Below are positions 1 to 64,000 of a DNA stretch of 64,000 nucleotides, piece after piece. Made by a program: the position numbers and the translations under genes. Source of the stretch: Flavobacteriales bacterium (GTDB taxonomy: Bacteria; Bacteroidota; Bacteroidia; Flavobacteriales; Flavobacteriaceae); the NCBI GenBank assembly GCA_026993355.1, contig JALWTX010000022.1, forward strand, positions 248,001 to 312,000, read 5' to 3'. Every line of letters begins with the position of its first letter. Positions within the stretch are counted from its first letter, which is position 1. The notes beneath the pieces are model-generated. The model was not told the DNA's origin. It saw nothing but the letters and a program-made list of their open reading frames with translations, and searched no databases.

Positions 1-2
1 CG

Positions 3-1910
3 GCTTTTAACCCGGTAACTGACTCGCCAAAACTGGTAAAAACAGCTGATCCTTTTTCCACTTTAGTGCTTTCGCCCTTTGACGACCCTTATATTCCTGC
101 CACCTCTTACCCTAATTTGCCGCCTTACCCAGCCGGACAAGAACGGGAAGTAACCGTGTTAAAAACAGGTGCACAGGCATATCAGTGGCATGATAACAAT
201 TTTGTCAAACCTGACAAAGACAAATTAATAGTGTACGAAATATTAATTCGTGATTTTGATGCTAATCGTAATTTTCAAGATATCATTAACAAAATTCAAT
301 ATTTTAAAAATTTAAATATCAATGCTATTGAGTTGATGCCGGTTATGGAGTTTGAAGGCAATGAAGGCTGGGGTTATAATCCGGTTTTCCATTTGGCTTT
401 GGATAAATTTTATGGTACCGCACAAAAATTGAAAGAGTTAGTAGATATTTTTCATCAAAATGGTATAGCTGTCATTTTAGATGTCGCACTAAATCATGCT
501 TTTGGTCGAAACCCGATGGAACGCATGTGGATGTTAGATGCCGATGGTGATGGTTGGGGGCCTCCCAGTAGCGAAAATCCGTATTTTAATCAACAAGCCA
601 CCCATGCTTATGGGGTCGGTTATGATTTTAATCATAGTTCGGCTTATACACAATATTATACGGAACGCGTCATTAAACATTGGATGACTAGCTTTCATAT
701 CGATGGATTTAGATGGGATTTAACCAAAGGTTTTACCCAAAATTGTTCGCCAGGCGACGAAGCATGCACCAATGCCTATCAAGCAGACCGGGTAGCAGTA
801 CTCAAACATTATGCTGATATTACTTGGAATGTTGATCCCGATAGTTACGTTATTTTTGAACATTTGGGCAACGCACAAGAAGAAAAAGAATGGGCAGACT
901 ATCGTCTCAATGAAGGAAAGGGTATTATGTTATGGGGGCGTTATAACCAGCAATATAACGAATTGACCATGGCACAAGGCGGTGACAAAAACTTTTCGGG
1001 AATGGGGTATTTGGCACATAATTTTATAGGCAAACGACTCGTAGGTTACTTTGAAAGCCACGACGAGGAACGTCTTATGTATAATAATCTTCAATATGGC
1101 AATAATACCAACCCTAATCATAATGTAAGAAACCTTAACACAGCCCTTTACAGGATACGAGCTTTGGGAGCTATTAGCTTATTGATTCCCGGTCCTAAAA
1201 TGATATGGCAATTTGGTGATTTAGGTATGGATTTGTCTATTAACACCTGTACAGATGGCAGTGTCAATCCGGACTGCCGCTTAGCTACAAAACCCCAACC
1301 ACAGTGGGTAAATGATTGGTTAAATCATCCAAATAGAAATCAAATTTACTATGATTGGTCCAAAATGTTGTCCTTAAAAGCCAATGAACCGGTTTTTAAT
1401 GGTAACTATAGTATTCAAGCAGGCGGCTTTACCCCTATTATTTATATCTGGGATGATGACATTCCGGTTAGTGAACTAAAAAATGTGGTTGTATTGAGTA
1501 ATTTTGACGTTAATCCGCATAACGTGGTGCCTAACTTCCCATTTGCCGGCACTTGGTATAACCTGATGGATAACAGTAGTATAAATGTAACAGATACAGC
1601 AGCTCCTATTACTTTGCAACCCGGTGAATATAAAATTTATGGTAACCAACAAACCAGTGTAACTACACCGGAAAATGTTTTTTTGGATTTTGAAATTTAT
1701 CCCAATCCGGCTAATAATGAGCTAGTTGTCAATCAAGCTTTAACTAAATTGGAAATTTACACAATTAACGGGCAATTAATCAAATCTATCCAAGTAAAAG
1801 CGGAACAAATGCGTTTTGACATCAGCCAACTTAAAGACGGATTCTATTTGGTTAAAGCTTATCAAAACCACAAGGTTGGTGTAAACAAACTGATTATTAA
1901 TCATAAATAA
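3..1910 (+). CDS. GH13 alpha-amylase-family glycosidase with T9SS sorting domain (5' part outside window)
   Basis: The reading frame is open from base 3 with no stop, so the N-terminus (signal peptide and probably an N-terminal accessory domain) lies upstream of the window. Counting from the Met at 66, the (beta/alpha)8 barrel shows the GH13 signatures: DVALNHAFG near 139-147, GFRWDLTKGF with the nucleophile Asp218, IFEHLG with the acid/base Glu265, and FESHDEER with Asp333. All three catalytic carboxylates are present, so it should be active on alpha-glucans. A beta-sandwich follows. The last ~80 residues (YPNPANNELVVNQ to the end) are a type A T9SS C-terminal domain for export through the outer membrane. 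The 1918 gene follows after 7 bases and probably shares its transcript. The substrate cannot be fixed from sequence. Confidence 0.93.
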   Translation, partial: AFNPVTDSPKLVKTADPFSTLVLSPFDDPYIPATSYPNLPPYPAGQEREVTVLKTGAQAYQWHDNNFVKPDKDKLIVYEILIRDFDANRNFQDIINKIQYFKNLNINAIELMPVMEFEGNEGWGYNPVFHLALDKFYGTAQKLKELVDIFHQNGIAVILDVALNHAFGRNPMERMWMLDADGDGWGPPSSENPYFNQQATHAYGVGYDFNHSSAYTQYYTERVIKHWMTSFHIDGFRWDLTKGFTQNCSPGDEACTNAYQADRVAVLKHYADITWNVDPDSYVIFEHLGNAQEEKEWADYRLNEGKGIMLWGRYNQQYNELTMAQGGDKNFSGMGYLAHNFIGKRLVGYFESHDEERLMYNNLQYGNNTNPNHNVRNLNTALYRIRALGAISLLIPGPKMIWQFGDLGMDLSINTCTDGSVNPDCRLATKPQPQWVNDWLNHPNRNQIYYDWSKMLSLKANEPVFNGNYSIQAGGFTPIIYIWDDDIPVSELKNVVVLSNFDVNPHNVVPNFPFAGTWYNLMDNSSINVTDTAAPITLQPGEYKIYGNQQTSVTTPENVFLDFEIYPNPANNELVVNQALTKLEIYTINGQLIKSIQVKAEQMRFDISQLKDGFYLVKAYQNHKVGVNKLIINHK

Positions 1911-1917
1911 TACTAAC

Positions 1918-2601
1918 ATGAAAAAAATTACTATTTTAATCATAGCTATAGCTTTTGTCCAATTTAGTTTTGGACAATTAAGTTTAACCAGTCAAACTAA
2001 TGGAACGGTCAGTGTTGAATACGGTGCAAATAATGATTATAGTTTGTATGACCCGCAAGGTGATACCCAAATATATATTTATATGTGGGTAGACACCAAT
2101 CAAACCAATCCGGCACTATCAATGGTGTATAATGATGATTGGAATGATACTGCAGGGCTGGTCGTTTTAAATTATGATAGTAATGCACAAAAATTTACCG
2201 GCACAATAGATTTTAATACTCATGATTTTTCCGGAGAAGGTATTATTCCCGGCGGAACGCAAATCAATGATTTTAATTTTATCTTACGCAATCAATCCGG
2301 AAATAGACAATCAAGTGATTTGTTAGCAACAAACTACGGTTTCCAACCGACTACAACTGCCGGAATGATTGAAATACCCGCTTCAAAAGTAATGTATTAT
2401 TCTAACCGCCAATTATTTATCACCCCCGATTATTTAAAACAAAATATTGATGTTCAGATATTTAATATGGAAGGAAAGATGATTCTGCAAAAAAACAAGC
2501 TTAATAAATCTGTAAACCTATCAAACTTAAGCAAAGAAATTTATATTATTAAAGCAACCATCAATAAACAAAAATATGCTGTGATGAAAATAGTTTTATA
2601 G
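1918..2601 (+). CDS. Secreted protein with T9SS sorting domain, starch-enzyme neighbour
   Basis: This 227-residue protein begins with a signal peptide (MKKITILIIAIAFVQFSFG) and ends with a T9SS-type domain (NRQLFITPDYLKQNIDVQIF to the C-terminus, with the usual IFNMEGKMILQ strand). The middle ~120 residues (IYIYMWVDTNQTNPALSM, then a stretch rich in Asn, Asp and Gly) look like a small beta-sandwich, possibly a carbohydrate-binding module, but I do not recognise a named family. It follows the GH13 gene after 7 bases, so both are likely co-transcribed and co-exported and it may help bind the same glucan. A perfect hairpin at 2686-2718 ends the unit. Confidence 0.8.
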   Translation: MKKITILIIAIAFVQFSFGQLSLTSQTNGTVSVEYGANNDYSLYDPQGDTQIYIYMWVDTNQTNPALSMVYNDDWNDTAGLVVLNYDSNAQKFTGTIDFNTHDFSGEGIIPGGTQINDFNFILRNQSGNRQSSDLLATNYGFQPTTTAGMIEIPASKVMYYSNRQLFITPDYLKQNIDVQIFNMEGKMILQKNKLNKSVNLSNLSKEIYIIKATINKQKYAVMKIVL

Positions 2602-2685
2602 ATTTTTTGATATAACATTTTTTAAATCTTAAAAAGCCATCCAGCTCTATTATTTAATTAAATTGTTGATTATCAAATATTTGTT

Positions 2686-2720
2686 AAACCTACTAGGTTT
2701 TAGAAACCTAGTAGGTTTTT
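2686..2720 (+). terminator. Perfect 15-bp hairpin, terminator of the amylase operon
   Basis: AAACCTACTAGGTTT and its exact reverse complement are separated by three bases (TAG) and followed by a T-rich run. It lies 85 bases after the stop of the T9SS gene and before the engB promoter. It may also belong to a dispersed palindrome family. Confidence 0.75.
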
Positions 2721-2809
2721 AATTAAATAAAGTTTTTATCGTATTAAGTAAAAACAAAATAATAAAATCCCTCTATAACAGTTTGTAAGGGTTTTTTATG
2801 ATTTAAGTG

Positions 2810-2817
2810 TATCTTTG
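2810..2817 (+). promoter_or_regulatory. Bacteroidetes -7 element of engB
   Basis: TATCTTTG matches the Bacteroidetes TAnnTTTG consensus and lies 14 bases before the engB ATG. No good -33 TTG is seen at the usual 17-23 spacing. Confidence 0.5.
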
Positions 2818-2831
2818 TAAAAAAATAAGTC

Positions 2832-3473
2832 ATGAAAATAAATAAAGCCGAATTTGTAATGAGCAATACCGATGTGAGCAAGGCACCGCAAGAAGCTTTG
2901 CCGGAATACGCATTTATTGGCCGTAGTAATGTCGGTAAATCTTCCTTAATAAATATGCTTACCAACCAAAAAAAATTGGCTAAAACCTCCGGTACACCCG
3001 GTAAAACACAATTAATCAATCATTTTAAAATAAATGATGATTGGTTTTTGGTCGACTTACCCGGCTATGGTTATGCCAAAACATCTAAATCGTCACGCAA
3101 AAAATTTCAAAAACTCATCACCGATTATTTTCTTAAACGTCCTAACATGGTCAATGCCTTTGTGTTGGTCGATGAGCGGCATGAACCTCAAAAAATTGAC
3201 ATGGAATTTATGCGCTGGCTGGGCGAACATGGCATTCCTTTCTCTATTGTTTTTACCAAAGCTGATAAGTTGAGTAGCAATGAGTTAGGAAAAAATTTAC
3301 GAAAATATAAAATGAAATTTTTACAAGAGTGGCAAAGCATGCCCAAAACATTTGTCACCTCTGCCACATCCAAACTTGGTAAAGATGAAATATTAAATTA
3401 TATTGAACGTTTGAATGAAAACCTAAAGGATGAAATTCCTAAAATAATGGCGCAAAAAAATGAAAAAAAATAA
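2832..3473 (+). CDS. engB: Ribosome biogenesis GTPase EngB/YsxC/YihA
   Basis: This 213-residue TrmE-Era-EngA-EngB family GTPase acts in 50S subunit assembly. The G motifs are in order: G1 GRSNVGKSS at 30-38, G2 TSGTPGKT near 52-59, G3 DLPGYGYA at 75-82 and G4 TKAD at 142-145. Length is usual for the family, with a short Lys-rich tail. The start is set by an N-terminus typical of the family ([18 protein letters not shown]) and a TATCTTTG promoter element just upstream. The next gene begins 3 bases after the stop, so the barrel protein is probably co-transcribed. Confidence 0.96.
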
Positions 3474-3476
3474 TTT

Positions 3477-4394
3477 ATGCTAAAAAAACTTGTTCTTTCA
3501 ATATTCCTGGTTTTGACCTCTACGTTATCGGCACAACGTCTTTTTGACAATAGTCATGATTTTGATCTTTTTCACCATTATACCCGTTGGGGCGTTCAAC
3601 TCGATGGATTAGGATTTTTTCCTGGCTATGCCGATCCGGTTAAAGCCCTATCTTTTGAAACCCAATATGCATTGGGCTATAAATTTGGTGTTGTATATAA
3701 TATTAATCTCAATAACCATTTTGGTTTTAAAATTGGCGCATTAGCCGGACAAATTCCTGCTATAAAAACTTACTTTGTGTTATCGCCAGCAGCAACCGGA
3801 CAAAATGTAAATTATGAACATAAAAAAACGGTATATAGTCCTGTTTTTAATTATTCATTTCCCATACTGTTTGAATACCGCAATTTTATTATCGACAGAT
3901 ATACCTTAAGTTTTGCTACAGGAGTACATATAGAACATACTGCAGCAACCGGTTTAAAGGATACTTATCAAAATTTTTATCAAACAACCGCAAATAATCC
4001 CGGTAAATGGGATGTTGATTTGATTTTTAAAGTCGGTTGGTATTTTCAATTTAAACCCGTTATGTTACAAACTTCTATTGTTTACAAATACCGTTTAAAT
4101 GATCAATATACCGGCACTTATCAATTTAAAAATATACAAAATTTACCGGATACAAGTGGCAATTATATTTTAAAAGGAGATTATATCGGCCTGAGTTTTA
4201 ACTTTTACTTCCACCGGAGAGCACGTGAAGTAGCTATGAGTTGCCGAGCCCATGCACAAAGCAAAGAAGTGAGAAAACGGCAAGAACTTGCCCGCCGTGA
4301 AAAGGAGAAAAGAAAAAAACAACAAGAAAAAATACGCAAGAAAAAAGAGAAAAAATTACGTCAGAAAACCAAGAAAAAATGGATTTTTTGGTAA
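3477..4394 (+). CDS. Outer-membrane beta-barrel protein with basic C-terminal tail
   Basis: It has a signal peptide (MLKKLVLSIFLVLTSTLSAQ) followed by ~225 residues of alternating aromatic/hydrophobic strands, as in OmpA-like or porin-family barrels of Bacteroidetes. The last ~60 residues are unusual: almost entirely Lys, Arg, Glu and Gln (repeats of RKKQQEKIRKKKEKK), a charged helix that would sit at the periplasmic end or on the cell surface. It starts 3 bases after engB. The role is unknown. The basic tail is real sequence, not a frameshift, because the frame stays open to a stop 1 base before the convergent neighbour's stop codon. Confidence 0.75.
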   Translation: MLKKLVLSIFLVLTSTLSAQRLFDNSHDFDLFHHYTRWGVQLDGLGFFPGYADPVKALSFETQYALGYKFGVVYNINLNNHFGFKIGALAGQIPAIKTYFVLSPAATGQNVNYEHKKTVYSPVFNYSFPILFEYRNFIIDRYTLSFATGVHIEHTAATGLKDTYQNFYQTTANNPGKWDVDLIFKVGWYFQFKPVMLQTSIVYKYRLNDQYTGTYQFKNIQNLPDTSGNYILKGDYIGLSFNFYFHRRAREVAMSCRAHAQSKEVRKRQELARREKEKRKKQQEKIRKKKEKKLRQKTKKKWIFW

Positions 4395-4395
4395 A

Positions 4396-6324
4396 TTAAC
4401 CCTGCCAATATTTTAGTAATATCATTTCTATTATTAAAAATACCAAGGCTATAAGTAAAAACCATGCCCATAAAGTTTTTTTATTTTGCCATTTTTTTTG
4501 TATTTGGTGCCACTGCTTTACAGAATTTATCCGGTAAACATTATTAACCGACGGAAGATTTAAAAATTTCAATCTATTTTCTCGACGGCTATAATTAAAA
4601 GCTAAAGATTTGATGGTATCATTTGCAATAACTACTTGGTAAATACCTGCTTCAATAGGTGTTTTGTTCAATTGAAGTTCTATATGGTTAAACTGATTGA
4701 GTTGATAGGGAATGATATCATCTTTTTTATGACGTAAATGCACTACTTCATCCCCTTGATTTTTAATCTTTAATCGCACGCGGTTATTTTCGCCCAAAGT
4801 ATAATATAAAGGTCGTTCTTGTCGTTGCGACAAACCAATTTGATAAAATAAAGGTACAATTAGTGAGGGAGCATCGGCAAAATTGGTATTTTTTTTATTA
4901 ATTGGTGTATTAATGATAAAAATCTGCCCTTTTTTTTCAAAAACTTGTGCAAAGGCTGATGCATCGCTTAATTTATAAAGCCATGAACCTGATTTAGAAA
5001 ATTGATAATGTTTTTTAATGTATGGATAAGCAAAATTTTTCACTTCCTTCATAAAAACATGCTTAAATAATTTCGTCTTATAATTAATTTTATTGAGATA
5101 AACCAGCCCGGTATCAATTTTTACAGAAGTCGAAAGACCTAGTTTTTGCAACAGTTGATTAAAACGCTTTTCATCCTCAGGTGCCATTACCAATATATGA
5201 CCATAATTTGACAAAAATTCTCTGAGAATCGATTGATGTGTGTCAGGCAGATTTTGGTTACCAAGAATGACTAAATCATATTTAAAAAGTTTATTTTTAT
5301 CGAGGTGTTTATAATTTATTTTATCCAATACAAATTCATCCGGTGTATAAATTTTTTTCAAAAAATCCGGTATCGTGTCTCCAATCCATAAAATTTTATT
5401 TTTTTCTTGGGATGGCAAGGTAAAAAATAAAGAATTATCCCATAAAAAACCTTTATCAACAAGGCTTATACGACCAGCCGAATTTTCGGATGATGAATAA
5501 TTAAAAATCAAATGTTGTTTTAAACTATCTTTAAAATTTAAAAAGGACTGCCAAATAAGTTGTTTTTTAAGTTTAACCTTGATAGGCGAGGTAAGTTTAT
5601 GCTTATTGGATGAGACCAATATATGAAATTCATTTCCATGTTTATAAAACGTATCAATGCTAATATTGGGTAAGTCTACTTTTTGATGGACCAAAAATTG
5701 ATAGTGTGACAAACTATCAAAAAGTGATGCCTCTAATTTCTCGTTATAAACATTCTGAAGATCAGAAATATATAAAACATTATTGATTGTACCAAGTTTT
5801 TTAGAACTCAATAAACTAATGCGTTGCAAAACCTGCTGATGACGGACCGGCAAAACAGACATTTTAATATCCGGTAAAATTTGCTTTAATTGTCGTCCTT
5901 CCATATCCCGATATACATCATCATTGGTTAGAAATGTATATCGTTGATCATCGTTTAAATTTTGTTGTAATGCTTGTTTATAAAGTTGCCAATTAGTTGA
6001 AGGCCCAGATACTGCTGACATACTCAACGAATTATCTAAAAAAATATAATTCTTAAAGTTCTTTATGTTATATTCATCTGCCTTAGATGGGAAAAAGGGA
6101 AAAGCAAATGCAAAAATTAAAAAAGTGAATGCTAATAATCGTAAACTCAGAATGATCAATTCACGTAAACGCCGACTTTTTCGTGCTGTTAATTCAATTT
6201 CTTGCAAAAAAGCAACATTGGTAAATAATTGCTCTTTATAGCGTCGCCATTTTATCAAATGAATAATAATAGGGATGAGAAGTAAAAAGAATGCCCAGAA
6301 AATTTGGGGATAAAGAAATTTCAT
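4396..6324 (-). CDS. BatA-domain membrane protein (VWA-like, aerotolerance-type N-terminus)
   Basis: The N-terminus has the BatA signature: FLYPQIFWAFFLLLIPIIIH, the LIKWRRYK motif, then a second membrane helix around residues 55-75. A large periplasmic domain of VWA/Rossmann type (IFLDNSLSMSA resembles a degraded MIDAS DxSxS) follows, and one helix closes the C-terminus (LWAWFLLIALVFLIIEMILL). About 642 residues. I chose the Met at 6324 (MKFLYPQ), the start seen in relatives; an in-frame Met at 6339 would overlap the ATPase gene by 8 bases. Bacteroidetes homologues are inner-membrane proteins of unknown role, often beside Bat genes, but here the neighbour is a LolD-like ATPase. Confidence 0.82.
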   Translation of the reverse strand: MKFLYPQIFWAFFLLLIPIIIHLIKWRRYKEQLFTNVAFLQEIELTARKSRRLRELIILSLRLLAFTFLIFAFAFPFFPSKADEYNIKNFKNYIFLDNSLSMSAVSGPSTNWQLYKQALQQNLNDDQRYTFLTNDDVYRDMEGRQLKQILPDIKMSVLPVRHQQVLQRISLLSSKKLGTINNVLYISDLQNVYNEKLEASLFDSLSHYQFLVHQKVDLPNISIDTFYKHGNEFHILVSSNKHKLTSPIKVKLKKQLIWQSFLNFKDSLKQHLIFNYSSSENSAGRISLVDKGFLWDNSLFFTLPSQEKNKILWIGDTIPDFLKKIYTPDEFVLDKINYKHLDKNKLFKYDLVILGNQNLPDTHQSILREFLSNYGHILVMAPEDEKRFNQLLQKLGLSTSVKIDTGLVYLNKINYKTKLFKHVFMKEVKNFAYPYIKKHYQFSKSGSWLYKLSDASAFAQVFEKKGQIFIINTPINKKNTNFADAPSLIVPLFYQIGLSQRQERPLYYTLGENNRVRLKIKNQGDEVVHLRHKKDDIIPYQLNQFNHIELQLNKTPIEAGIYQVVIANDTIKSLAFNYSRRENRLKFLNLPSVNNVYRINSVKQWHQIQKKWQNKKTLWAWFLLIALVFLIIEMILLKYWQG

Positions 6325-6331
6325 CATAATC

Positions 6332-6991
6332 TTACTCAATTAAACGGCCATCTCGCATTAATAATTTTCTATCAGACATCTCTGCCAATTCTTCATTGTG
6401 TGTCACAATCACAAAAGTTTGGTTAAACCGGTCACGCAAATCAAAAAAAAGTTGGTGTAACTGACGTGCGTTTTCCGTATCTAAATTACCACTGGGCTCG
6501 TCGGCCATAATGACAGAGGGGTTATTTACTAAAGCTCGCGCTACAGCTACCCGTTGTTGCTCACCCCCCGAAAGCTTAGCCGGTTTGTGATGTAAACGGT
6601 CTTTTAAACCCAAATGTTCTAAAAGTTTAGCGGCTTTACTGTCAGCCTCAATTTTACTAAAACCGGCTATATAAGCCGGAATAGCCACATTTTCTAAAGC
6701 AGTAAACTCAGGCAATAACTGATGAAACTGAAAAATAAAACCTATTTCTTTATTTCTGAATTTTGAAAGTGCTTTTTCATTTAAACGACTTAAATCAGTA
6801 TTATTTATTTTTAACACATAATCATGATTAGTAGGTTTATCCAAAGTGCCAATTAATTGTAATAAAGTTGTTTTACCGGCTCCCGAAGGCCCAACAATAC
6901 TTACAACTTCACCTTTCTTAATATGTAACGAAACACCTTTTAGTACTTCTAAATTACCATATTGTTTTCTTAAATTTTTGGCTACTATCAT
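6332..6991 (-). CDS. ABC transporter ATP-binding protein, LolD/MacB type
   Basis: A ~220-residue ATPase with every nucleotide-binding motif: Walker [10 protein letters not shown], the Q-loop in [18 protein letters not shown], the signature [15 protein letters not shown], Walker [13 protein letters not shown] and the switch His in VIVTHNEEL. The [14 protein letters not shown] and DEPSGNLD wording is typical of the LolD (lipoprotein release) and MacB branch. No permease lies next to it; the co-directional downstream gene is the BatA-domain protein. A TATATTTG -7 element lies at 7017-7024. The Met at 6991 ([12 protein letters not shown]) fits family starts better than the upstream Met at 7003. 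Confidence 0.9.
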
Positions 6992-7060
6992 AAAAACAGA
7001 CATATTATTTTATAAACAAATATACATTTTTTACCTGTATAATATTTTAAATATTGTATT

Positions 7061-7088
7061 AAAAAAGGCTACCTAATTAGGCAGCCTT
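7061..7088 (-). terminator. Terminator of the M4 protease gene
   Basis: Read on the minus strand, an AAGGCTGCC/GGTAGCCTT hairpin with an AATTA-type loop is followed by six T. It lies 23 bases past the protease stop codon. Confidence 0.8.
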
Positions 7089-7110
7089 AAAATATATTAA
7101 ACAAAAATGT

Positions 7111-10100
7111 TTATTGTTTTACAAATCTTTGTGTCAATACTTTTTTGTCACTTTTAAATGTAACAAAATAAACACCGGCTTGCAAATGACTTACATCAAT
7201 AGAAGATTTGTTAAAGTCTCCTTTGGCCACGGTTTGACCCAATGTATTTAAAATGCTGTAAGTTTTCATGTTTTGGTCTTTTATATAAACCATCATCACA
7301 TTTTTCACCGGATTAGGGTATATACCTATGTCTGCCATATTAGCATGAACAGCTTGTTCTGATGTAGCAAAGCCAGCTGTTAAACAGAAATTAGTACTTT
7401 CTGTTTTTTGGAACGAACCACCTGAGGCTAATACGGTTCCGTCGCTATCTTTGGTAAATTTATATGAACCATTGCCATATGAACAGCACATACCGTCACC
7501 ATAAGCATCTTTCATTGTAAATGTATAACAAGCAGGATCAATACACATATTGATGACTTTGGTTGAACCATCAGGCTCAGATCCGTAGGTGCCACCTGAA
7601 TAGACGACATTGCCACTACCGTCAGTTATTTCCCAACTGGTTTCTTCAGGATAATTGTCAAAAGTAATAGATAAAGTGGTTGCCACACAAGCAGCTTGTT
7701 TTCCGGCATCAAAATTGAAAGCATCTACAGCCATATCACCTTGCCAAGTTGTTCCTGTCACACCATTAAAACGTAAACTAACTGTTTTACCAACATAGGC
7801 TGATAAATCAATACTAGCATTATACCACGCATTTCCTTGATTACCTGATTTGCTCCATACACTGGTCCAGTTAGCACCATTATCAGATGAGACTTCCAAA
7901 GCTAAGCTACCCATTTTAGTTGCATCGCCATACATATGATATTTGAAGCTTACAGTTGCATAGCTATCGCCTGTTAAATCAAAACAAGGGCTGGTTAAAA
8001 TAGCACGTTTATTTGAATAATTAGGACTGGACGATTCAATATAAACATAATAACTTCCTTCTGCAGCAGCTGACGGACCTGTATTGCTAGATGGCGTTGC
8101 ACCTGATTTTACAGTCCAATCAAAATCATCAGCTGTAGATTGTGTCCAAGCACCTATAGTATTTTCAAATCCTTCATGATAAGGGAAACTACTTACTGTT
8201 GTAGTACAGCTACCACCGGTACTTGCCGGTAAAGTTGTTACATTAACGGTGTTACTAGCCGCTGATACATTTCCGGCAGCATCTTTTGCTTTAACAAAGA
8301 ATGAATAGGCAGTATTGGCTGTTAAATTAGTCACCTGAGCAGTTGTACCTGTAACACTTCCCAATAAAGCACCACCTTGATAGACATCATACCCGGTTAC
8401 ACCAACATTATCGGTTGAGGCAGTCCATGATAAATCAACAGTGGTTTGAGTAACATTACTGGCTGCCAAATTAGTCGGTGCACTAGGGGCTTGTGTGTCA
8501 GCTTCTGCAGCAGTTAAATTAACGGTATAATCTTCCACTTCACCATAATCAAATGTTTCGCAAGCTGTCGGGATACCATTGTATTTCATAGAAACACGCA
8601 TACGGGTTGCGGTTTGTGTTGCATTAGCCGGTACTGTAAAACTACCGCTGTTGGGTGTATCTTTAGAGGCTGCTTTACTCCATACCAATTCACCGGCATC
8701 ATCAAAATCACCATCGTGGTTATAATCTATAAAGACAGCATAGGCTTCATCATAAGCAGTTCCTGTCCACTTAGGGGTGACAGTGATGGTATAAGCTTGA
8801 CCTACTGTTAAGTCAGTAGAAATAGATGTAAAGTTAGAATAACCATTGCCACCGTCAGAACTATTATCAATCGTATTCAATTGTACACGTTGAATATATT
8901 CGTCTGATACACTGTTTCCTTTTGATGAACAATAAGCCAAAACACCGTAAGGCGCTCCTACCCCAACTGCATACCAAGCATTCGTAACAGCTTGTTCTTC
9001 AGCTGAACCTGCACCATATAAATCTTTGGCAGCTTGAATACTATAAGTTCTTGCATCGGCATAAGTAGAACTTGAGGTTAAATAAACACTTTCGGTTCTG
9101 TAGGCAATATTACCGGCTTTATCAATACCAATACCATTGACAGTATAAGAATCGTTGTTATCATTGGTACCACTACCCCCTACAGATAATAAATAATACC
9201 AGTGGTTTAACACCCCACTATTGGTGTGAACACCTCCGTTATCCGAAGTACCTGTGTACCAATTAGTTCCTTTATAAGTATCCGGTTGACCTTCAGATTT
9301 AGGGTCACTCATTGAACGTAAAGCGGCATGTCCGCTGCGTCTTTCGATATCTTCCCCTATTAACCAAGTTTGTTTATTTGGTGCAGCAAAATATTCAATT
9401 GAAGCACCCCAAATATCAGAGAAACCTTCGTTCATAGCACCTGATTCGTTAGAGTAAGTCAAATCTGCTGTATTAGAACAAACAGCATGACCAATTTCGT
9501 GACCGGCAACATCTAACGAAGTTAAAGCATCAAAATAAGTTCCACTACCGTCACCATAGGTCATGACGCTACCATTCCAATAAGCGTTGTCATAATTGAC
9601 ATCAAAGTGCACATAACTTTTAATAACAGCACCATTGTTATCATAGCTGTTTCTATTGTGTTTAATTTTCCAATAGTCATAGGTCATTTGTGCGCCGTAG
9701 TGGGCATCTAATGCCGCATTGTCTTTAGCAGAATTGTCATATTCCGCTGCTGTCCAATTATTGTCATTATCGGTAAATTCGGTTGCCGTAGAATAATCGG
9801 TACTGGTATGCATATTGTAGGTTTCGATACCATTACCTCTTGTATAATCTCTTAATCTGTAACTTCCGTTGTAACTATCTGTTTTAATGGTTTTTTGACC
9901 ACTATAACGGGTATCAGCAGTTCCATCAACACTTACATGGTGAATGATGGCATCTTTGTAAAGAAGTTGACCTGTTTGTGCATCAACATAAACATAATCT
10001 CTGCTAACAGGCGCAGTTGCATAAATATCAAATTTGTAAGCTAATTTCGGCGCAGCTTGTCGTTTAGAATTTTTGTGCTGAAAATCGGGCAAAATAACTA

Positions 10101-10569
10101 ACTCACCTTCAGGCTTTTGATAATTCATTAAAGCGGCTTCTTGCGGATTTTGCCACATGTATTTTCTGGCACCAACAGCACTTACAGCGGCTTGAAAAGC
10201 GGCTTCTTTTGATAGCGCAGGCGTAACATTTAAGCCTTCAACATCGAAAAAATCACCGTTTACAGATTTAATTTGGTTAGCTTTGGCGTGCACGTAAAAA
10301 TGTGCAAAAGTAACCGGAATACCTTTATAGTATTCTTGAAATTTGACATGCTGCATGCCAATTTGATCTTCATCCCGACGTATTTCAACAAAATCAACGT
10401 CTGGTGAAGTTTGGTAGGTTTGTTGTAATAATGCTTCTGCATTATTTAAAGTGTACTTTTTGTTGTTTTCCAAATTTATTAATTTTGGAAAAACTCTTTG
10501 TTGCGCAAATGTTGAAAAACTTATCAATATTGCCAACAAAAACATGAATTTAGTGTAATAATTCTGCAT
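7111..10569 (-). CDS. Secreted M4 (thermolysin-family) metallopeptidase, multidomain T9SS cargo
   Basis: 1152 residues. A signal peptide (to ~22) precedes an FTP/PepSY propeptide (~30-205) and an M4 catalytic domain (~210-560). The zinc site is complete: HEIGH with His357, Glu358 and His361, third ligand Glu381 in MNEGFSD, and the later active-site His in [12 protein letters not shown]. After it come a GEVED-type domain (~575-690, [14 protein letters not shown]), a fibronectin type III domain (~697-785), a MAM-like jelly roll (~795-960), a short Cys-containing domain and a T9SS type A sorting domain (~1075-1152, NPVKNVMM...FVKQ). It is an exported protease, autoprocessed by family analogy. 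A TAAATTTG -7 element lies at 10607-10614 and a terminator follows the stop. Confidence 0.95.
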
Positions 10570-10606
10570 AAAATTAATGGTTTTGATTGTTTGTTTAAGA
10601 ATTCAT

Positions 10607-10614
10607 CAAATTTA
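10607..10614 (-). promoter_or_regulatory. -7 element for the M4 protease
   Basis: On the minus strand TAAATTTG matches TAnnTTTG and lies 37 bases before the ATG, leaving a 5' leader of about 30 nt. Confidence 0.45.
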
Positions 10615-10778
10615 AATGAAATATTTTATAATCAAAAGCTTTTGTTATAATTTCATATATTGCCATTAATTTGTCAGAAACTTTAAAAAAAAACTAAAAA
10701 CAAAACTGTAAAGTCTTCTTCAAATTCATTTTATGTATTTTTTTAATAAAAAATTTTGTCGCATTTATGACAAAAAAA

Positions 10779-10803
10779 AACCTCCTTTTGTTAAAAGAAG
10801 GTT
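10779..10803 (-). terminator. Terminator of mgsA
   Basis: On the minus strand an AACCTTCTTTT / AAAAGGAGGTT stem with a 3-base loop and one mismatch is followed by nine T. It lies ~50 bases past the mgsA stop. Confidence 0.8.
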
Positions 10804-10852
10804 CGAAAAAGCAATTTTTATAATCGCTGTCTATAAAATTGTATATATATCT

Positions 10853-11218
10853 TTAAAAAACCGCCTTAAAAAGCAAATTGGCAGTTGCCGGATTTGTGGC
10901 TAACGGAACATTGTGCACATCACACAAACGCATTAACATAGAAATATCAGGTTCGTGAGGATGTTTATCTAAAGGGTCACGAAAAAAAATAACCATTTGT
11001 GTCAGCCCTTCAGCTACTCTTGCCCCTATTTGGGCATCGCCACCTAAGGGACCGGATAAAACACGCGTTACTTTTAAACCCGTTTCTTCAATATATTTAC
11101 CGGTTGTACCGGTTGCAATAATTTTAACATTTTTTTGTAAAAGTTCTTCTCTATGTTCCATAATAAAACGGACCATTTCCGGTTTTTTTCCGTCATGAGA
11201 AATCAAAGCTATTTCCAT
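10853..11218 (-). CDS. mgsA: Methylglyoxal synthase
   Basis: It converts dihydroxyacetone phosphate to methylglyoxal and phosphate, a bypass that relieves sugar-phosphate stress. The 121-residue protein is short but complete: ALISHDGKK at the N-terminus, the phosphate-binding ATGTTG motif ([10 protein letters not shown]), [16 protein letters not shown] with the catalytic Asp, and [20 protein letters not shown]. It is single-copy here and monocistronic, with a -7 element upstream (11236-11243) and its own terminator. Confidence 0.95.
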
Positions 11219-11235
11219 ACATATTTATTTTTTTA

Positions 11236-11243
11236 CAAAATTA
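11236..11243 (-). promoter_or_regulatory. -7 element of mgsA
   Basis: Minus-strand TAATTTTG matches TAnnTTTG, 17 bases before the mgsA start codon. Confidence 0.45.
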
Positions 11244-11334
11244 CATCAAAAAATGATTGATTAAAAACAATTGAATGTAAAGATTATGAAAGAATTGCAA
11301 GAATTATCAATGGTCTCATATGAAATTATTATTG

Positions 11335-11342
11335 TATTTTTG
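11335..11342 (+). promoter_or_regulatory. -7 element deciding the start of the 11358 gene
   Basis: TATTTTTG matches TAnnTTTG. A transcript would begin near 11349, downstream of the in-frame Met codons at 11271-11310, so translation should start at 11358. Confidence 0.5.
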
Positions 11343-11357
11343 TACATTATAAAAAAT

Positions 11358-11879
11358 ATGATTTTGACAAAAAGAGATTTTTTTATTATTGTAATCCGTA
11401 TTATAGGTTTATATGGTTTTTTGCACAGTCTTTTTTTACTGATTAATAAGCTAATTTTATTAATTGAACACCCTGTTCATTTAAAAAGTATTTATACTCA
11501 ATTGGAACCGGTTGTCTTAAACTTATTAATTTGGTTTTTGATAATTTACTACTCTGTTTATTTAGTTAAATTACTCGGGTTGGATAAAGACTTTGATGAC
11601 AAAGACATTCATTTGGGAGATATTAGCTTAAAAAAAATATTGATATTCGCTATAATCATAGTTGGCGGTATCGCGATTATTAACAGTCTTGCCGAAATTT
11701 TTTATACGGTTTCTTTGCTCTTAAGAAATTGGATTGATCCCAACTATAAGTTGTTTGGCAGAAATGAAATTACCCATAAATTAATTGTTAGTACAATTAA
11801 GTTTGGGCTTGGTATATTCCTTCTTTCAAAATACAATAGTTTAGCTGATAAATTAATGATTAAGGATAAAAAAGCTTAA
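11358..11879 (+). CDS. Hypothetical integral membrane protein, four predicted helices
   Basis: About 173 residues when started at the Met at 11358 (MILTKRDFFIIVIRIIGLYG), which the promoter element at 11335-11342 favours over an upstream in-frame Met at 11271. Four hydrophobic stretches are visible: ~8-30, ~50-75, ~95-115 and ~140-165. A charged loop (GLDKDFDDKDIHLGD) separates the second and third. It resembles small DUF2975-like membrane proteins only in general layout, and I do not recognise the family. It is a single gene divergent from mgsA. No function is proposed. Confidence 0.6.
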   Translation: MILTKRDFFIIVIRIIGLYGFLHSLFLLINKLILLIEHPVHLKSIYTQLEPVVLNLLIWFLIIYYSVYLVKLLGLDKDFDDKDIHLGDISLKKILIFAIIIVGGIAIINSLAEIFYTVSLLLRNWIDPNYKLFGRNEITHKLIVSTIKFGLGIFLLSKYNSLADKLMIKDKKA

Positions 11880-12155
11880 TGGGATTTTGATTGGACTATT
11901 CTTTTACCTCTCAACTATTAATCCATTTATGGACATAACCTCTACCTAAGCTTTCGTATCAAAACTTATTTCATCCATCAATATCTGGTAAAACAAAATT
12001 TAATATAATTATTGGCCTCTGTAACTCTTTTAATTTCTAAGTTAGCATTGGTATTCAGACTATTGCCAGGTTTAGTAAGGTGTTAAAAATCATGGTAGTA
12101 TATAATTATTTCTAAAATTTTACTTTGCAGGTATCAACCTCTAATTTTTTATTAC
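11880..12155. other. Intergenic stretch, no feature seen
   Basis: 276 bases between the stop of the small membrane protein and the stop of the convergent glycosyltransferase. No hairpin with a T-run, promoter, RNA gene or credible small ORF was found. Confidence 0.5.
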
Positions 12156-13169
12156 TCATTTGTCATAAAAGTTTTGAGAAAAAGCTTCAAAAACAGGACG
12201 TTGTATAATTAGACGCTTCCATATTGAAAACATGAATCCCAAACCATAGCCTATCAACATAACAAAACTGCTAAATACGGATAATGCCGCAAGTTTGACA
12301 TTTTTTTCTTTACGAAAAGCCTCTATAAAAACAACAAGGGCATACAAGACGTAAAGAATAAATATATATACATATCCCAAAATCAACAAAATAATGCCCA
12401 ACAAGAGTCCAAGCGTAAATATAGCAGGAAAAAAGTGTGCCGGCTTTAAAGATTTTTTGTGTAAAACATATAAATTGATTCGGGCAATTCCTGAGTTGAA
12501 TACTTGTTTAAAAAAAGAAACCAAATTATTCCGCCGTTTGTGGTAAACAAATGCTTCTGGAAAAAGACGGGTATTAAAACCGTTTTGCATAATACGAATA
12601 CTCAAATCGATATCCTCACCAAAACGCATAGCCGAAAAACCACCTGTTTTTTTAAAAACTTCTTTAGACAATCCCATATTAAAACTACGCGGATAAAATT
12701 TACCGGCTTTTTCAGAGGCACCTCTAATGCCTCCTGTGGTCAAAATAGAGGTCATCGCAAAACTAATGGCTTTTTGGATGGGACTGAATGCAGGATGTGC
12801 CGCATCCGGTCCGCCATAAGCATCGGTATATTCTCGACTCAGCGTGTGCCGGACAAATTTTAAGTAATGAGGTGGCACAATGACATCCGAATCTAAAATA
12901 ATAAAATAATTACCTTTGGCCTGTTTCATGCCAAAATTTCTGGCTAATCCCGGACCGGAATTAGGGATAGCGTAATAAGCAATATTTAATTGATCTTTAT
13001 ACTGTTCACAAAGAGTTTTGGCAGGTACCTCAGAGCCATCTTCAACAATAACGACTTCAAAGTTTGGGTCTTGTTGACCGGCTAAACTCTCTAATAATTC
13101 CGCCATTTCATCCGGCCGGTTATAAACAGGCACAATAAATGAAAAAGTTAATTCTGAGGTCGTCTGCAT
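12156..13169 (-). CDS. Glycosyltransferase family 2, membrane-anchored
   Basis: 337 residues. The N-terminal GT-A fold (~8-230) has FSFIVPVYNRPDEM, the VVIVEDGSE nucleotide site, the DxD-like ILDSDVIVPP and an acceptor-side GEDIDLSIRIMQNG motif. The C-terminal ~90 residues form two or three membrane helices (HFFPAIFTLGLLLGIILLIL and following). It would transfer a sugar from a nucleotide donor on the cytoplasmic face, for example in lipid-linked glycan or capsule synthesis; donor and acceptor are not predictable. Its ATG overlaps the msrB stop by one base, so the two are co-transcribed. Confidence 0.9.
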   Translation of the reverse strand: MQTTSELTFSFIVPVYNRPDEMAELLESLAGQQDPNFEVVIVEDGSEVPAKTLCEQYKDQLNIAYYAIPNSGPGLARNFGMKQAKGNYFIILDSDVIVPPHYLKFVRHTLSREYTDAYGGPDAAHPAFSPIQKAISFAMTSILTTGGIRGASEKAGKFYPRSFNMGLSKEVFKKTGGFSAMRFGEDIDLSIRIMQNGFNTRLFPEAFVYHKRRNNLVSFFKQVFNSGIARINLYVLHKKSLKPAHFFPAIFTLGLLLGIILLILGYVYIFILYVLYALVVFIEAFRKEKNVKLAALSVFSSFVMLIGYGLGFMFSIWKRLIIQRPVFEAFSQNFYDK

Positions 13170-13663
13170 TACTTAGCGTCTTCTTTTTTTTCTTTTACAA
13201 AATTTAATGATGTCGAATTAACACAATAGCGTTTGCCGGTAGTTTCGCTGGGACCATCGTCAAAAATGTGTCCTAAGTGCCCCCCGCAATTGGCGCAAAG
13301 TATTTCGGTGCGAATCATATTATGACTGTAATCCGGCTGCTGAATAATGGCGCCAGGAATAGCCTGGTCAAAAGAAGGCCAACCACAATGACTTTCATAT
13401 TTCCGGTCCGATTTGAAAAGCGGTGCACCACAAGCTGCACATTTATAAATCCCTTCCTCAAAATGGTAAGTATATTTGCCGGTGCCGGGCAAATCAGTCC
13501 CTTTGCGGCGCAAAATGTAAAATTGTTGAGGGGTTAAAATTCTTTCCCATTCAGCTTCGGATTTGTTGATTTTCGGTTTCATTCTTTTGGGTTTAATATG
13601 CACTTGTTTGATTTGACAAGAAAACAGAATAAAAATGTTTGTCAGCAATAATATTTTATACAT
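13169..13663 (-). CDS. msrB: Peptide-methionine (R)-S-oxide reductase, exported lipoprotein form
   Basis: It reduces methionine-R-sulfoxide in proteins. The MsrB core shows both zinc CxxC pairs (CAACG and CANCGGHLGHIFDDGP) and the catalytic Cys in RYCVNSTSLNF. Length is 164 because a leader is present: MYKILLLTNIFILFSC is a lipoprotein signal with the lipid Cys at position 16, so the enzyme is probably membrane-anchored in the periplasm rather than cytosolic. The gene is upstream of and overlaps the glycosyltransferase. Confidence 0.93.
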   Translation of the reverse strand: MYKILLLTNIFILFSCQIKQVHIKPKRMKPKINKSEAEWERILTPQQFYILRRKGTDLPGTGKYTYHFEEGIYKCAACGAPLFKSDRKYESHCGWPSFDQAIPGAIIQQPDYSHNMIRTEILCANCGGHLGHIFDDGPSETTGKRYCVNSTSLNFVKEKKEDAK

Positions 13664-13708
13664 TGGTTAATTTATAACAACCTGTTCAGTAAGCTATTTT
13701 TATTTAAC

Positions 13709-13800
13709 CTCCCAAGTTTTTCAAACTGGCAGGTTTATGGTAAAACCAAGGACACTTTTATTCGGATCTGTCAGGTTTTAGAATCTGTCAGGTTCGGTTT
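13709..13800. repeat. Short imperfect palindromes with repeated CTGTCAGGTT
   Basis: Between argS and msrB lie an imperfect hairpin (AACCTCCCAAGTTT... with ...AAACTGGCAGGTTT) and two copies of a TCTGTCAGGTT motif about 20 bases apart. They resemble the short dispersed palindromes common in Flavobacteriia intergenic DNA. They may also terminate argS, which ends at 13803 on the same strand. Confidence 0.35.
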
Positions 13801-13802
13801 AT

Positions 13803-15572
13803 TTACATCCGCTCAGGCACCTCAATACCGAGTAATTTGAAAGCATTTTTTATGGTCTCGCCGACTTTTTTTGATAATTTGACTCTAAAAATTTTATCAG
13901 CTTCATTATCAGCCGCCAATATTGGCACACTTTGATAAAAGCTGTTGTACAATTTCACCAAATCGTAAGTATAATTGGCTATTAACCCCGGATTTTGTTG
14001 CTCAGCAGCAGCAGCAATTATTTGCGGAAACAAGGTCAATTGTTTAATAACTTCCTTTTCTTTAGGATTTAATTCTATTTGAACAAAATCTTGGTGCACT
14101 AAATCTCCTGCTTTACGTAAAATAGATTGAATACGGGCATAAGTATATTGAATAAATGGCCCTGTATTCCCTTGGAAGTCAATAGATTTTTTCGGGTCAA
14201 ATAAAATAGTTCTTTTGGGATCAACTTTTAAAATGTAATATTTTAAAGCACCTAAACCAATAATGCGGTAAAGGCGTTCTTTCTCTTCCTCACTATAACC
14301 TTCTAATTTGCCTAATTCTTGCGAAATTTCGCGTGCTGTCCGGGTCATTTCTTGCATTAAATCATCAGCATCGACAACAGTTCCCTCACGCGATTTCATT
14401 TTACCATGTGGCAACTCTACCATGCCGTAAGACAAATGATAAAGTTTATCTGCCCAATCATAACCGAGTTTTTTTAAGATTAAAAACAATACCTGAAAAT
14501 GATAGTCCTGCTCATTGCCGACCACATAGATATGACTGTCTATATCAAAATCTTGAAAACGTTTTATGGCTGTACCAATGTCTTGCGTCATATAGACGGA
14601 AGTCCCATCAGCTCTCAACAATAGTTTTTCATCTAAACCCTCATCAGATAAATCTGCCCAAACCGAACCATCTTCTTTTTGGTAAAAAATACCTTTCTTT
14701 AAACCTTCTTCAACAACTTTTTTACCCAATAAATAAGTTTCGCTTTCGTAATAATTTTTATCAAAGTTAACCCCTAAGTTTTGGTAAGTTTCATTAAAAC
14801 CATCATACACCCAAGCATTCATTTTTTTCCATAAAGACATTACTTCAGGATCTTTGGCTTCCCATTTTCGTAACATCTCTTGCGCTTCCAATAAAATAGG
14901 CGCTTCTTTCTTTGCATCTTCTTCGGATAAGCCTTTTTCTTGCAAATCTTTGACTTGCTGTTTATACACCTGATCAAATTTTACATAATACTTTCCGGCC
15001 AAATGATCACCTTTCATGCCACTGCTTTGCGGGGTTTCGCCATCACCAAATTTTTGCCATGCCAACATCGATTTGCAAATATGAATACCGCGATCATTAA
15101 TAATTTGCGTTTTAATAACCGGCTTACCGGTAGCTTTATAGATTTCACTGATACTGTGGCCTAAAAGATTATTACGAATATGACCCAAATGCAAAGGTTT
15201 ATTAGTATTAGGCGAAGAATATTCAACCATTAAAGCTTTTTTTTCTTCGTCAACAGGGGTGAATCCGAAATGCTCATCCTGATAAATATTTTTTAAGAAA
15301 TTGACATAATATGCCGGATCTATAACTAAATTTAAAAATCCGCCAACGACATTAAAATCCGCTACTTCATCAACATTTTCTTTTAAGTAAGCTCCTATCT
15401 TTTCAGCTACTTCTTTCGGATTTTTTTTCAACTGCTTTACATATGGGAAAACAACCAAAGTAACATCGCCTTCAAAATCTTTACGTGTTGCTTGCAATTC
15501 GGGACTTGGTATGTCTAAATCATATAAAACTTTAAAAGCCTCTTGTATTTTATTTTGTAAAATTTTTTCCAT
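13803..15572 (-). CDS. argS: Arginyl-tRNA synthetase
   Basis: The 589-residue class I enzyme charges tRNA-Arg. It has the ArgRS N-terminal additional domain (~1-110), the HIGH-type signature as EYSSPNTNKPLHLGHIRNN, the KMSK loop as HGKMKSREGTVVDADDL, and the DALR anticodon-binding domain with GPFIQYTYARIQSILRKAG near 470. It ends with the characteristic ...LGIEVPERM. Length and motifs are complete. It stands alone between msrB and the divergent aro gene. Confidence 0.97.
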   Translation of the reverse strand: MEKILQNKIQEAFKVLYDLDIPSPELQATRKDFEGDVTLVVFPYVKQLKKNPKEVAEKIGAYLKENVDEVADFNVVGGFLNLVIDPAYYVNFLKNIYQDEHFGFTPVDEEKKALMVEYSSPNTNKPLHLGHIRNNLLGHSISEIYKATGKPVIKTQIINDRGIHICKSMLAWQKFGDGETPQSSGMKGDHLAGKYYVKFDQVYKQQVKDLQEKGLSEEDAKKEAPILLEAQEMLRKWEAKDPEVMSLWKKMNAWVYDGFNETYQNLGVNFDKNYYESETYLLGKKVVEEGLKKGIFYQKEDGSVWADLSDEGLDEKLLLRADGTSVYMTQDIGTAIKRFQDFDIDSHIYVVGNEQDYHFQVLFLILKKLGYDWADKLYHLSYGMVELPHGKMKSREGTVVDADDLMQEMTRTAREISQELGKLEGYSEEEKERLYRIIGLGALKYYILKVDPKRTILFDPKKSIDFQGNTGPFIQYTYARIQSILRKAGDLVHQDFVQIELNPKEKEVIKQLTLFPQIIAAAAEQQNPGLIANYTYDLVKLYNSFYQSVPILAADNEADKIFRVKLSKKVGETIKNAFKLLGIEVPERM

Positions 15573-15691
15573 ATTTAATTAATTATGTCTTGCAAAAATA
15601 CAGAAAAATAAATGAATAAACTTCTCTATTGTGGCTTGACTTACACAAATTAATGCATAAAATTCGTCTGCAGGTAATATAATTTTTATTG

Positions 15692-15699
15692 TATTTTTG
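15692..15699 (+). promoter_or_regulatory. -7 element of the DAHP synthase gene
   Basis: TATTTTTG matches TAnnTTTG and ends 5 bases before the ATG at 15705, so the transcript should have almost no leader. Confidence 0.45.
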
Positions 15700-15704
15700 T
15701 CTTT

Positions 15705-16796
15705 ATGACAAATAACACAACTTATAACAATTGGCTGCGCCATATCGCCGGTAACAATGCTTTGATTATAGCCGGACCTTGCAGTGCTGAAACAGAAGAT
15801 CAAGTTATTAACACTGCGATAGGCGTAAAAAAAGCGGGGGGGCATATTTTTAGAGCCGGCATTTGGAAACCCAGAACCCGCCCGGGAAATTTTGAAGGTG
15901 TGGGTGCCATCGGACTCAAATGGTTACAAAAAGCCAAAGCAACAACCGGTTTAATGACAGCTGTTGAAGTAGCCAATCCGCATCATGTCGAATTGGCCTT
16001 GGCAAATGATGTTGATATTTTATGGATTGGCGCCCGTACCAGTGTAAACCCCTTTTCCGTTCAAGAAATTGCCGATGCTTTGCGCGGTGTAAATAAACCC
16101 GTTTTGGTAAAAAATCCTATTAATCCGGATTTGGCCTTATGGATTGGCGCTTTAGAACGCATCGAAAAAGCCGGTATTAAAAATTTGGGTGCTATTCACC
16201 GTGGTTTTTCCAGTTACAAAAAAATGCCATATCGCAATGAGCCGCTTTGGCAAATACCGATCGATTTAAAAACAAGATTTCCGGAGTTGCCCTTAATCAA
16301 TGACCCTTCACATATATCGGGCAAGCATGAAAATGTCTTTGATATAGCGCAAACGGCTATTCAACTAATGTTTGACGGGCTGATGATAGAAACGCACATA
16401 AATCCGGAAAAAGCCTGGAGTGATGCCCGCCAACAAATAACTCCGGAAACCTTGGCCGGCTTTATCCCACAATTTGTACCGCCCAATGACCGCGTTTTTA
16501 ATCCGGGATTGTTAAAGAATTTTAAAGTTTTGCGTAAAGACATTGACGATATAGATACTGAACTTGTCAATTTATTGCGACAAAGACAAGAAAAAATAGA
16601 AGAAATAGGCCGCTTAAAATTAAAAGAAAACCTAGCTATTTACCAAAAGGAACGTTGGCTGGATATATTAAATAAAGCCATACATAATGCGCAAGAAAAC
16701 AATATTAATCAAAAGTTTATTGAACAACTTTTCAGGCTTTTGCACCAAGAAAGTTTGAAAATTCAACACCGTGTTTTTAAAGAAAACCAAGTTTAA
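15705..16796 (+). CDS. Bifunctional DAHP synthase (type I-beta) / chorismate mutase (AroQ)
   Basis: It joins the first step of the shikimate pathway (PEP plus erythrose 4-phosphate to DAHP) with a chorismate mutase that acts in phenylalanine/tyrosine synthesis and can sense those products. Residues ~10-265 are the KDO8P-synthase-like barrel: IAGPCSAET, WKPRTRPG, KNPINPD, RGFSSYKK, NDPSHISG. Residues ~275-355 are an all-helical AroQ mutase (LRKDIDDIDTELVNLLRQRQ, IGRLKLKENLAIYQ). Fusion in this order is normal for Bacteroidetes. rsgA follows after 13 bases. Confidence 0.95.
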   Translation: MTNNTTYNNWLRHIAGNNALIIAGPCSAETEDQVINTAIGVKKAGGHIFRAGIWKPRTRPGNFEGVGAIGLKWLQKAKATTGLMTAVEVANPHHVELALANDVDILWIGARTSVNPFSVQEIADALRGVNKPVLVKNPINPDLALWIGALERIEKAGIKNLGAIHRGFSSYKKMPYRNEPLWQIPIDLKTRFPELPLINDPSHISGKHENVFDIAQTAIQLMFDGLMIETHINPEKAWSDARQQITPETLAGFIPQFVPPNDRVFNPGLLKNFKVLRKDIDDIDTELVNLLRQRQEKIEEIGRLKLKENLAIYQKERWLDILNKAIHNAQENNINQKFIEQLFRLLHQESLKIQHRVFKENQV

Positions 16797-16809
16797 ATTG
16801 CTGTAAACT

Positions 16810-17748
16810 ATGAAAGGAATTGTCACCAAATCTACCGGTAGTTGGTATAATGTTAAAACAACAGAGGGACAAACAGTCCCCTGCCGGATTAGAGGAAAAT
16901 TCCGGATAAAAGGTATAAAAACAACCAATCCGGTTGCTGTGGGCGATTGGGTCGAATTTGACATGGAACCCCGAAAAGAAACCGGCGTGATAACTTATAT
17001 TTACCCAAGAAAAAATTATTTGCTGCGACGTTCGATAAATCTTTCAAAACAATACCATATTTTAGCAGCCAATATTGATCAAGTTTTTTTGACAGCGCCT
17101 ATTATAAATCCGGAAACCTCCACCCTTTTTATGGATCGCATTTTGGCAACTGCAGAAGCTTATAATATTCCGGCAGTCATATTGATAAATAAAGTGGACT
17201 TAATCAATACACCTGAACTTGAAGAAAATAAAAATGAGCGCAAAAAAATTTATGAAAAAGCCGGCTATCCGGTCATCGAAGTTTCGGCCAAAACCGGTTA
17301 TAACATAAATTTGCTCAAAGAAAAAATGAAAAATAAAACCTCTATGTTTACGGGACATTCAGGTGCAGGCAAATCTTCGTTAATCAATGCGGTAGACCCT
17401 CATTTAAATTTAAAAACCGGTCATATCTCCGAGGCGCATAAACAAGGGAGACACATCACGACCTTTGCACAAATGTATGATTTAGATTTTGGCGGACACA
17501 TTATAGACACGCCCGGCATACGCGGATTTGGGGTTGTTGATATGAAACCGGAGGAAATAGATCATTATTTTCCAGACATTTTCAAATATAAAACAGATTG
17601 TAAATTTAACAATTGTAAACATGTCAATGAGCCGGGATGTGCCGTTAAACCTGCAGTCGAAAAAGGTGAAATTTCCCCCAGTCGTTACACCTCTTATTTA
17701 CAGTTGCTGCAAGAAGCCGAAAGCGAAGAAAATAACCCATACCGCTAA
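16810..17748 (+). CDS. rsgA: Ribosome small-subunit maturation GTPase RsgA (YjeQ)
   Basis: A 312-residue circularly permuted GTPase for late 30S assembly. An N-terminal OB-fold (1-70) is followed by the permuted motif order: G4 NKVDLIN (~120), G5 VSAKTG, then G1 GHSGAGKSS (~182), and G3 DTPGIRGFG. The C-terminal zinc finger is visible as DCKFNNCKHVNEPGC. Its stop lies 4 bases before the convergent ClC gene's stop. Confidence 0.96.
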   Translation: MKGIVTKSTGSWYNVKTTEGQTVPCRIRGKFRIKGIKTTNPVAVGDWVEFDMEPRKETGVITYIYPRKNYLLRRSINLSKQYHILAANIDQVFLTAPIINPETSTLFMDRILATAEAYNIPAVILINKVDLINTPELEENKNERKKIYEKAGYPVIEVSAKTGYNINLLKEKMKNKTSMFTGHSGAGKSSLINAVDPHLNLKTGHISEAHKQGRHITTFAQMYDLDFGGHIIDTPGIRGFGVVDMKPEEIDHYFPDIFKYKTDCKFNNCKHVNEPGCAVKPAVEKGEISPSRYTSYLQLLQEAESEENNPYR

Positions 17749-17751
17749 AAG

Positions 17752-19581
17752 TTATTCGGAAGTAATAACCAATAATTTTCGCCGGTAAACACTTAATAAT
17801 TTTCCTTTGGAGATAAAGCCGATATAAACTCCATTTTTAATTACGGGTAAATTCCAAGCACCGGTTTCTGTGAATTTACGCATAATATCATGAAAATGAT
17901 CTTTTTCGTAATAAATTACTGCCGGCGCTTTATGCATTAAATCACTCACGTGCGTATTGTCATACAAATCGCGGTTAAACATAATTTGACGGATATCATC
18001 CAAGCTTAACATTCCTAAAAAATGATTTTCTTTATCAACGACCGGAAAAATATGACGGTGCGATCGGGTGACAACATTATAAACCAAATGACCTAAAGTC
18101 ATATCCGGTGTAATCGGGATTAAATCTTTTTCGATCACTTCTTTCCACTCAATAATTTGACCGACATATTTGTCTTTGTCATGAGTCGGTAAAGCATTTA
18201 TTTCGGCTAACTGCATGGTATAAATGCTATATTTTAAAACCTTTTTAGAGATCATATACGATAAAGCTGCTACCAACATAATGGGGACCAATAAAGCATA
18301 TCCCCCTGTAATTTCTACAATCAAGAAAACGGCGGTCAAAGGAGCTTGTAAGACGCCGGCAATAGTCCCGGCCATACCGACCAAAGCAAAATTTTCTGTA
18401 GACAACCGGTGAGAAAACAAGCCTGAATAATTGATTACCAAGGCCAAAATATAGCCGGATATGGCACCTGTAAATAATGTGGGAGCAAATACGCCACCTA
18501 TACCGCCTGCCCCGAATGTCAAAGACATGGCTACCACTTTAAAAACGACCAGCAAGACAAAAAAGAGGATGATCATATAAACATCATTATGGTTAATGTT
18601 AAACCATGATGTATTAAGGACAAAATGATAATTGTTTAATAAAATGTGGTTTAAGACTTCATAGCCTTCACCATATAATGTTGGTATGAAAAAGATAACC
18701 AAACCCAGAAAAAAACCGGCAATTGCCCAACGTTTCCATATATTTTTAATGCCTTCAAAATAATTCATTATTTTGTAATAGACGCGTACAAAATAAATAG
18801 AAGTCGTCGCGGAAGTTATCCCTAAAATAATGAAAAAAGGGATATCGATAAAATGATAATTTTCTTTGAGGCTAAAATGTAACAAAATATTTTGTCCCAT
18901 AAAAAAATAGGACGTCAGAATACCTGAAACCGATGCTAAAATCAGTGGAACCAATGAGGTCATAGTTAGGTCAAAACCAAAAATCTCAACCGCAAACAAA
19001 ATTCCTGCCATCGGCGCCTTAAAAATAGAGGCAAAAGTACCAGCAGCCGCAGCGCCTAAAAGTAAATTTCGTTGTTTTAAATTCAAATGTAATAATCTTG
19101 CCAAGCTCGAACTCAAAGCCGCCCCTGTTAAAGTTGATGGACCTTCCAAACCAACCGAGCCACCAAATCCTACAGTTATGGGTGCGGTAATTAAGGAAGC
19201 GTAGGTATGATAAGAGGGAATCAAACTTTTCAGTTTCATAATGGCATACAAAACCAATGGCACACCATCTTCTACCGGTTTTCTAATCACATATTTTATA
19301 ATTAATAAAGTTAATCCGATACCAATAATTGGAAAAATAAAATAGAGAAGATGGTGCAAATCATGAATAAAATCTGCCTCCAATAAATGTTGAATGAGAT
19401 GCGTCAAGTTCTTGATGGTAACAGCAGCCAAACCGGTCAATAAACCAATTATTAAACTGATTAAATTCAAAAACTGCTCATCGCTAATATGTTTGTATCG
19501 CCATCTAAAAAATTTATATATTAACTTTTTAGGGCGAAGAGAGCGTTTAAAATATCTAAAATAAACCGTGAATTTCCGCAT
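17752..19581 (-). CDS. ClC-family chloride channel/antiporter with C-terminal CBS pair
   Basis: 609 residues. The membrane core (~35-455) has the conserved ClC pieces: GGSVGLEGPSTLTGAALSS carrying the gating-glutamate position, GAGGIGGVFAPTLFTGA and AGTIAGVLQAPLTAVFLIVE. The first anion-selectivity segment, usually GSGIP, reads EDGVPL here. Residues ~475-600 hold two CBS domains (ITPDMTLGHLVYNVVTR; VSDLMHKAPAVIYYE) that may bind adenine nucleotides. Whether it is a channel or an H+/Cl- exchanger is not decided by sequence. Its start overlaps the end of the kinase gene by 26 bases, so they form one operon. Confidence 0.93.
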   Translation of the reverse strand: MRKFTVYFRYFKRSLRPKKLIYKFFRWRYKHISDEQFLNLISLIIGLLTGLAAVTIKNLTHLIQHLLEADFIHDLHHLLYFIFPIIGIGLTLLIIKYVIRKPVEDGVPLVLYAIMKLKSLIPSYHTYASLITAPITVGFGGSVGLEGPSTLTGAALSSSLARLLHLNLKQRNLLLGAAAAGTFASIFKAPMAGILFAVEIFGFDLTMTSLVPLILASVSGILTSYFFMGQNILLHFSLKENYHFIDIPFFIILGITSATTSIYFVRVYYKIMNYFEGIKNIWKRWAIAGFFLGLVIFFIPTLYGEGYEVLNHILLNNYHFVLNTSWFNINHNDVYMIILFFVLLVVFKVVAMSLTFGAGGIGGVFAPTLFTGAISGYILALVINYSGLFSHRLSTENFALVGMAGTIAGVLQAPLTAVFLIVEITGGYALLVPIMLVAALSYMISKKVLKYSIYTMQLAEINALPTHDKDKYVGQIIEWKEVIEKDLIPITPDMTLGHLVYNVVTRSHRHIFPVVDKENHFLGMLSLDDIRQIMFNRDLYDNTHVSDLMHKAPAVIYYEKDHFHDIMRKFTETGAWNLPVIKNGVYIGFISKGKLLSVYRRKLLVITSE

Positions 19582-20170
19582 TGACCTTTTCTATTATAGT
19601 TCCCAAATCCTCTTGATTTTTAACAAAATTCAAATCATCTACTTCTATAACTAATAATTTCCCTTTGTCGTAACCGGCTATCCAGTCATCATAGCGTTTA
19701 TTTAAATTGCTTAAATAATCTATATTGATTGATTTTTCATATTCCCGTCCACGAGAATGAATATTCCGCACAAGTGTCGGAATTGAGGCTTTTAAATATA
19801 TCAATAAATCAGGAGGTGTGACAATCAATTCCATTAAATCAAACAAAGAAGCATAATTGTCAAAATCGCGTTCACTCATTAACCCCATGGCATGCAAGTT
19901 AGCCGCAAAAATAAACCGGTCTTCATAAATGGTTCGGTCTTGAACAATATCCTTTTGTTCCTTTTTAATCTCTAAAATTTGTCTAAATCGACTATTTAAA
20001 AAATAAACTTGTAAATGAAAAGACCAGCGTTCCATATCATGATAAAAGTCTTCCAGGTATGGATTTTCATCTACAGATTCATAATGTGGATCCATTTTTA
20101 AATGCTGTGATAATAAGGTGGTTAAGGTGGTTTTTCCGGCGCCAATATTTCCTGCAATAGCAATATGCAT
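19556..20170 (-). CDS. Deoxynucleoside kinase (dAK/dGK-like)
   Basis: A 204-residue kinase that phosphorylates deoxynucleosides for nucleotide salvage. P-loop GNIGAGKTT at residues 7-15, the substrate-binding VDENPYLEDFYHD segment, the DRS-like motif in QDRTIYEDRFIFA and the LID-type arginine cluster near RNIHSRGREYEKS are all present. Substrate preference (dA/dG versus dC) is not clear from sequence. It is upstream of and overlaps the ClC gene. Confidence 0.92.
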   Translation of the reverse strand: MHIAIAGNIGAGKTTLTTLLSQHLKMDPHYESVDENPYLEDFYHDMERWSFHLQVYFLNSRFRQILEIKKEQKDIVQDRTIYEDRFIFAANLHAMGLMSERDFDNYASLFDLMELIVTPPDLLIYLKASIPTLVRNIHSRGREYEKSINIDYLSNLNKRYDDWIAGYDKGKLLVIEVDDLNFVKNQEDLGTIIEKVNAEIHGLF

Positions 20171-20342
20171 AAACTTCTATTTTTATGATATGCAAACTTA
20201 CATATTTTATTTTTTTATTAGCTTGTAAAAAAGCAGAAATTAAATTTATTTTAGAGAAATGAAAAATGCTATTGGGTAAATGGTATTCAAATACCCTGGA
20301 CAACCGGAATAAAAACGGCTTTAAAATTTTAAAAAATATGCC

Positions 20343-22715
20343 TTAAAAAATTCCTTGTTTTTCCTTTTTCGGGCTATCATCTTCCATATCTTTTTGTTTT
20401 TTTCGCGTTGCTTTTCCTTTGCTAAAACGGTAATTGAGACGAAATACGACCACATTTTTGAGTAAATGAATGTCATATTGCGTTAAACTTTCGTATTGTA
20501 GCGTTTTGGTATATTCTTCTTGCACATAATCCACGCCAAAATCTACCGGTAACATATAGAGTAGCATCAGATTGAGTTTGCGTTTGAGAAAGGATTTTTG
20601 AATGAGGAATCCCCAAAAATCATTATTCCACTTGTGATAACCTTGCGGACTGATATATTTGTTCATGCCGCGCTGGTATATGAAACCGGAAGTGAGTCCT
20701 TTGGGTTGGTTGACATAAACCAAGTTGCTTTCCAAGCTATAATCGTAAAAGGCATTGGTGTCATTTTGATATTTAATACTGCTGTGATAGACATCAAAAT
20801 TGGTTTGCCAAAAAATCTTTTTGCTAAATGGTACCGCCACATTACCTTTAATGCCGTAATGCCGGTAATGTCCAATATTTTCATAAGTTTGTTCGATGGT
20901 GCCATCATTACGTAATCGGGCAATTTCACCAATATAATTGTTTGAAAAATGGTAGTAAGGTTCGGCAAACAAACTGCCGCCGAAAAAGTCAAAACGCAAG
21001 CCCAATTTGTGGGTAACAGCCGGTGCTAATGCCGGATTGCCTTTACGAACGGTTTGCGGATCGACATAAACGGTATTCGGATTGGCTTGTGACAATCCGG
21101 GATAATCACTTTCGGTACGGTATTTTAGTTTGACTGCTAATTTTTTTGACAGTTTATGCTTTATATCCAAATAAGGTTGGTAAATCATATAAGTTGTTCT
21201 TGCCCCGAAAGCTTCCGGCTGACTGATTTCGCCTGCAAGTCCAGCTTTGAATGACCAATCTTTATTGAATTTGTAACCGTAGTAGGCAAAAAGCTTGTGT
21301 CGTGTATCGGTCAATTCAAAGTTAGTTGCACTAGTTTGATTGCCAATGATTGTCGTTAAATCATTGGTGTTTTTTTGCCTGTAAAATCCGTATCCGGTTT
21401 GCAAAGAACTGTGTTCGTTGAGTTGGCGGGTATATTCGGCATTGAATTTAAAACTGTTTTTAAGGTCAAAAGTTTTTTCGTTGCGATTTAAAGTTTGATT
21501 GATGAAAAACCGGTTATTACCTTGGTCTTCATAATGTGATAATTTGGCATCCATCCGTAGTTCATTTTGTTCATTGAATTTTCCGATATAAAAAACCGAT
21601 TGGTAATTGGATTTAGAATAGCCGTTCAATATATCTTGAAGTTGATATTGCATATCCGGATTTGACGGATGCGTTTCAATGACATCATACCGCAAGTTGG
21701 TTTGATCTTTATCATTTAAAAGATTACCAAAACCGGATTCAAAACTCAAAGTATGACGCGGATTTAGGTAATAGTCAATTCCCAAAGTCAGCCGGTCGCC
21801 TAACATTTGTTTGAGGATATTATTGGTGTTGCCATTCAATTTTTTAATAGTACTGCCGTCTTGGTATTTATATACCGTTGTGGTCGGAAAATTAAAATCA
21901 TTGGTGTAGAGATTGTACTGCGTATAAATATTGATTTTGTTATACGTATAAGTCAATCCGGCATTGGCATAACTCATCGGTATCAAGTGCGATTTATCGG
22001 CAACATCGGTATCCCAGATAGTTTGTGAAGAAAGATTGAGTTCCAATCCGGTATAATTTTTCTTTAAAATAATATTGATAACTGCCGTGTAGCCGTCCAG
22101 GGCATATTTACCCGAAGGGTCGCGGATAATTTCTACTTTTTTTAGCCGGTCGGGGTTCAAATTTTGGATATAATCGGGGTCTTTTTCTAAGCCATCGACC
22201 AAGATTTTGATATTGGTCTGTCCATCTACTTTGATTTGATTGTTGTAGCGGTCATAGGTAACGCCTTGTATTTTATCGAGAACATCGTTGGTATTGGCGG
22301 CAGCCACTTTCATTTTTCGGGATACGATAAACACATCTTTATCTACTTTAAAAGCTTTATTTTTGGCTTTAACTTCAACGGATTTTAGCAGATTTTTATC
22401 AGGCGACAGCTTGTAAGTTCCTAAAAATTGGTTGTTTTGGCGGATAACGACCGGTATGCTTTTCTTTTGGTAACCAATATAGTCTAAAACCATTTGATAT
22501 TTGCCCGGACGCATGGCTATCTCAAAATAACCTTTCCGGTCGGTGGTGGTGCCGGTAACCAATTCGTTTTTGGCATTAAAAAAACCGACCGCACAAGATT
22601 CCAATCCTTGTGTGGAAATAGAATCTAAAACTTGTCCGGAAATAAAAATATCTTGTTGCGCTTGTGTCCATTGCATAGCAACAAATAAAAGTATAAGACC
22701 GAGAAATTTCTTCAT
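20343..22715 (-). CDS. TonB-dependent-receptor-like outer membrane protein (CarboxypepD-reg / OMP_b-brl_3)
   Basis: About 790 residues when started at 22715 (MKKFLGLILLFVAMQWTQAQ, a clean signal peptide); a Met 60 bases upstream would place the signal internally. Residues ~22-105 are a carboxypeptidase-regulatory-like beta-sandwich (SGQVLDSISTQGLESCAVGF). A plug domain follows (KVAAANTNDVLDKIQGV, then ILVDGLEKDPDYIQNLNPDR), and then a large beta-barrel of the OMP_b-brl_3 family. No TonB box is obvious. It is usually annotated as an uncharacterised outer-membrane receptor and no ligand is implied by the neighbours. A Lys-rich tail (RKKQKDMEDDSPKKEKQ) ends it. Confidence 0.88.
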   Translation of the reverse strand: MKKFLGLILLFVAMQWTQAQQDIFISGQVLDSISTQGLESCAVGFFNAKNELVTGTTTDRKGYFEIAMRPGKYQMVLDYIGYQKKSIPVVIRQNNQFLGTYKLSPDKNLLKSVEVKAKNKAFKVDKDVFIVSRKMKVAAANTNDVLDKIQGVTYDRYNNQIKVDGQTNIKILVDGLEKDPDYIQNLNPDRLKKVEIIRDPSGKYALDGYTAVINIILKKNYTGLELNLSSQTIWDTDVADKSHLIPMSYANAGLTYTYNKINIYTQYNLYTNDFNFPTTTVYKYQDGSTIKKLNGNTNNILKQMLGDRLTLGIDYYLNPRHTLSFESGFGNLLNDKDQTNLRYDVIETHPSNPDMQYQLQDILNGYSKSNYQSVFYIGKFNEQNELRMDAKLSHYEDQGNNRFFINQTLNRNEKTFDLKNSFKFNAEYTRQLNEHSSLQTGYGFYRQKNTNDLTTIIGNQTSATNFELTDTRHKLFAYYGYKFNKDWSFKAGLAGEISQPEAFGARTTYMIYQPYLDIKHKLSKKLAVKLKYRTESDYPGLSQANPNTVYVDPQTVRKGNPALAPAVTHKLGLRFDFFGGSLFAEPYYHFSNNYIGEIARLRNDGTIEQTYENIGHYRHYGIKGNVAVPFSKKIFWQTNFDVYHSSIKYQNDTNAFYDYSLESNLVYVNQPKGLTSGFIYQRGMNKYISPQGYHKWNNDFWGFLIQKSFLKRKLNLMLLYMLPVDFGVDYVQEEYTKTLQYESLTQYDIHLLKNVVVFRLNYRFSKGKATRKKQKDMEDDSPKKEKQGIF

Positions 22716-22865
22716 AATTATGAATCTTTTATAATATAAAGAACGGTCATAATTGATAAATGTTACAGAAATCAAGAATTAATCGTTACATAATAAAAAA
22801 TATCCATACACCAAAACTTGACTTATGCACATTAAATAATTATCTTGCAATAAAAAAATTGCGCT

Positions 22866-23549
22866 ATGAAAGTAACTTATTTAGGACATGCCACATTGTT
22901 GATAGAAACCAATGGCAAAAAATTGATTATCGATCCGTTTATTTCAGGCAATCCTTTGGCAAAGGACAAATTTATAGTCGATAATATTGAAGCAGATTAT
23001 ATTTTGGTAACCCATGCACATCAAGATCATGTGTTAGATGTGCAAGATATTGCCGAAGCTAATCCGGCAGCACGCTTAATTTCTAATTTTGAAATCGTCA
23101 CATACTTTTCCAAATATGGGATTGATGGGCATCCTATGAACCACGGCGGTAGCTGGAACTTTGATTTTGGTCGTGTGACGATGGTCAATGCTTGGCACAG
23201 TAGCAGTTTTGCCGATGGAACTTATGGTGGCAATCCGGCCGGATTTGTCATTGAAAGTGAAGGTAAAGCCATTTATATAGCCGGCGATACAGGCTTGACT
23301 CTTGACATGAAACTCATTCCACTTTTTGCTAAACTTGATTTAGCCGTTTTACCCATTGGTGATAATTTTACCATGGGACCTGAAAGTGCAGCAGTAGCAG
23401 CAGATTTTGTAGAATGCAATCAAGTTTTGGGTTATCATTATGATACATTTGATTTAATTAAAATTGTTCATCAAAAAGCTAAAGAAATATTTGATAAAGC
23501 CGGTAAAGATTTAATTTTATTACCCATTGGTGAGAGTATCATCGTTTAA
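22866..23549 (+). CDS. Metal-dependent hydrolase, UPF0173 metallo-beta-lactamase fold
   Basis: 227 residues with the MBL-fold metal motif THAHQDHVLD (~49-58), the later His in NHGGSWNF, the Asp in IYIAGDTGL and a C-terminal His in GYHYDTFD. It belongs to the UPF0173/YtkL-like branch, whose substrate is not established. It is followed after 17 bases by a small secreted-type protein. Confidence 0.92.
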   Translation: MKVTYLGHATLLIETNGKKLIIDPFISGNPLAKDKFIVDNIEADYILVTHAHQDHVLDVQDIAEANPAARLISNFEIVTYFSKYGIDGHPMNHGGSWNFDFGRVTMVNAWHSSSFADGTYGGNPAGFVIESEGKAIYIAGDTGLTLDMKLIPLFAKLDLAVLPIGDNFTMGPESAAVAADFVECNQVLGYHYDTFDLIKIVHQKAKEIFDKAGKDLILLPIGESIIV

Positions 23550-23566
23550 AAAATGGAATTTAAATA

Positions 23567-24028
23567 ATGAAAAAATCGATTCTGATTTTAATGTTAGCTA
23601 TCACCAGTTTGGGGTACTCTCAAAAAATTGTGAGAAAAAAAAATTTTTTGAAATATGAATTTATCCAAAATGATATTCCCCTGTCTTTTGGTGATGTTGT
23701 AAGAGCTTTACATAAAAATGAGGAAGCTTATCAATTGGCAAAAACAGCCAGAAATCTTTATATCGCCTCAAGATATGTCGGTTTTGCAGGTGGTTTCGCT
23801 ATTGGTTACGGAATATTTATGAAAGAAGAAACCAATTGGAAATTAATTGGAATAGGAGCCGGTTTTATAGCCGTCAGTATATCACTGGAGATTATTTCTG
23901 ACAAAAAAATTAAAAAAGCACTAAATATTTATAATTCATCCATTAGCGAAACCACTTTATCTCATTTTAAACTTTCGTATCAGTTTATCGTTTCTAATAA
24001 AGGACTCAGTTTTAGTATCAAATTTTAA
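23567..24028 (+). CDS. Hypothetical exported protein with one or two membrane helices
   Basis: 153 residues. A signal peptide (MKKSILILMLAITSLGYSQ) is followed by a mixed segment, then a Gly-rich hydrophobic region (RYVGFAGGFAIGYGIFM... and IGIGAGFIAVSISLEIISDK) that could form a hairpin of two helices, then a short beta-rich end. Similar proteins with GYGIF and IGAG motifs are common and uncharacterised in Bacteroidetes. It is probably co-transcribed with the MBL hydrolase and ends at a bidirectional terminator. Confidence 0.65.
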   Translation: MKKSILILMLAITSLGYSQKIVRKKNFLKYEFIQNDIPLSFGDVVRALHKNEEAYQLAKTARNLYIASRYVGFAGGFAIGYGIFMKEETNWKLIGIGAGFIAVSISLEIISDKKIKKALNIYNSSISETTLSHFKLSYQFIVSNKGLSFSIKF

Positions 24029-24058
24029 AGTTAAACTTGAATCAAAGCAAATGAGATT

Positions 24059-24094
24059 AAAAGTCTTGCATATTTTTAGATTGCAAGACTTTTT
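24059..24094. terminator. Bidirectional terminator between convergent genes
   Basis: AAAAGTCTTGCA and TGCAAGACTTTT arms with an 11-base loop carry A and T runs on each side. It serves the 23567 gene on plus and ctaA on minus. Confidence 0.8.
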
Positions 24095-25133
24095 AATAGG
24101 TATTTTTATGTTTTGTTGTGAAAAATAATGCAGTCAAAATAGAAAGATAAATTAAAAAAGCGGTTAATTGATGTGTGACTGCCAAACTAATAGGAACATG
24201 TAACAAAAGGATGAGGATACCAAAAGTGTATTGTAAAGAAATCAATACTAAAATAACTAAAATAATACGGGCAAGCATTTTATTTAAACGGGACCGAAAT
24301 TTCATATAAAAATAAAATAAAAATAGAAGAATAACAAAACCCAACCAGCGATGAATAAACTGTACGGTTGGCGGAAAGTCAACCAAGCTCATAAGTCCTT
24401 CTTTTTGATAAACATTTTGTGCAATTGGTGGAAACCAATGCTTTCCCATTTTGGGATAAGTCGGAAAGACATGTCCGGCTTTGAGCCCTGCGGTTAAACC
24501 ACCGTAAATAATTTGTATAATAACTAAGCCCCAACCAAAAAGAAGCCATTTTTGTAATTTATCATGATTAAAAGTATATTGTTTACCGGGAAAAAGAAGT
24601 TCTAAAATTGTCCAATAAATAACCGAAAGAACAATCAGGGCAACACTCATATGCAAAGCCAAACGAACATGGTCGACACTGGTGTTTTTAACCAAGCCGC
24701 TTTTAACCATATACCAGCCTACAAAACCTTGCAAACCACCGAGTAAAAAAATTAATAATAAACGTTTTTTTAATAAAGTTGATTTTAATTTACCGCTTAG
24801 CCAAAAATAGACGAAAGGCAGAATAAAAACCAAGCCGATAAAACGCCCTAACATCCGATGAAGATACTCCCAAAAAAAGATATGTTTAAAATCTTGCAAG
24901 GTAAAATAATGGTGAACCTTTTGGTATTCGGGAATTTTTTTATATCCCTCAAAAGCTACTTGCCACTGTGCTTCATTAAGAGGAGGCAAAATCCCTTTGA
25001 TAGGTTGCCAAGTAACTATAGACAAGCCGGAATGAGTCAACCGGGTAATCCCGCCAATCACTACCATGGACAAAACGAGAATAGCCCCACTTGCTAACCA
25101 AGCGGCTATTTGTTTACGTGTTTTATATTCCAT
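24093..25133 (-). CDS. ctaA: Heme A synthase (CtaA/COX15)
   Basis: It oxidises the heme O methyl group to give heme A for the oxidase encoded upstream in the same operon. The 346-residue protein has eight membrane helices and the family's paired histidines: in the N-terminal half EYLHRMLGRFIG and VDHVRLALHMSVAL, in the C-terminal half QFIHRWLGFVIL and AVTHQLTAFLIY. The GGITRLTHSGLSIVTWQPI segment at the first loop is diagnostic of the COX15 type. Its ATG overlaps the SCO stop by one base. Confidence 0.95.
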   Translation of the reverse strand: MEYKTRKQIAAWLASGAILVLSMVVIGGITRLTHSGLSIVTWQPIKGILPPLNEAQWQVAFEGYKKIPEYQKVHHYFTLQDFKHIFFWEYLHRMLGRFIGLVFILPFVYFWLSGKLKSTLLKKRLLLIFLLGGLQGFVGWYMVKSGLVKNTSVDHVRLALHMSVALIVLSVIYWTILELLFPGKQYTFNHDKLQKWLLFGWGLVIIQIIYGGLTAGLKAGHVFPTYPKMGKHWFPPIAQNVYQKEGLMSLVDFPPTVQFIHRWLGFVILLFLFYFYMKFRSRLNKMLARIILVILVLISLQYTFGILILLLHVPISLAVTHQLTAFLIYLSILTALFFTTKHKNTY

Positions 25134-25741
25134 TATTTTTCTTTTAACAACATCGCTAAATCATCTTTTAACCGGTCAACATCGTGGCCATTAGTGCCAT
25201 CGTAATAGCCACGTATCAGACCATTTTTATCAACCAATACAAAACGACCGGAATGCATATAGCCACCGGGTTCGATACTATCTTTTTGCATGCCTAAATA
25301 GTAGCCTTTTATACCCACTTTGTAAATACTGTCTTCCGGTGCGGTCAAAAAGACCCAGCGTTTTAAATCTGCATGATGAGAAATGGCATATTCTTTTAAT
25401 TTCTCAGGCGTATCACGTGTCGGGTCAACCGTAAATGAAACCATTTTAAAGGCGGGAAAATCAGTCGTCATTTCTTGTAAACGCTGCATTTGAGACGTCA
25501 TCACCGGACAAATACCCGGACAAGAAGTAAAGAAAAAGTCAGCTACATGTACTTTTCCCGCTAAGGATTTACTATTAAAAGGGTGATTATCTTGATCGGT
25601 AAACGTAAATGGCGGAATTTTTTGGTAAACAGTATCACCTTTAACTATTTTATATTTGGATAAAATAGGGAGTTTCCTGGTTGGTTTATGACAAGAAAAA
25701 ATAATAATTGACAATAAAATGAAAGAAAAATTTAGTTTCAT
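25133..25741 (-). CDS. SCO1/SenC copper chaperone for CuA
   Basis: 202 residues with a lipoprotein-type leader (FILLSIIIFSC, lipid Cys at 17) and a thioredoxin fold. The copper ligands are present: the CxxxC pair in TSCPGICPVM and the His in MHSGRFVLVD. It delivers copper to, or reduces, the CuA site of subunit II encoded in the same operon. The start overlaps the preceding small gene by 4 bases (ATGA). Confidence 0.94.
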   Translation of the reverse strand: MKLNFSFILLSIIIFSCHKPTRKLPILSKYKIVKGDTVYQKIPPFTFTDQDNHPFNSKSLAGKVHVADFFFTSCPGICPVMTSQMQRLQEMTTDFPAFKMVSFTVDPTRDTPEKLKEYAISHHADLKRWVFLTAPEDSIYKVGIKGYYLGMQKDSIEPGGYMHSGRFVLVDKNGLIRGYYDGTNGHDVDRLKDDLAMLLKEK

Positions 25742-25923
25742 TTATAAGACTTTTTTAAAAATTTATAAAGGGCAAAACCTATAGAAAAAGGAATTAAAAT
25801 AAGGAGTAAGGTAGCAATTACAAAAGCTTTTTTTTCTGCATCGGTATAATCGACATTGCAACTGCTACAGGCAAAAATTACCATTGGACTTAGGGCCATA
25901 AAAGACAAAAATAATTTTTTCAT
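25738..25923 (-). CDS. Small membrane protein of the oxidase operon
   Basis: 61 residues: a signal-like first helix (LFLSFMALSPMVIFA), a CSSCNVDYTD segment with two Cys that could bind copper or form a disulfide, a second helix (ATLLLILIPFSIGFALYKF) and a Lys-rich end. It sits between a subunit III gene and SCO with an ATGA overlap. Small proteins are often found at this place in Bacteroidetes oxidase operons. The role is unknown; the Cys pair next to SCO is suggestive only. Confidence 0.75.
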   Translation of the reverse strand: MKKLFLSFMALSPMVIFACSSCNVDYTDAEKKAFVIATLLLILIPFSIGFALYKFLKKSYK

Positions 25924-25927
25924 ATTT

Positions 25928-26497
25928 TTAATTTAAATAAATCAAATTATATAGGATAGGCCACAGAGCAACGACAAAAAACCAAAATAAGCCTACGGCA
26001 AGACTATAATTATAAAGATTTTTGCCGCCTTTTTTCTGATAACGCCATAAAAAAATCAAGAGTAGCAAACCAATTAAAACATGAAAACCATGCAAACCGA
26101 TTAAGGTATAAAAAAAGGATGCAAACAAACTATGTGATGTTTGTACACCAAACAACAAAATTCTAAACCACTCATAACCCTGCACCAAGTAAAATATGAA
26201 TCCCAAGATAATGGTAATTTGTAAATAATTAGACGGCTTCCCTTTTTTAACTGATTTCAAATATTGCCACATGGTCCAGCCCGAAAATAACAGGACCAGC
26301 ATATTGGTAAAGGTTATGCTAACGGGCAAGCGCGGCTGACTGGCAGGCGGCCATTCCACTTGCCCGGCGGCAGCCAAAACATAGGCACTGATTAAACCAC
26401 CAAAAAACATGGCTTCGACAATAATAGCCATTATGACTGCCAAAACCGGCCCTGCTACAGGTGACCGGTTTGATTCAATTTGTTTTGAATTGACCAT
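25928..26497 (-). CDS. Cytochrome c oxidase subunit III family protein (second copy)
   Basis: 189 residues with five membrane helices and the subunit III/CyoC motifs: EAMFFGGLISAYVLA in helix 1, GYEWFRILLFG, and the ALxGxHxxHV-type IGLHGFHVLIGLLLL. It is one of two subunit III-like genes in the operon (the other is at 26866). Two tandem subunit III-like proteins flanking subunit IV are a regular arrangement in Bacteroidetes aa3-type operons. Confidence 0.9.
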   Translation of the reverse strand: MVNSKQIESNRSPVAGPVLAVIMAIIVEAMFFGGLISAYVLAAAGQVEWPPASQPRLPVSITFTNMLVLLFSGWTMWQYLKSVKKGKPSNYLQITIILGFIFYLVQGYEWFRILLFGVQTSHSLFASFFYTLIGLHGFHVLIGLLLLIFLWRYQKKGGKNLYNYSLAVGLFWFFVVALWPILYNLIYLN

Positions 26498-26502
26498 AAA
26501 AT

Positions 26503-26853
26503 TTATGCTTTGGGGACTAAATAACGTTGAACAGGTACAATATCAGGATAAGTCCCTATAAATAAAAATAATAAAATTAACAAAGCCAGTCCTAACATAA
26601 TCCAAATAAGTGTCGGCTCCCATTTTAAATGCATAAAATATAACAACACCAAGGTGCCTTTAATAATTGAAATCCCAAACACGATAAAGAAGACAATTAA
26701 TGGGTTATGCAATAATGAGGCCACCACTGTTAAAGCAAATAAGCCTAATAGTGTCAAATATATTTTTAGATAATTGGGATGACCATGATAATCGGGCTCT
26801 TTTGGCACTACCACCTCATGTTCTAAACCCGGGTTTGAAGAATGTATATCCAT
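26503..26853 (-). CDS. Cytochrome c oxidase subunit IV family protein
   Basis: 116 residues with three membrane helices and the typical YLKIYLTLLGLFALTVVASL and IIKGTLVLLYFMHLKWEP segments of prokaryotic subunit IV (PF03626 type). An Asp/His-rich cytoplasmic N-terminus precedes them. It lies between the two subunit III genes with short gaps and is probably structural or an assembly factor. Confidence 0.92.
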   Translation of the reverse strand: MDIHSSNPGLEHEVVVPKEPDYHGHPNYLKIYLTLLGLFALTVVASLLHNPLIVFFIVFGISIIKGTLVLLYFMHLKWEPTLIWIMLGLALLILLFLFIGTYPDIVPVQRYLVPKA

Positions 26854-26865
26854 AATTGATAAGAT

Positions 26866-27468
26866 TTAATGAATTAAATAAATTAGTGGAAAAAGGAAAA
26901 TCCATATGATATCGACCATATGCCAATAGAGGCCGGCAGCTTCAATCCGTTGATAGTTTTTATCTGTTTTGGTCACATTTCTCATAACAAAAAACAAAGC
27001 CAAGGCACCGGCTATGACATGTAAACCATGTAAGCCAGTCATAGTATAATAAAATGACCAATAACGTGATTCAACACCCAAACCTTCAGCAACTAAATGT
27101 TTGCCCGGCAAGGTAAAACCATGCATAATTTCATGGGTATATTCGTAAGATTTAATTCCTAAGAACATAAAGGCACAGACAATAGTCAACCAAATCCATT
27201 TTTTTATTTGTGCTTTATTTTTATGTACTGCTGCTTCATGAGCTTTAACCACAAAATAACTACTGGTCAACAACACAAAAGTATTTATGGTACCGGCCCA
27301 TACATTGGTATGTTGTGCCATTTCACCCCAAGATTCGTATTTTAAACGATTTAAAATATACATCACTATTAATCCGCCAAAGATGACAAATTCTCCGGCA
27401 ATCAAAGTCCATACAGCCAACCGGGCTTGCGGAATTTCTCTCCAAGTAAGTTTTTTTATTTTTTCCAT
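26866..27468 (-). CDS. ctaE: Cytochrome c oxidase subunit III
   Basis: 200 residues with five membrane helices. Subunit III motifs include WTLIAGEFVIFGGLIVMYI, KSYEYTHEIMHG and MTGLHGLHVIAGALALFF, ending with ADIIW-type sequence VDIIWIFLFPLIY. It begins 2 bases after subunit I and is certainly in the same transcript. Confidence 0.93.
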   Translation of the reverse strand: MEKIKKLTWREIPQARLAVWTLIAGEFVIFGGLIVMYILNRLKYESWGEMAQHTNVWAGTINTFVLLTSSYFVVKAHEAAVHKNKAQIKKWIWLTIVCAFMFLGIKSYEYTHEIMHGFTLPGKHLVAEGLGVESRYWSFYYTMTGLHGLHVIAGALALFFVMRNVTKTDKNYQRIEAAGLYWHMVDIIWIFLFPLIYLIH

Positions 27469-27470
27469 AA

Positions 27471-29174
27471 TTAAATTTCGTTTTGAGGCGTAAAATCTTT
27501 GTCTTTATCAGGCCGGTTATATTCATACGGGCCGTAATTAACCACCGGATATACTTTAAAATTGCCATGTGGTGGTGGCGATGAGGTTTGCCATTCTAAA
27601 GTATTGGCTTGCCAAGGGTTGTCTTCCGTTTCCTTTTTACCCCTTTTGAGAGACCAGATAAAGTTAAACAAGAAAATAAATTGGCTTAAAATTAATATGA
27701 CTGCACTTATGGTTGCAATTTTTCGGTATAAGGGTAAAGGATCTTGCATTAAAAATTCAAATTGACGATAATCGGCAATACGACGGTGCTGCCCTGCCAA
27801 TCCTAATAAAAATAAAGGAAAAGCAAAACCATTGAAGAAAATAAAAGTTAACCAAAAATGCAAATTCCCTAAAGTTTGGTTCAGTTTTCGACCTGAAAAC
27901 TTACTAAACCAAAAATAAATGGCTGCAAACGATCCGAATATCACCGTTGGAAATAATGTATAGTGGAAATGCGCCACTACAAAAGAGGTATCGTGAGCAT
28001 AAATATCAAACACAGAAGCACCTAAATGCAAGCCTGTAAAACCGCCCAATAAGGTGAATAAAGCTACGGCACCTAATGCCCACTTCATAGGTAAGGTAAA
28101 ACGCAAATCGCCTTTCCAAAGCGTCGCAATATAGGCCAAAATAATACCGGCAAAGGGCAAAGAAATAATAATCGTAAAAATACTAAATACAGTCGCTGCA
28201 CGTGGGTCAATACCGGCTACAAACTGGTGATGTGCCCAAACCATAGTTGATAATACAGCTGCGATTAACGTTAATGTCAAAATAAACTTGTATCCAAATA
28301 ATGGTTTACGACTGTTTACACTAATAATTTCGGCCAAAATTCCCAAAGGTGGTAACAGTATAACATAGACTTCGGGGTGACCAAAAAACCAAAAAAGATG
28401 TTCCCACAATAAGGGGTCGCCGCCACGGTAGGCATCATAAAAACCGGTTCCGACATTAATATCTAACAATAACATAAACGTACCGGCAACCAATGGCCCT
28501 ACTGAAAACATAAATAGTAAATTGGCAATATTAATCATCCATACGACCATAGGCATTTTTAGCAACGACATCCCTTTAGCGCGCTTATTAAGAGTCGTTA
28601 CAAAAAAATTAATACCGCCCATAAGAAGTGAAGTGAATTCAAACGCGATGGCCAACAACACAAAAGTATTGGCTGTAAAAAAACGGTCGGCAAAAGACTT
28701 ATAGGGCGTATTGTACCCAAAATCCCCCACTGATAATGGTGGATAAAGTGTCCAGCCAACACCAAGGCCGCCCTTAGGCATAAAAAATGAAGCGATCATT
28801 AAAATGACACTCAGTAAAAATATCCAGTAGGATATTTTATTCAGTTTTGGAAATGCCATATCATCGGTACCAATCATAATAGGAATTAAAAAGTTACCGG
28901 CAACAGCCAAAAGCATTCCCAAAGCCAGCCACATCATCATAATTAAACCATGATTGGTAATAAGCATATTATAATCTTTATTAGTTACCAATCCGAATAA
29001 AGGTACTTTCATATCCGGGAAAGCCAGATGCATACGAAAGACGTAGGCAAAAAAACCACCGATACTTACCATAAAGAAAATGGTTAGCATATATTGGAAA
29101 CCAATGTCTTTATGGTCCAGTGAGAAAAAATAACGGTGCCAAAAACCGTGTTTCTTATGTGTATTCATAGTCAA
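27471..29174 (-). CDS. ctaD: Cytochrome c oxidase subunit I
   Basis: The catalytic heme a/heme a3-CuB subunit, 567 residues, 12 membrane helices. Ligand motifs are all present: ITNHGLIMMMW (heme a His), FWFFGHPEVYVI (CuB His and the cross-linked Tyr), WAHHQF (two CuB His) and the VVAHFHYTLF pair (heme a3 and heme a). The conserved Glu of the D-channel region is not in its classical HPEVYxxxLP context alone, so A1 versus A2 type should be decided by alignment. The C-terminal ~60 residues are hydrophilic. Confidence 0.97.
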   Translation of the reverse strand: MTMNTHKKHGFWHRYFFSLDHKDIGFQYMLTIFFMVSIGGFFAYVFRMHLAFPDMKVPLFGLVTNKDYNMLITNHGLIMMMWLALGMLLAVAGNFLIPIMIGTDDMAFPKLNKISYWIFLLSVILMIASFFMPKGGLGVGWTLYPPLSVGDFGYNTPYKSFADRFFTANTFVLLAIAFEFTSLLMGGINFFVTTLNKRAKGMSLLKMPMVVWMINIANLLFMFSVGPLVAGTFMLLLDINVGTGFYDAYRGGDPLLWEHLFWFFGHPEVYVILLPPLGILAEIISVNSRKPLFGYKFILTLTLIAAVLSTMVWAHHQFVAGIDPRAATVFSIFTIIISLPFAGIILAYIATLWKGDLRFTLPMKWALGAVALFTLLGGFTGLHLGASVFDIYAHDTSFVVAHFHYTLFPTVIFGSFAAIYFWFSKFSGRKLNQTLGNLHFWLTFIFFNGFAFPLFLLGLAGQHRRIADYRQFEFLMQDPLPLYRKIATISAVILILSQFIFLFNFIWSLKRGKKETEDNPWQANTLEWQTSSPPPHGNFKVYPVVNYGPYEYNRPDKDKDFTPQNEI

Positions 29175-29175
29175 A

Positions 29176-29841
29176 TTATTTTTTATAGAGCTTGGTTAAT
29201 GTTTTTTTAAAATCTTCTTTGTTTTGCACAATAATCGTGGCTTTCATATTGGCATGGCCAATACCGCAAATTTCAGCACAACTCAATGGAAAAGTTCCTG
29301 TTTTGGTCATTTTTACCCAGCGGGTAATGTTTCTGCCCGGCAAGGCATCTTGTTTAAAACGTGCATTAGGAATAAACACACTATGTATCACATCATAGGA
29401 TTGAATATCCATATGTACTACCGAATTGACCGGCATATAAAATTGGTTGATTTTTTTGACATCATCAGCTGTGTAAAGTTTTCCGTCCGGACCGGGATAG
29501 ACAATTTCCCATAACCATTGACGGCCTATTATGGCCACATGAAATTCTTTATCCGGTAAAGTTTCTTCTATTTTGGTCCAAGTCGGTCCTTCTTTATATA
29601 AAAAGAAAAAGTCCGCAATGGCCAATAATAAAATACCCAAATAAATCAGCCGCAAATTTCTAAAACCTTCTCCCTTTTGATAACGTTGGGTTTTGGTTAG
29701 TTTTCTGCGACGGGTTAAAACAGGATATAGCAAAAGAAAAATTACAATAACACTGGCAACAGCTACAACGCCGGTAATCAGCCAAAAAATAAAATCTACT
29801 TCTCCGCCATAACTACTGGCATTTTCAGGAAATATCTTCAT
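29176..29841 (-). CDS. ctaC: Cytochrome c oxidase subunit II
   Basis: 221 residues: two N-terminal membrane helices (~15-40 and ~65-85) and a periplasmic cupredoxin with a full CuA site (VIHSVFIPNARFKQDALPG, then CAEICGIGHANM: Cys-x3-Cys-x3-His-x2-Met). No C-terminal cytochrome c fusion, so this is an aa3 rather than caa3 form. The N-terminus has no cleavable signal and begins directly before helix 1. It is first of the structural subunits in the operon after ctaB. Confidence 0.95.
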   Translation of the reverse strand: MKIFPENASSYGGEVDFIFWLITGVVAVASVIVIFLLLYPVLTRRRKLTKTQRYQKGEGFRNLRLIYLGILLLAIADFFFLYKEGPTWTKIEETLPDKEFHVAIIGRQWLWEIVYPGPDGKLYTADDVKKINQFYMPVNSVVHMDIQSYDVIHSVFIPNARFKQDALPGRNITRWVKMTKTGTFPLSCAEICGIGHANMKATIIVQNKEDFKKTLTKLYKK

Positions 29842-29848
29842 AGTTGTA

Positions 29849-30721
29849 TTAATTAATAAAATGGAACATTAAAATGAGTTGAACAATGGGTAAATATATG
29901 ATAGAAGCCAAAGTCATTTGTTTGGCCGTTTTATTATTTGTATTCTGATAAAATTTATAAGCCGCCAGGGCAAATAAAAATGAAAGGAATAACAAGATGA
30001 ATAAAAGTGAAAAAGAGATAAAACCAAAATGATAAAATAAATAAATCAAAGGAAATAAAGGTAAAATGGATAAAGCTGTCCATAAGGCATTTACATCATT
30101 TGTTCCCCCTTTGAGTGGTAATAAATCGTAACCGGCTTTGGTATATTCATCATGCCAAAACCAAGCAATAGACCAAAAATGTGGCAATTGCCAAAATACT
30201 TGGAAAGTAAACAATAAAATAGCTAATAAATCGATGTGCCCTACAGCCCCGACATAGCCGATTAAAATAGGTAAAGCACCGGGAATTGCTCCTATCCATA
30301 TTGATAGCCTGTGCAATTGTTTCATGGGAGTATAAACAAAGGCATACATAATTAAGGACACAAATGAAATGAAAGCTGCCAAAGGATGCACCCAAAAATA
30401 AAGCAAACTTAGCCCGGTAAAACTCATAATAAGCAAGGCCGTAATAGCTTCTAGCCGGCTGATTTGCCCGGTAACCAGTGGCCTGTTGGCAGTACGGCGC
30501 ATCTGTCGGTCATAACGTCTTTCAATCAGCTGATTGATAATGTGAGCTGTAGCTGTAACCAAAAAACCACCGGCAAAAATAGACGTTAAAGTCCACCAAT
30601 TTATATGGCCGTGACTCCCGATTACATAACCGAAAACAGCCGTTAAGGCGACAATGAGATCTACTTTAAATTTGGTTAATTGCTTATATTGATCTATTTT
30701 AGTTGATAAACCTATCTTCAT
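29849..30721 (-). CDS. ctaB: Protoheme IX farnesyltransferase (heme O synthase)
   Basis: It attaches farnesyl to heme b, giving heme O for CtaA at the other end of the operon. A 290-residue UbiA-superfamily membrane protein with the two Asp-rich motifs: NQLIERRYDRQMRRTANRP (first) and WHDEYTKAGYDLLP (second), plus the PTPMKQLHRLSIWIG-type loop. It is the first gene of the oxidase operon, with a promoter just upstream. Confidence 0.96.
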   Translation of the reverse strand: MKIGLSTKIDQYKQLTKFKVDLIVALTAVFGYVIGSHGHINWWTLTSIFAGGFLVTATAHIINQLIERRYDRQMRRTANRPLVTGQISRLEAITALLIMSFTGLSLLYFWVHPLAAFISFVSLIMYAFVYTPMKQLHRLSIWIGAIPGALPILIGYVGAVGHIDLLAILLFTFQVFWQLPHFWSIAWFWHDEYTKAGYDLLPLKGGTNDVNALWTALSILPLFPLIYLFYHFGFISFSLLFILLFLSFLFALAAYKFYQNTNNKTAKQMTLASIIYLPIVQLILMFHFIN

Positions 30722-30747
30722 TGAATTGTGTTGCGCTATTTGATTGA

Positions 30748-30782
30748 CAAAAGTAACAAAATAAAGAAACGCATGTTACAAA
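30748..30782 (-). promoter_or_regulatory. Promoter of the cytochrome oxidase operon
   Basis: On the minus strand TTTG (30782-30779) and TACTTTTG (30755-30748) are spaced by 23 bases, within the Flavobacterium range. The start of transcription would be ~20 bases before the ctaB ATG. Confidence 0.5.
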
Positions 30783-30834
30783 AGTTCTATAAATTTAGCT
30801 TATCATTTAATAAATAAAACTTATAATATTAATA

Positions 30835-30864
30835 TTTGGGGTATTAAATGCCAATGTATTTTTG
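30835..30864 (+). promoter_or_regulatory. Promoter of the DUF420 gene
   Basis: TTTG (30835-30838), an 18-base spacer and TATTTTTG (30857-30864) match the Bacteroidetes consensus; the ATG is 22 bases downstream. Confidence 0.6.
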
Positions 30865-30886
30865 TTTCATCTAAATAGAAAATTTT

Positions 30887-31405
30887 ATGTCCAAAAAAGC
30901 TAATTTTATTATCTTTTCAATTACTTTTATCATTTTAAGTATTATCATTTGGAGTATACTGACTGCCGATCTTCGCTTAATAAACAAAGAAACTTTATCT
31001 TACTTGCCAAAATTAAACGCCATTTTAAACGCCTTATCCTTTACCATGCTTAGTTTAGCGCTTATAGCCATTGCACAACAAAAAATAAAACTGCATGTCA
31101 CCTTTATTTTTAGCGCCTTATTTTTTACCGGCATGTTTCTTATTTCCTATTTAATCTATCATTTTTCAACCCCGCCCACCAAATTTCAGGGTGTCGGGAT
31201 GGTCAAAATTATTTACCTGTTCATTTTATTTACCCATATAATTTTAGCAGCGATTATCCTACCACTTGTCATGTTTACCATCTTAAAAGCTTTACAGAAA
31301 GAATATACGGCCCATAAAAAATTAGCCCATTTTACAGCACCCTTATGGTTATATGTTAGTCTGACCGGTGTTTTAATCTATTTATTTAACAGTGCTTATT
31401 ATTAA
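30887..31405 (+). CDS. DUF420 membrane protein (CtaM/YozB-like oxidase maturation factor)
   Basis: 172 residues with five membrane helices and the DUF420 pattern: YLPKLNAILNALSF after helix 1, FLISYLIYHFSTPPTKFQG with conserved His, FTHIILAAIILPLV and the KLAHFTAPLWLYVSLTGV end. DUF420 proteins (CtaM in Staphylococcus, YozB in Bacillus) are needed for heme-copper oxidase maturation. Its place, divergent from the oxidase operon, supports that role here; the reaction is not known. Confidence 0.85.
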   Translation: MSKKANFIIFSITFIILSIIIWSILTADLRLINKETLSYLPKLNAILNALSFTMLSLALIAIAQQKIKLHVTFIFSALFFTGMFLISYLIYHFSTPPTKFQGVGMVKIIYLFILFTHIILAAIILPLVMFTILKALQKEYTAHKKLAHFTAPLWLYVSLTGVLIYLFNSAYY

Positions 31406-31509
31406 CCTGAGAAATTCTTAAAAATACTCATATCCCTTTTAAATTTGTTAAGCAATTCTTACCCAAAAATTAATCTCTTAAATTTTGATTTAAATCCTTA
31501 CCATAAAAA

Positions 31510-31542
31510 AAAACACCTTACATAAATCTTGCAAGGTGTTTT
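31510..31542. terminator. Bidirectional terminator
   Basis: AAAACACCTT and AAGGTGTTTT arms with a 13-base interval lie between the DUF420 gene (plus) and the tetR gene (minus), with A and T runs outside. Confidence 0.75.
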
Positions 31543-31563
31543 AAAAACGGTGTGATTTTAAAC

Positions 31564-32151
31564 TTAAGTTAACAAACGGTTTATTTGCAAAATCATATCT
31601 TTACAAAACCGTTGGGGATCAAACTGGTATAAATTTAATACTAAACTAATATTTAAAGTGATAGGAATCCCCATATAAAGTAAGGATATCTCTTCTATCT
31701 TTGTATCAGCGCGCCAAATGCCTTGTGCGATACCTTCTTCTATAATTGCTTCAAAATAATGTCGTTCGGAATTGAAAATATAACGCAATTTGGCTAACAT
31801 CTCACTATCATTGTTATAAGTCGCTTCCGATAACAATAAAATCGTAATACCATTATTATCCATTAAGTAATTTATGGTATCACACAAATACTTTTCCAAC
31901 TTATCCGGTGGCGGCAAATCACTCTCGGCTATCTCTTTTAATGTATGGATCAAATCCTTAGAAACATCATCTACAATAGCCCTTATTATATCGCTTTTCT
32001 TTCTAAAATGACGAAAAATAGCCCCTTCGGACAAACCGATTTCCGACGCCAAATTTTTGGTCGAAACGGCTTTAATCCCCGACTCTTTTATAATTTTAAG
32101 AACCGCCTGTTTTATTTGTTCTTTTCTGATATGTGTATTTTTTCTACTCAC
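31564..32151 (-). CDS. TetR/AcrR-family repressor of the efflux operon
   Basis: 195 residues. The helix-turn-helix is at ~10-60 (IKESGIKAVSTKNLASEIGL, then SEGAIFRHFRKKSDI). The C-terminal all-helical domain would bind the inducer. It is the last gene of a co-directional group (37058 to 31564) with an outer-membrane channel, a membrane-fusion protein and a permease, so it is probably their local autoregulated repressor. A 26-bp palindrome over the operon promoter (37069-37094) is the candidate operator. Confidence 0.9.
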   Translation of the reverse strand: MSRKNTHIRKEQIKQAVLKIIKESGIKAVSTKNLASEIGLSEGAIFRHFRKKSDIIRAIVDDVSKDLIHTLKEIAESDLPPPDKLEKYLCDTINYLMDNNGITILLLSEATYNNDSEMLAKLRYIFNSERHYFEAIIEEGIAQGIWRADTKIEEISLLYMGIPITLNISLVLNLYQFDPQRFCKDMILQINRLLT

Positions 32152-32181
32152 CGCTTAATTCAGAATACAAAAATAGTACTT

Positions 32182-32553
32182 TTAGGATTGATGCTCATTG
32201 ACCATTTTAATAGCTTCTTGCGCAGCTGCTATCACCGATGTTCCTTTAACATAACGGGTTAATTGCAGTGTTTCCAAAATTTCGGCAGGCGTAATACCTT
32301 TGCGTAAAGCTAATTTGGTATAGGTGTTGATACACGACGGGATACCCATACCGGCACTAATGGCCAAACTCATCAATATTTTATATTTGGGGGGAATTTG
32401 GGGCCCTTCATAAGCAAATTTCTTGTTGGCAACATGTTCTAAAAACATATCCGGATTAAGTTTGGATAAATGTAACATCAATTCAGGTATTTCACCTATT
32501 TCTTGCGTCATTGTAGCTAAGATTTGTTCAATTTTTTTTGCTTGATCTTCCAT
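32182..32553 (-). CDS. Carboxymuconolactone-decarboxylase-family protein
   Basis: 123 residues of the CMD/AhpD-like helical fold: PPKYKILMSLAISAGMGIPSC, then NTYTKLALRKGITPAEILE and a C-terminal helix. Only one Cys (in PSCIN) is present where AhpD-type peroxidase partners have CxxC, so it lacks the usual disulfide redox centre. It sits inside the TetR efflux operon, between tolC-like and tetR genes. Substrate unknown. Confidence 0.85.
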   Translation of the reverse strand: MEDQAKKIEQILATMTQEIGEIPELMLHLSKLNPDMFLEHVANKKFAYEGPQIPPKYKILMSLAISAGMGIPSCINTYTKLALRKGITPAEILETLQLTRYVKGTSVIAAAQEAIKMVNEHQS

Positions 32554-32594
32554 GGTATTAATTTTTAAAAGTTAATGTTTAAGTTAAGTCTTTT

Positions 32595-34007
32595 TTAAAA
32601 TATTTGACCTGCTAAATATTTTAAAAAAGCTTTTTGGGTCAAAATTTGCTTTTCGATATTTAATATTTGCACCTTAATTTTACTGACTTGCAAATGTGCA
32701 CCATTTAATTCAATGTTAGTAATCACACCGTTTTTATAGGCTGTTTGAGCAATTTCATATGCTTTTTCAGCTACTTTTAAATGCGTTTGATGGGCTTTCT
32801 TCTGGGCTAACAAACTGTTGATGGTTTCTTTTGTTTTTTGATAATAAATATCTAATTTTAATTTTAAACCGTCTTTGTAATTTTCCAATTCTTCTTGTTT
32901 AGCCCGTATTTCATCTACCTGGTACTTTGATTTGTTCCCGTCAAAAATAGTCATTTTAAGGCCAACGCCTACAGCATAACCATTTCGCCAAGTTTTGTCA
33001 AAGGGCGGAAAATCTTTTCCGTGATAAATATGATAATTGCCAAAGGCAAAAACGACCGGTAATTTGGCTGCCTTTTGCATTTCTTTTTTATAATCCAGAA
33101 CCTTTTGCATACTGGACAAAAATGCTAATTTATGATTACCGTTATAGAGTTTATTGATTGCCAAATGTTGTGTGTTTTCTACTTGAAAGAATTGATTGAT
33201 ATCTCCTTCAAATTCTGCTTTTTGACCATCAGGCAGTCCAATTAAACGCGATAAAGCAGTCGATACCACGGCTTTTTTACCCTTAAAATCGATTATTTTG
33301 GCTTTAAATTCTTCTATTTTACTTTCAAAATTGACAATGTCAAATTCTGATCTGACGCCTTCTTTATAGGCTTCTTTGGCCAGTTTCAGATGGTCGTTCA
33401 ATTGCTTTAATACATCTTCATACACCTTAATTACAGCATTGAGCATCAAATAATTATAATAGGCTTGTTTTACTTTATAACTCAATGAAGCTTTGCTGTC
33501 ATCCATATTTTTGGCATAAGCTTTTTGTAGTTGTTCTGTCAATTTTAAAGCATTTTCGCGTTTATGACCGGTATAAACCGGATAAATAGTATTCAAATCC
33601 ATCGTTAACACGTCGCGGCTTAAATCGGGATAAGGCGCCATTGGGTGTAAAATAACCTGCTCACCGGTCGGCCCATTTTGCCCCATAATGGGAATAGGCT
33701 TGCCTAGCAAAGGATAAAAATTAGGCAAATTATTGGCATAAAAATATTTAGATAAGACATTGACTTGCGGCAAAAAACTGGATTTTACCTGTTTGTTTTT
33801 TGCTTGTGCTTGTTTTATTTGACTTTGCTTGGCTTTAATACCGGGATTATTTTCAATCGCCATTTGTATGGCTTGTTTTAAGCTTATTTTTTGTTGTGCC
33901 AAAATCGGCCGGTTATATCCCAGCAAAAATATCAACAGACCAAATTTAAAAAACTGTATGGCTATTTTCTTTCTACTTCTGAAAGCTTTATTTTTATTCG
34001 TTTTCAT
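32595..34007 (-). CDS. TolC-family outer membrane efflux channel
   Basis: 470 residues. After a leader of ~37 residues (a membrane-like segment FFKFGLLIFLLGYNRPILAQ) come the two OEP repeats with long coiled helices, for example KISLKQAIQMAIENNPGIKA and YKVKQAYYNYLMLNAVIKVY, and later DGLKLKLDIYYQKTKETINS. It forms the outer-membrane duct of the tripartite pump encoded by the adjoining genes. Its start overlaps the permease stop by 14 bases. Confidence 0.92.
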   Translation of the reverse strand: MKTNKNKAFRSRKKIAIQFFKFGLLIFLLGYNRPILAQQKISLKQAIQMAIENNPGIKAKQSQIKQAQAKNKQVKSSFLPQVNVLSKYFYANNLPNFYPLLGKPIPIMGQNGPTGEQVILHPMAPYPDLSRDVLTMDLNTIYPVYTGHKRENALKLTEQLQKAYAKNMDDSKASLSYKVKQAYYNYLMLNAVIKVYEDVLKQLNDHLKLAKEAYKEGVRSEFDIVNFESKIEEFKAKIIDFKGKKAVVSTALSRLIGLPDGQKAEFEGDINQFFQVENTQHLAINKLYNGNHKLAFLSSMQKVLDYKKEMQKAAKLPVVFAFGNYHIYHGKDFPPFDKTWRNGYAVGVGLKMTIFDGNKSKYQVDEIRAKQEELENYKDGLKLKLDIYYQKTKETINSLLAQKKAHQTHLKVAEKAYEIAQTAYKNGVITNIELNGAHLQVSKIKVQILNIEKQILTQKAFLKYLAGQIF

Positions 34008-35190
34008 AATTATGTGCTTCTAATTGTTGCAATTTTTTTATTTTTCTTTTTCGTTCCCATTGGCCAAAAAGGATAGACAATAAGGCCAATCCTAAAAAAC
34101 CCAAAATAAATTTCCAAAGAATCAGAACTTGATCCTTTACAATGTATAAATCTTGATGATGGTTAAAAACCGCATACAAAACTTTAAGATAATGTCTTAG
34201 TGGAAAAGCATTTCCTATCATATTAGGCACCTCGGCCATTTGTTCCTCGGGGATTAAGAAACCGGAATACATAAAAGCCGGCATAACAATCAATGTAATT
34301 AAAGCTGCCATCACGGCACCGTTTTTTATATTGAGAACCAAAAAATAGGAAATAGTTTCCATGGCTAAAACCAACATAGAAATAGCAAATATGGTATTCC
34401 ATAAAGCATGATGATCATAATGAATACCAAATAATTGCATAGTTGTAAAATAGGCAATAGAGATTGCTGTAGATACTATAATCCAAGAAATAATATAGGG
34501 GGGAATCAAGGCCTTAACAGGCAATTGTCTGATTTGTGTTAAATTAGGATATTTTTGTTTATATTGCTTAAAGGCGGCAAACAACCCAAACATGACAATC
34601 AGCATAGAAACAATTTGCATAGCTAAACCCATAAATGCCGGAAGCATAGATGGTTCCATTGACAAAGACGGATTATATAAAACACGTTCGCTAACGGTTA
34701 AAGGCGGTTTAGGCATATGCCGAACATTCGGAACCGTGCCTAATTCCTCCACACGCATTTTCTTCATCATTTGCATATCCATCGTCAGCATAATTTTATT
34801 GAGCATCATCAACGATAATTTAGGCACAATCGGATTGGCAGTTCCGTTGATCAGCTCCAAAATATTAACATTCCGACGATTTAAGACATCTTTGTATGCA
34901 TCCGGTGGAATCATTACCCCTACATCCACTTTACCTTTATCGACCATATTTTGCAAGTCGATATAATCGGTGGCTTGTCGGGTAATAGCAAAATATTGTG
35001 AGGCTTTGATATTGTGAATAATAGAACGGCTCAACGCACTTTGATCTAAATCCAGTACGGCCATTTTTATTTTAGTGGGCGAACTCTTGTAATACATGCC
35101 CGCCATCATACTGAAAAACAATATCAAAGCGGTAGATATCAGTGTAATTTTCACCAATATCATAACTAAGTTTTTCAAAGCTTTTTTCAT
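33994..35190 (-). CDS. ABC-2-type transporter permease (YhhJ/YbhR-like), drug efflux
   Basis: 398 residues. One helix near the N-terminus (~10-30), a large periplasmic domain (~40-185, including MAVLDLDQSALSRSIIHNIK and the VDVGVMIPPDAYKDVL segment), then five helices (~180-380) with GFLIPEEQMAEVPNMIG, a common ABC-2 permease motif. It would move substrates out through the TolC channel with the HlyD-type adaptor. No ATP-binding subunit or domain is encoded in the operon. Confidence 0.9.
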   Translation of the reverse strand: MKKALKNLVMILVKITLISTALILFFSMMAGMYYKSSPTKIKMAVLDLDQSALSRSIIHNIKASQYFAITRQATDYIDLQNMVDKGKVDVGVMIPPDAYKDVLNRRNVNILELINGTANPIVPKLSLMMLNKIMLTMDMQMMKKMRVEELGTVPNVRHMPKPPLTVSERVLYNPSLSMEPSMLPAFMGLAMQIVSMLIVMFGLFAAFKQYKQKYPNLTQIRQLPVKALIPPYIISWIIVSTAISIAYFTTMQLFGIHYDHHALWNTIFAISMLVLAMETISYFLVLNIKNGAVMAALITLIVMPAFMYSGFLIPEEQMAEVPNMIGNAFPLRHYLKVLYAVFNHHQDLYIVKDQVLILWKFILGFLGLALLSILFGQWERKRKIKKLQQLEAHNYENE

Positions 35191-35293
35191 CTCTTTATTT
35201 TTTATTTAAACTCCCGTGTCAACTATAACTTTTTATTTTTAAAACGATTATTGTTAACTTAATAAGCGTTTTAAAAATGCCGGTTTTATGAGA

Positions 35294-36115
35294 TTAAGAC
35301 TTTGCGTTTTGTTCTTGGTTTGAATTTTGCGGTTTTTTCAGTTTTAAAAAGACTGACATACCGGGTTTCAAGTCTTTTTGATGATCCAAAATCAAAATTT
35401 TGACATCAAAAGTACGTACATCGCGTTCGTCGCGGGCACTTGTCGGCGTATGGGTTGCAAAATTTGCCATCGGAATGATTTGTATAATTTTGCCTTTCAA
35501 AGTCAAATTGCCCGCATTGGTTTTTAAATTGACTTGATCACCTAAATGCAATTGGTCTAAATAAGTTTCAGGAATACTGAACCTGGCCCAAGTTCCGTTG
35601 GGATCGGTCTCGATTACCACCGGCATACCGGGGGGCATCATTTGATTTTTTTCCAACACTTTTAATGTCACTACCCCGTCCATAGGCGCTTTAATCACCA
35701 TGTCGGCTATACGGGTATTTAAAGCTTGTATTTTAGCTTGCAACATTTCATATCCGGTTGTCACTTCATCTAATTTTTGTTGCGGCACAGCGCCTGCTTT
35801 GTACAAATGTTCTAAGCGGCGTTTGTTAACAGCTACATTATGTAATTTTGCCAATAATGCTTTTTTATTGGCCAAAATTTCTCTGGTATCGAGCAAAGCC
35901 ACGGTATCACCTTGTTTTAAATGGTCACCTTCATCGACCAAAATATCGACAATTCGCCCGGGCATACGGGTAGTTACATTTACTTGTGTGGTTTCTACAT
36001 AACCTTGAAATTCAGGTTGTGCTTTTTTCTCGTTGGTTAATTTAATGTCACTGCAAGCTGTTATTAACAAACTTACCAGCATCAATAAAGCCAAATTTGT
36101 CTTAAATTGTTTCAT
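35294..36115 (-). CDS. HlyD/EmrA-type periplasmic adaptor lipoprotein
   Basis: 273 residues. The lipobox LLITAC places the lipid Cys at 21. A biotinyl-lipoyl half (GRIVDILVDEGDHLKQGDTV) and its partner (IKAPMDGVVTLKVLEKNQ) flank a very short helical hairpin (~75-125), then the beta-barrel and the membrane-proximal end. It links the ABC-2 permease to the TolC channel. The short hairpin is normal for adaptors of YhiI type. Confidence 0.92.
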   Translation of the reverse strand: MKQFKTNLALLMLVSLLITACSDIKLTNEKKAQPEFQGYVETTQVNVTTRMPGRIVDILVDEGDHLKQGDTVALLDTREILANKKALLAKLHNVAVNKRRLEHLYKAGAVPQQKLDEVTTGYEMLQAKIQALNTRIADMVIKAPMDGVVTLKVLEKNQMMPPGMPVVIETDPNGTWARFSIPETYLDQLHLGDQVNLKTNAGNLTLKGKIIQIIPMANFATHTPTSARDERDVRTFDVKILILDHQKDLKPGMSVFLKLKKPQNSNQEQNAKS

Positions 36116-36137
36116 ATCTCCGTTTTTTTTGTTTTTT

Positions 36138-37058
36138 TTAGTTAAATTTATAATCTAATTGCATGACCACAGTGTATTTGGTCAAATATGCTTTATTTTG
36201 ATAAAGCGTATAGGGCACTGCCAGACGTAAATAAAAGTTATTCAAAAATTCATACCACCCACCTATACTTAAATCAAATTGCGTTAAATCAGTATTGGGC
36301 AAAAGCATAGGTCCGGCTTTATAACCGGAATGATACTGAAAATCTAACGCGTTTTCAAGTCCAAAATAACCGTATTTGGTATGATAAGGTTTACGAAAAA
36401 TAACTGTAGCACCCGTTTCTGCTCCTTTATCGATATTGTCTGTGCTGACTAAATAATTGTAGTAAGCATGATAAGCAAACTGCCAAGCATCAAATTTTGG
36501 TTGAAGGTTCTCCAGACCATTAACGCCAACCTGAAAACCAAAGGCACCCTTGCCGGTGTTTAACACAGCCATATCATGTTTATAAATACCCGTGGGCCAA
36601 CTCAGCACTGCTTCAAGTGTTAAATGATGCTTGCCAGATAATAGATTACCATAAATCATTCCGGTTTGGATATCACCCAATCCAACGCCTTTTTGAAAAA
36701 TCATGGGTGAATAATGATGTAAATCTGCAAAAGGCAAAGTAACAAACAAATTGAGTTTAGCACCCAATCCATATAAAATATGGGCATTGAAGTAAGCTTC
36801 ATTTAATACAACAACCGGTAATTTTTTCTCGATTTTCCTACTTCTTGGATTATAATATTTAAAAAATTTAGGAATATCCGTCGAAAAATCCAATAACCAC
36901 TGTGTCTGCTTTAACAGTTGTGGATGAAAATGATAAGTGGAAATAAAGAAATCTGCCGGTTGTTTTCCGGTTTGTTCCACACTTTGCATCTGTCCCCATA
37001 GCTTATTCCCTATCAGTAAGCTAAAGAACAATGTCATAAGATAAAGTTGTTTTTTCAT
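36138..37058 (-). CDS. Outer-membrane beta-barrel protein of the efflux operon
   Basis: 306 residues with a signal peptide (MKKQLYLMTLFFSLLIGNKLWG) and a barrel of ~12 strands, ending in an aromatic-rich C-terminal strand (VVMQLDYKFN). The pattern resembles the meta-pathway phenol-degradation transporter-like family (PF13557): LPFADLHHYSPMIFQKGVGL and GDIQTGMIY. It is the first gene of the TetR-controlled operon, so it may import or export the same hydrophobic compound. Function is inferred only from context. Confidence 0.75.
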   Translation of the reverse strand: MKKQLYLMTLFFSLLIGNKLWGQMQSVEQTGKQPADFFISTYHFHPQLLKQTQWLLDFSTDIPKFFKYYNPRSRKIEKKLPVVVLNEAYFNAHILYGLGAKLNLFVTLPFADLHHYSPMIFQKGVGLGDIQTGMIYGNLLSGKHHLTLEAVLSWPTGIYKHDMAVLNTGKGAFGFQVGVNGLENLQPKFDAWQFAYHAYYNYLVSTDNIDKGAETGATVIFRKPYHTKYGYFGLENALDFQYHSGYKAGPMLLPNTDLTQFDLSIGGWYEFLNNFYLRLAVPYTLYQNKAYLTKYTVVMQLDYKFN

Positions 37059-37068
37059 ATTATATATT

Positions 37069-37098
37069 TTTGTAAGTAAATACTCACTTACAAAGATA
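37069..37098 (-). promoter_or_regulatory. Efflux operon promoter with overlapping TetR-type operator
   Basis: TTTGTAAGT (37069-37077) and its exact reverse complement ACTTACAAA (37086-37094) are separated by 8 bases. The minus-strand -7 element TATCTTTG (37098-37091) overlaps one arm, and a TTG lies 21 bases upstream of it. A repressor bound here would cover the -7 and the transcription start, as expected for TetR control. Confidence 0.75.
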
Positions 37099-37247
37099 CG
37101 GTAATTAATTTACAAAAGTCAAGTCATTCTGCATTTTTTATAAAAAATTTAATCTGATAAAACCTCCTAAAATTTGTATATGTTTTATGTATAATGCATG
37201 TAATAACAAAAATCAGTTAAATTAACAAAATTTTAATATATAGTTAA
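37099..37247. other. AT-rich divergent intergenic region
   Basis: Between the efflux-operon promoter and the SQR-like gene's promoter. No ORF, hairpin or RNA gene was seen in it. Confidence 0.4.
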
Positions 37248-37278
37248 TTGACGATAAACGATGAAATTTGTATATTTG
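37248..37278 (+). promoter_or_regulatory. SQR-like gene promoter with arsR-type operator motif
   Basis: TTG (37248-37250), a 20-base spacer and TATATTTG (37271-37278) form a Bacteroidetes promoter. The spacer holds CGATAAACGAT (37252-37262), exactly 8 bases before the -7 element. The arsR promoter has CGATTAACGAT at the same distance. Confidence 0.65.
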
Positions 37279-37301
37279 AATGAAATTTAAAAACTTTTAC
37301 T

Positions 37302-38531
37302 ATGAGCCAAAAAAAAATTATCATTATGGGCGGTGGTTTCGCCGGTCTCCGTTCATTCTACCATTTAAAAGAATATGACAAACATTTTGACATTACCTTA
37401 ATTGACAAACGGGCTTTTTCTTTGGAAAAACCTGCTTTGCCCGAAGTGGCTTTTGCCGGAAGTAAAGTAGAACATACTTTAATCGATTTAAAACATGTAA
37501 TAGAACATCATGGCGGTCATTTTTTACAAGATGAAGTGGTCAAAATTAACCCGAAACTGAATCATATCCACTTAAAAAGCGGAGCGAAAGTTGAATATGA
37601 TTATTTATTAATTACCACCGGTGCCTTTAAAGACTTTAATGCCATTAAAGGTTTTGACAAATATGGCTACTCTATGTGTGATGATGTACATGCCGTCAAA
37701 TTATGGGAACGCCTTAAAAACTTTAAAGGCGGGCATGTGGTCATTGGTGCTGCCAAGTCAGAATTTGGTCACCGGGTCGATGCACCCGACTTAAAAGCAC
37801 CTTGTGAAGGGCCTATTGGTGAAGCCATGTTTATGACCGATTATTATTTACGTAAAAAAGGATTTCGTGAAAAATCAACCATAGATGTGTTTACACCGGG
37901 CGAAATCTTCTTTGAAGATGTCGGTGATTTGGTTCGTAATAAAGTCGGTGGCGTTATGCAAGAACGCGGTATTAATTTACATCTGAACAAAGTGGTAAAA
38001 GAGATCACTGCGACCGAAATGATTTATGAAGATGGCAGCAGTTTGCCCAGTGATTTGAGCATTATCATACCGCCCTATAAGGCACATTGTGTTTTTAAAG
38101 ACAGTGGTTTAGGGGATGATAAAGGTTTTATCCCGACAGACAAAACCATGCGTCATCTGGATTATGATAATATTTTTGCCGCCGGTGACATCAATGCTTT
38201 GGCACAACCCAAACTGGGACATATTGCCGTACATCAAGCCGACGTCGCTACTTCTACGCTGATAAAAGAAGTAACCGGAAAAGGTGAAATTTTACCCTTT
38301 AAACCTGAAGTATTTTGTATTATGAATATGGGCGGTATGGATGCCACTTTAATTTATTCGGACGTTTTATACGGCGGTCCGCACGATATTGCCATTCATA
38401 GTCCTTTGGCCCGGATGATGAAATGGAGTTTTGATAATTACTACTTCTATACCCATGGTCATATGCCTCCTACTTTTACCTTAGAGATTTTAGAAAAATT
38501 TTTGGAATTATTTCAAGAACATGAAAAATAA
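37302..38531 (+). CDS. Sulfide:quinone oxidoreductase-like FAD flavoprotein
   Basis: 409 residues of the NDH-2/SQR superfamily. FAD site GGGFAGLRSFYHL (10-22), second Rossmann region near 145-150, and the C-terminal AAGDINALAQPKLGH motif that closes the flavin site (293-307). Cys126, Cys168 and Cys339 fall where the redox cysteines of sulfide:quinone oxidoreductases lie (SMCDDVHA, APCEGP, VFCIMNMGG). It would oxidise sulfide or a related sulfur species and pass electrons to quinone at the inner membrane. It is monocistronic, ending at a strong hairpin, and its promoter carries the same CGATwAACGAT element as arsR. Confidence 0.85.
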   Translation: MSQKKIIIMGGGFAGLRSFYHLKEYDKHFDITLIDKRAFSLEKPALPEVAFAGSKVEHTLIDLKHVIEHHGGHFLQDEVVKINPKLNHIHLKSGAKVEYDYLLITTGAFKDFNAIKGFDKYGYSMCDDVHAVKLWERLKNFKGGHVVIGAAKSEFGHRVDAPDLKAPCEGPIGEAMFMTDYYLRKKGFREKSTIDVFTPGEIFFEDVGDLVRNKVGGVMQERGINLHLNKVVKEITATEMIYEDGSSLPSDLSIIIPPYKAHCVFKDSGLGDDKGFIPTDKTMRHLDYDNIFAAGDINALAQPKLGHIAVHQADVATSTLIKEVTGKGEILPFKPEVFCIMNMGGMDATLIYSDVLYGGPHDIAIHSPLARMMKWSFDNYYFYTHGHMPPTFTLEILEKFLELFQEHEK

Positions 38532-38576
38532 AATTCATGCGATAATGTAACAGTTGCTTAGTCTGTTAAACCTTAT

Positions 38577-38610
38577 AAAAATCATTCATGGCTACCATGA
38601 ATGATTTTTA
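38577..38610 (+). terminator. Terminator of the SQR-like gene
   Basis: A perfect 15-bp stem (AAAAATCATTCATGG / CCATGAATGATTTTT) with a 3-base loop and a T-rich end, 45 bases after the stop. Confidence 0.85.
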
Positions 38611-38630
38611 TATAAATAATTAATCGTGAA

Positions 38631-38661
38631 TTTGCGATTAACGATATTTCAATTATCTTTG
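38631..38661 (+). promoter_or_regulatory. arsR operon promoter with palindromic operator
   Basis: TTTG (38631-38634), a 19-base spacer and TATCTTTG (38654-38661) match the Bacteroidetes consensus exactly. TTAATCG and CGATTAA form a perfect inverted repeat (38621-38641), and CGATTAACGAT (38635-38645) lies 8 bases before the -7. The ATG is only 4 bases past the -7 element, so the arsR transcript should have little or no leader. Confidence 0.75.
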
Positions 38662-38665
38662 TCCT

Positions 38666-38962
38666 ATGAAAAAATTTAAAGATTCTAAACAATTAGCGCT
38701 TTTTGCAAAAGCTTTGGCACATCCTGTACGGGTGCAAATCCTAGCCCATTTGGCATCTGCAAATTTTTGCTATACCGGTGACTTGGTCGATATTTTCCCC
38801 TTGGCACAATCAACCATTTCGCAACATTTAAAAGAGTTGAAAAATGCCGGTTTAATACAGGGCAAAGTTTGCCCCCCCAAAGTAAGATACTGTATAAATG
38901 AAGAAAATTGGCAAATTGCCAAAGAGTTGTTTGAAGAATTTTTTAAAATGAAAAATCAATGA
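38666..38962 (+). CDS. arsR: ArsR/SmtB-family metalloid-responsive repressor
   Basis: A 98-residue winged-helix protein: LALFAKALAHPVRVQILAHL, then the recognition helix in FPLAQSTISQHLKELKNAGL. Cys26-type residues (ANFCYTG) and CPPKVRYC could bind As(III), though the classical CVC pair of helix 3 is absent, so the sensing site differs from E. coli/R773 ArsR. It opens the resistance operon; the next gene overlaps by 4 bases (ATGA). Confidence 0.92.
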   Translation: MKKFKDSKQLALFAKALAHPVRVQILAHLASANFCYTGDLVDIFPLAQSTISQHLKELKNAGLIQGKVCPPKVRYCINEENWQIAKELFEEFFKMKNQ

Positions 38963-39522
38963 AAGTATTAGCCATATTCGGTAGCCCGCGAAAGGAAGGG
39001 AATACCGCGCAAATGATGGAAGCTGTTTTGTCGGAATTTCCAAAAGAGGCCCAAATCAAAAGAGTATATTTGGGCGAATTGAATTATACCGGCGCTTGTG
39101 CGACGCGCGATTGCAAAGTATTGGGTTACTGTCCGGTTCAAGATGATTTAACACCGGTCTTAAAAGAGATGATTTGGGCAGACATCATTTTATTCGGGTC
39201 CCCATCGGAATTTGCCGATGTCAGTTCGGAAATTAAGAAATTGATGGAACGCACTTGGTTTATGAAAGGGGCTTTGCGCAACAAAATAGGTGGTTATGTG
39301 ATTACGGGACGTCGTTATATCGAAAGCACCATCAATACTTTACACGCCTTTATGCTACGTCACCGGATGATTTTGGGTTGCAGCGGTGCCTTGGGCTATA
39401 CTTTTACCGAAATGGGCAGTTTGGAATACGACCCGTTGGCTTTGCGCGATGCGCATTTTACCGGAAAACGTTTGGTCGATTTGTATGACATCGTTTATAA
39501 AGGAAAATTGGCAGAGAAATGA
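38959..39522 (+). CDS. NAD(P)H-dependent FMN reductase / iron-sulfur-flavoprotein-like
   Basis: 187 residues of flavodoxin fold: IFGSPRKEGNTAQMMEAVL (FMN phosphate loop), then a Cys-containing loop GACATRDCKVLGYCPVQDDL with three Cys, and LFGSPSEFADVSSEIKKLM. Relatives with four Cys in this loop hold a 4Fe-4S cluster; here only three are obvious, so it may be cluster-free. It is translationally coupled to arsR and tauE by ATGA overlaps, so it belongs to the As/metal response, perhaps as a quinone or organoarsenical reductase (inference). Confidence 0.82.
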   Translation: MKVLAIFGSPRKEGNTAQMMEAVLSEFPKEAQIKRVYLGELNYTGACATRDCKVLGYCPVQDDLTPVLKEMIWADIILFGSPSEFADVSSEIKKLMERTWFMKGALRNKIGGYVITGRRYIESTINTLHAFMLRHRMILGCSGALGYTFTEMGSLEYDPLALRDAHFTGKRLVDLYDIVYKGKLAEK

Positions 39523-40286
39523 AATTAATACTCATCGGGATAATCATTTTTTTAGCTTCCTTTCTCTTTGCGATGCTTGGATTAGGCGGCGGTATGGTCT
39601 ATGTTCCAGTATTAAATTGGGCCGGTTATGACTTGATTTCGGTGGCTTTGCCTTTGGGATTGCTATTAAACGGGTTAAACACCTTATTGGCCTTAATCCA
39701 ATTCAACAAGAAAAAATTAGTCGATTGGAAAGGCGGCATTTTTATGGCGGTTTCCGCTTTAATAGCGTCGCCCATTGGGGCTATTACATCAAAATATGTC
39801 AATCAGAGTAATTTGAAATTGATCTTTGCCGTAGCCGTGCTGTTTGCTGCTATTAGAATGTTGCGTCAGGCAAATAAAAAAGAACCGGAACAGAAAGCCG
39901 GATTAAAAAAACGCATCGTTATAAGTATCATCGCCGGTTTATCTGTTGGTTTTTTAGGCGGCTTGCTGGGGATTGGTGGCGGATTTGTCTTTGCGCCTGT
40001 TTTGATGGCTCTTGGTTATAAAACCAAAGAAGCGGCGGCTACTACGGCATTTATCGTTACCTTTTCGTCGTTTTCCGGTTATTTGGGACATGTGGCAGAA
40101 GGAGATATGAATTGGCCGTTGACAATTGTTTTGGTTATTGCGGTTATTATCGGGTCGCAATTAGGCGCAAGATTTATGAGCCAAAAAGCCAATCCGAAAA
40201 TGGTTAAAAAAATATATGCCGTGGTGCTGATAGTAATCGCTATTAAATTTTCTTGGCAACCTGTAATAAACATTCTAAACCAATAA
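39519..40286 (+). CDS. TauE/SafE-family sulfite/organic anion exporter
   Basis: 255 residues with eight or so membrane helices in two halves, each bearing the family's LGLGGGMVYVPVL / LGIGGGFVFAPVL motif (internal duplication). It exports sulfite, sulfoacetate or similar anions; with an SQR-like gene nearby, sulfur overflow is plausible. ATGA overlap with the preceding gene. Confidence 0.9.
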   Translation: MKLILIGIIIFLASFLFAMLGLGGGMVYVPVLNWAGYDLISVALPLGLLLNGLNTLLALIQFNKKKLVDWKGGIFMAVSALIASPIGAITSKYVNQSNLKLIFAVAVLFAAIRMLRQANKKEPEQKAGLKKRIVISIIAGLSVGFLGGLLGIGGGFVFAPVLMALGYKTKEAAATTAFIVTFSSFSGYLGHVAEGDMNWPLTIVLVIAVIIGSQLGARFMSQKANPKMVKKIYAVVLIVIAIKFSWQPVINILNQ

Positions 40287-40332
40287 AAATTTTATTCATT
40301 TATTTAAATTATTAAAAGAAAAATCAAAAAAA

Positions 40333-40803
40333 ATGAGAATGAGAGATTTAAATCAACCGGCAAAATTGCCACAAGTCAATATTACCGTACGGGCTAAAAG
40401 CGAAACGCCTACGCGACTCAAAGTGCAATCGGGTAAATTTAAAATGATTATCGATGAACCCGAAGCTATGGGCGGTACCGATTTGGGACCAAGCCCTATT
40501 CAAGTTTTGTTGATGTCGTTAGCCGGTTGCTTAGGGGTGACAGGGCATGCCATAGCCCGGCAAAAAGGACTGAAACTAAATGACTTGAGAATAGAAATCA
40601 AAGGTAATATGAATCCTTGTAATTTTATGGGTTGCTCTTTTGACGAACGCGCCGGTTTTCAGGAAATTAATGTTGTGGTTAATCCCAAATTTGAAGCAGC
40701 TACACCCGAACAAATAGCAGATTGGCTGGAAGAAACCGAAAAACGCTGTCCGGTAACTGACAATATCAAAACGGGGACACATATTAATGTAAAAGTTAAA
40801 TAA
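40333..40803 (+). CDS. OsmC-family peroxiredoxin-like protein
   Basis: 156 residues. OsmC fold with the first redox Cys in LMSLAGCLGVTGHAIA and the second in EKRCPVTDNIKTGT, the usual pair for hydroperoxide reduction by a Cys-Cys mechanism. GTDLGPSPIQVLL is the family's entrance motif. It is one of two OsmC genes in this island (other at 42996), separated by a CDF exporter and arsC. Confidence 0.92.
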   Translation: MRMRDLNQPAKLPQVNITVRAKSETPTRLKVQSGKFKMIIDEPEAMGGTDLGPSPIQVLLMSLAGCLGVTGHAIARQKGLKLNDLRIEIKGNMNPCNFMGCSFDERAGFQEINVVVNPKFEAATPEQIADWLEETEKRCPVTDNIKTGTHINVKVK

Positions 40804-40887
40804 TAAGTTAATTGAAAATATATAATTAAGCCTTAATAATGAGATTTATATTCCTACTCACGTAGGAATTGATTTGATAATCTAACT

Positions 40888-41002
40888 GTCATTTCGACAG
40901 AGTCCCCCGACTTCCGTCAGGGGGACGACGAGAAATCTTCCTATTATATAAAATTAATGATAGAGATTCCTCGTCACTCATTCCTCGCTCTGTCGGAATG
41001 AC
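40888..41002. repeat. REP-like palindromic repeat, inverted pair
   Basis: GTCATTTCGACAGAG (40888-40902) and CTCTGTCGGAATGAC (40988-41002) form a long-range inverted pair, with an inner CCCCCGAC...GTCAGGGGG hairpin. The same units recur at 42376, 42858, 54488, 56128 and 56732. Confidence 0.75.
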
Positions 41003-41039
41003 ATACATTGAACAAAAATAACCAGTAACCAATAAAAAT

Positions 41040-41933
41040 ATGGGACACGAACATCACCACCACGAAGTAACCGGCAAAAATCTGTTTTGGACGATTTTGC
41101 TCAATGCCGGCATCAGTTTAGCAGAACTCATCGGCGGGATCATTGCCGGAAGTATGGCTTTGATATCCGATGCAATCCACAATTTTTCGGATGTCATTTC
41201 ATTAATCGTTTCTTACATCGCCAACCGGTTGTCGAAAAAAGCAGCGAATGAAAAACAAACCTTTGGTTACAAGCGCAGTGAAATTATTGCGGCTTTTCTC
41301 AATTCGACCACACTCATCATCTTGGCAATTTTTATTTTGTATGAAGCGGTGCAGCGTATTTTACATCCACACCCTATCAAAAGCGATTTGGTTATTTGGT
41401 TGGCATTGGGAAGTATTGCCGTCAACGGATTAAGTGTGCTGTTTATCAAGGAAGATGCTAAGGATAATATAAATATGAAGTCCGCCTATTTGCATTTGTT
41501 CGGCGATATGATGACGTCTATTGCCGTTTTGATAGGCGGTATTGTGATGAAATACTATCATATTTATTGGATAGACCCGCTGTTTTCAATCCTGATTGCT
41601 ATTTATTTAATCTATATGAGTTGGGATATTTTTAAAACATCTTTAAAAATAATGATGCAATTCACCCCCGAAAATTTAGATTTAAACCAAATTGCCAAAG
41701 ATATCGGACATATAGAAGGTGTGAGAAATATTCACCATATTCACACTTGGCAGATTAACGAACATGACGTGATGTTTGAAGCGCATTTAGATGTTGATAA
41801 AGATTGTAAAATAACGGATTTTGAGGATATTATGAAAAAAGTAAACGCCTATCTCAAAGAACAATACGGCATCGAACACACGACTTTGCAACCCGAATTT
41901 AGCATTAAAGACAACAAAAATTTGATACATTAA
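41040..41933 (+). CDS. Cation diffusion facilitator (CzcD-like) metal exporter
   Basis: 297 residues. A His-rich start (HEHHHHEV), six membrane helices with the metal site pairs SDAIHNFSDV (helix 2) and HLFGDMMTSI (helix 5), and a C-terminal ferredoxin-like metallochaperone domain (~210-290, IHHIHTWQINEHDVMFEAHL). It exports Zn(II), Co(II) or Cd(II) by proton exchange. Located inside the arsenic island, it broadens the island to general metal resistance. Confidence 0.94.
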   Translation: MGHEHHHHEVTGKNLFWTILLNAGISLAELIGGIIAGSMALISDAIHNFSDVISLIVSYIANRLSKKAANEKQTFGYKRSEIIAAFLNSTTLIILAIFILYEAVQRILHPHPIKSDLVIWLALGSIAVNGLSVLFIKEDAKDNINMKSAYLHLFGDMMTSIAVLIGGIVMKYYHIYWIDPLFSILIAIYLIYMSWDIFKTSLKIMMQFTPENLDLNQIAKDIGHIEGVRNIHHIHTWQINEHDVMFEAHLDVDKDCKITDFEDIMKKVNAYLKEQYGIEHTTLQPEFSIKDNKNLIH

Positions 41934-41938
41934 AATAT

Positions 41939-42361
41939 ATGAACCATAAAATTTTAATATTATGCACCGGCAATTCCTGCCGCAGCCAAATGGCGGAAGG
42001 ATTTTTAAAAGCATTTGACCCGGACTTGGAAGTCTATTCCGCCGGCACCAATCCAAGCGGCGAAGTACACCCCAAAGCCATTGTGGCTATGAAAGAAATG
42101 AATATTGACATCAGCGGTAATCATCCCAAAAATGTATCGGAATTTTTAGACCAGGCCTTTGATTATGTGATCACGGTTTGTGACGGCGCTAAGGAAACCT
42201 GCCCGTATTTTTCGGGTGATGTCAAACACCGTTTACATATCGGATTTGAAGATCCTGCCGGAGCCACCGGAACAGAAGAAGAAATTATGAACGAATTCCG
42301 GCGTATCCGTGATGAAATTTTGGTTGATTTTTTCAAATTTTACCGCAACGAGTTAGCCTAG
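41939..42361 (+). CDS. arsC: Arsenate reductase, thioredoxin-coupled LMW-PTP type
   Basis: 140 residues. P-loop CTGNSCR with nucleophile Cys9 and Arg15, and the second and third redox Cys at 81 and 88 (VCDGAKETC), the same three-Cys layout as Staphylococcus pI258 ArsC, so electrons come from thioredoxin. It reduces arsenate to arsenite, which ACR3 exports. It starts 5 bases after the CDF gene. Confidence 0.95.
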   Translation: MNHKILILCTGNSCRSQMAEGFLKAFDPDLEVYSAGTNPSGEVHPKAIVAMKEMNIDISGNHPKNVSEFLDQAFDYVITVCDGAKETCPYFSGDVKHRLHIGFEDPAGATGTEEEIMNEFRRIRDEILVDFFKFYRNELA

Positions 42362-42375
42362 GCAATAAAAAGTGA

Positions 42376-42486
42376 TTGAGATTTCTCACTGCGTTCGAAA
42401 TGACATGCTATTAATAAAAAGTGGTTGTCTGTCATTTCGACAGAGCGAGGAACGAGCGACAACTTGTCCCGATTTATCGGGAAGAA
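42376..42486. repeat. REP-like palindromic repeat
   Basis: GAGATTTCTCACTGCGTTCG + AAATGACA on one side and GTCATTTCGACAGAGCGAGG on the other, ending in a TCCCGATTTATCGGGA hairpin. Same family as 40888. Confidence 0.7.
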
Positions 42487-42544
42487 GTATTCAATTATTT
42501 GTAGTATTGAGAATGATATCCTTATCTAATTCACTCGTAATATA

Positions 42545-42796
42545 ATGAGCAACCAAATCAAAATATTATCCCCCGGACCGGCATGCCGGCGCACCCGCCG
42601 AATTTTAAGGCGGTTGGAACGGTATTGTGAAAAGCGACAGATTCCGGTAAATTTTGAGATTGAAACCGATTTGGAAAAAATCAAGCAGTATGAAACGTGG
42701 CTATTACCGACCATTCTCATCAATGGGACGATAGTTTCGCGCGGGTATTTTCCACCGGAAAAAATGATTGAAAGTTGTTTGATTGGAGAGACCTGA
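42545..42796 (+). CDS. Thioredoxin-fold small protein with CxxT active site
   Basis: 83 residues with the thioredoxin_3 (redox-active disulfide protein) layout: a beta strand, the active-site segment GPACRRTRR, a helix, and the cis-Pro loop WLLPTILING. The usual CxxC reads Cys14-Arg-Arg-Thr17, so only one active-site Cys remains; Cys28 and Cys78 are elsewhere. It lies between arsC and an OsmC gene and might serve as the reductant or a monothiol metal carrier (inference). Confidence 0.75.
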   Translation: MSNQIKILSPGPACRRTRRILRRLERYCEKRQIPVNFEIETDLEKIKQYETWLLPTILINGTIVSRGYFPPEKMIESCLIGET

Positions 42797-42857
42797 TAGA
42801 TTTTCAAAACCTGTTAAGTCTGAAAAATAAATAGAAGTAAGAAATTTAGAATAAAAG

Positions 42858-42957
42858 GAGATTTCTCACTGTGTTCGAAATGACAATCATCATAAAATAT
42901 GAAGTAAGTTGTCATTTCGACAGAATCCCGACCCCAAATCGGGATGACGAGAAATCT
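42858..42957. repeat. REP-like palindromic repeat
   Basis: GGAGATTTCTCACTGTGTTC...AAATGACA and GTCATTTCGACAGAATCCCG with an ACCCCAAATCGGGAT inner hairpin and closing GACGAGAAATCT. Same family as 40888. Confidence 0.7.
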
Positions 42958-42995
42958 AATAATATTGAATCTATAGTAAAAAAAGAAAAAAAACA

Positions 42996-43403
42996 ATGTT
43001 AGAATACCAAATCAAAGCCAAATCAAAAGCAGGCGGTAAAGCTTCCGCTATTGCGAACAAGACAGAAATTCGTTTTGATGCATCATCCGGTAGAGATTAT
43101 ATGCTACCCAATCCGGCGGAATTATTACTGACGGCATTGGCGGCATGCATTCTGAAAAATGTAGAACGCTATGCCAGTATTTTGCATTTTCCGTATCGTT
43201 CGGCTCAAATTAACATCAAAGGGCAACGCAGTGACCGCCCGCCCATGATGCAAAAAATTGATTATGTCTTGGAAATAGATACCGATGTCGATGACAGAAA
43301 ATTACAGCTTTGGCATAAAAACATTATTAAGTTTGGCACCATTAGTAATACTTTGGCAAAAGCAACGGAATTGAACGGGATAATTAAAAAAATGTATAAA
43401 TGA
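42996..43403 (+). CDS. OsmC-family protein (second copy)
   Basis: 135 residues. OsmC fold with [20 protein letters not shown] holding the first Cys; the second redox Cys of the family is not present, since the C-terminal part reads [15 protein letters not shown]. So this copy cannot form the usual disulfide and is likely a non-peroxidase member. It overlaps the ACR3 start by 4 bases (ATGA), tying it to arsenite export. Confidence 0.85.
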
Positions 43404-44431
43404 AAAAACGACTCAAATTCCTAGACCGTTATTTAACCCTTTGGATTTTTCTGGCGATGCTTATTGGTGTTGGCTTGGGCTATTTTGTGCCGTCGGTTGC
43501 CGGTAAAATCAATGCTATTTCATCGGGGACGACGAATATTCCGCTGGCTATCGGGTTAATATTGATGATGTATCCGCCCCTGGCAAAGGTAGATTACAGC
43601 TTGATACCCGAAGTTTTTAAAGACAAAAAAGTGATGTCTTTATCCTTGATTTTAAACTGGATTGTCGGCCCCTTGTTGATGTTTTTTCTGGCGATTATTT
43701 TCCTCAAAGACCAGCCGGGTTATATGACCGGTTTAATCTTGATAGGTTTGGCACGCTGTATTGCTATGGTTTTGGTTTGGAACGATTTAGCAGGTGGCAG
43801 CAAGGAATACGGTGCCGCTTTGGTGGCGTTGAACAGTATTTTCCAAATTTTTACCTATAGTTTTTATGCTTGGCTGTTTATCATTGTGTTGCCTAAATAT
43901 TTCGGGTTAAAGACAGCCGTCTCTCATCTGGATTTATCCATTTGGGATATTGCCCGTTCGGTATTGATTTATCTCGGTATTCCTTTTTTGATGGGTATTT
44001 TAAGTCGTGTAATTTTAATTAAACGCAAAGGAAAAGATTGGTATAAGCGTGTGTTTATTCCCAAAATTTCGCCCATTACCTTATGGGCACTTTTGGCGAC
44101 CATTGTATTGATGTTCAGCTTAAAAGGTAAATTGATTGTCGAAATTCCTTTGGACGTGGTCAAGGTCGGCATCCCTTTGGTCTTGTATTTCGTCATCATG
44201 TTTTTTATGAGTTTTTTTATCGGGAAAGCATTGAAAATTGATTATCCTAGAAACGCTTCAATTGCCTTTACGGCGACGGGCAACAATTTTGAGCTGGCGA
44301 TAGCCGTCGCCATTGCAGTTTTCGGGCTGAATTCGCCGCAAGCTTTTGCCGGTGTCATAGGTCCATTGATTGAAGTGCCGGTGCTGATTGGTTTGGTCAA
44401 TGTGTCGTTGCGGTTGAAAAGGCGTTATTAA
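43400..44431 (+). CDS. acr3: Arsenite efflux pump ACR3
   Basis: 343 residues, ten membrane helices. The conserved [18 protein letters not shown] motif holds the essential Cys120 in helix 4, and [19 protein letters not shown] near 300 holds the second functional Glu. It exports As(OH)3/arsenite made by ArsC. It is the final gene of the arsenic island. Confidence 0.95.
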
Positions 44432-45139
44432 GCTTATAAAAATTCAAATTACATTGACTCTTACCGCCTTTGAAGTGACAATAATAAATATGACTACATT
44501 ATTCTTATTGTAACAGAGCAAGGTACTTGGGACAAGCTAATCCGGTTTCACAGAAAGCCATATCAACCGATTGCTATGGATGTATCCAAATATATTATAT
44601 CATCTATATTATATCATCTATATTATATCATCCTAAAAATAACCTAACTATTTTTAAGCTGGGAAATCCGGTAAAAATAAACTTAGAGCCATTAATTTCC
44701 GCATTAAATTTATTTCCTTTAAAACCTATTAAAACACTTACAGAAAATATGGGAGTTCTTAAAGGGCAAAATCCCGGAGAAATACCAATTTTCAGACGCA
44801 TTTCCACCATATTAGCATAAGAACAGAATAGCTTGTACTTATTCATACATGTCGACTTCGTCCGGCCCTATAATTATTTATCCCCTACTGTTTTATTGTA
44901 CAAGCAGTTTTATTATACCAATCAGGGATAGAATAGGATACGGCTTAAACGTTTACGCATAAGTAAACAATGCGATGCTTAACAACCGGATTTTCATCCA
45001 TCAGTCAGCGTTATCATCAAATAAAATTCTTGAGGTAATACCGGGGGGGAGGTTATGCATTGTTTGAATCTTTTAAATCTTCTTATGGGACGCTTACCTG
45101 TCAATAAAACAATAATAAAGGAGAAAATAAATTAAAAAG
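44432..45139. other. Non-coding stretch between the arsenic island and the CRISPR locus
   Basis: About 700 bases without a convincing gene. It holds three exact tandem copies of a 14-bp unit (44591-44632). A 97-codon plus ORF (44527-44820) and a 72-codon minus ORF overlap it but show no recognisable protein. Probably a decayed or recombined junction next to the CRISPR-Cas locus. Confidence 0.5.
44591..44632. repeat. Three tandem copies of a 14-bp unit
   Basis: TATATTATATCATC is repeated exactly three times. It is pure A/T/C and may be a slippage-prone microsatellite. Confidence 0.85.
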
Positions 45140-45218
45140 AAAAAAAATGCCTCCCACTTAGGCGGAGAGGCTTACCAAATGTTTTCACAACGGAATAATC
45201 CTTATTGTGAATTCCTTT
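45140..45218 (-). ncRNA. tracrRNA of the type II-C CRISPR system
   Basis: Read on the minus strand from about 45218: the anti-repeat GAAAGGAATTCACAA pairs with the first 16 bases of the repeat (TTGTGAATTCCTTTC plus one G-U wobble). It is followed by AAGGATTATTCCGTTGTG, a nexus-like hairpin (GGA-TTAT-TCC), then a linker and a GCCTCTCC...GGGAGGC terminator stem with eight T. Length ~79 nt. Its pairing fixes the crRNA orientation: the array is read on the minus strand. Position, divergent to cas9, is common in II-C loci. Confidence 0.85.
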
Positions 45219-45224
45219 CGAAGA

Positions 45225-45256
45225 CAAAGTTATATTATTTTTTTTAAAAAAGCAAA
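45225..45256 (-). promoter_or_regulatory. tracrRNA promoter
   Basis: On the minus strand TTTG (45256-45253), a 20-base spacer and TAACTTTG (45232-45225) match the Bacteroidetes consensus. Transcription would begin around 45218, just at the anti-repeat. Confidence 0.75.
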
Positions 45257-45360
45257 TTTCATTAGAATGCTAAATTACCCAACAAATTATTTTGTCTGTT
45301 CACAAATTCTTTAATATATTTAATGAATTATTCTTTATGCATCTAAAAAATTATAAAAAA

Positions 45361-48300
45361 ATGAAAAAAATATTAGGACTTGATTTAGGCACTAACAGTA
45401 TTGGCTGGGCATTGATTGAACAAGATTTTGAACAAAAGAAAGGTAAAATTGATGATTTAGGAGTTCGAATTATCCCTATGACTCAGGATGTTATGGGAAA
45501 ATTTGATTCAGGGCAAAGTATATCCCAAACGGCAGAACGAACAGGTTATAGAGGCATAAGACGATTAAATCAAAGAAAACTTTTGAGAAGAGAAAGATTG
45601 CATCGGGTTTTAAATATTATGGATTTCTTACCTCGACATTATAAAGAAAAAATTGATTTTATTGATAAAAAAGGACAATTTCAAGAAGAAGTTAAAATAG
45701 ATTACAAGAAAAATGAAGAAGGAAAATATGATTTTATTTTTAAAGATTCTTATAATCAAATGGTTCAAGATTTTAGGAAAAGTGGATATAAAGGAGAAAT
45801 CCCCTATGACTGGACCCTTTATTATCTAAGAAAAAAGGCTTTGACACAGCCTATCAGTAAAGAAGAACTGGCATGGATTCTTTTAAATTTTAATCAAAAG
45901 AGAGGATATTATCAGTTGAGAGATGAAATGGCAGAAAATGATAATAACAAGAAAAAGGAATTTGTGGTTCTAAAGGTGAAAGAATTAAAACCTACCGGAG
46001 AAAAAACCAAAGTCGGAAAAGAATTATATGAAATAGTTTTTGAAAACGACTGGGTTTATCCAAAACAAACAGTTACTCCGGAAGCATGGGAAGGAAAAAC
46101 AAAAGAGTATATTGTGACTACCAGCACTATGAAAGACGGGAGTACAAAAAGAACTTTTAAACAAGTTGATTCTGAAAAAGATTGGATTGCTATTAAAGAA
46201 AAAACCCAACAAGATATTGAAAAATCAAGCAAAGAAGTAGGAGAATATATTTATGAGCATTTATTGAAAACGCCTAAATCAAAAATAAAAGGCGGGCTGA
46301 TAAAAACCATAGAAAGAAAATACTATAAAGACGAATTGAAAAAAATATTAGATGCCCAGAAAAAATTTCATCCGGCGCTACAAAATCAAGAATTATACAG
46401 GAAAGCTTTGATGGAATTATACCCCTATAATGAAGGGCATCGTAATAACCTCAAAAACAAGGACCTGCCCTACCTTATTCTGGAAGACATCATTTTCTAT
46501 CAGCGACCGTTGAAAAGCCAAAAGTCTTTGATTGGTAATTGTCCATATGAAAAAGTTACTTATGAAAAAAAAGAAAAGGACCCCGAAACTGGTCAAATAA
46601 AAACAATTAAAGAAACAAAGAATCTCAAAGTTATCTCAAAATCAAATCCTGTTTATGAAGAATTCAGGTTATGGCCCTTTCTACATAATTTAAAAATATA
46701 TAAAAATAAGGATTATAAAAATGATGAACTTCTTACAGATGTAGATGTTACTCACGAAGTTTTAGCAGAAGAAAAAGATTGGGAACAACTTTTTGAATAT
46801 TTATCCAATAAAAAAGAGATGTCTCAAAAAACTATCATTGACTTTCTCGTTAAGCAAAAAAAATTAGATCGCAGGGAAAAAGACAATTATCATTGGAACT
46901 ATCCGGAAGACAAAAAATATCCGGCAATGCCCACACGTGCCGGATTTTTATCCCGCTTGAAAAAAGTGAATAACCTTGAACCCGAACAATTTTTAACACC
47001 GGAAATAGAAAAACAACTGTGGCATATTATTTATTCTGTCCAAGACCCGGTAGAATATGAAAAAGCATTAAAAAAATTTGCGGATAAACATGGAATTGAT
47101 CAAGAAAGTTTCGTTAAGGCCTTTATAAAACATCCGCCTTTTAAAAGTGAATACGGAGCTTTATCTGAAAAAGCCATCAAAAAACTATTGCCACTGATGA
47201 GGCTTGGAAAATTCTGGAAAGAAGAAGACATCCATCCGGAAGTAAAACAAAATATTGACAATATTTTGGAACGGCTTAAAAGTGTGTTAGATCGTATTAA
47301 TCGCATTGAATGGAAAAAAAATGAAGACAAAGAAAAAAAGATAAATGAAATACTAGAGCAAATTTCCGATGATGATATCCCCAGAGCTGTTTTGAAGAGC
47401 TTCTTAAAAAACATTGACAAAAACCCTTATAAAGGGCTTCAACTTCACCAAGCCAGCTATGCTGTTTACGGAAGACATTCTGAAGCTACTGACGTACAAA
47501 AATGGGAAAGTCCCGCTGACATCACTCGTTATCTGCAAAATTTTAAACAACACAGCCTCAGAAATCCTATCGTTGAACAAGTAATTCTGGAAACCCTCAA
47601 AGTAGTGAGAGATATCTGGGAGACTTATGGAAACGGAGAAAAAGATTTCTTTGATGAAATTCATCTCGAACTCGGGAGAGAATTAAAAAACCCTGCCAAT
47701 GTCCGGAAACAAATCTCTCAAAAGAATGCTGAAAATGAACGCACTAATGCCAGAATTAGGGCTTTATTAAAAGAATTACTAAATGAGGGGGCTAATCCCG
47801 AATCGCCAAGTCACCAGGAAATCCTTAAAATTTATGAGCAAGACGTAGTGAATAGTTTGGAAAAACTTCCTGATGACATCGAGAAAATAAGAAAAGAACA
47901 CAGTCCCATTCCTTCACAAATTGAAAGATACAAACTCTGGCTGGACCAAAAATATGTTTCTCCTTATACCGGAAGGATTATCCCACTTTCCAAACTTTTT
48001 AGCACAGATTATCAAATAGAACATATCATTCCTCAATCCAGATATTTTGACAATTCATTAAGTAATAAAGTAATTGCAGAAAGCGAAGTGAATCAAGACA
48101 AAGGAAACAAAACCGCTAAGGAATACATCCTCGAAAAAGGAGGTTATACCATTGATGGCGGACATAAAATTCTTAAATTATCTGAATATCAATCTCATGT
48201 GGAAAAATATTTTTCACATAATAAAAAGAAAATGAAAAATTTATTGACCGAAGATATTCCGGATAACTTTATCAATAGACAACTCAATGACAGCCGGTAT

Positions 48301-49824
48301 ATCAGTAAAGTGATTAAATCTCTTTTGAGTAATATTGTACGAGAAGAAAATGAGCAAGCCGAAACCTCAAAAAATCTCATTGCCGTAACCGGTCAAATTA
48401 CTTCCATGTTGAAACACAATTGGGGTTTATCCGATAAATGGAATAAGATTATTCTTCCCCGTTTCAAAAGACTGAACGAACTCACACAGCGAACAGATTT
48501 TACATATATCAACAGGAATAATATTGAAGTACCTAAAATTCCCGAAGATATGCCGGGAAAAATTAACAAAAAAAGGATTGACCACAGGCATCATGCACTC
48601 GATGCGCTTGTGATTGCAGCTGTTAACAGAAATCACATTCAGTATATTAATGCACTCAATAATGAAAAAACCAAACATGCTTTGCAACCTCAACTCCTCA
48701 TTAAAAATGAATATGGGCATTATACGCGAAATTATCAGTTGCCTTGGGAAGGCTTTCCGGTAGAAGCTGCAAAAAAATTGGAAACAATTATCCCATCTTT
48801 TAAACAAAATTTAAGAGTGATAAACAAAGCCACCAACAAATACTGGAAATGGGTTAAACAAGAAACCGGAAGCTACAAGAAACAACGTGTTCCACAAACC
48901 AAAGGCGATCATTGGGCCATTAGAAAACCATTGCATAAAGAAACTATTTATGGAAAATTTGATTTGGTTAAAACCCCAAAAAATAAAATTGCCACTTTCG
49001 TCAGGACTCCTCTGTCTGCTATCAATAAAACAAAACACATTGAACAAATTACCGATAGAAATATTCGCGAAGTGATTATACCAAATCACCTGAAAAAATA
49101 TACGGATGAAAAGGGAAAAATAAAATTTGATGAAGCCTTTAGTCCGGAAGGAATAGAAGATTTAAACAAAAATATTGTGGAACTTAATAACGGAAAACCC
49201 CATCAGCCCATCTATAAGGTAAAAATGTATGAAGTTGGTTCGCGTTTTCCATTGTCTGACAATCCAAACAGCCCCAAGCATAAAAAATATGTAGAAGCTG
49301 CCAAAGGAACCAATCTGTTTTATGCCGTGTATTGGGATGAAAAAAAGAAAAAAAGAAATTTTGAAACTATCCCGTTGAAAGATGTAATTGCGCATCAAAA
49401 AATGGAAGCTCATCTCCCGAAAGAAGAAAGAACGACTATTCCTTTAAATGAAGAATTAGGGAAATTCCTTTTCCATATTTCGCCCAATGATTTGGTCTAT
49501 GTTCCGGATGAAGACGAGAACATCGATTTAATTGATTTTAAAAATTTATCTAAAGAACAAGTAAATAAGATTTATCTATTTAAAGATAGCTCAGCTAGTA
49601 CTGCAAATTTTATTCCTGTTCATTCTGCTAGTTTAATTTTTAATATGAATTTCCAAGAACAAAGGAAAAAAGATATTAATTATAAAATACAAAATGAGTA
49701 TGGTATTGGAAGTCCCCAATCAAAAAATCAAAAATCTTTAGATGGAAAGATTATAAAAAATATTTGCTGGAAATTAAAAATAGACCGCTTAGGAAATATT
49801 TACGGCATAGAAAAAGGGAAGTAG
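45361..49824 (+). CDS. cas9: Type II-C CRISPR effector nuclease Cas9
   Basis: RNA-guided DNA endonuclease, 1487 residues when started at the Met at 45361 (MKKILGLDLGTNSIGWALI). An in-frame TTG at 45292 adds 23 residues of no Cas9 likeness and lies within the -7/-33 region, so it is not used. Catalytic residues are all present: RuvC-I Asp8, the Arg-rich bridge helix (~50-75), RuvC-II Glu770 (IHLELGRE), HNH His888 (QIEHIIPQS) with Asn911, and RuvC-III His1078 and Asp1081 (HHALDALVIAA). The recognition lobe spans roughly 80-740 and the C-terminal ~390 residues hold the PAM-interacting region. Length is at the upper end for Bacteroidetes II-C. cas1 starts 1 base after the stop. Confidence 0.98.
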   Translation: MKKILGLDLGTNSIGWALIEQDFEQKKGKIDDLGVRIIPMTQDVMGKFDSGQSISQTAERTGYRGIRRLNQRKLLRRERLHRVLNIMDFLPRHYKEKIDFIDKKGQFQEEVKIDYKKNEEGKYDFIFKDSYNQMVQDFRKSGYKGEIPYDWTLYYLRKKALTQPISKEELAWILLNFNQKRGYYQLRDEMAENDNNKKKEFVVLKVKELKPTGEKTKVGKELYEIVFENDWVYPKQTVTPEAWEGKTKEYIVTTSTMKDGSTKRTFKQVDSEKDWIAIKEKTQQDIEKSSKEVGEYIYEHLLKTPKSKIKGGLIKTIERKYYKDELKKILDAQKKFHPALQNQELYRKALMELYPYNEGHRNNLKNKDLPYLILEDIIFYQRPLKSQKSLIGNCPYEKVTYEKKEKDPETGQIKTIKETKNLKVISKSNPVYEEFRLWPFLHNLKIYKNKDYKNDELLTDVDVTHEVLAEEKDWEQLFEYLSNKKEMSQKTIIDFLVKQKKLDRREKDNYHWNYPEDKKYPAMPTRAGFLSRLKKVNNLEPEQFLTPEIEKQLWHIIYSVQDPVEYEKALKKFADKHGIDQESFVKAFIKHPPFKSEYGALSEKAIKKLLPLMRLGKFWKEEDIHPEVKQNIDNILERLKSVLDRINRIEWKKNEDKEKKINEILEQISDDDIPRAVLKSFLKNIDKNPYKGLQLHQASYAVYGRHSEATDVQKWESPADITRYLQNFKQHSLRNPIVEQVILETLKVVRDIWETYGNGEKDFFDEIHLELGRELKNPANVRKQISQKNAENERTNARIRALLKELLNEGANPESPSHQEILKIYEQDVVNSLEKLPDDIEKIRKEHSPIPSQIERYKLWLDQKYVSPYTGRIIPLSKLFSTDYQIEHIIPQSRYFDNSLSNKVIAESEVNQDKGNKTAKEYILEKGGYTIDGGHKILKLSEYQSHVEKYFSHNKKKMKNLLTEDIPDNFINRQLNDSRYISKVIKSLLSNIVREENEQAETSKNLIAVTGQITSMLKHNWGLSDKWNKIILPRFKRLNELTQRTDFTYINRNNIEVPKIPEDMPGKINKKRIDHRHHALDALVIAAVNRNHIQYINALNNEKTKHALQPQLLIKNEYGHYTRNYQLPWEGFPVEAAKKLETIIPSFKQNLRVINKATNKYWKWVKQETGSYKKQRVPQTKGDHWAIRKPLHKETIYGKFDLVKTPKNKIATFVRTPLSAINKTKHIEQITDRNIREVIIPNHLKKYTDEKGKIKFDEAFSPEGIEDLNKNIVELNNGKPHQPIYKVKMYEVGSRFPLSDNPNSPKHKKYVEAAKGTNLFYAVYWDEKKKKRNFETIPLKDVIAHQKMEAHLPKEERTTIPLNEELGKFLFHISPNDLVYVPDEDENIDLIDFKNLSKEQVNKIYLFKDSSASTANFIPVHSASLIFNMNFQEQRKKDINYKIQNEYGIGSPQSKNQKSLDGKIIKNICWKLKIDRLGNIYGIEKGK

Positions 49825-49825
49825 A

Positions 49826-50752
49826 ATGATTAAAAAAACTTTATTTATAGGAAGCGACTCCTATTTACATACGAAACACAAACAGCTAATCATCGATTTT
49901 GCAGACAAAGAAAAGGAGAAAGTGAGCATTCCCATTGAGGATATTGGGGTGATGGTGCTAGAAGCCTATCAAATGACGCTTTCCCTAAACCTTCTCTCTC
50001 GCCTGCTTGAAAATAATGTCGCAGTGATAACTTGCAATAGCCGTAAAATGCCGCAAGGTTTATTGCTTAATCTTGAAGGTAATACCCTCCAACAAGAACG
50101 CTTTAGAGCCCAAATAAATACGAGCAAACCCCTTAAAAAACAACTCTGGCAACAAACTGTCAAAGCTAAAATTAGAAATCAAGGGAGGCTTCTAGCAAAA
50201 TATGGTTTAATCCCCTCTACAGGAGAACTCCCCCGTAATTTTGCTACATGGGCAGAATCGGTTCGTTCCGGTGACCCCGACAATCTGGAAGGGAGAGCAG
50301 CTGCCTATTACTGGAAAAGCCTTTTTAGTGAATATATTCCCGGTTTTACACGGGGACGGGAAATGCCGCCTCCTAACAATCTACTGAATTATGGGTATGC
50401 AATCCTCAGAGCACTTACGGCAAGATCATTGGTAGCCTCCGGGTTATTACCCACTTTGGGCATACATCATCACAACCGGTACAATGCTTATGCCCTAGCC
50501 GATGACATCATGGAACCTTATCGCCCTTTTGTAGATAAAATTGTTTATGGAATCGTAGCCGTAAAGAATGGTAAAGGAGATTATGAACTGACAAAAGAAT
50601 TAAAAGCCGATTTACTTAAAATCCCGGTGCTCGATGTATATATAGACGGGGAAAAAAGCCCTCTGATGAATGCCATGCAAAGAACTACGACCAGTTTATC
50701 CAGGTGTTTTGAGGGATTTCAACGAAAAATATTATATCCTCAATTAAAATAG
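49826..50752 (+). CDS. cas1: CRISPR integrase Cas1 (type II)
   Basis: 308 residues. It integrates spacers as a Cas1-Cas2 complex. Metal ligands are in the conserved places: Glu in NLEGRAAAYYW (~149), His in LGIHHHNRYNAYALADD and Asp/Glu in DDIMEPYRPFVD. N-terminal beta domain and C-terminal helical domain are complete. It is directly downstream of cas9 and 6 bases before cas2. Confidence 0.97.
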   Translation: MIKKTLFIGSDSYLHTKHKQLIIDFADKEKEKVSIPIEDIGVMVLEAYQMTLSLNLLSRLLENNVAVITCNSRKMPQGLLLNLEGNTLQQERFRAQINTSKPLKKQLWQQTVKAKIRNQGRLLAKYGLIPSTGELPRNFATWAESVRSGDPDNLEGRAAAYYWKSLFSEYIPGFTRGREMPPPNNLLNYGYAILRALTARSLVASGLLPTLGIHHHNRYNAYALADDIMEPYRPFVDKIVYGIVAVKNGKGDYELTKELKADLLKIPVLDVYIDGEKSPLMNAMQRTTTSLSRCFEGFQRKILYPQLK

Positions 50753-51100
<348 letters not shown>

Positions 51101-51116
51101 CAGGATGTAGAAAATG

Positions 51117-51147
51117 AAAAAAGGCTTGAAATAATCCAAGCCTTTTT
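51117..51147 (+). terminator. Terminator of the cas operon
   Basis: GGCTTG/CAAGCC stem flanked by A6 and T5 runs (AAAAAAGGCTTG...CAAGCCTTTTT), 17 bases after cas2. Confidence 0.85.
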
Positions 51148-51219
51148 CTTGATTACAATTTTTTGTCGTTCTATTTTATTCTATATCTCATTGATTAACA
51201 GCCCTTTTAGACCTCCTAT
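51148..51219. other. Cas2-side flank of the array (candidate acquisition end)
   Basis: An AT-rich 72-base segment between the cas terminator and the first repeat. The repeats next to it are all exact, whereas the far end is degenerate, which suggests that new spacers enter here (known for II-C arrays). A TTGATTACAA stretch at ~51150 is an inverted partial copy of the repeat end. Confidence 0.45.
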
Positions 51220-53188
51220 GTTGTAATCAATATGTCAAAGATATAAAATTGAAAGGAATTCACAACAAGAGAAGCCCATGTATTTGCATAAATGATGTTG
51301 TAATCAATATGTCAAAGATATAAAATTGAAAGGAATTCACAACAAGCAATTGTTCTTTTAGCTTTTTTCTTTTGTTGTAATCAATATGTCAAAGATATAA
51401 AATTGAAAGGAATTCACAACTATAAGTAGGTAAGCGTTTACCTGTAACAGGTTGTAATCAATATGTCAAAGATATAAAATTGAAAGGAATTCACAACAGT
51501 AATTCAGATTAGCAACCACTTTACCTAGTTGTAATCAATATGTCAAAGATATAAAATTGAAAGGAATTCACAACAAAAATATCATAATGTTGATTATTTA
51601 TATGTTGTAATCAATATGTCAAAGATATAAAATTGAAAGGAATTCACAACTCTAATATGTCTTTAACATACTTTCCTTTTGTTGTAATCAATATGTCAAA
51701 GATATAAAATTGAAAGGAATTCACAACGGGACTATAATCAACTTTACGATTTATATTGTTGTAATCAATATGTCAAAGATATAAAATTGAAAGGAATTCA
51801 CAACTCCAAATATCGTGCTGTTTATAACTTTTCGGTTGTAATCAATATGTCAAAGATATAAAATTGAAAGGAATTCACAACAGATGCCGATGCTAACAAA
51901 CTGCATCAGCAGTTGTAATCAATATGTCAAAGATATAAAATTGAAAGGAATTCACAACATTTGGTGCTATTGGTGAAGATTTGTCAAGTTGTAATCAATA
52001 TGTCAAAGATATAAAATTGAAAGGAATTCACAACATAACCTTCAACGTGATAGCATACGGGCAAGTTGTAATCAATATGTCAAAGATATAAAATTGAAAG
52101 GAATTCACAACTGAAACTTCTAAAACACAATGAACTTGATGTTGTAATCAATATGTCAAAGATATAAAATTGAAAGGAATTCACAACTCACACGTCGTTC
52201 AAGGGTTTCGTGCGCAAGTTGTAATCAATATGTCAAAGATATAAAATTGAAAGGAATTCACAACAAGGGGAGCAATTGGCTAAACAGAAGCCGGGTTGTA
52301 ATCAATATGTCAAAGATATAAAATTGAAAGGAATTCACAACTGATGAAGTGAAAAAACGCAACTTGGTTGCGTTGTAATCAATATGTCAAAGATATAAAA
52401 TTGAAAGGAATTCACAACCGGCTAATGGGAACAATGCGCCACGCTCGGTATGTCAAAGATATAAAATTGAAAGGAATTCACAACAGCTGTTCGCTTTCGT
52501 CCCAGTCAAATTCCGTTGTAATCAATATGTCAAAGATATAAAATTGAAAGGAATTCACAACTATCAGATAGGTTGGACGACACACCACTATGTTGTAATC
52601 AATATGTCAAAGATATAAAATTGAAAGGAATTCACAACCAATTCTTAGAAAACCAAGTGATGAATCGGGTTGTAATCAATATGTCAAAGATATAAAATTG
52701 AAAGGAATTCACAACATGTAATATAAGTGTATAACAATAAAAATTGTTGTAATCAATATGTCAAAGATATAAAATTGAAAGGAATTCACAACAGGCGATT
52801 AATGCTGCAATTGCTATTCTTGTTGTAATCAATATGTCAAAGATATAAAATTGAAATCGACTGAAAGGAGATTCACGAATACCAATAAAAAATATTAAAT
52901 AATAATGAGTAAAGGAATTCACAACTAGAACGGACAAATATTAGCCGGTTTCGTGTTGTAATCAATATGTCAAAGATATAAAATTGAAATCGACTGAAAG
53001 GAGATTCACGAATACCAATAAAAAATATTAAATAATAATGAGTAAAGGAATTCACAACTATTAATTATTTGCTACCTAAATTATATAATTGTGTTCAACA
53101 ACTCAAAGATACAAAATGAAACCGACATAGAAAGCTGACGAATACCAATAAAAAATATTAAATAATAATGAGTAAAGGAATTCACAGC
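51220..53188 (-). CRISPR. Type II-C CRISPR array, 24 repeats and 23 spacers
   Basis: Repeats begin GTTGTAATCAATATG and end AAAGGAATTCACAAC on the plus strand. Of 24, twenty are exact 47-nt copies (R1-R16 and R18-R21, between 51220 and 52792), one is 36 nt (R17, 52449-52484, first 11 bases missing), two are 104 nt (52822-52925 and 52955-53058) and one is a degenerate 101 nt (53088-53188). Spacers are 29-30 nt and all different. By tracrRNA pairing the crRNA is read on the minus strand. In that reading each 47-nt repeat contains TTG-N19-TATCTTTG, a complete Bacteroidetes promoter, so crRNAs are probably started repeat by repeat as in Neisseria II-C. None of the spacers matches DNA elsewhere in the window by eye. 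Confidence 0.97.
52822..53058 (-). repeat. Two 104-nt extended CRISPR repeats
   Basis: Both copies are the 47-nt repeat with 57 extra bases between the tracrRNA-pairing end and the promoter end. They are identical to each other and separated by a 29-nt spacer. A TTT at each edge of the extra segment allows its exact removal by micro-homology, giving the 47-nt form. Confidence 0.9.
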
Positions 53189-53256
53189 ACAAATATGTTG
53201 CCCGGTAGCTGAATATCTATCTTGATATTTTAACTCATTTTTATTAAATTTGCTAT

Positions 53257-53427
53257 ATGTTTAAACCACGCAACCTCATTTCATTATTGATTATCGGTTT
53301 TAGCACCTATGTTTTTTATGCCGCTAATGACGGGCAATCTTTGTCTTTGGCCACGCATCTGGGGGTATTGATAACCGCTGTGATGGCTTTTGTTTTCTTT
53401 CGTTGGTTGTTACGCTACACTTTCTAA
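53257..53427 (+). CDS. Small membrane protein between degenerate CRISPR repeats
   Basis: 56 codons (MFKPRNLISLLIIGF to WLLRYTF) with two predicted membrane helices, about residues 7-24 and 34-54. A TAAATTTG element lies just upstream at 53245-53252. I do not recognise the family. It sits in the 437-base segment bounded by decayed 101-nt repeats, next to phage remnants, so it may be prophage-derived. Confidence 0.45.
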   Translation: MFKPRNLISLLIIGFSTYVFYAANDGQSLSLATHLGVLITAVMAFVFFRWLLRYTF

Positions 53428-53429
53428 TC

Positions 53430-53597
53430 TTACCGCCCGAACAGTCGCGTGACAATACGCACAATGGCTTCTTCGATAATCGCTACCTGATACTTGCGTA
53501 TATAGGAAAACTCACCCAGCAGTTGCAAAATTGCTTGTTCCGGTATGTTTTCCGGTTTTTTGCCGTAATGAAAACGGATAAGCAAATTAGCTTTTGC
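53430..53597 (-). pseudogene. Fragment of a small phage-type protein without a start codon
   Basis: On the minus strand an open frame of 55 residues (LIRFHYGKKPENIPEQAILQ, then LLGEFSYIRKYQVAIIEEA, ending RLFGR) looks like true protein sequence but is closed upstream by a stop and has no ATG. The FHYGKxPE wording resembles small tail-assembly-type proteins of Bacteroidetes phages. It is convergent with the 53257 gene. Confidence 0.35.
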
Positions 53598-53625
53598 CTA
53601 AGACGTATGCCCGGATATAACCACA

Positions 53626-53726
53626 ATTGTTTTCAACAAGTCAAAGATCCAAAATGAAACCAACGTAGGAAGTTCACGAATACCAACAAAAAATATTAAA
53701 TAATAATGCGTAAAGGAATTCGCAAC
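53626..53726 (-). repeat. Degenerate 101-nt CRISPR repeat, isolated
   Basis: Same layout as the extended repeats (GAATTCCTTTACGCATTATT, a shared AT-rich core, GATCTTTGACTTGTTG), with ~75% likeness by eye. The -7 element is damaged (GATCTTTG). It lies 437 bases outside the array. Confidence 0.75.
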
Positions 53727-53727
53727 C

Positions 53728-53945
53728 GTAGTTAATGTTGCTGTTTGTTGCTTATTTTAATTAATGCATGATTTTTAACAATTTTAGTAGTTCTTAAGCA
53801 TTAGAATTGAAAGAGAGAATGTATCAAACTAAAGCATATTTAAGAGACTTAACTTTTTAAAAATCACTGTAATGGATAAAATTTAAACAGCATTGTGCTT
53901 ATATTAGTAAGGGAGTAATTACAGGTTTGAACTATTTAAGCCTGT
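53728..53945. other. AT-rich gap with no feature seen
   Basis: 218 bases between the isolated degenerate repeat and the 82-codon gene. I see no ORF, hairpin or repeat in it. Confidence 0.4.
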
Positions 53946-54194
53946 TTATTCAGATTTGTTTTTATTTTTTCTATAACGTTCTTTGGCACGTTCAATGGTA
54001 GCTTTTCTATATTCCGGATCATTATGGTAACGTTTTTTTGAACGCTCTAAGGTTTTGTCTCGATATTCAGGATCATTTTGATATCGTTCACGATATATTT
54101 TCTTTCTACTTTCCCTGAATTCTATATCTTTAGCGTACTTTTCCTTTAATTTTTCTAAAATTTTTTCATCGATTTTCTTTTTTTGACTACTCAT
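53946..54194 (-). CDS. Short highly charged repeat protein
   Basis: 82 residues made largely of three imperfect ~18-residue repeats: FRESRKKIYRERYQ, NDPEYRDKTLERSKKRYH and NDPEYRKATIERAKERYR. All-helical, strongly basic, ending KNKNKSE. Similar NDPEYR-repeat proteins occur in Bacteroidetes and phages without known role. A TAACTTTG element in a decayed CRISPR-type repeat lies ~82 bases upstream and could drive it. Confidence 0.5.
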   Translation of the reverse strand: MSSQKKKIDEKILEKLKEKYAKDIEFRESRKKIYRERYQNDPEYRDKTLERSKKRYHNDPEYRKATIERAKERYRKNKNKSE

Positions 54195-54259
54195 ATTAAT
54201 AATCGTTTTACCTATTGACTTATATAAGCTTCAGTTCGTTTTTATACTGAAGTCGTTTT

Positions 54260-54352
54260 TGCTATTCCTTTGATACAAAGTTATAAAATTAATTTTAAGG
54301 ATATTCTCGAAAACCAATAAATAAATATTAAATAAGTAAAGTAATTCACAAT
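54260..54352 (-). repeat. Most decayed extended CRISPR-type repeat
   Basis: On the minus strand TTGTGAATTACTTTACTTAT begins it and TTTTATAACTTTG ends it. The AT-rich core (TTTAATATTTATTTATTGG) still aligns with the 104-nt repeats. It lies ~1.1 kb outside the array. Confidence 0.55.
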
Positions 54353-54464
54353 TAACTGCCAGTTTACAATGAAGAAGTTTATTCTTCCTTCCATTCAGTT
54401 CTTATCAAATGAACGATAACATAGCAGAATAAAAACAAAATATGCTATTATAAAACCATTTTAA

Positions 54465-55895
54465 GTGACTGTAATAAAGAAACGGATTGTCATTCCGACA
54501 GAGCGAGGCACGAGCGACAGCCTGTCCCGATCTTTCGGGAAGAAATCTGACCCCGTAGCCATTGACATATCCAAATACACCAAAACCATCCTCAAAATAG
54601 CCAAAGAAGGCTTTAAAAAAGGTTTCAAAAGCGTTTACAACCGCGAACTGCACACGCATATCTTTGACGATTTGTCAACCGCTGCAGAACTCGGATATGG
54701 CAACAATTGGATCAAGTTTGACCCCCACCACAGCCCTACGGTCAAGCTACTGCAAAAAAACCTTTACTTTTTTGTCGCAGGCAAACCAATGGCACAGCTC
54801 AAAGAAATGAACGCTTTATTAGTTGACGACAGCGGTAAAATACGCAACTGGCAAAGCTTTAAAACCGAAGTCTTAAAGCGAAACAAAGCTTACAACCTGC
54901 GTTACTTACAAGCCGAATACCAAACTGCCAAAGCCTCGGCACAAATGGCGCGTAAGTGGAACGAAGCCCAAGCCGTTAAACACCTTTATCCTAATTTAAA
55001 GTATATGACCGCTCACGACGAACGGGTTCGTGAAGATCATGCTAAGCTCGACGGCATTGTCCGCCCCATAGATGATGCTTTTTGGGACACCCACTATCCG
55101 CCCAACGGTTGGCGTTGCCGTTGCTCCGTCCGTAGCACCCGCGACGAAGCTACAAAGCTTAAAGACATACCCAAAGTGCCGGTACATAAACATTTCAGAC
55201 ACAATGTCGGTAAAATCGGACAAATCTTTGACGAAAAACAACACCCGTATTTTAAATATATCAATGAACAAAAAGGTGAATTGGAATGGTGGAAACTAAA
55301 AGACCCACATTATGTAGGAATGTACAAAAGCAAAGGAAAGGTATTTGCCAGTATATTTGCCGACCGTAAAGATTATCAGTCAAATCTCAATTTTGCCAAA
55401 GCCGTAGCAGAGCAACACAAACTGGAAATATACATCAAATCACATATTGATAAAACCAAAATAGAAAACTATTTGAAAAAAGTGCTTAAAGGCAAAGCTC
55501 TAAAAGAAAAGCTAAACAGCATTAAAAACAATGAGTACGAGATAAAAATAGGCAATGAAGTGTGGCAGGGCGATTTAGCCGAGCAAAAGGGAAGTAATCC
55601 CGCTAATACAGTTAGTAGCGCATTTAGTCATAAATTTGGATATACAAAAACAGGTACACCTAAACAATTACAGGTATATGATAAAGTGTTTATTGGAATT
55701 GCACTTAAAGATGTTAGTAGTGATACTTTTTTTCATATAGCAGAAAAACTAAATCAAAAAGCAAAGATCCACACTAATTTAAAGGGCGTAATTTTAAAGA
55801 TTAATAGCAAAGTATTTTTCCTAAAAAGAGAAAAACTAATGGATAGTAATGAAATACATAAAACTATAAAAACAGAAAATGCCTTAAATAAATAA
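54465..55895 (+). CDS. Mu gpF-like phage head protein with C-terminal polymorphic-toxin-like domain, 5' end replaced
   Basis: The ORF's first ~28 codons are REP-like repeat DNA (54488-54549), so the original N-terminus is lost; phage coding begins about 54549 (DPVAIDISKYTK). The MuF core is clear: MTAHDERVREDHAKLDGIVR and WDTHYPPNGWRCRCSV (Phage_Mu_F). After ~residue 285 the protein carries ~190 residues (VFASIFADRKDYQSNLNFAK and following; NTVSSAFSHKFGYTKTGTPK) not needed for head assembly. Such C-terminal swaps are known in MuF polymorphic toxins of temperate phages. I infer a nuclease-type toxin domain; the exact family is not recognised. A remnant of a Mu-like prophage. Confidence 0.75.
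   Translation: MTVIKKRIVIPTERGTSDSLSRSFGKKSDPVAIDISKYTKTILKIAKEGFKKGFKSVYNRELHTHIFDDLSTAAELGYGNNWIKFDPHHSPTVKLLQKNLYFFVAGKPMAQLKEMNALLVDDSGKIRNWQSFKTEVLKRNKAYNLRYLQAEYQTAKASAQMARKWNEAQAVKHLYPNLKYMTAHDERVREDHAKLDGIVRPIDDAFWDTHYPPNGWRCRCSVRSTRDEATKLKDIPKVPVHKHFRHNVGKIGQIFDEKQHPYFKYINEQKGELEWWKLKDPHYVGMYKSKGKVFASIFADRKDYQSNLNFAKAVAEQHKLEIYIKSHIDKTKIENYLKKVLKGKALKEKLNSIKNNEYEIKIGNEVWQGDLAEQKGSNPANTVSSAFSHKFGYTKTGTPKQLQVYDKVFIGIALKDVSSDTFFHIAEKLNQKAKIHTNLKGVILKINSKVFFLKREKLMDSNEIHKTIKTENALNK
54488..54549. repeat. REP-like repeat fused to the phage gene's 5' end
   Basis: GTCATTCCGACAGAGCGAGG followed by CACGAGCGACAGCCTGTCCC and GATCTTTCGGGAAGAAATCT, same family as 42376. It interrupts the MuF gene. 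Confidence 0.75.
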
Positions 55896-55968
55896 GGCAT
55901 TTTCCGAGTGGCATTGGACAATTAAGTCCGCTGCCTTGAATTACAAATATACAACAAAATTAATACCA

Positions 55969-56211
55969 ATGTCAAGTAAAACACAAAAAAAACACATATT
56001 TCAATTTATCAAAGAGTTTTTTGCATTAATGTATAGTGTATTTGCCCTACGGGCGATTTGTTCTATATTTGATAACGATGATCATTATATCGTATCAAAA
56101 CGTGGATATGAGATTTTAAATAATTATGAGATTTCTCACTTTGTTCGAAATGACATTGATTTGTCATTTCGAAGGAGCACAGCGACTGAGAAATCTCAAA
56201 TAACCAATTAA
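55969..56211 (+). CDS. Small ORF after the MuF toxin, ends in a repeat
   Basis: About 80 codons from the Met at 55969 (MSSKTQKKHIFQFIKEFFAL); the last ~25 codons are REP-like repeat DNA (56128-56198), so the original C-terminus is lost or the ORF is chance. By position directly after a toxin-like gene it could be what remains of an immunity gene. No family recognised. Confidence 0.3.
   Translation: MSSKTQKKHIFQFIKEFFALMYSVFALRAICSIFDNDDHYIVSKRGYEILNNYEISHFVRNDIDLSFRRSTATEKSQITN
56128..56198. repeat. REP-like repeat
   Basis: GAGATTTCTCACTTTGTTCG + AAATGACA then GTCATTTCGAAGGAGCACAG + CGACTGAGAAATCTC, a near-perfect inverted pair. Same family as 42376. Confidence 0.8.
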
Positions 56212-56231
56212 CCATATAACCAGTATAACCA

Positions 56232-56705
56232 ATGAGCATAAATGAAACCCCCGATTTTAACGCCATGTGGCAAACCGTTAAACGTGATATAGTCGATATT
56301 GCCGCTACCGAAGCAAAACACTTTTTTGAAGACAGCTTCGAGAATCAAGGATTTACAGACACCGCTTTTGAAGCTTGGCCAAAAACACACCGGGGCGGGC
56401 GTATTTTGGTAGATACAGGATACCTCAAAAACTCTATCATAACATTTGAACAGAGCCTAAAACGTATCGTCATCGGCTCCGACGCCGAATATGCCGAAAT
56501 ACACAATAACGGTGGCACCATACCCATAACGCCAAAGGCGAGAAAATTCTTTTGGTGGATGTATCGAATGACCGGCGACACCAAATGGAAGTATATGGCA
56601 TTGCATAAGGGATCACATTTTGTGATACCCAAACGCCAATTTATAGGCGAAAGCCAAACACTAATGGATAAACTCGACAAAGAACTCAAAACATGCATTA
56701 AATAA
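56232..56705 (+). CDS. Phage virion morphogenesis protein (Mu gpG-like)
   Basis: 157 residues: FEDSFENQGFTDTAFEAWPK, the RILVDTGYLKNSIITF segment, then VIGSDAEYAEIHNNGGTIP and FVIPKRQFIGESQTLM, all typical of the phage virion morphogenesis family (PF05069). In Mu, G follows F, and the same order is seen here. The other head and tail genes are missing, so this is a remnant of a decayed prophage. Confidence 0.88.
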   Translation: MSINETPDFNAMWQTVKRDIVDIAATEAKHFFEDSFENQGFTDTAFEAWPKTHRGGRILVDTGYLKNSIITFEQSLKRIVIGSDAEYAEIHNNGGTIPITPKARKFFWWMYRMTGDTKWKYMALHKGSHFVIPKRQFIGESQTLMDKLDKELKTCIK

Positions 56706-56731
56706 CGTTTTAACAAACTTTAATTAATTAT

Positions 56732-56870
56732 GAGATTTCTCACTTTGTTCGAAATGACAAACCGCTGTTATTTCGAAGGAGCACAGCGACTGAGAAATCT
56801 TAATTGTCATTTCGACAGAGCGAAGCGACGAGAAATCTCAATTGTCATTTCGAACAAAGTGAGATATCTT
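56732..56870. repeat. REP-like repeats, three or four units
   Basis: Successive GAGATTTCTCACTTTGTTCG, GTTATTTCGAAGGAGCACAG, GTCATTTCGACAGAGCGAAG and GTCATTTCGAACAAAGTGAG units in alternate orientation. It is the largest cluster in the window and closes the prophage remnant. Confidence 0.8.
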
Positions 56871-56947
56871 AAATGACCAACTAAAATAATATTATAGATA
56901 AAATGTAAGAAAAAATCGTTATTTTCGACTAATTTAAAAATAGCCCC

Positions 56948-57595
56948 ATGAAAACCATACAATTAAAAATAAAAGGGATGACTTGTCCGAGTTGTTCGGT
57001 AGCCGTTGAACGACAACTCAATGAATTGAACGGTATTTTAGATAAATTTATTAATCACGTAACCGACAGTGGTAAAATCAGTTTTGACGATGCGCTTGTG
57101 TCGGAAGAAGAAATTATTGCCAAAATCAATGAAGGACATTACAAAGTAGCCGGCTTTGAAAATATCACCAATGCAATTGAAGTGCCGGCCTGCCCTACTT
57201 GCGGGCAAAGCGGACAATTGGTACCGAATACGGTTTTTAAGTCTAATTTAAAGCCTGTTTTTTACAAGCAGATTGATAGCGCTAAAAAGCATTTTGCTTG
57301 TATGAACCCCACCTGTAAAACTGCTTATTATTCAGGTGATTTTACCATTCCTTTTGACGGCTTAAAACGCGAATTGTGGTATAAATCATACAGCCGGAAA
57401 AAAATTATTTGTTATTGTAACAACATTGACCGCGAACAAATCAAAGTGGCAGTGCAACAGCAAGGTTTGAATACGTGGGAAGAAATTACGGGATTTTATC
57501 GCAAAAAGCCTATTGAAAAATGTGAATTGTTAAACCCAACAGGCTTATGCTGTCGTGATAAATTTAATGAAGTGGTTAAAAAGTTTTCCCACTAG
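56948..57595 (+). CDS. CopZ-type metallochaperone: N-terminal HMA domain plus iron-sulfur/zinc domain
   Basis: 215 residues. Residues 1-68 are an HMA copper domain with GMTCPSC (Cys13, Cys16). Residues ~80-205 resemble the extra domain of Archaeoglobus CopZ: a zinc-type set (Cys82, Cys85, Cys118, Cys123) and a [2Fe-2S]-type set (Cys155, Cys157, Cys192, Cys201/202). In Archaeoglobus CopZ the Fe-S domain comes first and HMA last; here the order is inverted. Likely role: reduce and carry copper for export or storage. No P1B ATPase is adjacent. Confidence 0.85.
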   Translation: MKTIQLKIKGMTCPSCSVAVERQLNELNGILDKFINHVTDSGKISFDDALVSEEEIIAKINEGHYKVAGFENITNAIEVPACPTCGQSGQLVPNTVFKSNLKPVFYKQIDSAKKHFACMNPTCKTAYYSGDFTIPFDGLKRELWYKSYSRKKIICYCNNIDREQIKVAVQQQGLNTWEEITGFYRKKPIEKCELLNPTGLCCRDKFNEVVKKFSH

Positions 57596-58512
57596 GTCAA
57601 ATATATGACTTTCCCATCCGGTAAAAAACAATAGCAAAGCGGTTGATTTTTTTGGGCTAATGCCAAGCCCATTTGCCACCACTTTTGCATTTTTTCCGAG
57701 TCAAAATAGATAGGATTTTGAGTTAATTCTTCTTTGGGGAACCAAAGCTTGATATCAATTCTGGATTGCTGTCCTTTTAGTTTCCCAATCAGAAGATCTT
57801 TTACTTCTATTTGATTGGACATAAATTTAAAAACGCCCATTAAAGATTGAAAAGGGTTGTGATAATGTTTATTATCTGCTTTATCTTGATGATTTAGTAT
57901 GATAGCATCAATTTCTGTGGCACCTTTTTCTATGGCATGCAATAAAGGCAAATAAGTGCCAAATCCACCATCGGCATATTGGTTGTTATTTTTATTCAGC
58001 AAACTCATAAAAGGAACCACATTGGCAGAAGCCCAAATCCAATCACAAAAATCCTCATAATTGCATTGATTGGCAGAAATATATTCTACCCGTCTTTTGG
58101 TGAGATTAGAGACTGCGACGATCAACTCTACCCGGTTACGCATTTTTTCAAATTCTTCTTTGGTCAATAGTTTGTTTATAAGTTTCCTTAAATTCTCACT
58201 TTCACCAAAAGTGGCACTCCCTTTGATAAATGCTTTCAAGGTATTCAAATGATTAATTGACAATGTAATATTAGCACCTTTCTTTTTCACCTTAAAAGGA
58301 AAAATATTGAAAACATCTTTATTAGTCAGGTTTTTAAAAGTTTCTTTTAAGACATCCAATTTATTCAGCGCTACTTGAGAGACCACTAAAGCACCGACTG
58401 AACTTCCCAAAAAAAGATCATAAGGACTTGTTTGATTTTCTGTTAAATATTCTATGATACCTCCTGCAAAGGCACCTTTACTGCCGCCACCGGACACGAC
58501 TAATGCTTTCAT
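57592..58512 (-). CDS. Patatin-like phospholipase
   Basis: 306 residues. Oxyanion loop GGGSKGAFAGGI, nucleophile elbow GSSVGAL with the Ser, and the catalytic Asp in YADGGFGTYLPL (DGG). It hydrolyses acyl lipids in or near the membrane. Its stop overlaps the CopZ-like stop on the opposite strand by 4 bases (convergent). Confidence 0.92.
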   Translation of the reverse strand: MKALVVSGGGSKGAFAGGIIEYLTENQTSPYDLFLGSSVGALVVSQVALNKLDVLKETFKNLTNKDVFNIFPFKVKKKGANITLSINHLNTLKAFIKGSATFGESENLRKLINKLLTKEEFEKMRNRVELIVAVSNLTKRRVEYISANQCNYEDFCDWIWASANVVPFMSLLNKNNNQYADGGFGTYLPLLHAIEKGATEIDAIILNHQDKADNKHYHNPFQSLMGVFKFMSNQIEVKDLLIGKLKGQQSRIDIKLWFPKEELTQNPIYFDSEKMQKWWQMGLALAQKNQPLCYCFLPDGKVIYLT

Positions 58513-58639
58513 TAAAAAATATTATTTGATTAAACTTTATTTATAGGTATAGTCGTTAGAAATGATAATTCTTGACAATATTCTTTAAAAAAATTGGCAA
58601 ATAATTAAATTTCTGTCTGATAATATAAATTAAGTTTTA

Positions 58640-58647
58640 TATATTTG
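58640..58647 (+). promoter_or_regulatory. -7 element of dodecin
   Basis: TATATTTG matches TAnnTTTG and lies 27 bases before the dodecin ATG. Confidence 0.45.
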
Positions 58648-58674
58648 TCATAATTAACTTAAAAAAATATAATT

Positions 58675-58863
58675 ATGTCAGTTTTAAAAGTAGTAGAATT
58701 AATGGCAAATTCCAAAAAATCATGGGAAGATGCCACAGAAAAAGCCATTAAAAAAGCCAGCAAATCCATTAAAAATATCAAGTCGGCTTATGTCCAAGAC
58801 CAGAGTGTCGTGGTAAACAATGGAGAAGTGTCCGAATACCGTATCAATTTAAAAGTCCTTTGA
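58675..58863 (+). CDS. Dodecin, flavin-binding dodecamer subunit
   Basis: 62 residues: SVLKVVELMANSKKSWEDAT, then KKASKSIKNIKSAYVQDQS and a closing beta strand (EYRINLKVL). One helix packed on three strands, a typical dodecin. It stores or buffers flavin (or CoA in some lineages). The Trp that stacks on flavin is present (KSW). Confidence 0.92.
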   Translation: MSVLKVVELMANSKKSWEDATEKAIKKASKSIKNIKSAYVQDQSVVVNNGEVSEYRINLKVL

Positions 58864-58887
58864 AGTGAAATAAGTTATTTTATAAAA

Positions 58888-58977
58888 GGCTGTTTCAAAA
58901 GGTTTGTCATAATTGGGTATTTGAATTTTCAAAATATTCAATACACATTGCCCCCATCTGCTCCTTTTGAAACAGCC
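58888..58977. repeat. 90-bp element with 15-bp terminal inverted repeats
   Basis: GGCTGTTTCAAAAGG (58888-58902) and its exact complement CCTTTTGAAACAGCC (58963-58977) flank 60 unrelated bases. It lies between the convergent dodecin and thyA genes and can act as a terminator for either. GGCTGTTTCAAAAG-like ends are also seen on insertion elements, so a MITE-like origin is possible. Confidence 0.6.
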
Positions 58978-58985
58978 TATATCAA

Positions 58986-59810
58986 TTAAATAGCGACACT
59001 TGCTTTTATATGGGGGTGTGGATCGTAATTTTCTAATTTAAAATCGGTATACTTAAAGTCAAAAATATTTTTAACGGCCGGATTTAAAAGCATTTGCGGT
59101 AAATTTCTCGGTGTTCTGGTCAATTGCAATTTAACTTGCTCAAAATGATTTTTATAGATATGAACATCACCAAAAGTATGAATAAATTCACCCGGTTGTA
59201 AGCCGGTTACTTGGGCCATCATCATTGTCAGCAAAGCATAAGAGGCAATGTTAAAAGGCACCCCTAAAAAAACATCGGCACTGCGCTGATACATTTGGCA
59301 GGACAGTTTCCCGTTTGCTACATAAAATTGAAAAAAAGCATGACAAGGCGGTAAGGCAGCTTTGCCTTCATCGACATTTTGCGCAAAACTTTTTGTGGTA
59401 TCAGGCATGACCGAAGGGTTCCAGGCAGTTACTAACATACGTCTGCTATCCGGATTGTGTTTTAAGGTTTCGACTACCTGCGAAATTTGATCAATCCCTT
59501 CATTGTTCCAATTACGCCATTGCGCACTGTAAACCGGTCCTAAATCGCCTTTGTCATCAGCCCATTCATTCCAGATACGCACGCCTTTTTCTTTCAAAAA
59601 ATTAATGTTGGTATCGCCTTTTAAAAACCATAATAATTCGTAAATAACTGACTTTAAATGTATTTTTTTGGTGGTTATCAACGGAAAACCATCTTGTAAA
59701 TTAAAACGCATTTGATAACCAAAAACGCTTCTTGTCCCGGTACCGGTCCGATCATTTTTGTCAATACCATGCGCTAAAATATGTTGCAATAAATCGAGAT
59801 AAACTTTCAT
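58986..59810 (-). CDS. thyA: Thymidylate synthase
   Basis: 274 residues, folate-dependent dUMP methylation. [18 protein letters not shown], the [12 protein letters not shown] nucleophile Cys, [20 protein letters not shown] and the C-terminal PHIKASVAI are all in place. A ~10-residue insertion ([12 protein letters not shown]) before the catalytic Cys makes it slightly longer than E. coli ThyA. It precedes thpR on the same strand. Confidence 0.97.
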
Positions 59811-59852
59811 ACTTGAATAGATTTCCAGGTAAAGATACTTAAAAAATATTTA

Positions 59853-60413
59853 TTATTTATCAATAACCAAAGCTTGATATAAGGCACCTTGCCGTTCCAG
59901 AACACTTTCGATAATAGACAATTTTAAATGATCTATTATGATTTTTTCAGGCAAATGACGGTAAGTTGCAATACAATCATAAAATTCCGGTTTAACTTTT
60001 TTAATCCGAGCCAGAGTAATATGCGGCACAAATTCCGGTTTAATTTCACTTATAAACCCATGACTAAACAAAACAGTTTGTAATTTTTCATAATATGCCA
60101 CCAAAGCCTTATTTGGCCTTAGCTTAGCATATAGTATAGTAGGTTTTCCTTTTTTTTGGAAATAAGCAACACCTTCAATCTCAAGCATAATCGGGATTTC
60201 TTCACTTAAGAAAGGCGTCAATACTTTTTGCAATTCATGAATTTGCTTTTCAGGCATCGCACCAAAAAAATGCCAGGTTAAATGCAAATTATCAACTGTC
60301 CGCGTCCATTTAAAATCTCCCGCTGAGGTAAATTTTTGTTGCAGATCCGTAAATAGTTCTGTTAGCGCCGGCGACCGAACAAAACTCCCTAAAAAAACGC
60401 GTCGTTGTGTCAT
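59853..60413 (-). CDS. thpR: RNA 2',3'-cyclic phosphodiesterase (ThpR/LigT)
   Basis: 186 residues of the 2H phosphoesterase fold, with both HxTx-type motifs: HLTWHF near 46 and HITLARI near 130. It opens 2',3'-cyclic phosphates of RNA ends. Its start overlaps the PrsW stop by 4 bases (ATGA). Confidence 0.92.
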   Translation of the reverse strand: MTQRRVFLGSFVRSPALTELFTDLQQKFTSAGDFKWTRTVDNLHLTWHFFGAMPEKQIHELQKVLTPFLSEEIPIMLEIEGVAYFQKKGKPTILYAKLRPNKALVAYYEKLQTVLFSHGFISEIKPEFVPHITLARIKKVKPEFYDCIATYRHLPEKIIIDHLKLSIIESVLERQGALYQALVIDK

Positions 60414-61477
60414 TTCAATAAATATTTAAACCCTAAATGATTAAAAATACGGCCTTCAAAATTTTGATGATATCTCGTTAAGTCTTGCTTATTTTTATTT
60501 TTTAACCATTCTGATAATGTAGGCAAAGGGGTATTTAGGCGTTGCTTTTTATAATGATAAAAACTAAAATCTTGTTTAATATTTCTCACAGAAATAAGTT
60601 CATTTTCCAAAGTTATGAAAAACTTTTTAATAGACATTTTAGGACGGAAATAGCCTAAAATTTTTATAAAATCTTTTTTTTCAATAATTGCTTGACCACA
60701 ATTCTGACACTGATAAATTTTGATGGAATTAAACAGAAAGAGCCGGTTGTTTTGTGCTTGGCAATTACAACAGGTCCAATTATTTTGCGTGGTGTGCAAT
60801 TGCATATTTGACCAAGCTAAAGTTTTTTTCATTTTTGAATAAGCATACGTCAATCGAAGTAAACGAAATTGAAAAACTATTAAAGCCATATAAACTATCA
60901 AAAACATAAAACTTAATGAGGGTGTAAAGATAAATCCGTCATAAAGCCCGTGTCCCAATACCGATAAAAGATAAGCCCATAAAAGCCCGGAATAATTTCG
61001 ATGAACTTTTTTATGAATGTAAAAAGCAATTCCCATATAAACCGAAAAAGAAATATGCCCAATGGTCGCAAACAAAAAACGCTTTGCTAATAAAGTATAA
61101 GGAGTTGATGAGGCAAGTGCATAAAAAATATTTTCAATAACTGAAAAACCTAAAGAAACAGCAGCCACATAGATAATGCCATCAACAATTTCATCAAAAT
61201 CTTTAGCAAATAGTTTGTATAATAAATATAAGCTAATTAATTTCGAAGCTTCTTCTACAGGACCGATTTTAAAAATAGCCTCCAAAAAAGTTTGTCCCGG
61301 GTGTATCTTTAAATATAGCAACCAGGACGTTATAACAGCCGTTAACCCACCAAAAAAACTTAAAAGAATTAATTTGATATAAGGTTCTTTTTCATATTTA
61401 TCAAAAGAGCGGATAATCCACAAAAATACAAAGCCTATGAGATAAGAAACTAAAGCCAAATTTAAAATATGATGCAT
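60410..61477 (-). CDS. PrsW-family intramembrane metalloprotease with zinc ribbon
   Basis: 355 residues with about eight membrane helices in the first ~220. The PrsW motifs are GPVEEASKLISLYLL (EE pair), SLGFSVIENIFYAL and LGHGLYDGFIF. The C-terminal ~130 residues are soluble and include two CxxC pairs (CCNCQAQNN and CQNCGQ), a zinc ribbon followed by a winged-like region. The substrate is unknown; PrsW in Bacillus cuts an anti-sigma factor. Upstream of thpR. Confidence 0.88.
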   Translation of the reverse strand: MHHILNLALVSYLIGFVFLWIIRSFDKYEKEPYIKLILLSFFGGLTAVITSWLLYLKIHPGQTFLEAIFKIGPVEEASKLISLYLLYKLFAKDFDEIVDGIIYVAAVSLGFSVIENIFYALASSTPYTLLAKRFLFATIGHISFSVYMGIAFYIHKKVHRNYSGLLWAYLLSVLGHGLYDGFIFTPSLSFMFLIVYMALIVFQFRLLRLTYAYSKMKKTLAWSNMQLHTTQNNWTCCNCQAQNNRLFLFNSIKIYQCQNCGQAIIEKKDFIKILGYFRPKMSIKKFFITLENELISVRNIKQDFSFYHYKKQRLNTPLPTLSEWLKNKNKQDLTRYHQNFEGRIFNHLGFKYLLK

Positions 61478-61521
61478 CGAAAAAATGATTCTTTTTCCAA
61501 AGATACATAAAATTATAGCCT

Positions 61522-61553
61522 AAAAAAACTGCTCCCAAAATTTAGGAAGCAGT
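61522..61553 (-). terminator. Terminator of the DoxX/bufferin-like operon
   Basis: On the minus strand an ACTGCTTCC / GGGAGCAGT stem with an AT-rich loop is followed by seven T. Confidence 0.7.
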
Positions 61554-61599
61554 CTTACAAACAACACAAGTGTTAGGCAACACTTATCAATTAAAATTA

Positions 61600-61650
61600 G
61601 TAACACCGGCAATTTCAGTTTTATACAATTGACTAAAATCGCCGGTCCTA
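61600..61650. repeat. Imperfect ACCGGC inverted repeat
   Basis: ACCGGCAATTTCAG and its near-complement ...AAATCGCCGGT sit ~20 bases apart between the DoxX gene and its terminator. Possibly a processing or stability hairpin. Confidence 0.3.
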
Positions 61651-61660
61651 CTAACTACCA

Positions 61661-62110
61661 TTAGTTTTCATTTTTTTTCTTACATAACAGGGCCTCTAAA
61701 CTATATTTACCGGGGCCAAAGGCAAATAAGGTAAACAACATCACGGCATAATATAAAGGTATTTCAAACCCATTATTGCCGGCTTCAAACCCATTCCTAA
61801 GATGCACAGTAGTGATGGCAATAAACATCACAAAAATTAACAAAAGTGTTATGATACGCGTGCCAAATCCCAAAATAAGCAAGATTACGCCTAACATTTC
61901 TGTAGTTCCTGCCATATAAGCATTGAAATAGGGTGCGGGGTATCCTAAAGATTTAAACCAATCCCCAATGGCATGCATATTTTCCCATTTCATCATAGCC
62001 GGCCCAAAAAAGCCATAGGCTAATACCAAACGTAATAGTAACAAAGCTAAATCTTGCGATTTTTCTCCTAATCTGGTTAAAAATTGTTTAAGTTGTTTAA
62101 TTTTTGACAT
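61661..62110 (-). CDS. DoxX-family membrane protein
   Basis: 149 residues with four membrane helices: LLLRLVLAYGFFGPAMMKWE, then YMAGTTEMLGVILLILGFG, a third, and YYAVMLFTLFAFGPGKYSLE. DoxX proteins accompany bufferin/HvfA-type metallophore peptides in many bacteria; here the neighbour 11 bases upstream is a Cys-rich EGKCG protein, which matches that pairing. Confidence 0.92.
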   Translation of the reverse strand: MSKIKQLKQFLTRLGEKSQDLALLLLRLVLAYGFFGPAMMKWENMHAIGDWFKSLGYPAPYFNAYMAGTTEMLGVILLILGFGTRIITLLLIFVMFIAITTVHLRNGFEAGNNGFEIPLYYAVMLFTLFAFGPGKYSLEALLCKKKNEN

Positions 62111-62121
62111 ATTTCAATATT

Positions 62122-62532
62122 TTATTTAGCATTTCCACATTTACCCAAACCACATTTAGTGGCATTTTTAGCTTTCGCCTTCATAGCACCCGGTTTGCCA
62201 TCACCACATTTTGACTGTTTAGATTGGTGCGTCATTTTATTTTTTCCATCACCACATTTTCCCTCACCGCATTTACTTTTTTTACCTTTTTTGGCCTTGC
62301 CCTCACCACATTTGCCATCCCCGCATTTGGATTTAGTCGTATTTTTTTTGGCAGCAGCCTTTGCATCACCACATTTGGCAAACAAAGCAGATGTTTTAAC
62401 GGATGACGCTAATACATAATGCTTGTGTGCTTTTGTCGATGCTGTTTTGTGATTGACAAAGGACATAGATACAAATCCTATAAGGATTAATGTCGAACCT
62501 AAGATTAAATGTTTTACGTTTTTTGTTTTCAT
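62122..62532 (-). CDS. Bufferin/HvfA-like Cys-rich secreted peptide precursor (EGKCG repeats)
   Basis: 136 residues. A signal peptide (MKTKNVKHLILGSTLILIGF) is followed by a low-complexity basic region with KCGDGKCGEGK-type repeats; the eight Cys are at 54, 70, 75, 88, 93, 109, 127 and 132, all in K-C-G context. This matches the EGKCG bufferins, whose Cys are turned into copper-binding thiooxazoles by an MNIO (DUF692) enzyme with a DUF2063 partner. Only the DoxX gene is adjacent; neither modifying gene is in the window. Confidence 0.85.
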   Translation of the reverse strand: MKTKNVKHLILGSTLILIGFVSMSFVNHKTASTKAHKHYVLASSVKTSALFAKCGDAKAAAKKNTTKSKCGDGKCGEGKAKKGKKSKCGEGKCGDGKNKMTHQSKQSKCGDGKPGAMKAKAKNATKCGLGKCGNAK

Positions 62533-62769
62533 TTTGATTGATTTTTTAAATTTCTACTAATATAGTCGACATACTGTAACATTCCTTACAAAATCTATTA
62601 ATTAATTTTATGACACCTATAGCTTATCATTATAATCAATTGTTATATAACACATTAAGCATGTTAAAATAATGATGCATTTATTTTGAAATAAAGAACC
62701 TATAAAATGAAATTTTGGTATCGAGTAAACTCATAATTTATGCTTAAATTTGTCTAAAAAATTCAGCTT
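62533..62769. other. Divergent intergenic region, atypical promoter for the bufferin-like gene
   Basis: On the plus side a TAAATTTG (62745-62752) precedes the aminotransferase. On the minus side no TAnnTTTG is seen before the bufferin-like gene, but a GGAATGTTAC ... GTCGACTATA pair is, which could be an ECF-sigma promoter (speculative). Confidence 0.35.
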
Positions 62770-63966
62770 ATGCCCGGAATCTCTACTAAAGGACAAAATA
62801 TGCCGGCATCGCCCATCCGAAAGTTAGTCCCTTTTGCCGATGCTGCCAAACAAAAAGGAATAAAGGTTTATCATTTAAATATTGGTCAACCGGATATTAA
62901 AACACCTCGTCAAGTTATCGATACACTCAAAAATATCGATCTCGATCTGATTGCATACAGCCCTTCACAAGGCTATGCTTCTTACCGTAAAAAATTGGCC
63001 GGTTATTACAAACAAAATCAAATAGACATCAGCCCGGATGATATTTTAGTCACCACCGGTGGTTCAGAGGCTTTAGCCATCGCCATTGGCAGTATTGCCG
63101 ACCCTGGTGATGAAATAATTATCCCGGAACCATTTTATGCTAATTACAATGGTTTTGCCAAACAAAATGATGTCAATGTCGTTCCCATCCATTCAGATAT
63201 CGATCAAAATTTTGCTCTTCCGCCCATTTCGGCATTTGAAAAATTAATTACTCCCAAAACCAAAGCCATTTTATACAGTAATCCGGGCAATCCGACCGGC
63301 TATGTTTATACCAAAGATGAAATCAAACAGTTACGTGATTTGGCTTTAAAATATGACTTGTATATCATTGCTGACGAAGTTTACCGTGAATTTATTTACG
63401 ATCAAGCACAACACCATTCCATTTTGCATCAACCCGGCATAGATGAACATGCCATTATTATCGACTCTGTCTCCAAACGTTATAGTATGTGCGGAGCGCG
63501 TGTCGGGACATTAATCACCAAAAACAAAAAGCTAATGCAAACGGCCATGAAATTTGCCCAAGCACGTTTGAGTCCGCCAAGTCTGGGACAAATTGCCGCC
63601 GAAGCAGCCATAGATACCCCGCCCGAATATTTTAAAGAAGTGATTGAAGAATATAAACAACGCCGGGATACCCTGATTAAAAAACTGCAAGAAATACCCG
63701 GCATAAAAGTGGCTGCTCCTAAAGGCGCTTTTTACGTTATTGCTGAATTGCCGGTAGATAATGCCGAAAAATTCGCCCAATGGATTTTAGAAGATTTTAA
63801 CGACCAAAATGAAACAGTAATGGTCGCACCTGCAGCCGGATTTTATTCTTCCCCGGGTCAAGGCCAAAAACAAATACGTATTGCGTATGTACTAAATCAA
63901 AAGGACTTAGAAAGAGCTGCTGAATTATTAAAAAAAGCCGTTAAGCGCTATCATCAAAAAAAATAG
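62770..63966 (+). CDS. PLP-dependent aminotransferase (aspartate/aromatic class I)
   Basis: 398 residues of fold-type I. SNPGNPTGYVYTKDEI, the ADEVYREFIYD segment and the PLP-Lys motif IDSVSKRYSMCGARVGTLI are typical of subgroup I-beta aminotransferases of Bacteroidetes. It moves amino groups between amino acids and 2-oxoacids; the substrate cannot be fixed. The start MPGISTKGQNMPASPIRKLV matches related starts (PKISQKG...), so the first Met is used. A promoter element lies at 62745. Confidence 0.94.
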   Translation: MPGISTKGQNMPASPIRKLVPFADAAKQKGIKVYHLNIGQPDIKTPRQVIDTLKNIDLDLIAYSPSQGYASYRKKLAGYYKQNQIDISPDDILVTTGGSEALAIAIGSIADPGDEIIIPEPFYANYNGFAKQNDVNVVPIHSDIDQNFALPPISAFEKLITPKTKAILYSNPGNPTGYVYTKDEIKQLRDLALKYDLYIIADEVYREFIYDQAQHHSILHQPGIDEHAIIIDSVSKRYSMCGARVGTLITKNKKLMQTAMKFAQARLSPPSLGQIAAEAAIDTPPEYFKEVIEEYKQRRDTLIKKLQEIPGIKVAAPKGAFYVIAELPVDNAEKFAQWILEDFNDQNETVMVAPAAGFYSSPGQGQKQIRIAYVLNQKDLERAAELLKKAVKRYHQKK

Positions 63967-64000
63967 CTGAATGCAAAAAAACGTGTCTCTAAAACCCTAT

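Follow-up and report, generated by a model that had tools for sequence, protein, structure and literature searches.

The window analysed here, a stretch of 64,000 nt from a Flavobacteriales bacterium, contains a CRISPR array with repeats of two lengths, 47 nt in most of the array and 104 nt at its oldest end, which raises the question of where the additional 57 nt come from and which form is the older. The locus is a type II-C CRISPR-Cas system with cas9, cas1, cas2, a tracrRNA and an array, as judged from Pfam and NCBIfam matches for a cas9 with RuvC and HNH domains, a type II cas1 and a cas2. On the plus strand, cas9 (45361..49824; RuvC_III, HNH_4 and bridge helix; TIGR01865) is followed by cas1 (49826..50752; TIGR03639) and cas2 (50759..51100), with no fourth adaptation gene among the ORFs of at least 100 aa between cas2 and the array. 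The tracrRNA gene is located upstream of cas9 on the minus strand (45140..45222, edges inferred from sequence) and comprises an anti-repeat to the 5' part of the repeat, a nexus and one tail with a terminator (AAAGGAATTCACAATAAGG..CCGTTGTGAAAACATTTGG..terminator hairpin). The 47-nt-repeat part of the array (51220..52792, minus strand) consists of 20 repeats that match the 47-mer exactly and a truncated one (about 52448-52484); its leader side adjoins cas2, and the array is read on the minus strand, toward cas2. In its gene order, its repeat ends (GTTGT..ACAAC), the tracrRNA upstream of cas9 and the oldest repeats at the transcription-5' end, the locus resembles other Flavobacteriaceae type II-C systems with 46/47-nt repeats. 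Unlike in these systems, several of its oldest repeats hold an insert of ~57 nt. Beside the old end of the array, the window also contains genes (54465-55895 and 56232-56705) which we take to resemble phage head-morphogenesis genes and which are possibly a prophage remnant.

Two identical 104-nt repeats (52822..52925 and 52955..53058, minus strand) had been correctly placed by the preliminary description, down to the edge bases. As it also stated, removal of 57 nt from these repeats yields the 47-mer exactly, and does so at any of four offsets, given a 3-nt AAA ambiguity (TTT on the minus strand). The inserted element copies are on the plus strand at 52857..52913 and 52990..53046, with edges uncertain by these 3 nt of AAA and with the same sequence; the sequence model R1 matches them at 52854-52913 and 52987-53046 with 46.9 bits each, the first copy being one of the model's own 22 seeds. 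Farther out on the minus strand, two decayed long repeats made up of a 46-nt repeat type and the element were found at 53088..53188 (R1, 24.0 bits) and 53626..53726 (R1, 24.1 bits), followed by a strongly decayed one at about 54276..54351, which is absent from the R1 matches. All three had been proposed before, and their local alignment scores (121, 115 and 77, respectively) exceed the maxima of 1,000 dinucleotide shuffles (36, 38 and 34). When the window outside the array was sampled in steps of 20 bases, the third also gave the best score. The proposed growth of divergence with distance is only partly seen, as the 104-mer differs about as much from the first decayed copy (84%) as from the second (83%), and these two are closer to each other (89%). 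Their CRISPR part belongs to another repeat type of 46 nt, nearer to the repeats found in relatives (42/46 and 40/46 with locus L060) than to the 47-mer of the window (38/47 each). An artefact in the assembly of this one contig was rejected, since the one-contig genome G033 shows the same build with six 103-nt repeats.

By comparison with other genomes, the additional 57 nt of the 104-mers are a copy of an interspersed mini-element of ~54-57 nt, with the layout AAA/TCGA..GAGATTCACGAAnnCC..GTGAG(C)T/AAA, slashes marking the edges. Its flanks are fixed, with AAA, TCG(A), the core AGATTCACGAAnnCC, a variable AT-rich stretch, RTGAG(C)T and again AAA. A search with the 104-mer in the genomes of 149 relatives found the inner part alone, without the repeat ends, at several places in two genus genomes, and less similar matches in other family genomes; the first window copy thus has homologous copies without CRISPR context. 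The pattern AGATTCACGAAnnC..GAGTAAA occurs without CRISPR context in 3 of 13 genus genomes, and a slightly stricter pattern, one base different, in 22 of 199 family genomes; a reversed control pattern gave 0 in every one of these genome rows. With the model R1 (A1, R1), built on 22 element copies of which five are from CRISPR repeats, matches at E <= 0.01 were obtained in 202 of 397 Flavobacteriaceae genomes, and at E <= 0.001 in 43 of 247 class genomes, the window's genome and four other Flavobacteriaceae included. Copies are found in REP-like hairpins (GCAAA/../AAAGTAA), in head-to-tail tandems (L115), in CRISPR repeats and just past start codons (ATGAAA/..ATGAGT/AAA). The element is probably mobile. 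RNAalifold pairs AATC of the left edge with GATT of the core, and in 3 of the 22 copies the pairing changes to AACC:GGTT, one of four pairs being kept through changes on both sides, which weakly suggests a hairpin.

Several other identities were considered for the element. A plain coding element was rejected: the copies at gene starts read MKSKIHEY.., but their lengths vary without keeping the frame, and many copies lie away from gene starts. A phage origin was rejected as well, as 15 viral stretches with GAGATTCACGAACTCC lack the element edges and look like chance. A known RNA family is not supported either, since Rfam, run over 22 kb of the window and 15 loci, gave only CRISPR-DR49 and one tRNA (L064), the rest being below gathering scores; the window repeat itself scores 30.8 bits against CRISPR-DR49, under the gathering score of 41. 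As a separate observation, L079 (about 62-66 kb of the G087 contig) and L273 (764-767 kb of the G246 contig) have three element copies each, every one directly before a small reading frame and in one orientation, resembling gene cassettes.

A cas1 relative is present in 78 of the 397 family genomes; regions were fetched for 77 of them, the window standing for the remaining one, and the survey covers 60 arrays (59 from these regions plus the window). The element is within the repeats of eight of these arrays (the window, L123, L127, L130, L133, L151, L184 and L191), a count from which L144 and L149, with probable decayed inserts by eye, and L063, with an insert other than the element, were left out. 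Beyond the 60 arrays, it was found in the closest relative, G456, and in a genome of another family, G493, in which five copies adjoin II-C-type repeats, the type being called from the repeats alone. The repeats of G033, G420, G188 and G246 contain six, four, two and three copies, respectively, and in G456 it is the terminal repeat that carries one. A common site, GTTGTGAATTGCTTT/../TTTCAG or like in crRNA sense, is used in the window, L127, L130, L133, L151, G456 and G493. In L184 and L191, whose repeats are 36 nt long, the site is GGTTT/../TTTGATT, the left part being worn away in L191, and in L123 both the site and the orientation of the element are different. The element-bearing set is at the oldest end in six of the eight surveyed carriers and also in G456 and G493; the element repeats of G246 and G384 (loci L151 and L184) are found past a duplicated leader, on the leader side. 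The nine carriers (the eight plus G456) need 8 changes on 64 tips of a quickly built Cas1 tree (81 rows, with SH-aLRT support only), compared to a shuffled mean of 8.6, with 661 of 2,000 shuffles at or below 8. The carriers are thus as scattered as expected by chance, indicating that the element was gained or lost many times.

Some of these loci showed further peculiarities. L063 (16850-17721) contains a second kind of long repeat, of 96 nt, with a hairpin-rich insert (GGAGCGCAGCGAAGCGCGAGTTCC); its last long repeat and the short repeats have a base in common that is missing from the older long ones, suggesting an order of long and then short. At the oldest ends of L139 and L147 and at about 9700-10300 of L133 (crRNA sense), the oldest repeats have their 3' halves replaced by, or are spaced with, recurring REP-like stretches, which in L133 and L147 are about 75 nt. 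The cas1 of L133 (G420; about 6934-7821) has an in-frame TAA, which may have put an end to adaptation in this carrier of long repeats.

In crRNA sense, the insert is located after the 15-nt tracrRNA-pairing part of the repeat and before TATCTTTG, so that the pairing part and this downstream box both remain. The sequence is in this respect consistent with the suggestion of the preliminary description that the long repeats may still function. In the window repeat, TATCTTTG and an upstream TTG form a candidate promoter within the repeat; as read from the sequence, the TTG is 19 nt upstream in the short repeat and is displaced by 57 nt in the long one. According to PMC8092290, a TTG 33 nt upstream of the spacers has been proposed as a promoter, and transcription of II-C arrays toward the acquisition end is described there and in PMC12080349. 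With this possible -33 box displaced, the adjoining spacers may be expressed more weakly. We would expect spacers beside long repeats to have weaker transcription of their own and the insert to be tolerated otherwise.

The 104-mers are most probably 47-nt II-C repeats with an inserted element that was copied on and later exactly lost. Elements of this class recur in the CRISPR repeats and tracrRNA genes of Bacteroidia. Comparison between genomes establishes, at the level of sequence, insertion and not ancestry, the recurrence, and one element lineage per array; copying by Cas1-Cas2, exact loss, any effect on crRNA and the existence of a mobiliser are what we infer from it. The element would insert at the TTT (AAA on the element strand) with which the tracrRNA-pairing segment ends. 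A copy in the then leader-proximal repeat would be inherited by new repeats, in long form, over several spacer acquisitions, probably by the duplication of the repeat that accompanies each of them, and the repeat would meanwhile drift from the 46-nt to the 47-nt type. Exact loss from the leader-proximal repeat, through the AAA edges of the element, would then have made every newer repeat short and left the long ones behind as relics at the old end of the array. As described in PMC12080349 and PMC8092290, II-C arrays gain new spacers at their last repeat, and their first repeat is the oldest one. The two decayed copies at 53088 and 53626 share the element loop with the 104-mers, a loop that varies between other copies, and at E <= 0.01 the window's genome shows element copies in the CRISPR locus only, together pointing to one insertion that was copied. 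In G033, five of the six elements are identical and one is a single base off, and the spacers that follow the long repeats are of normal length and of five kinds, one of them present twice. The next best match elsewhere in this genome is far weaker (E 8.8e-7 versus 6e-11, among 150 candidates scored). For Cas1-Cas2 to duplicate a repeat of ~100 bp would, however, go against the repeat-length rulers of other subtypes.

The preliminary description had instead taken the 104-nt repeat as the ancestral form of the CRISPR lineage and the 47-nt repeat as its deletion product. In favour of this, the array has its long copies at the oldest end, AAA/TTT allows an exact deletion, and G456 (Cas1 82% identical) likewise has a long terminal repeat, with a related element, and a short leader-side repeat. 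In G011, of the same genus, an outlying repeat might also be counted on this side. It fits the short form better (72 versus 59) and is followed by GCAATTCACCAATACCAAT, which weakly resembles the element core (5 of 2,000 shuffles as good, scores of 30 elsewhere in the contig), so that it could be a worn long copy. With G456, this repeat suggests that the insertion may be old in the genus and its kin. Even if old in the clade, it would be an insertion and not an ancestral repeat, since the 57 nt occur outside CRISPR loci and in many genomes. Moreover, the repeats of the 60 arrays are 46-50 nt or 36-38 nt as called (one partial 26-nt consensus excepted), making 46/47-nt repeats the norm among relatives and the long ones the exception, and the oldest in-register repeat of G011 is short, one base off the 47-mer of the window by eye. 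Ancestry of the long form in the lineage is therefore highly improbable. What had been said to count against it, namely short-repeat relatives and an insertion with a duplicated edge, was largely found, except that the AAA at both edges, maybe a 3-bp target duplication, looks the same as AAA borne by the element. Exact deletion through AAA/TTT, not supported as the origin of the 47-nt form in the lineage, is plausible as a late and local step, because the long copies are at the oldest end and the older ones carry the older repeat type; long before short is kept as a purely local statement for the window array.

Another possibility might be that several independent insertions hit the old repeats of each array and that Cas1-Cas2 never copied a long repeat. 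Long (L) and short (S) repeats are interspersed in G033 (L L L L S S S L L S) and G420 (L L S L S S L S), orders that need repeated single-copy losses, or possibly several insertions or conversions, and the element occurs many times elsewhere, head-to-tail included. This is unlikely nonetheless, as the copies within an array are identical or share the variable loop, no comparable source copy was found elsewhere in the one-contig G033, nor in G000 at E <= 0.01, and in the window no short repeat comes before a long one. It might also be argued that the insertion was selected in the oldest repeats for stopping the useless extraneous crRNA of the first repeat, as a counterpart, by insertion, of the mutated extra repeats known in II-C arrays. 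These extra first repeats are mutated in 60% versus 5% of other repeats, according to Feussner et al. (2025, PMC12080349), and the likeness is that the oldest repeats are altered and the acquisition end intact; the difference is that here, in place of point mutation, a defined interspersed element occupies a fixed site in as many as six repeats. The position of the element-bearing set in most carriers would suit selection, but a neutral relic explains it equally well, and in G246 and G384 the location is on the leader side. As the 15-nt tracrRNA-pairing part is also left intact and several repeats carry the element, not the first alone, selection is quite unlikely.

Attention was drawn to the tracrRNA genes, which could be parsed in 49 of 81 loci, by weak R1 matches located upstream of cas9. 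In these genes, the element is joined to alternative 3' tails with predicted terminators. Tandem tail cassettes at the element site were present in nine of the 49 (L124, L127, L138, L151, L153, L162 and L164 by pattern, L120 and L149 by eye), each with a junction at which ..AAATGTTTCACGAACnCC..GTGAG(C)T/AAAACATTT.. or like comes after one tail and leads to the start of a second. Those tails that were folded are predicted to form terminator-like hairpins; by eye, the second tail is decayed or without a clear terminator in L138 and L162. In G304, which adjoins the window lineage, a 92-nt unit with its own terminator is found where the window and G456 have none, making the window tracrRNA, without the element, an empty site relative to G304 and the two a clean filled/empty pair. 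Two tails (42/44 and 41/46 identical) are shared, in opposite order, by L127 and L164, which are distant from each other on the Cas1 tree, and L127 also has the element inside the anti-repeat. The classes of first tail follow the Cas1 tree weakly, with 34 changes on 49 tips (minimum 22; shuffled mean 38; 18 of 2,000 shuffles as low). Of 208 R1 matches at E <= 0.01 in the 78 cas1-bearing genomes (best 14 candidates per genome), 28 are in CRISPR-Cas loci, which sit in 11 genomes and include copies from the same array that are not independent, R1 itself including CRISPR copies. The 77 fetched regions amount to 1.2 Mb, roughly 0.5% of those genomes. A wider reading, held with somewhat less than even confidence, is that a class-wide mobile mini-element favours II-C loci, with fixed sites in repeats and a tracrRNA cassette that delivers 3' tails and shuffles them between unrelated Cas9 systems, and that II-C adaptation can duplicate double-length repeats.

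In being very short, interspersed, probably hairpin-forming and in or next to REP-like hairpins, the element resembles the REP/REPIN sequences of RAYT (Y1 HUH) transposases. It differs from these in its sequence and edges (AAA/TCG..GAG(C)T/AAA) and in residing in CRISPR repeats and tracrRNA genes. By tblastn, a RAYT-like gene is present just upstream of cas1, after cas9 where visible, in L063, L120, L123, L125, L131, L140 and L171. Two of these seven genes (L063 and L120) were tested against NF047646 (NCBIfam) and gave matches below the NCBI cutoff. With the L063 gene as query, no RAYT-like genes were found near non-CRISPR element copies in the loci searched. Only two of the seven loci are strict element carriers (L120 in the tracrRNA, L123 in a repeat), and no association with RAYT is therefore claimed. 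Terminal inverted repeats, a trait of MITEs and IS derivatives, were not seen in the element by eye. The tracrRNA tails are like integron cassettes in their head-to-tail units, conserved short junction and order exchanged between genomes, and unlike them in that the cargo is a tracrRNA tail or nothing. Integron attC sites have the core consensus GTTRRRY/RYYYAAC, which by eye is absent from the edges of the 22 aligned copies.

Excerpts of the open-licence literature contained no description of the element, of its recurrent site in CRISPR repeats or of tracrRNA-tail cassettes, and none of II-C repeats with such a ~57-nt insert. With these findings, the account of a primitive long repeat gives way to that of a mobile element. 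Repeat finders may miss or split arrays with such long repeats. As the element is short and recognisable, it offers a handle for finding its mobiliser. The arrays provide natural test cases for whether II-C Cas1-Cas2 measures repeat length, with repeats of 99-104 bp seemingly duplicated beside normal spacers, and the tracrRNA genes for how tails change between Cas9 systems.
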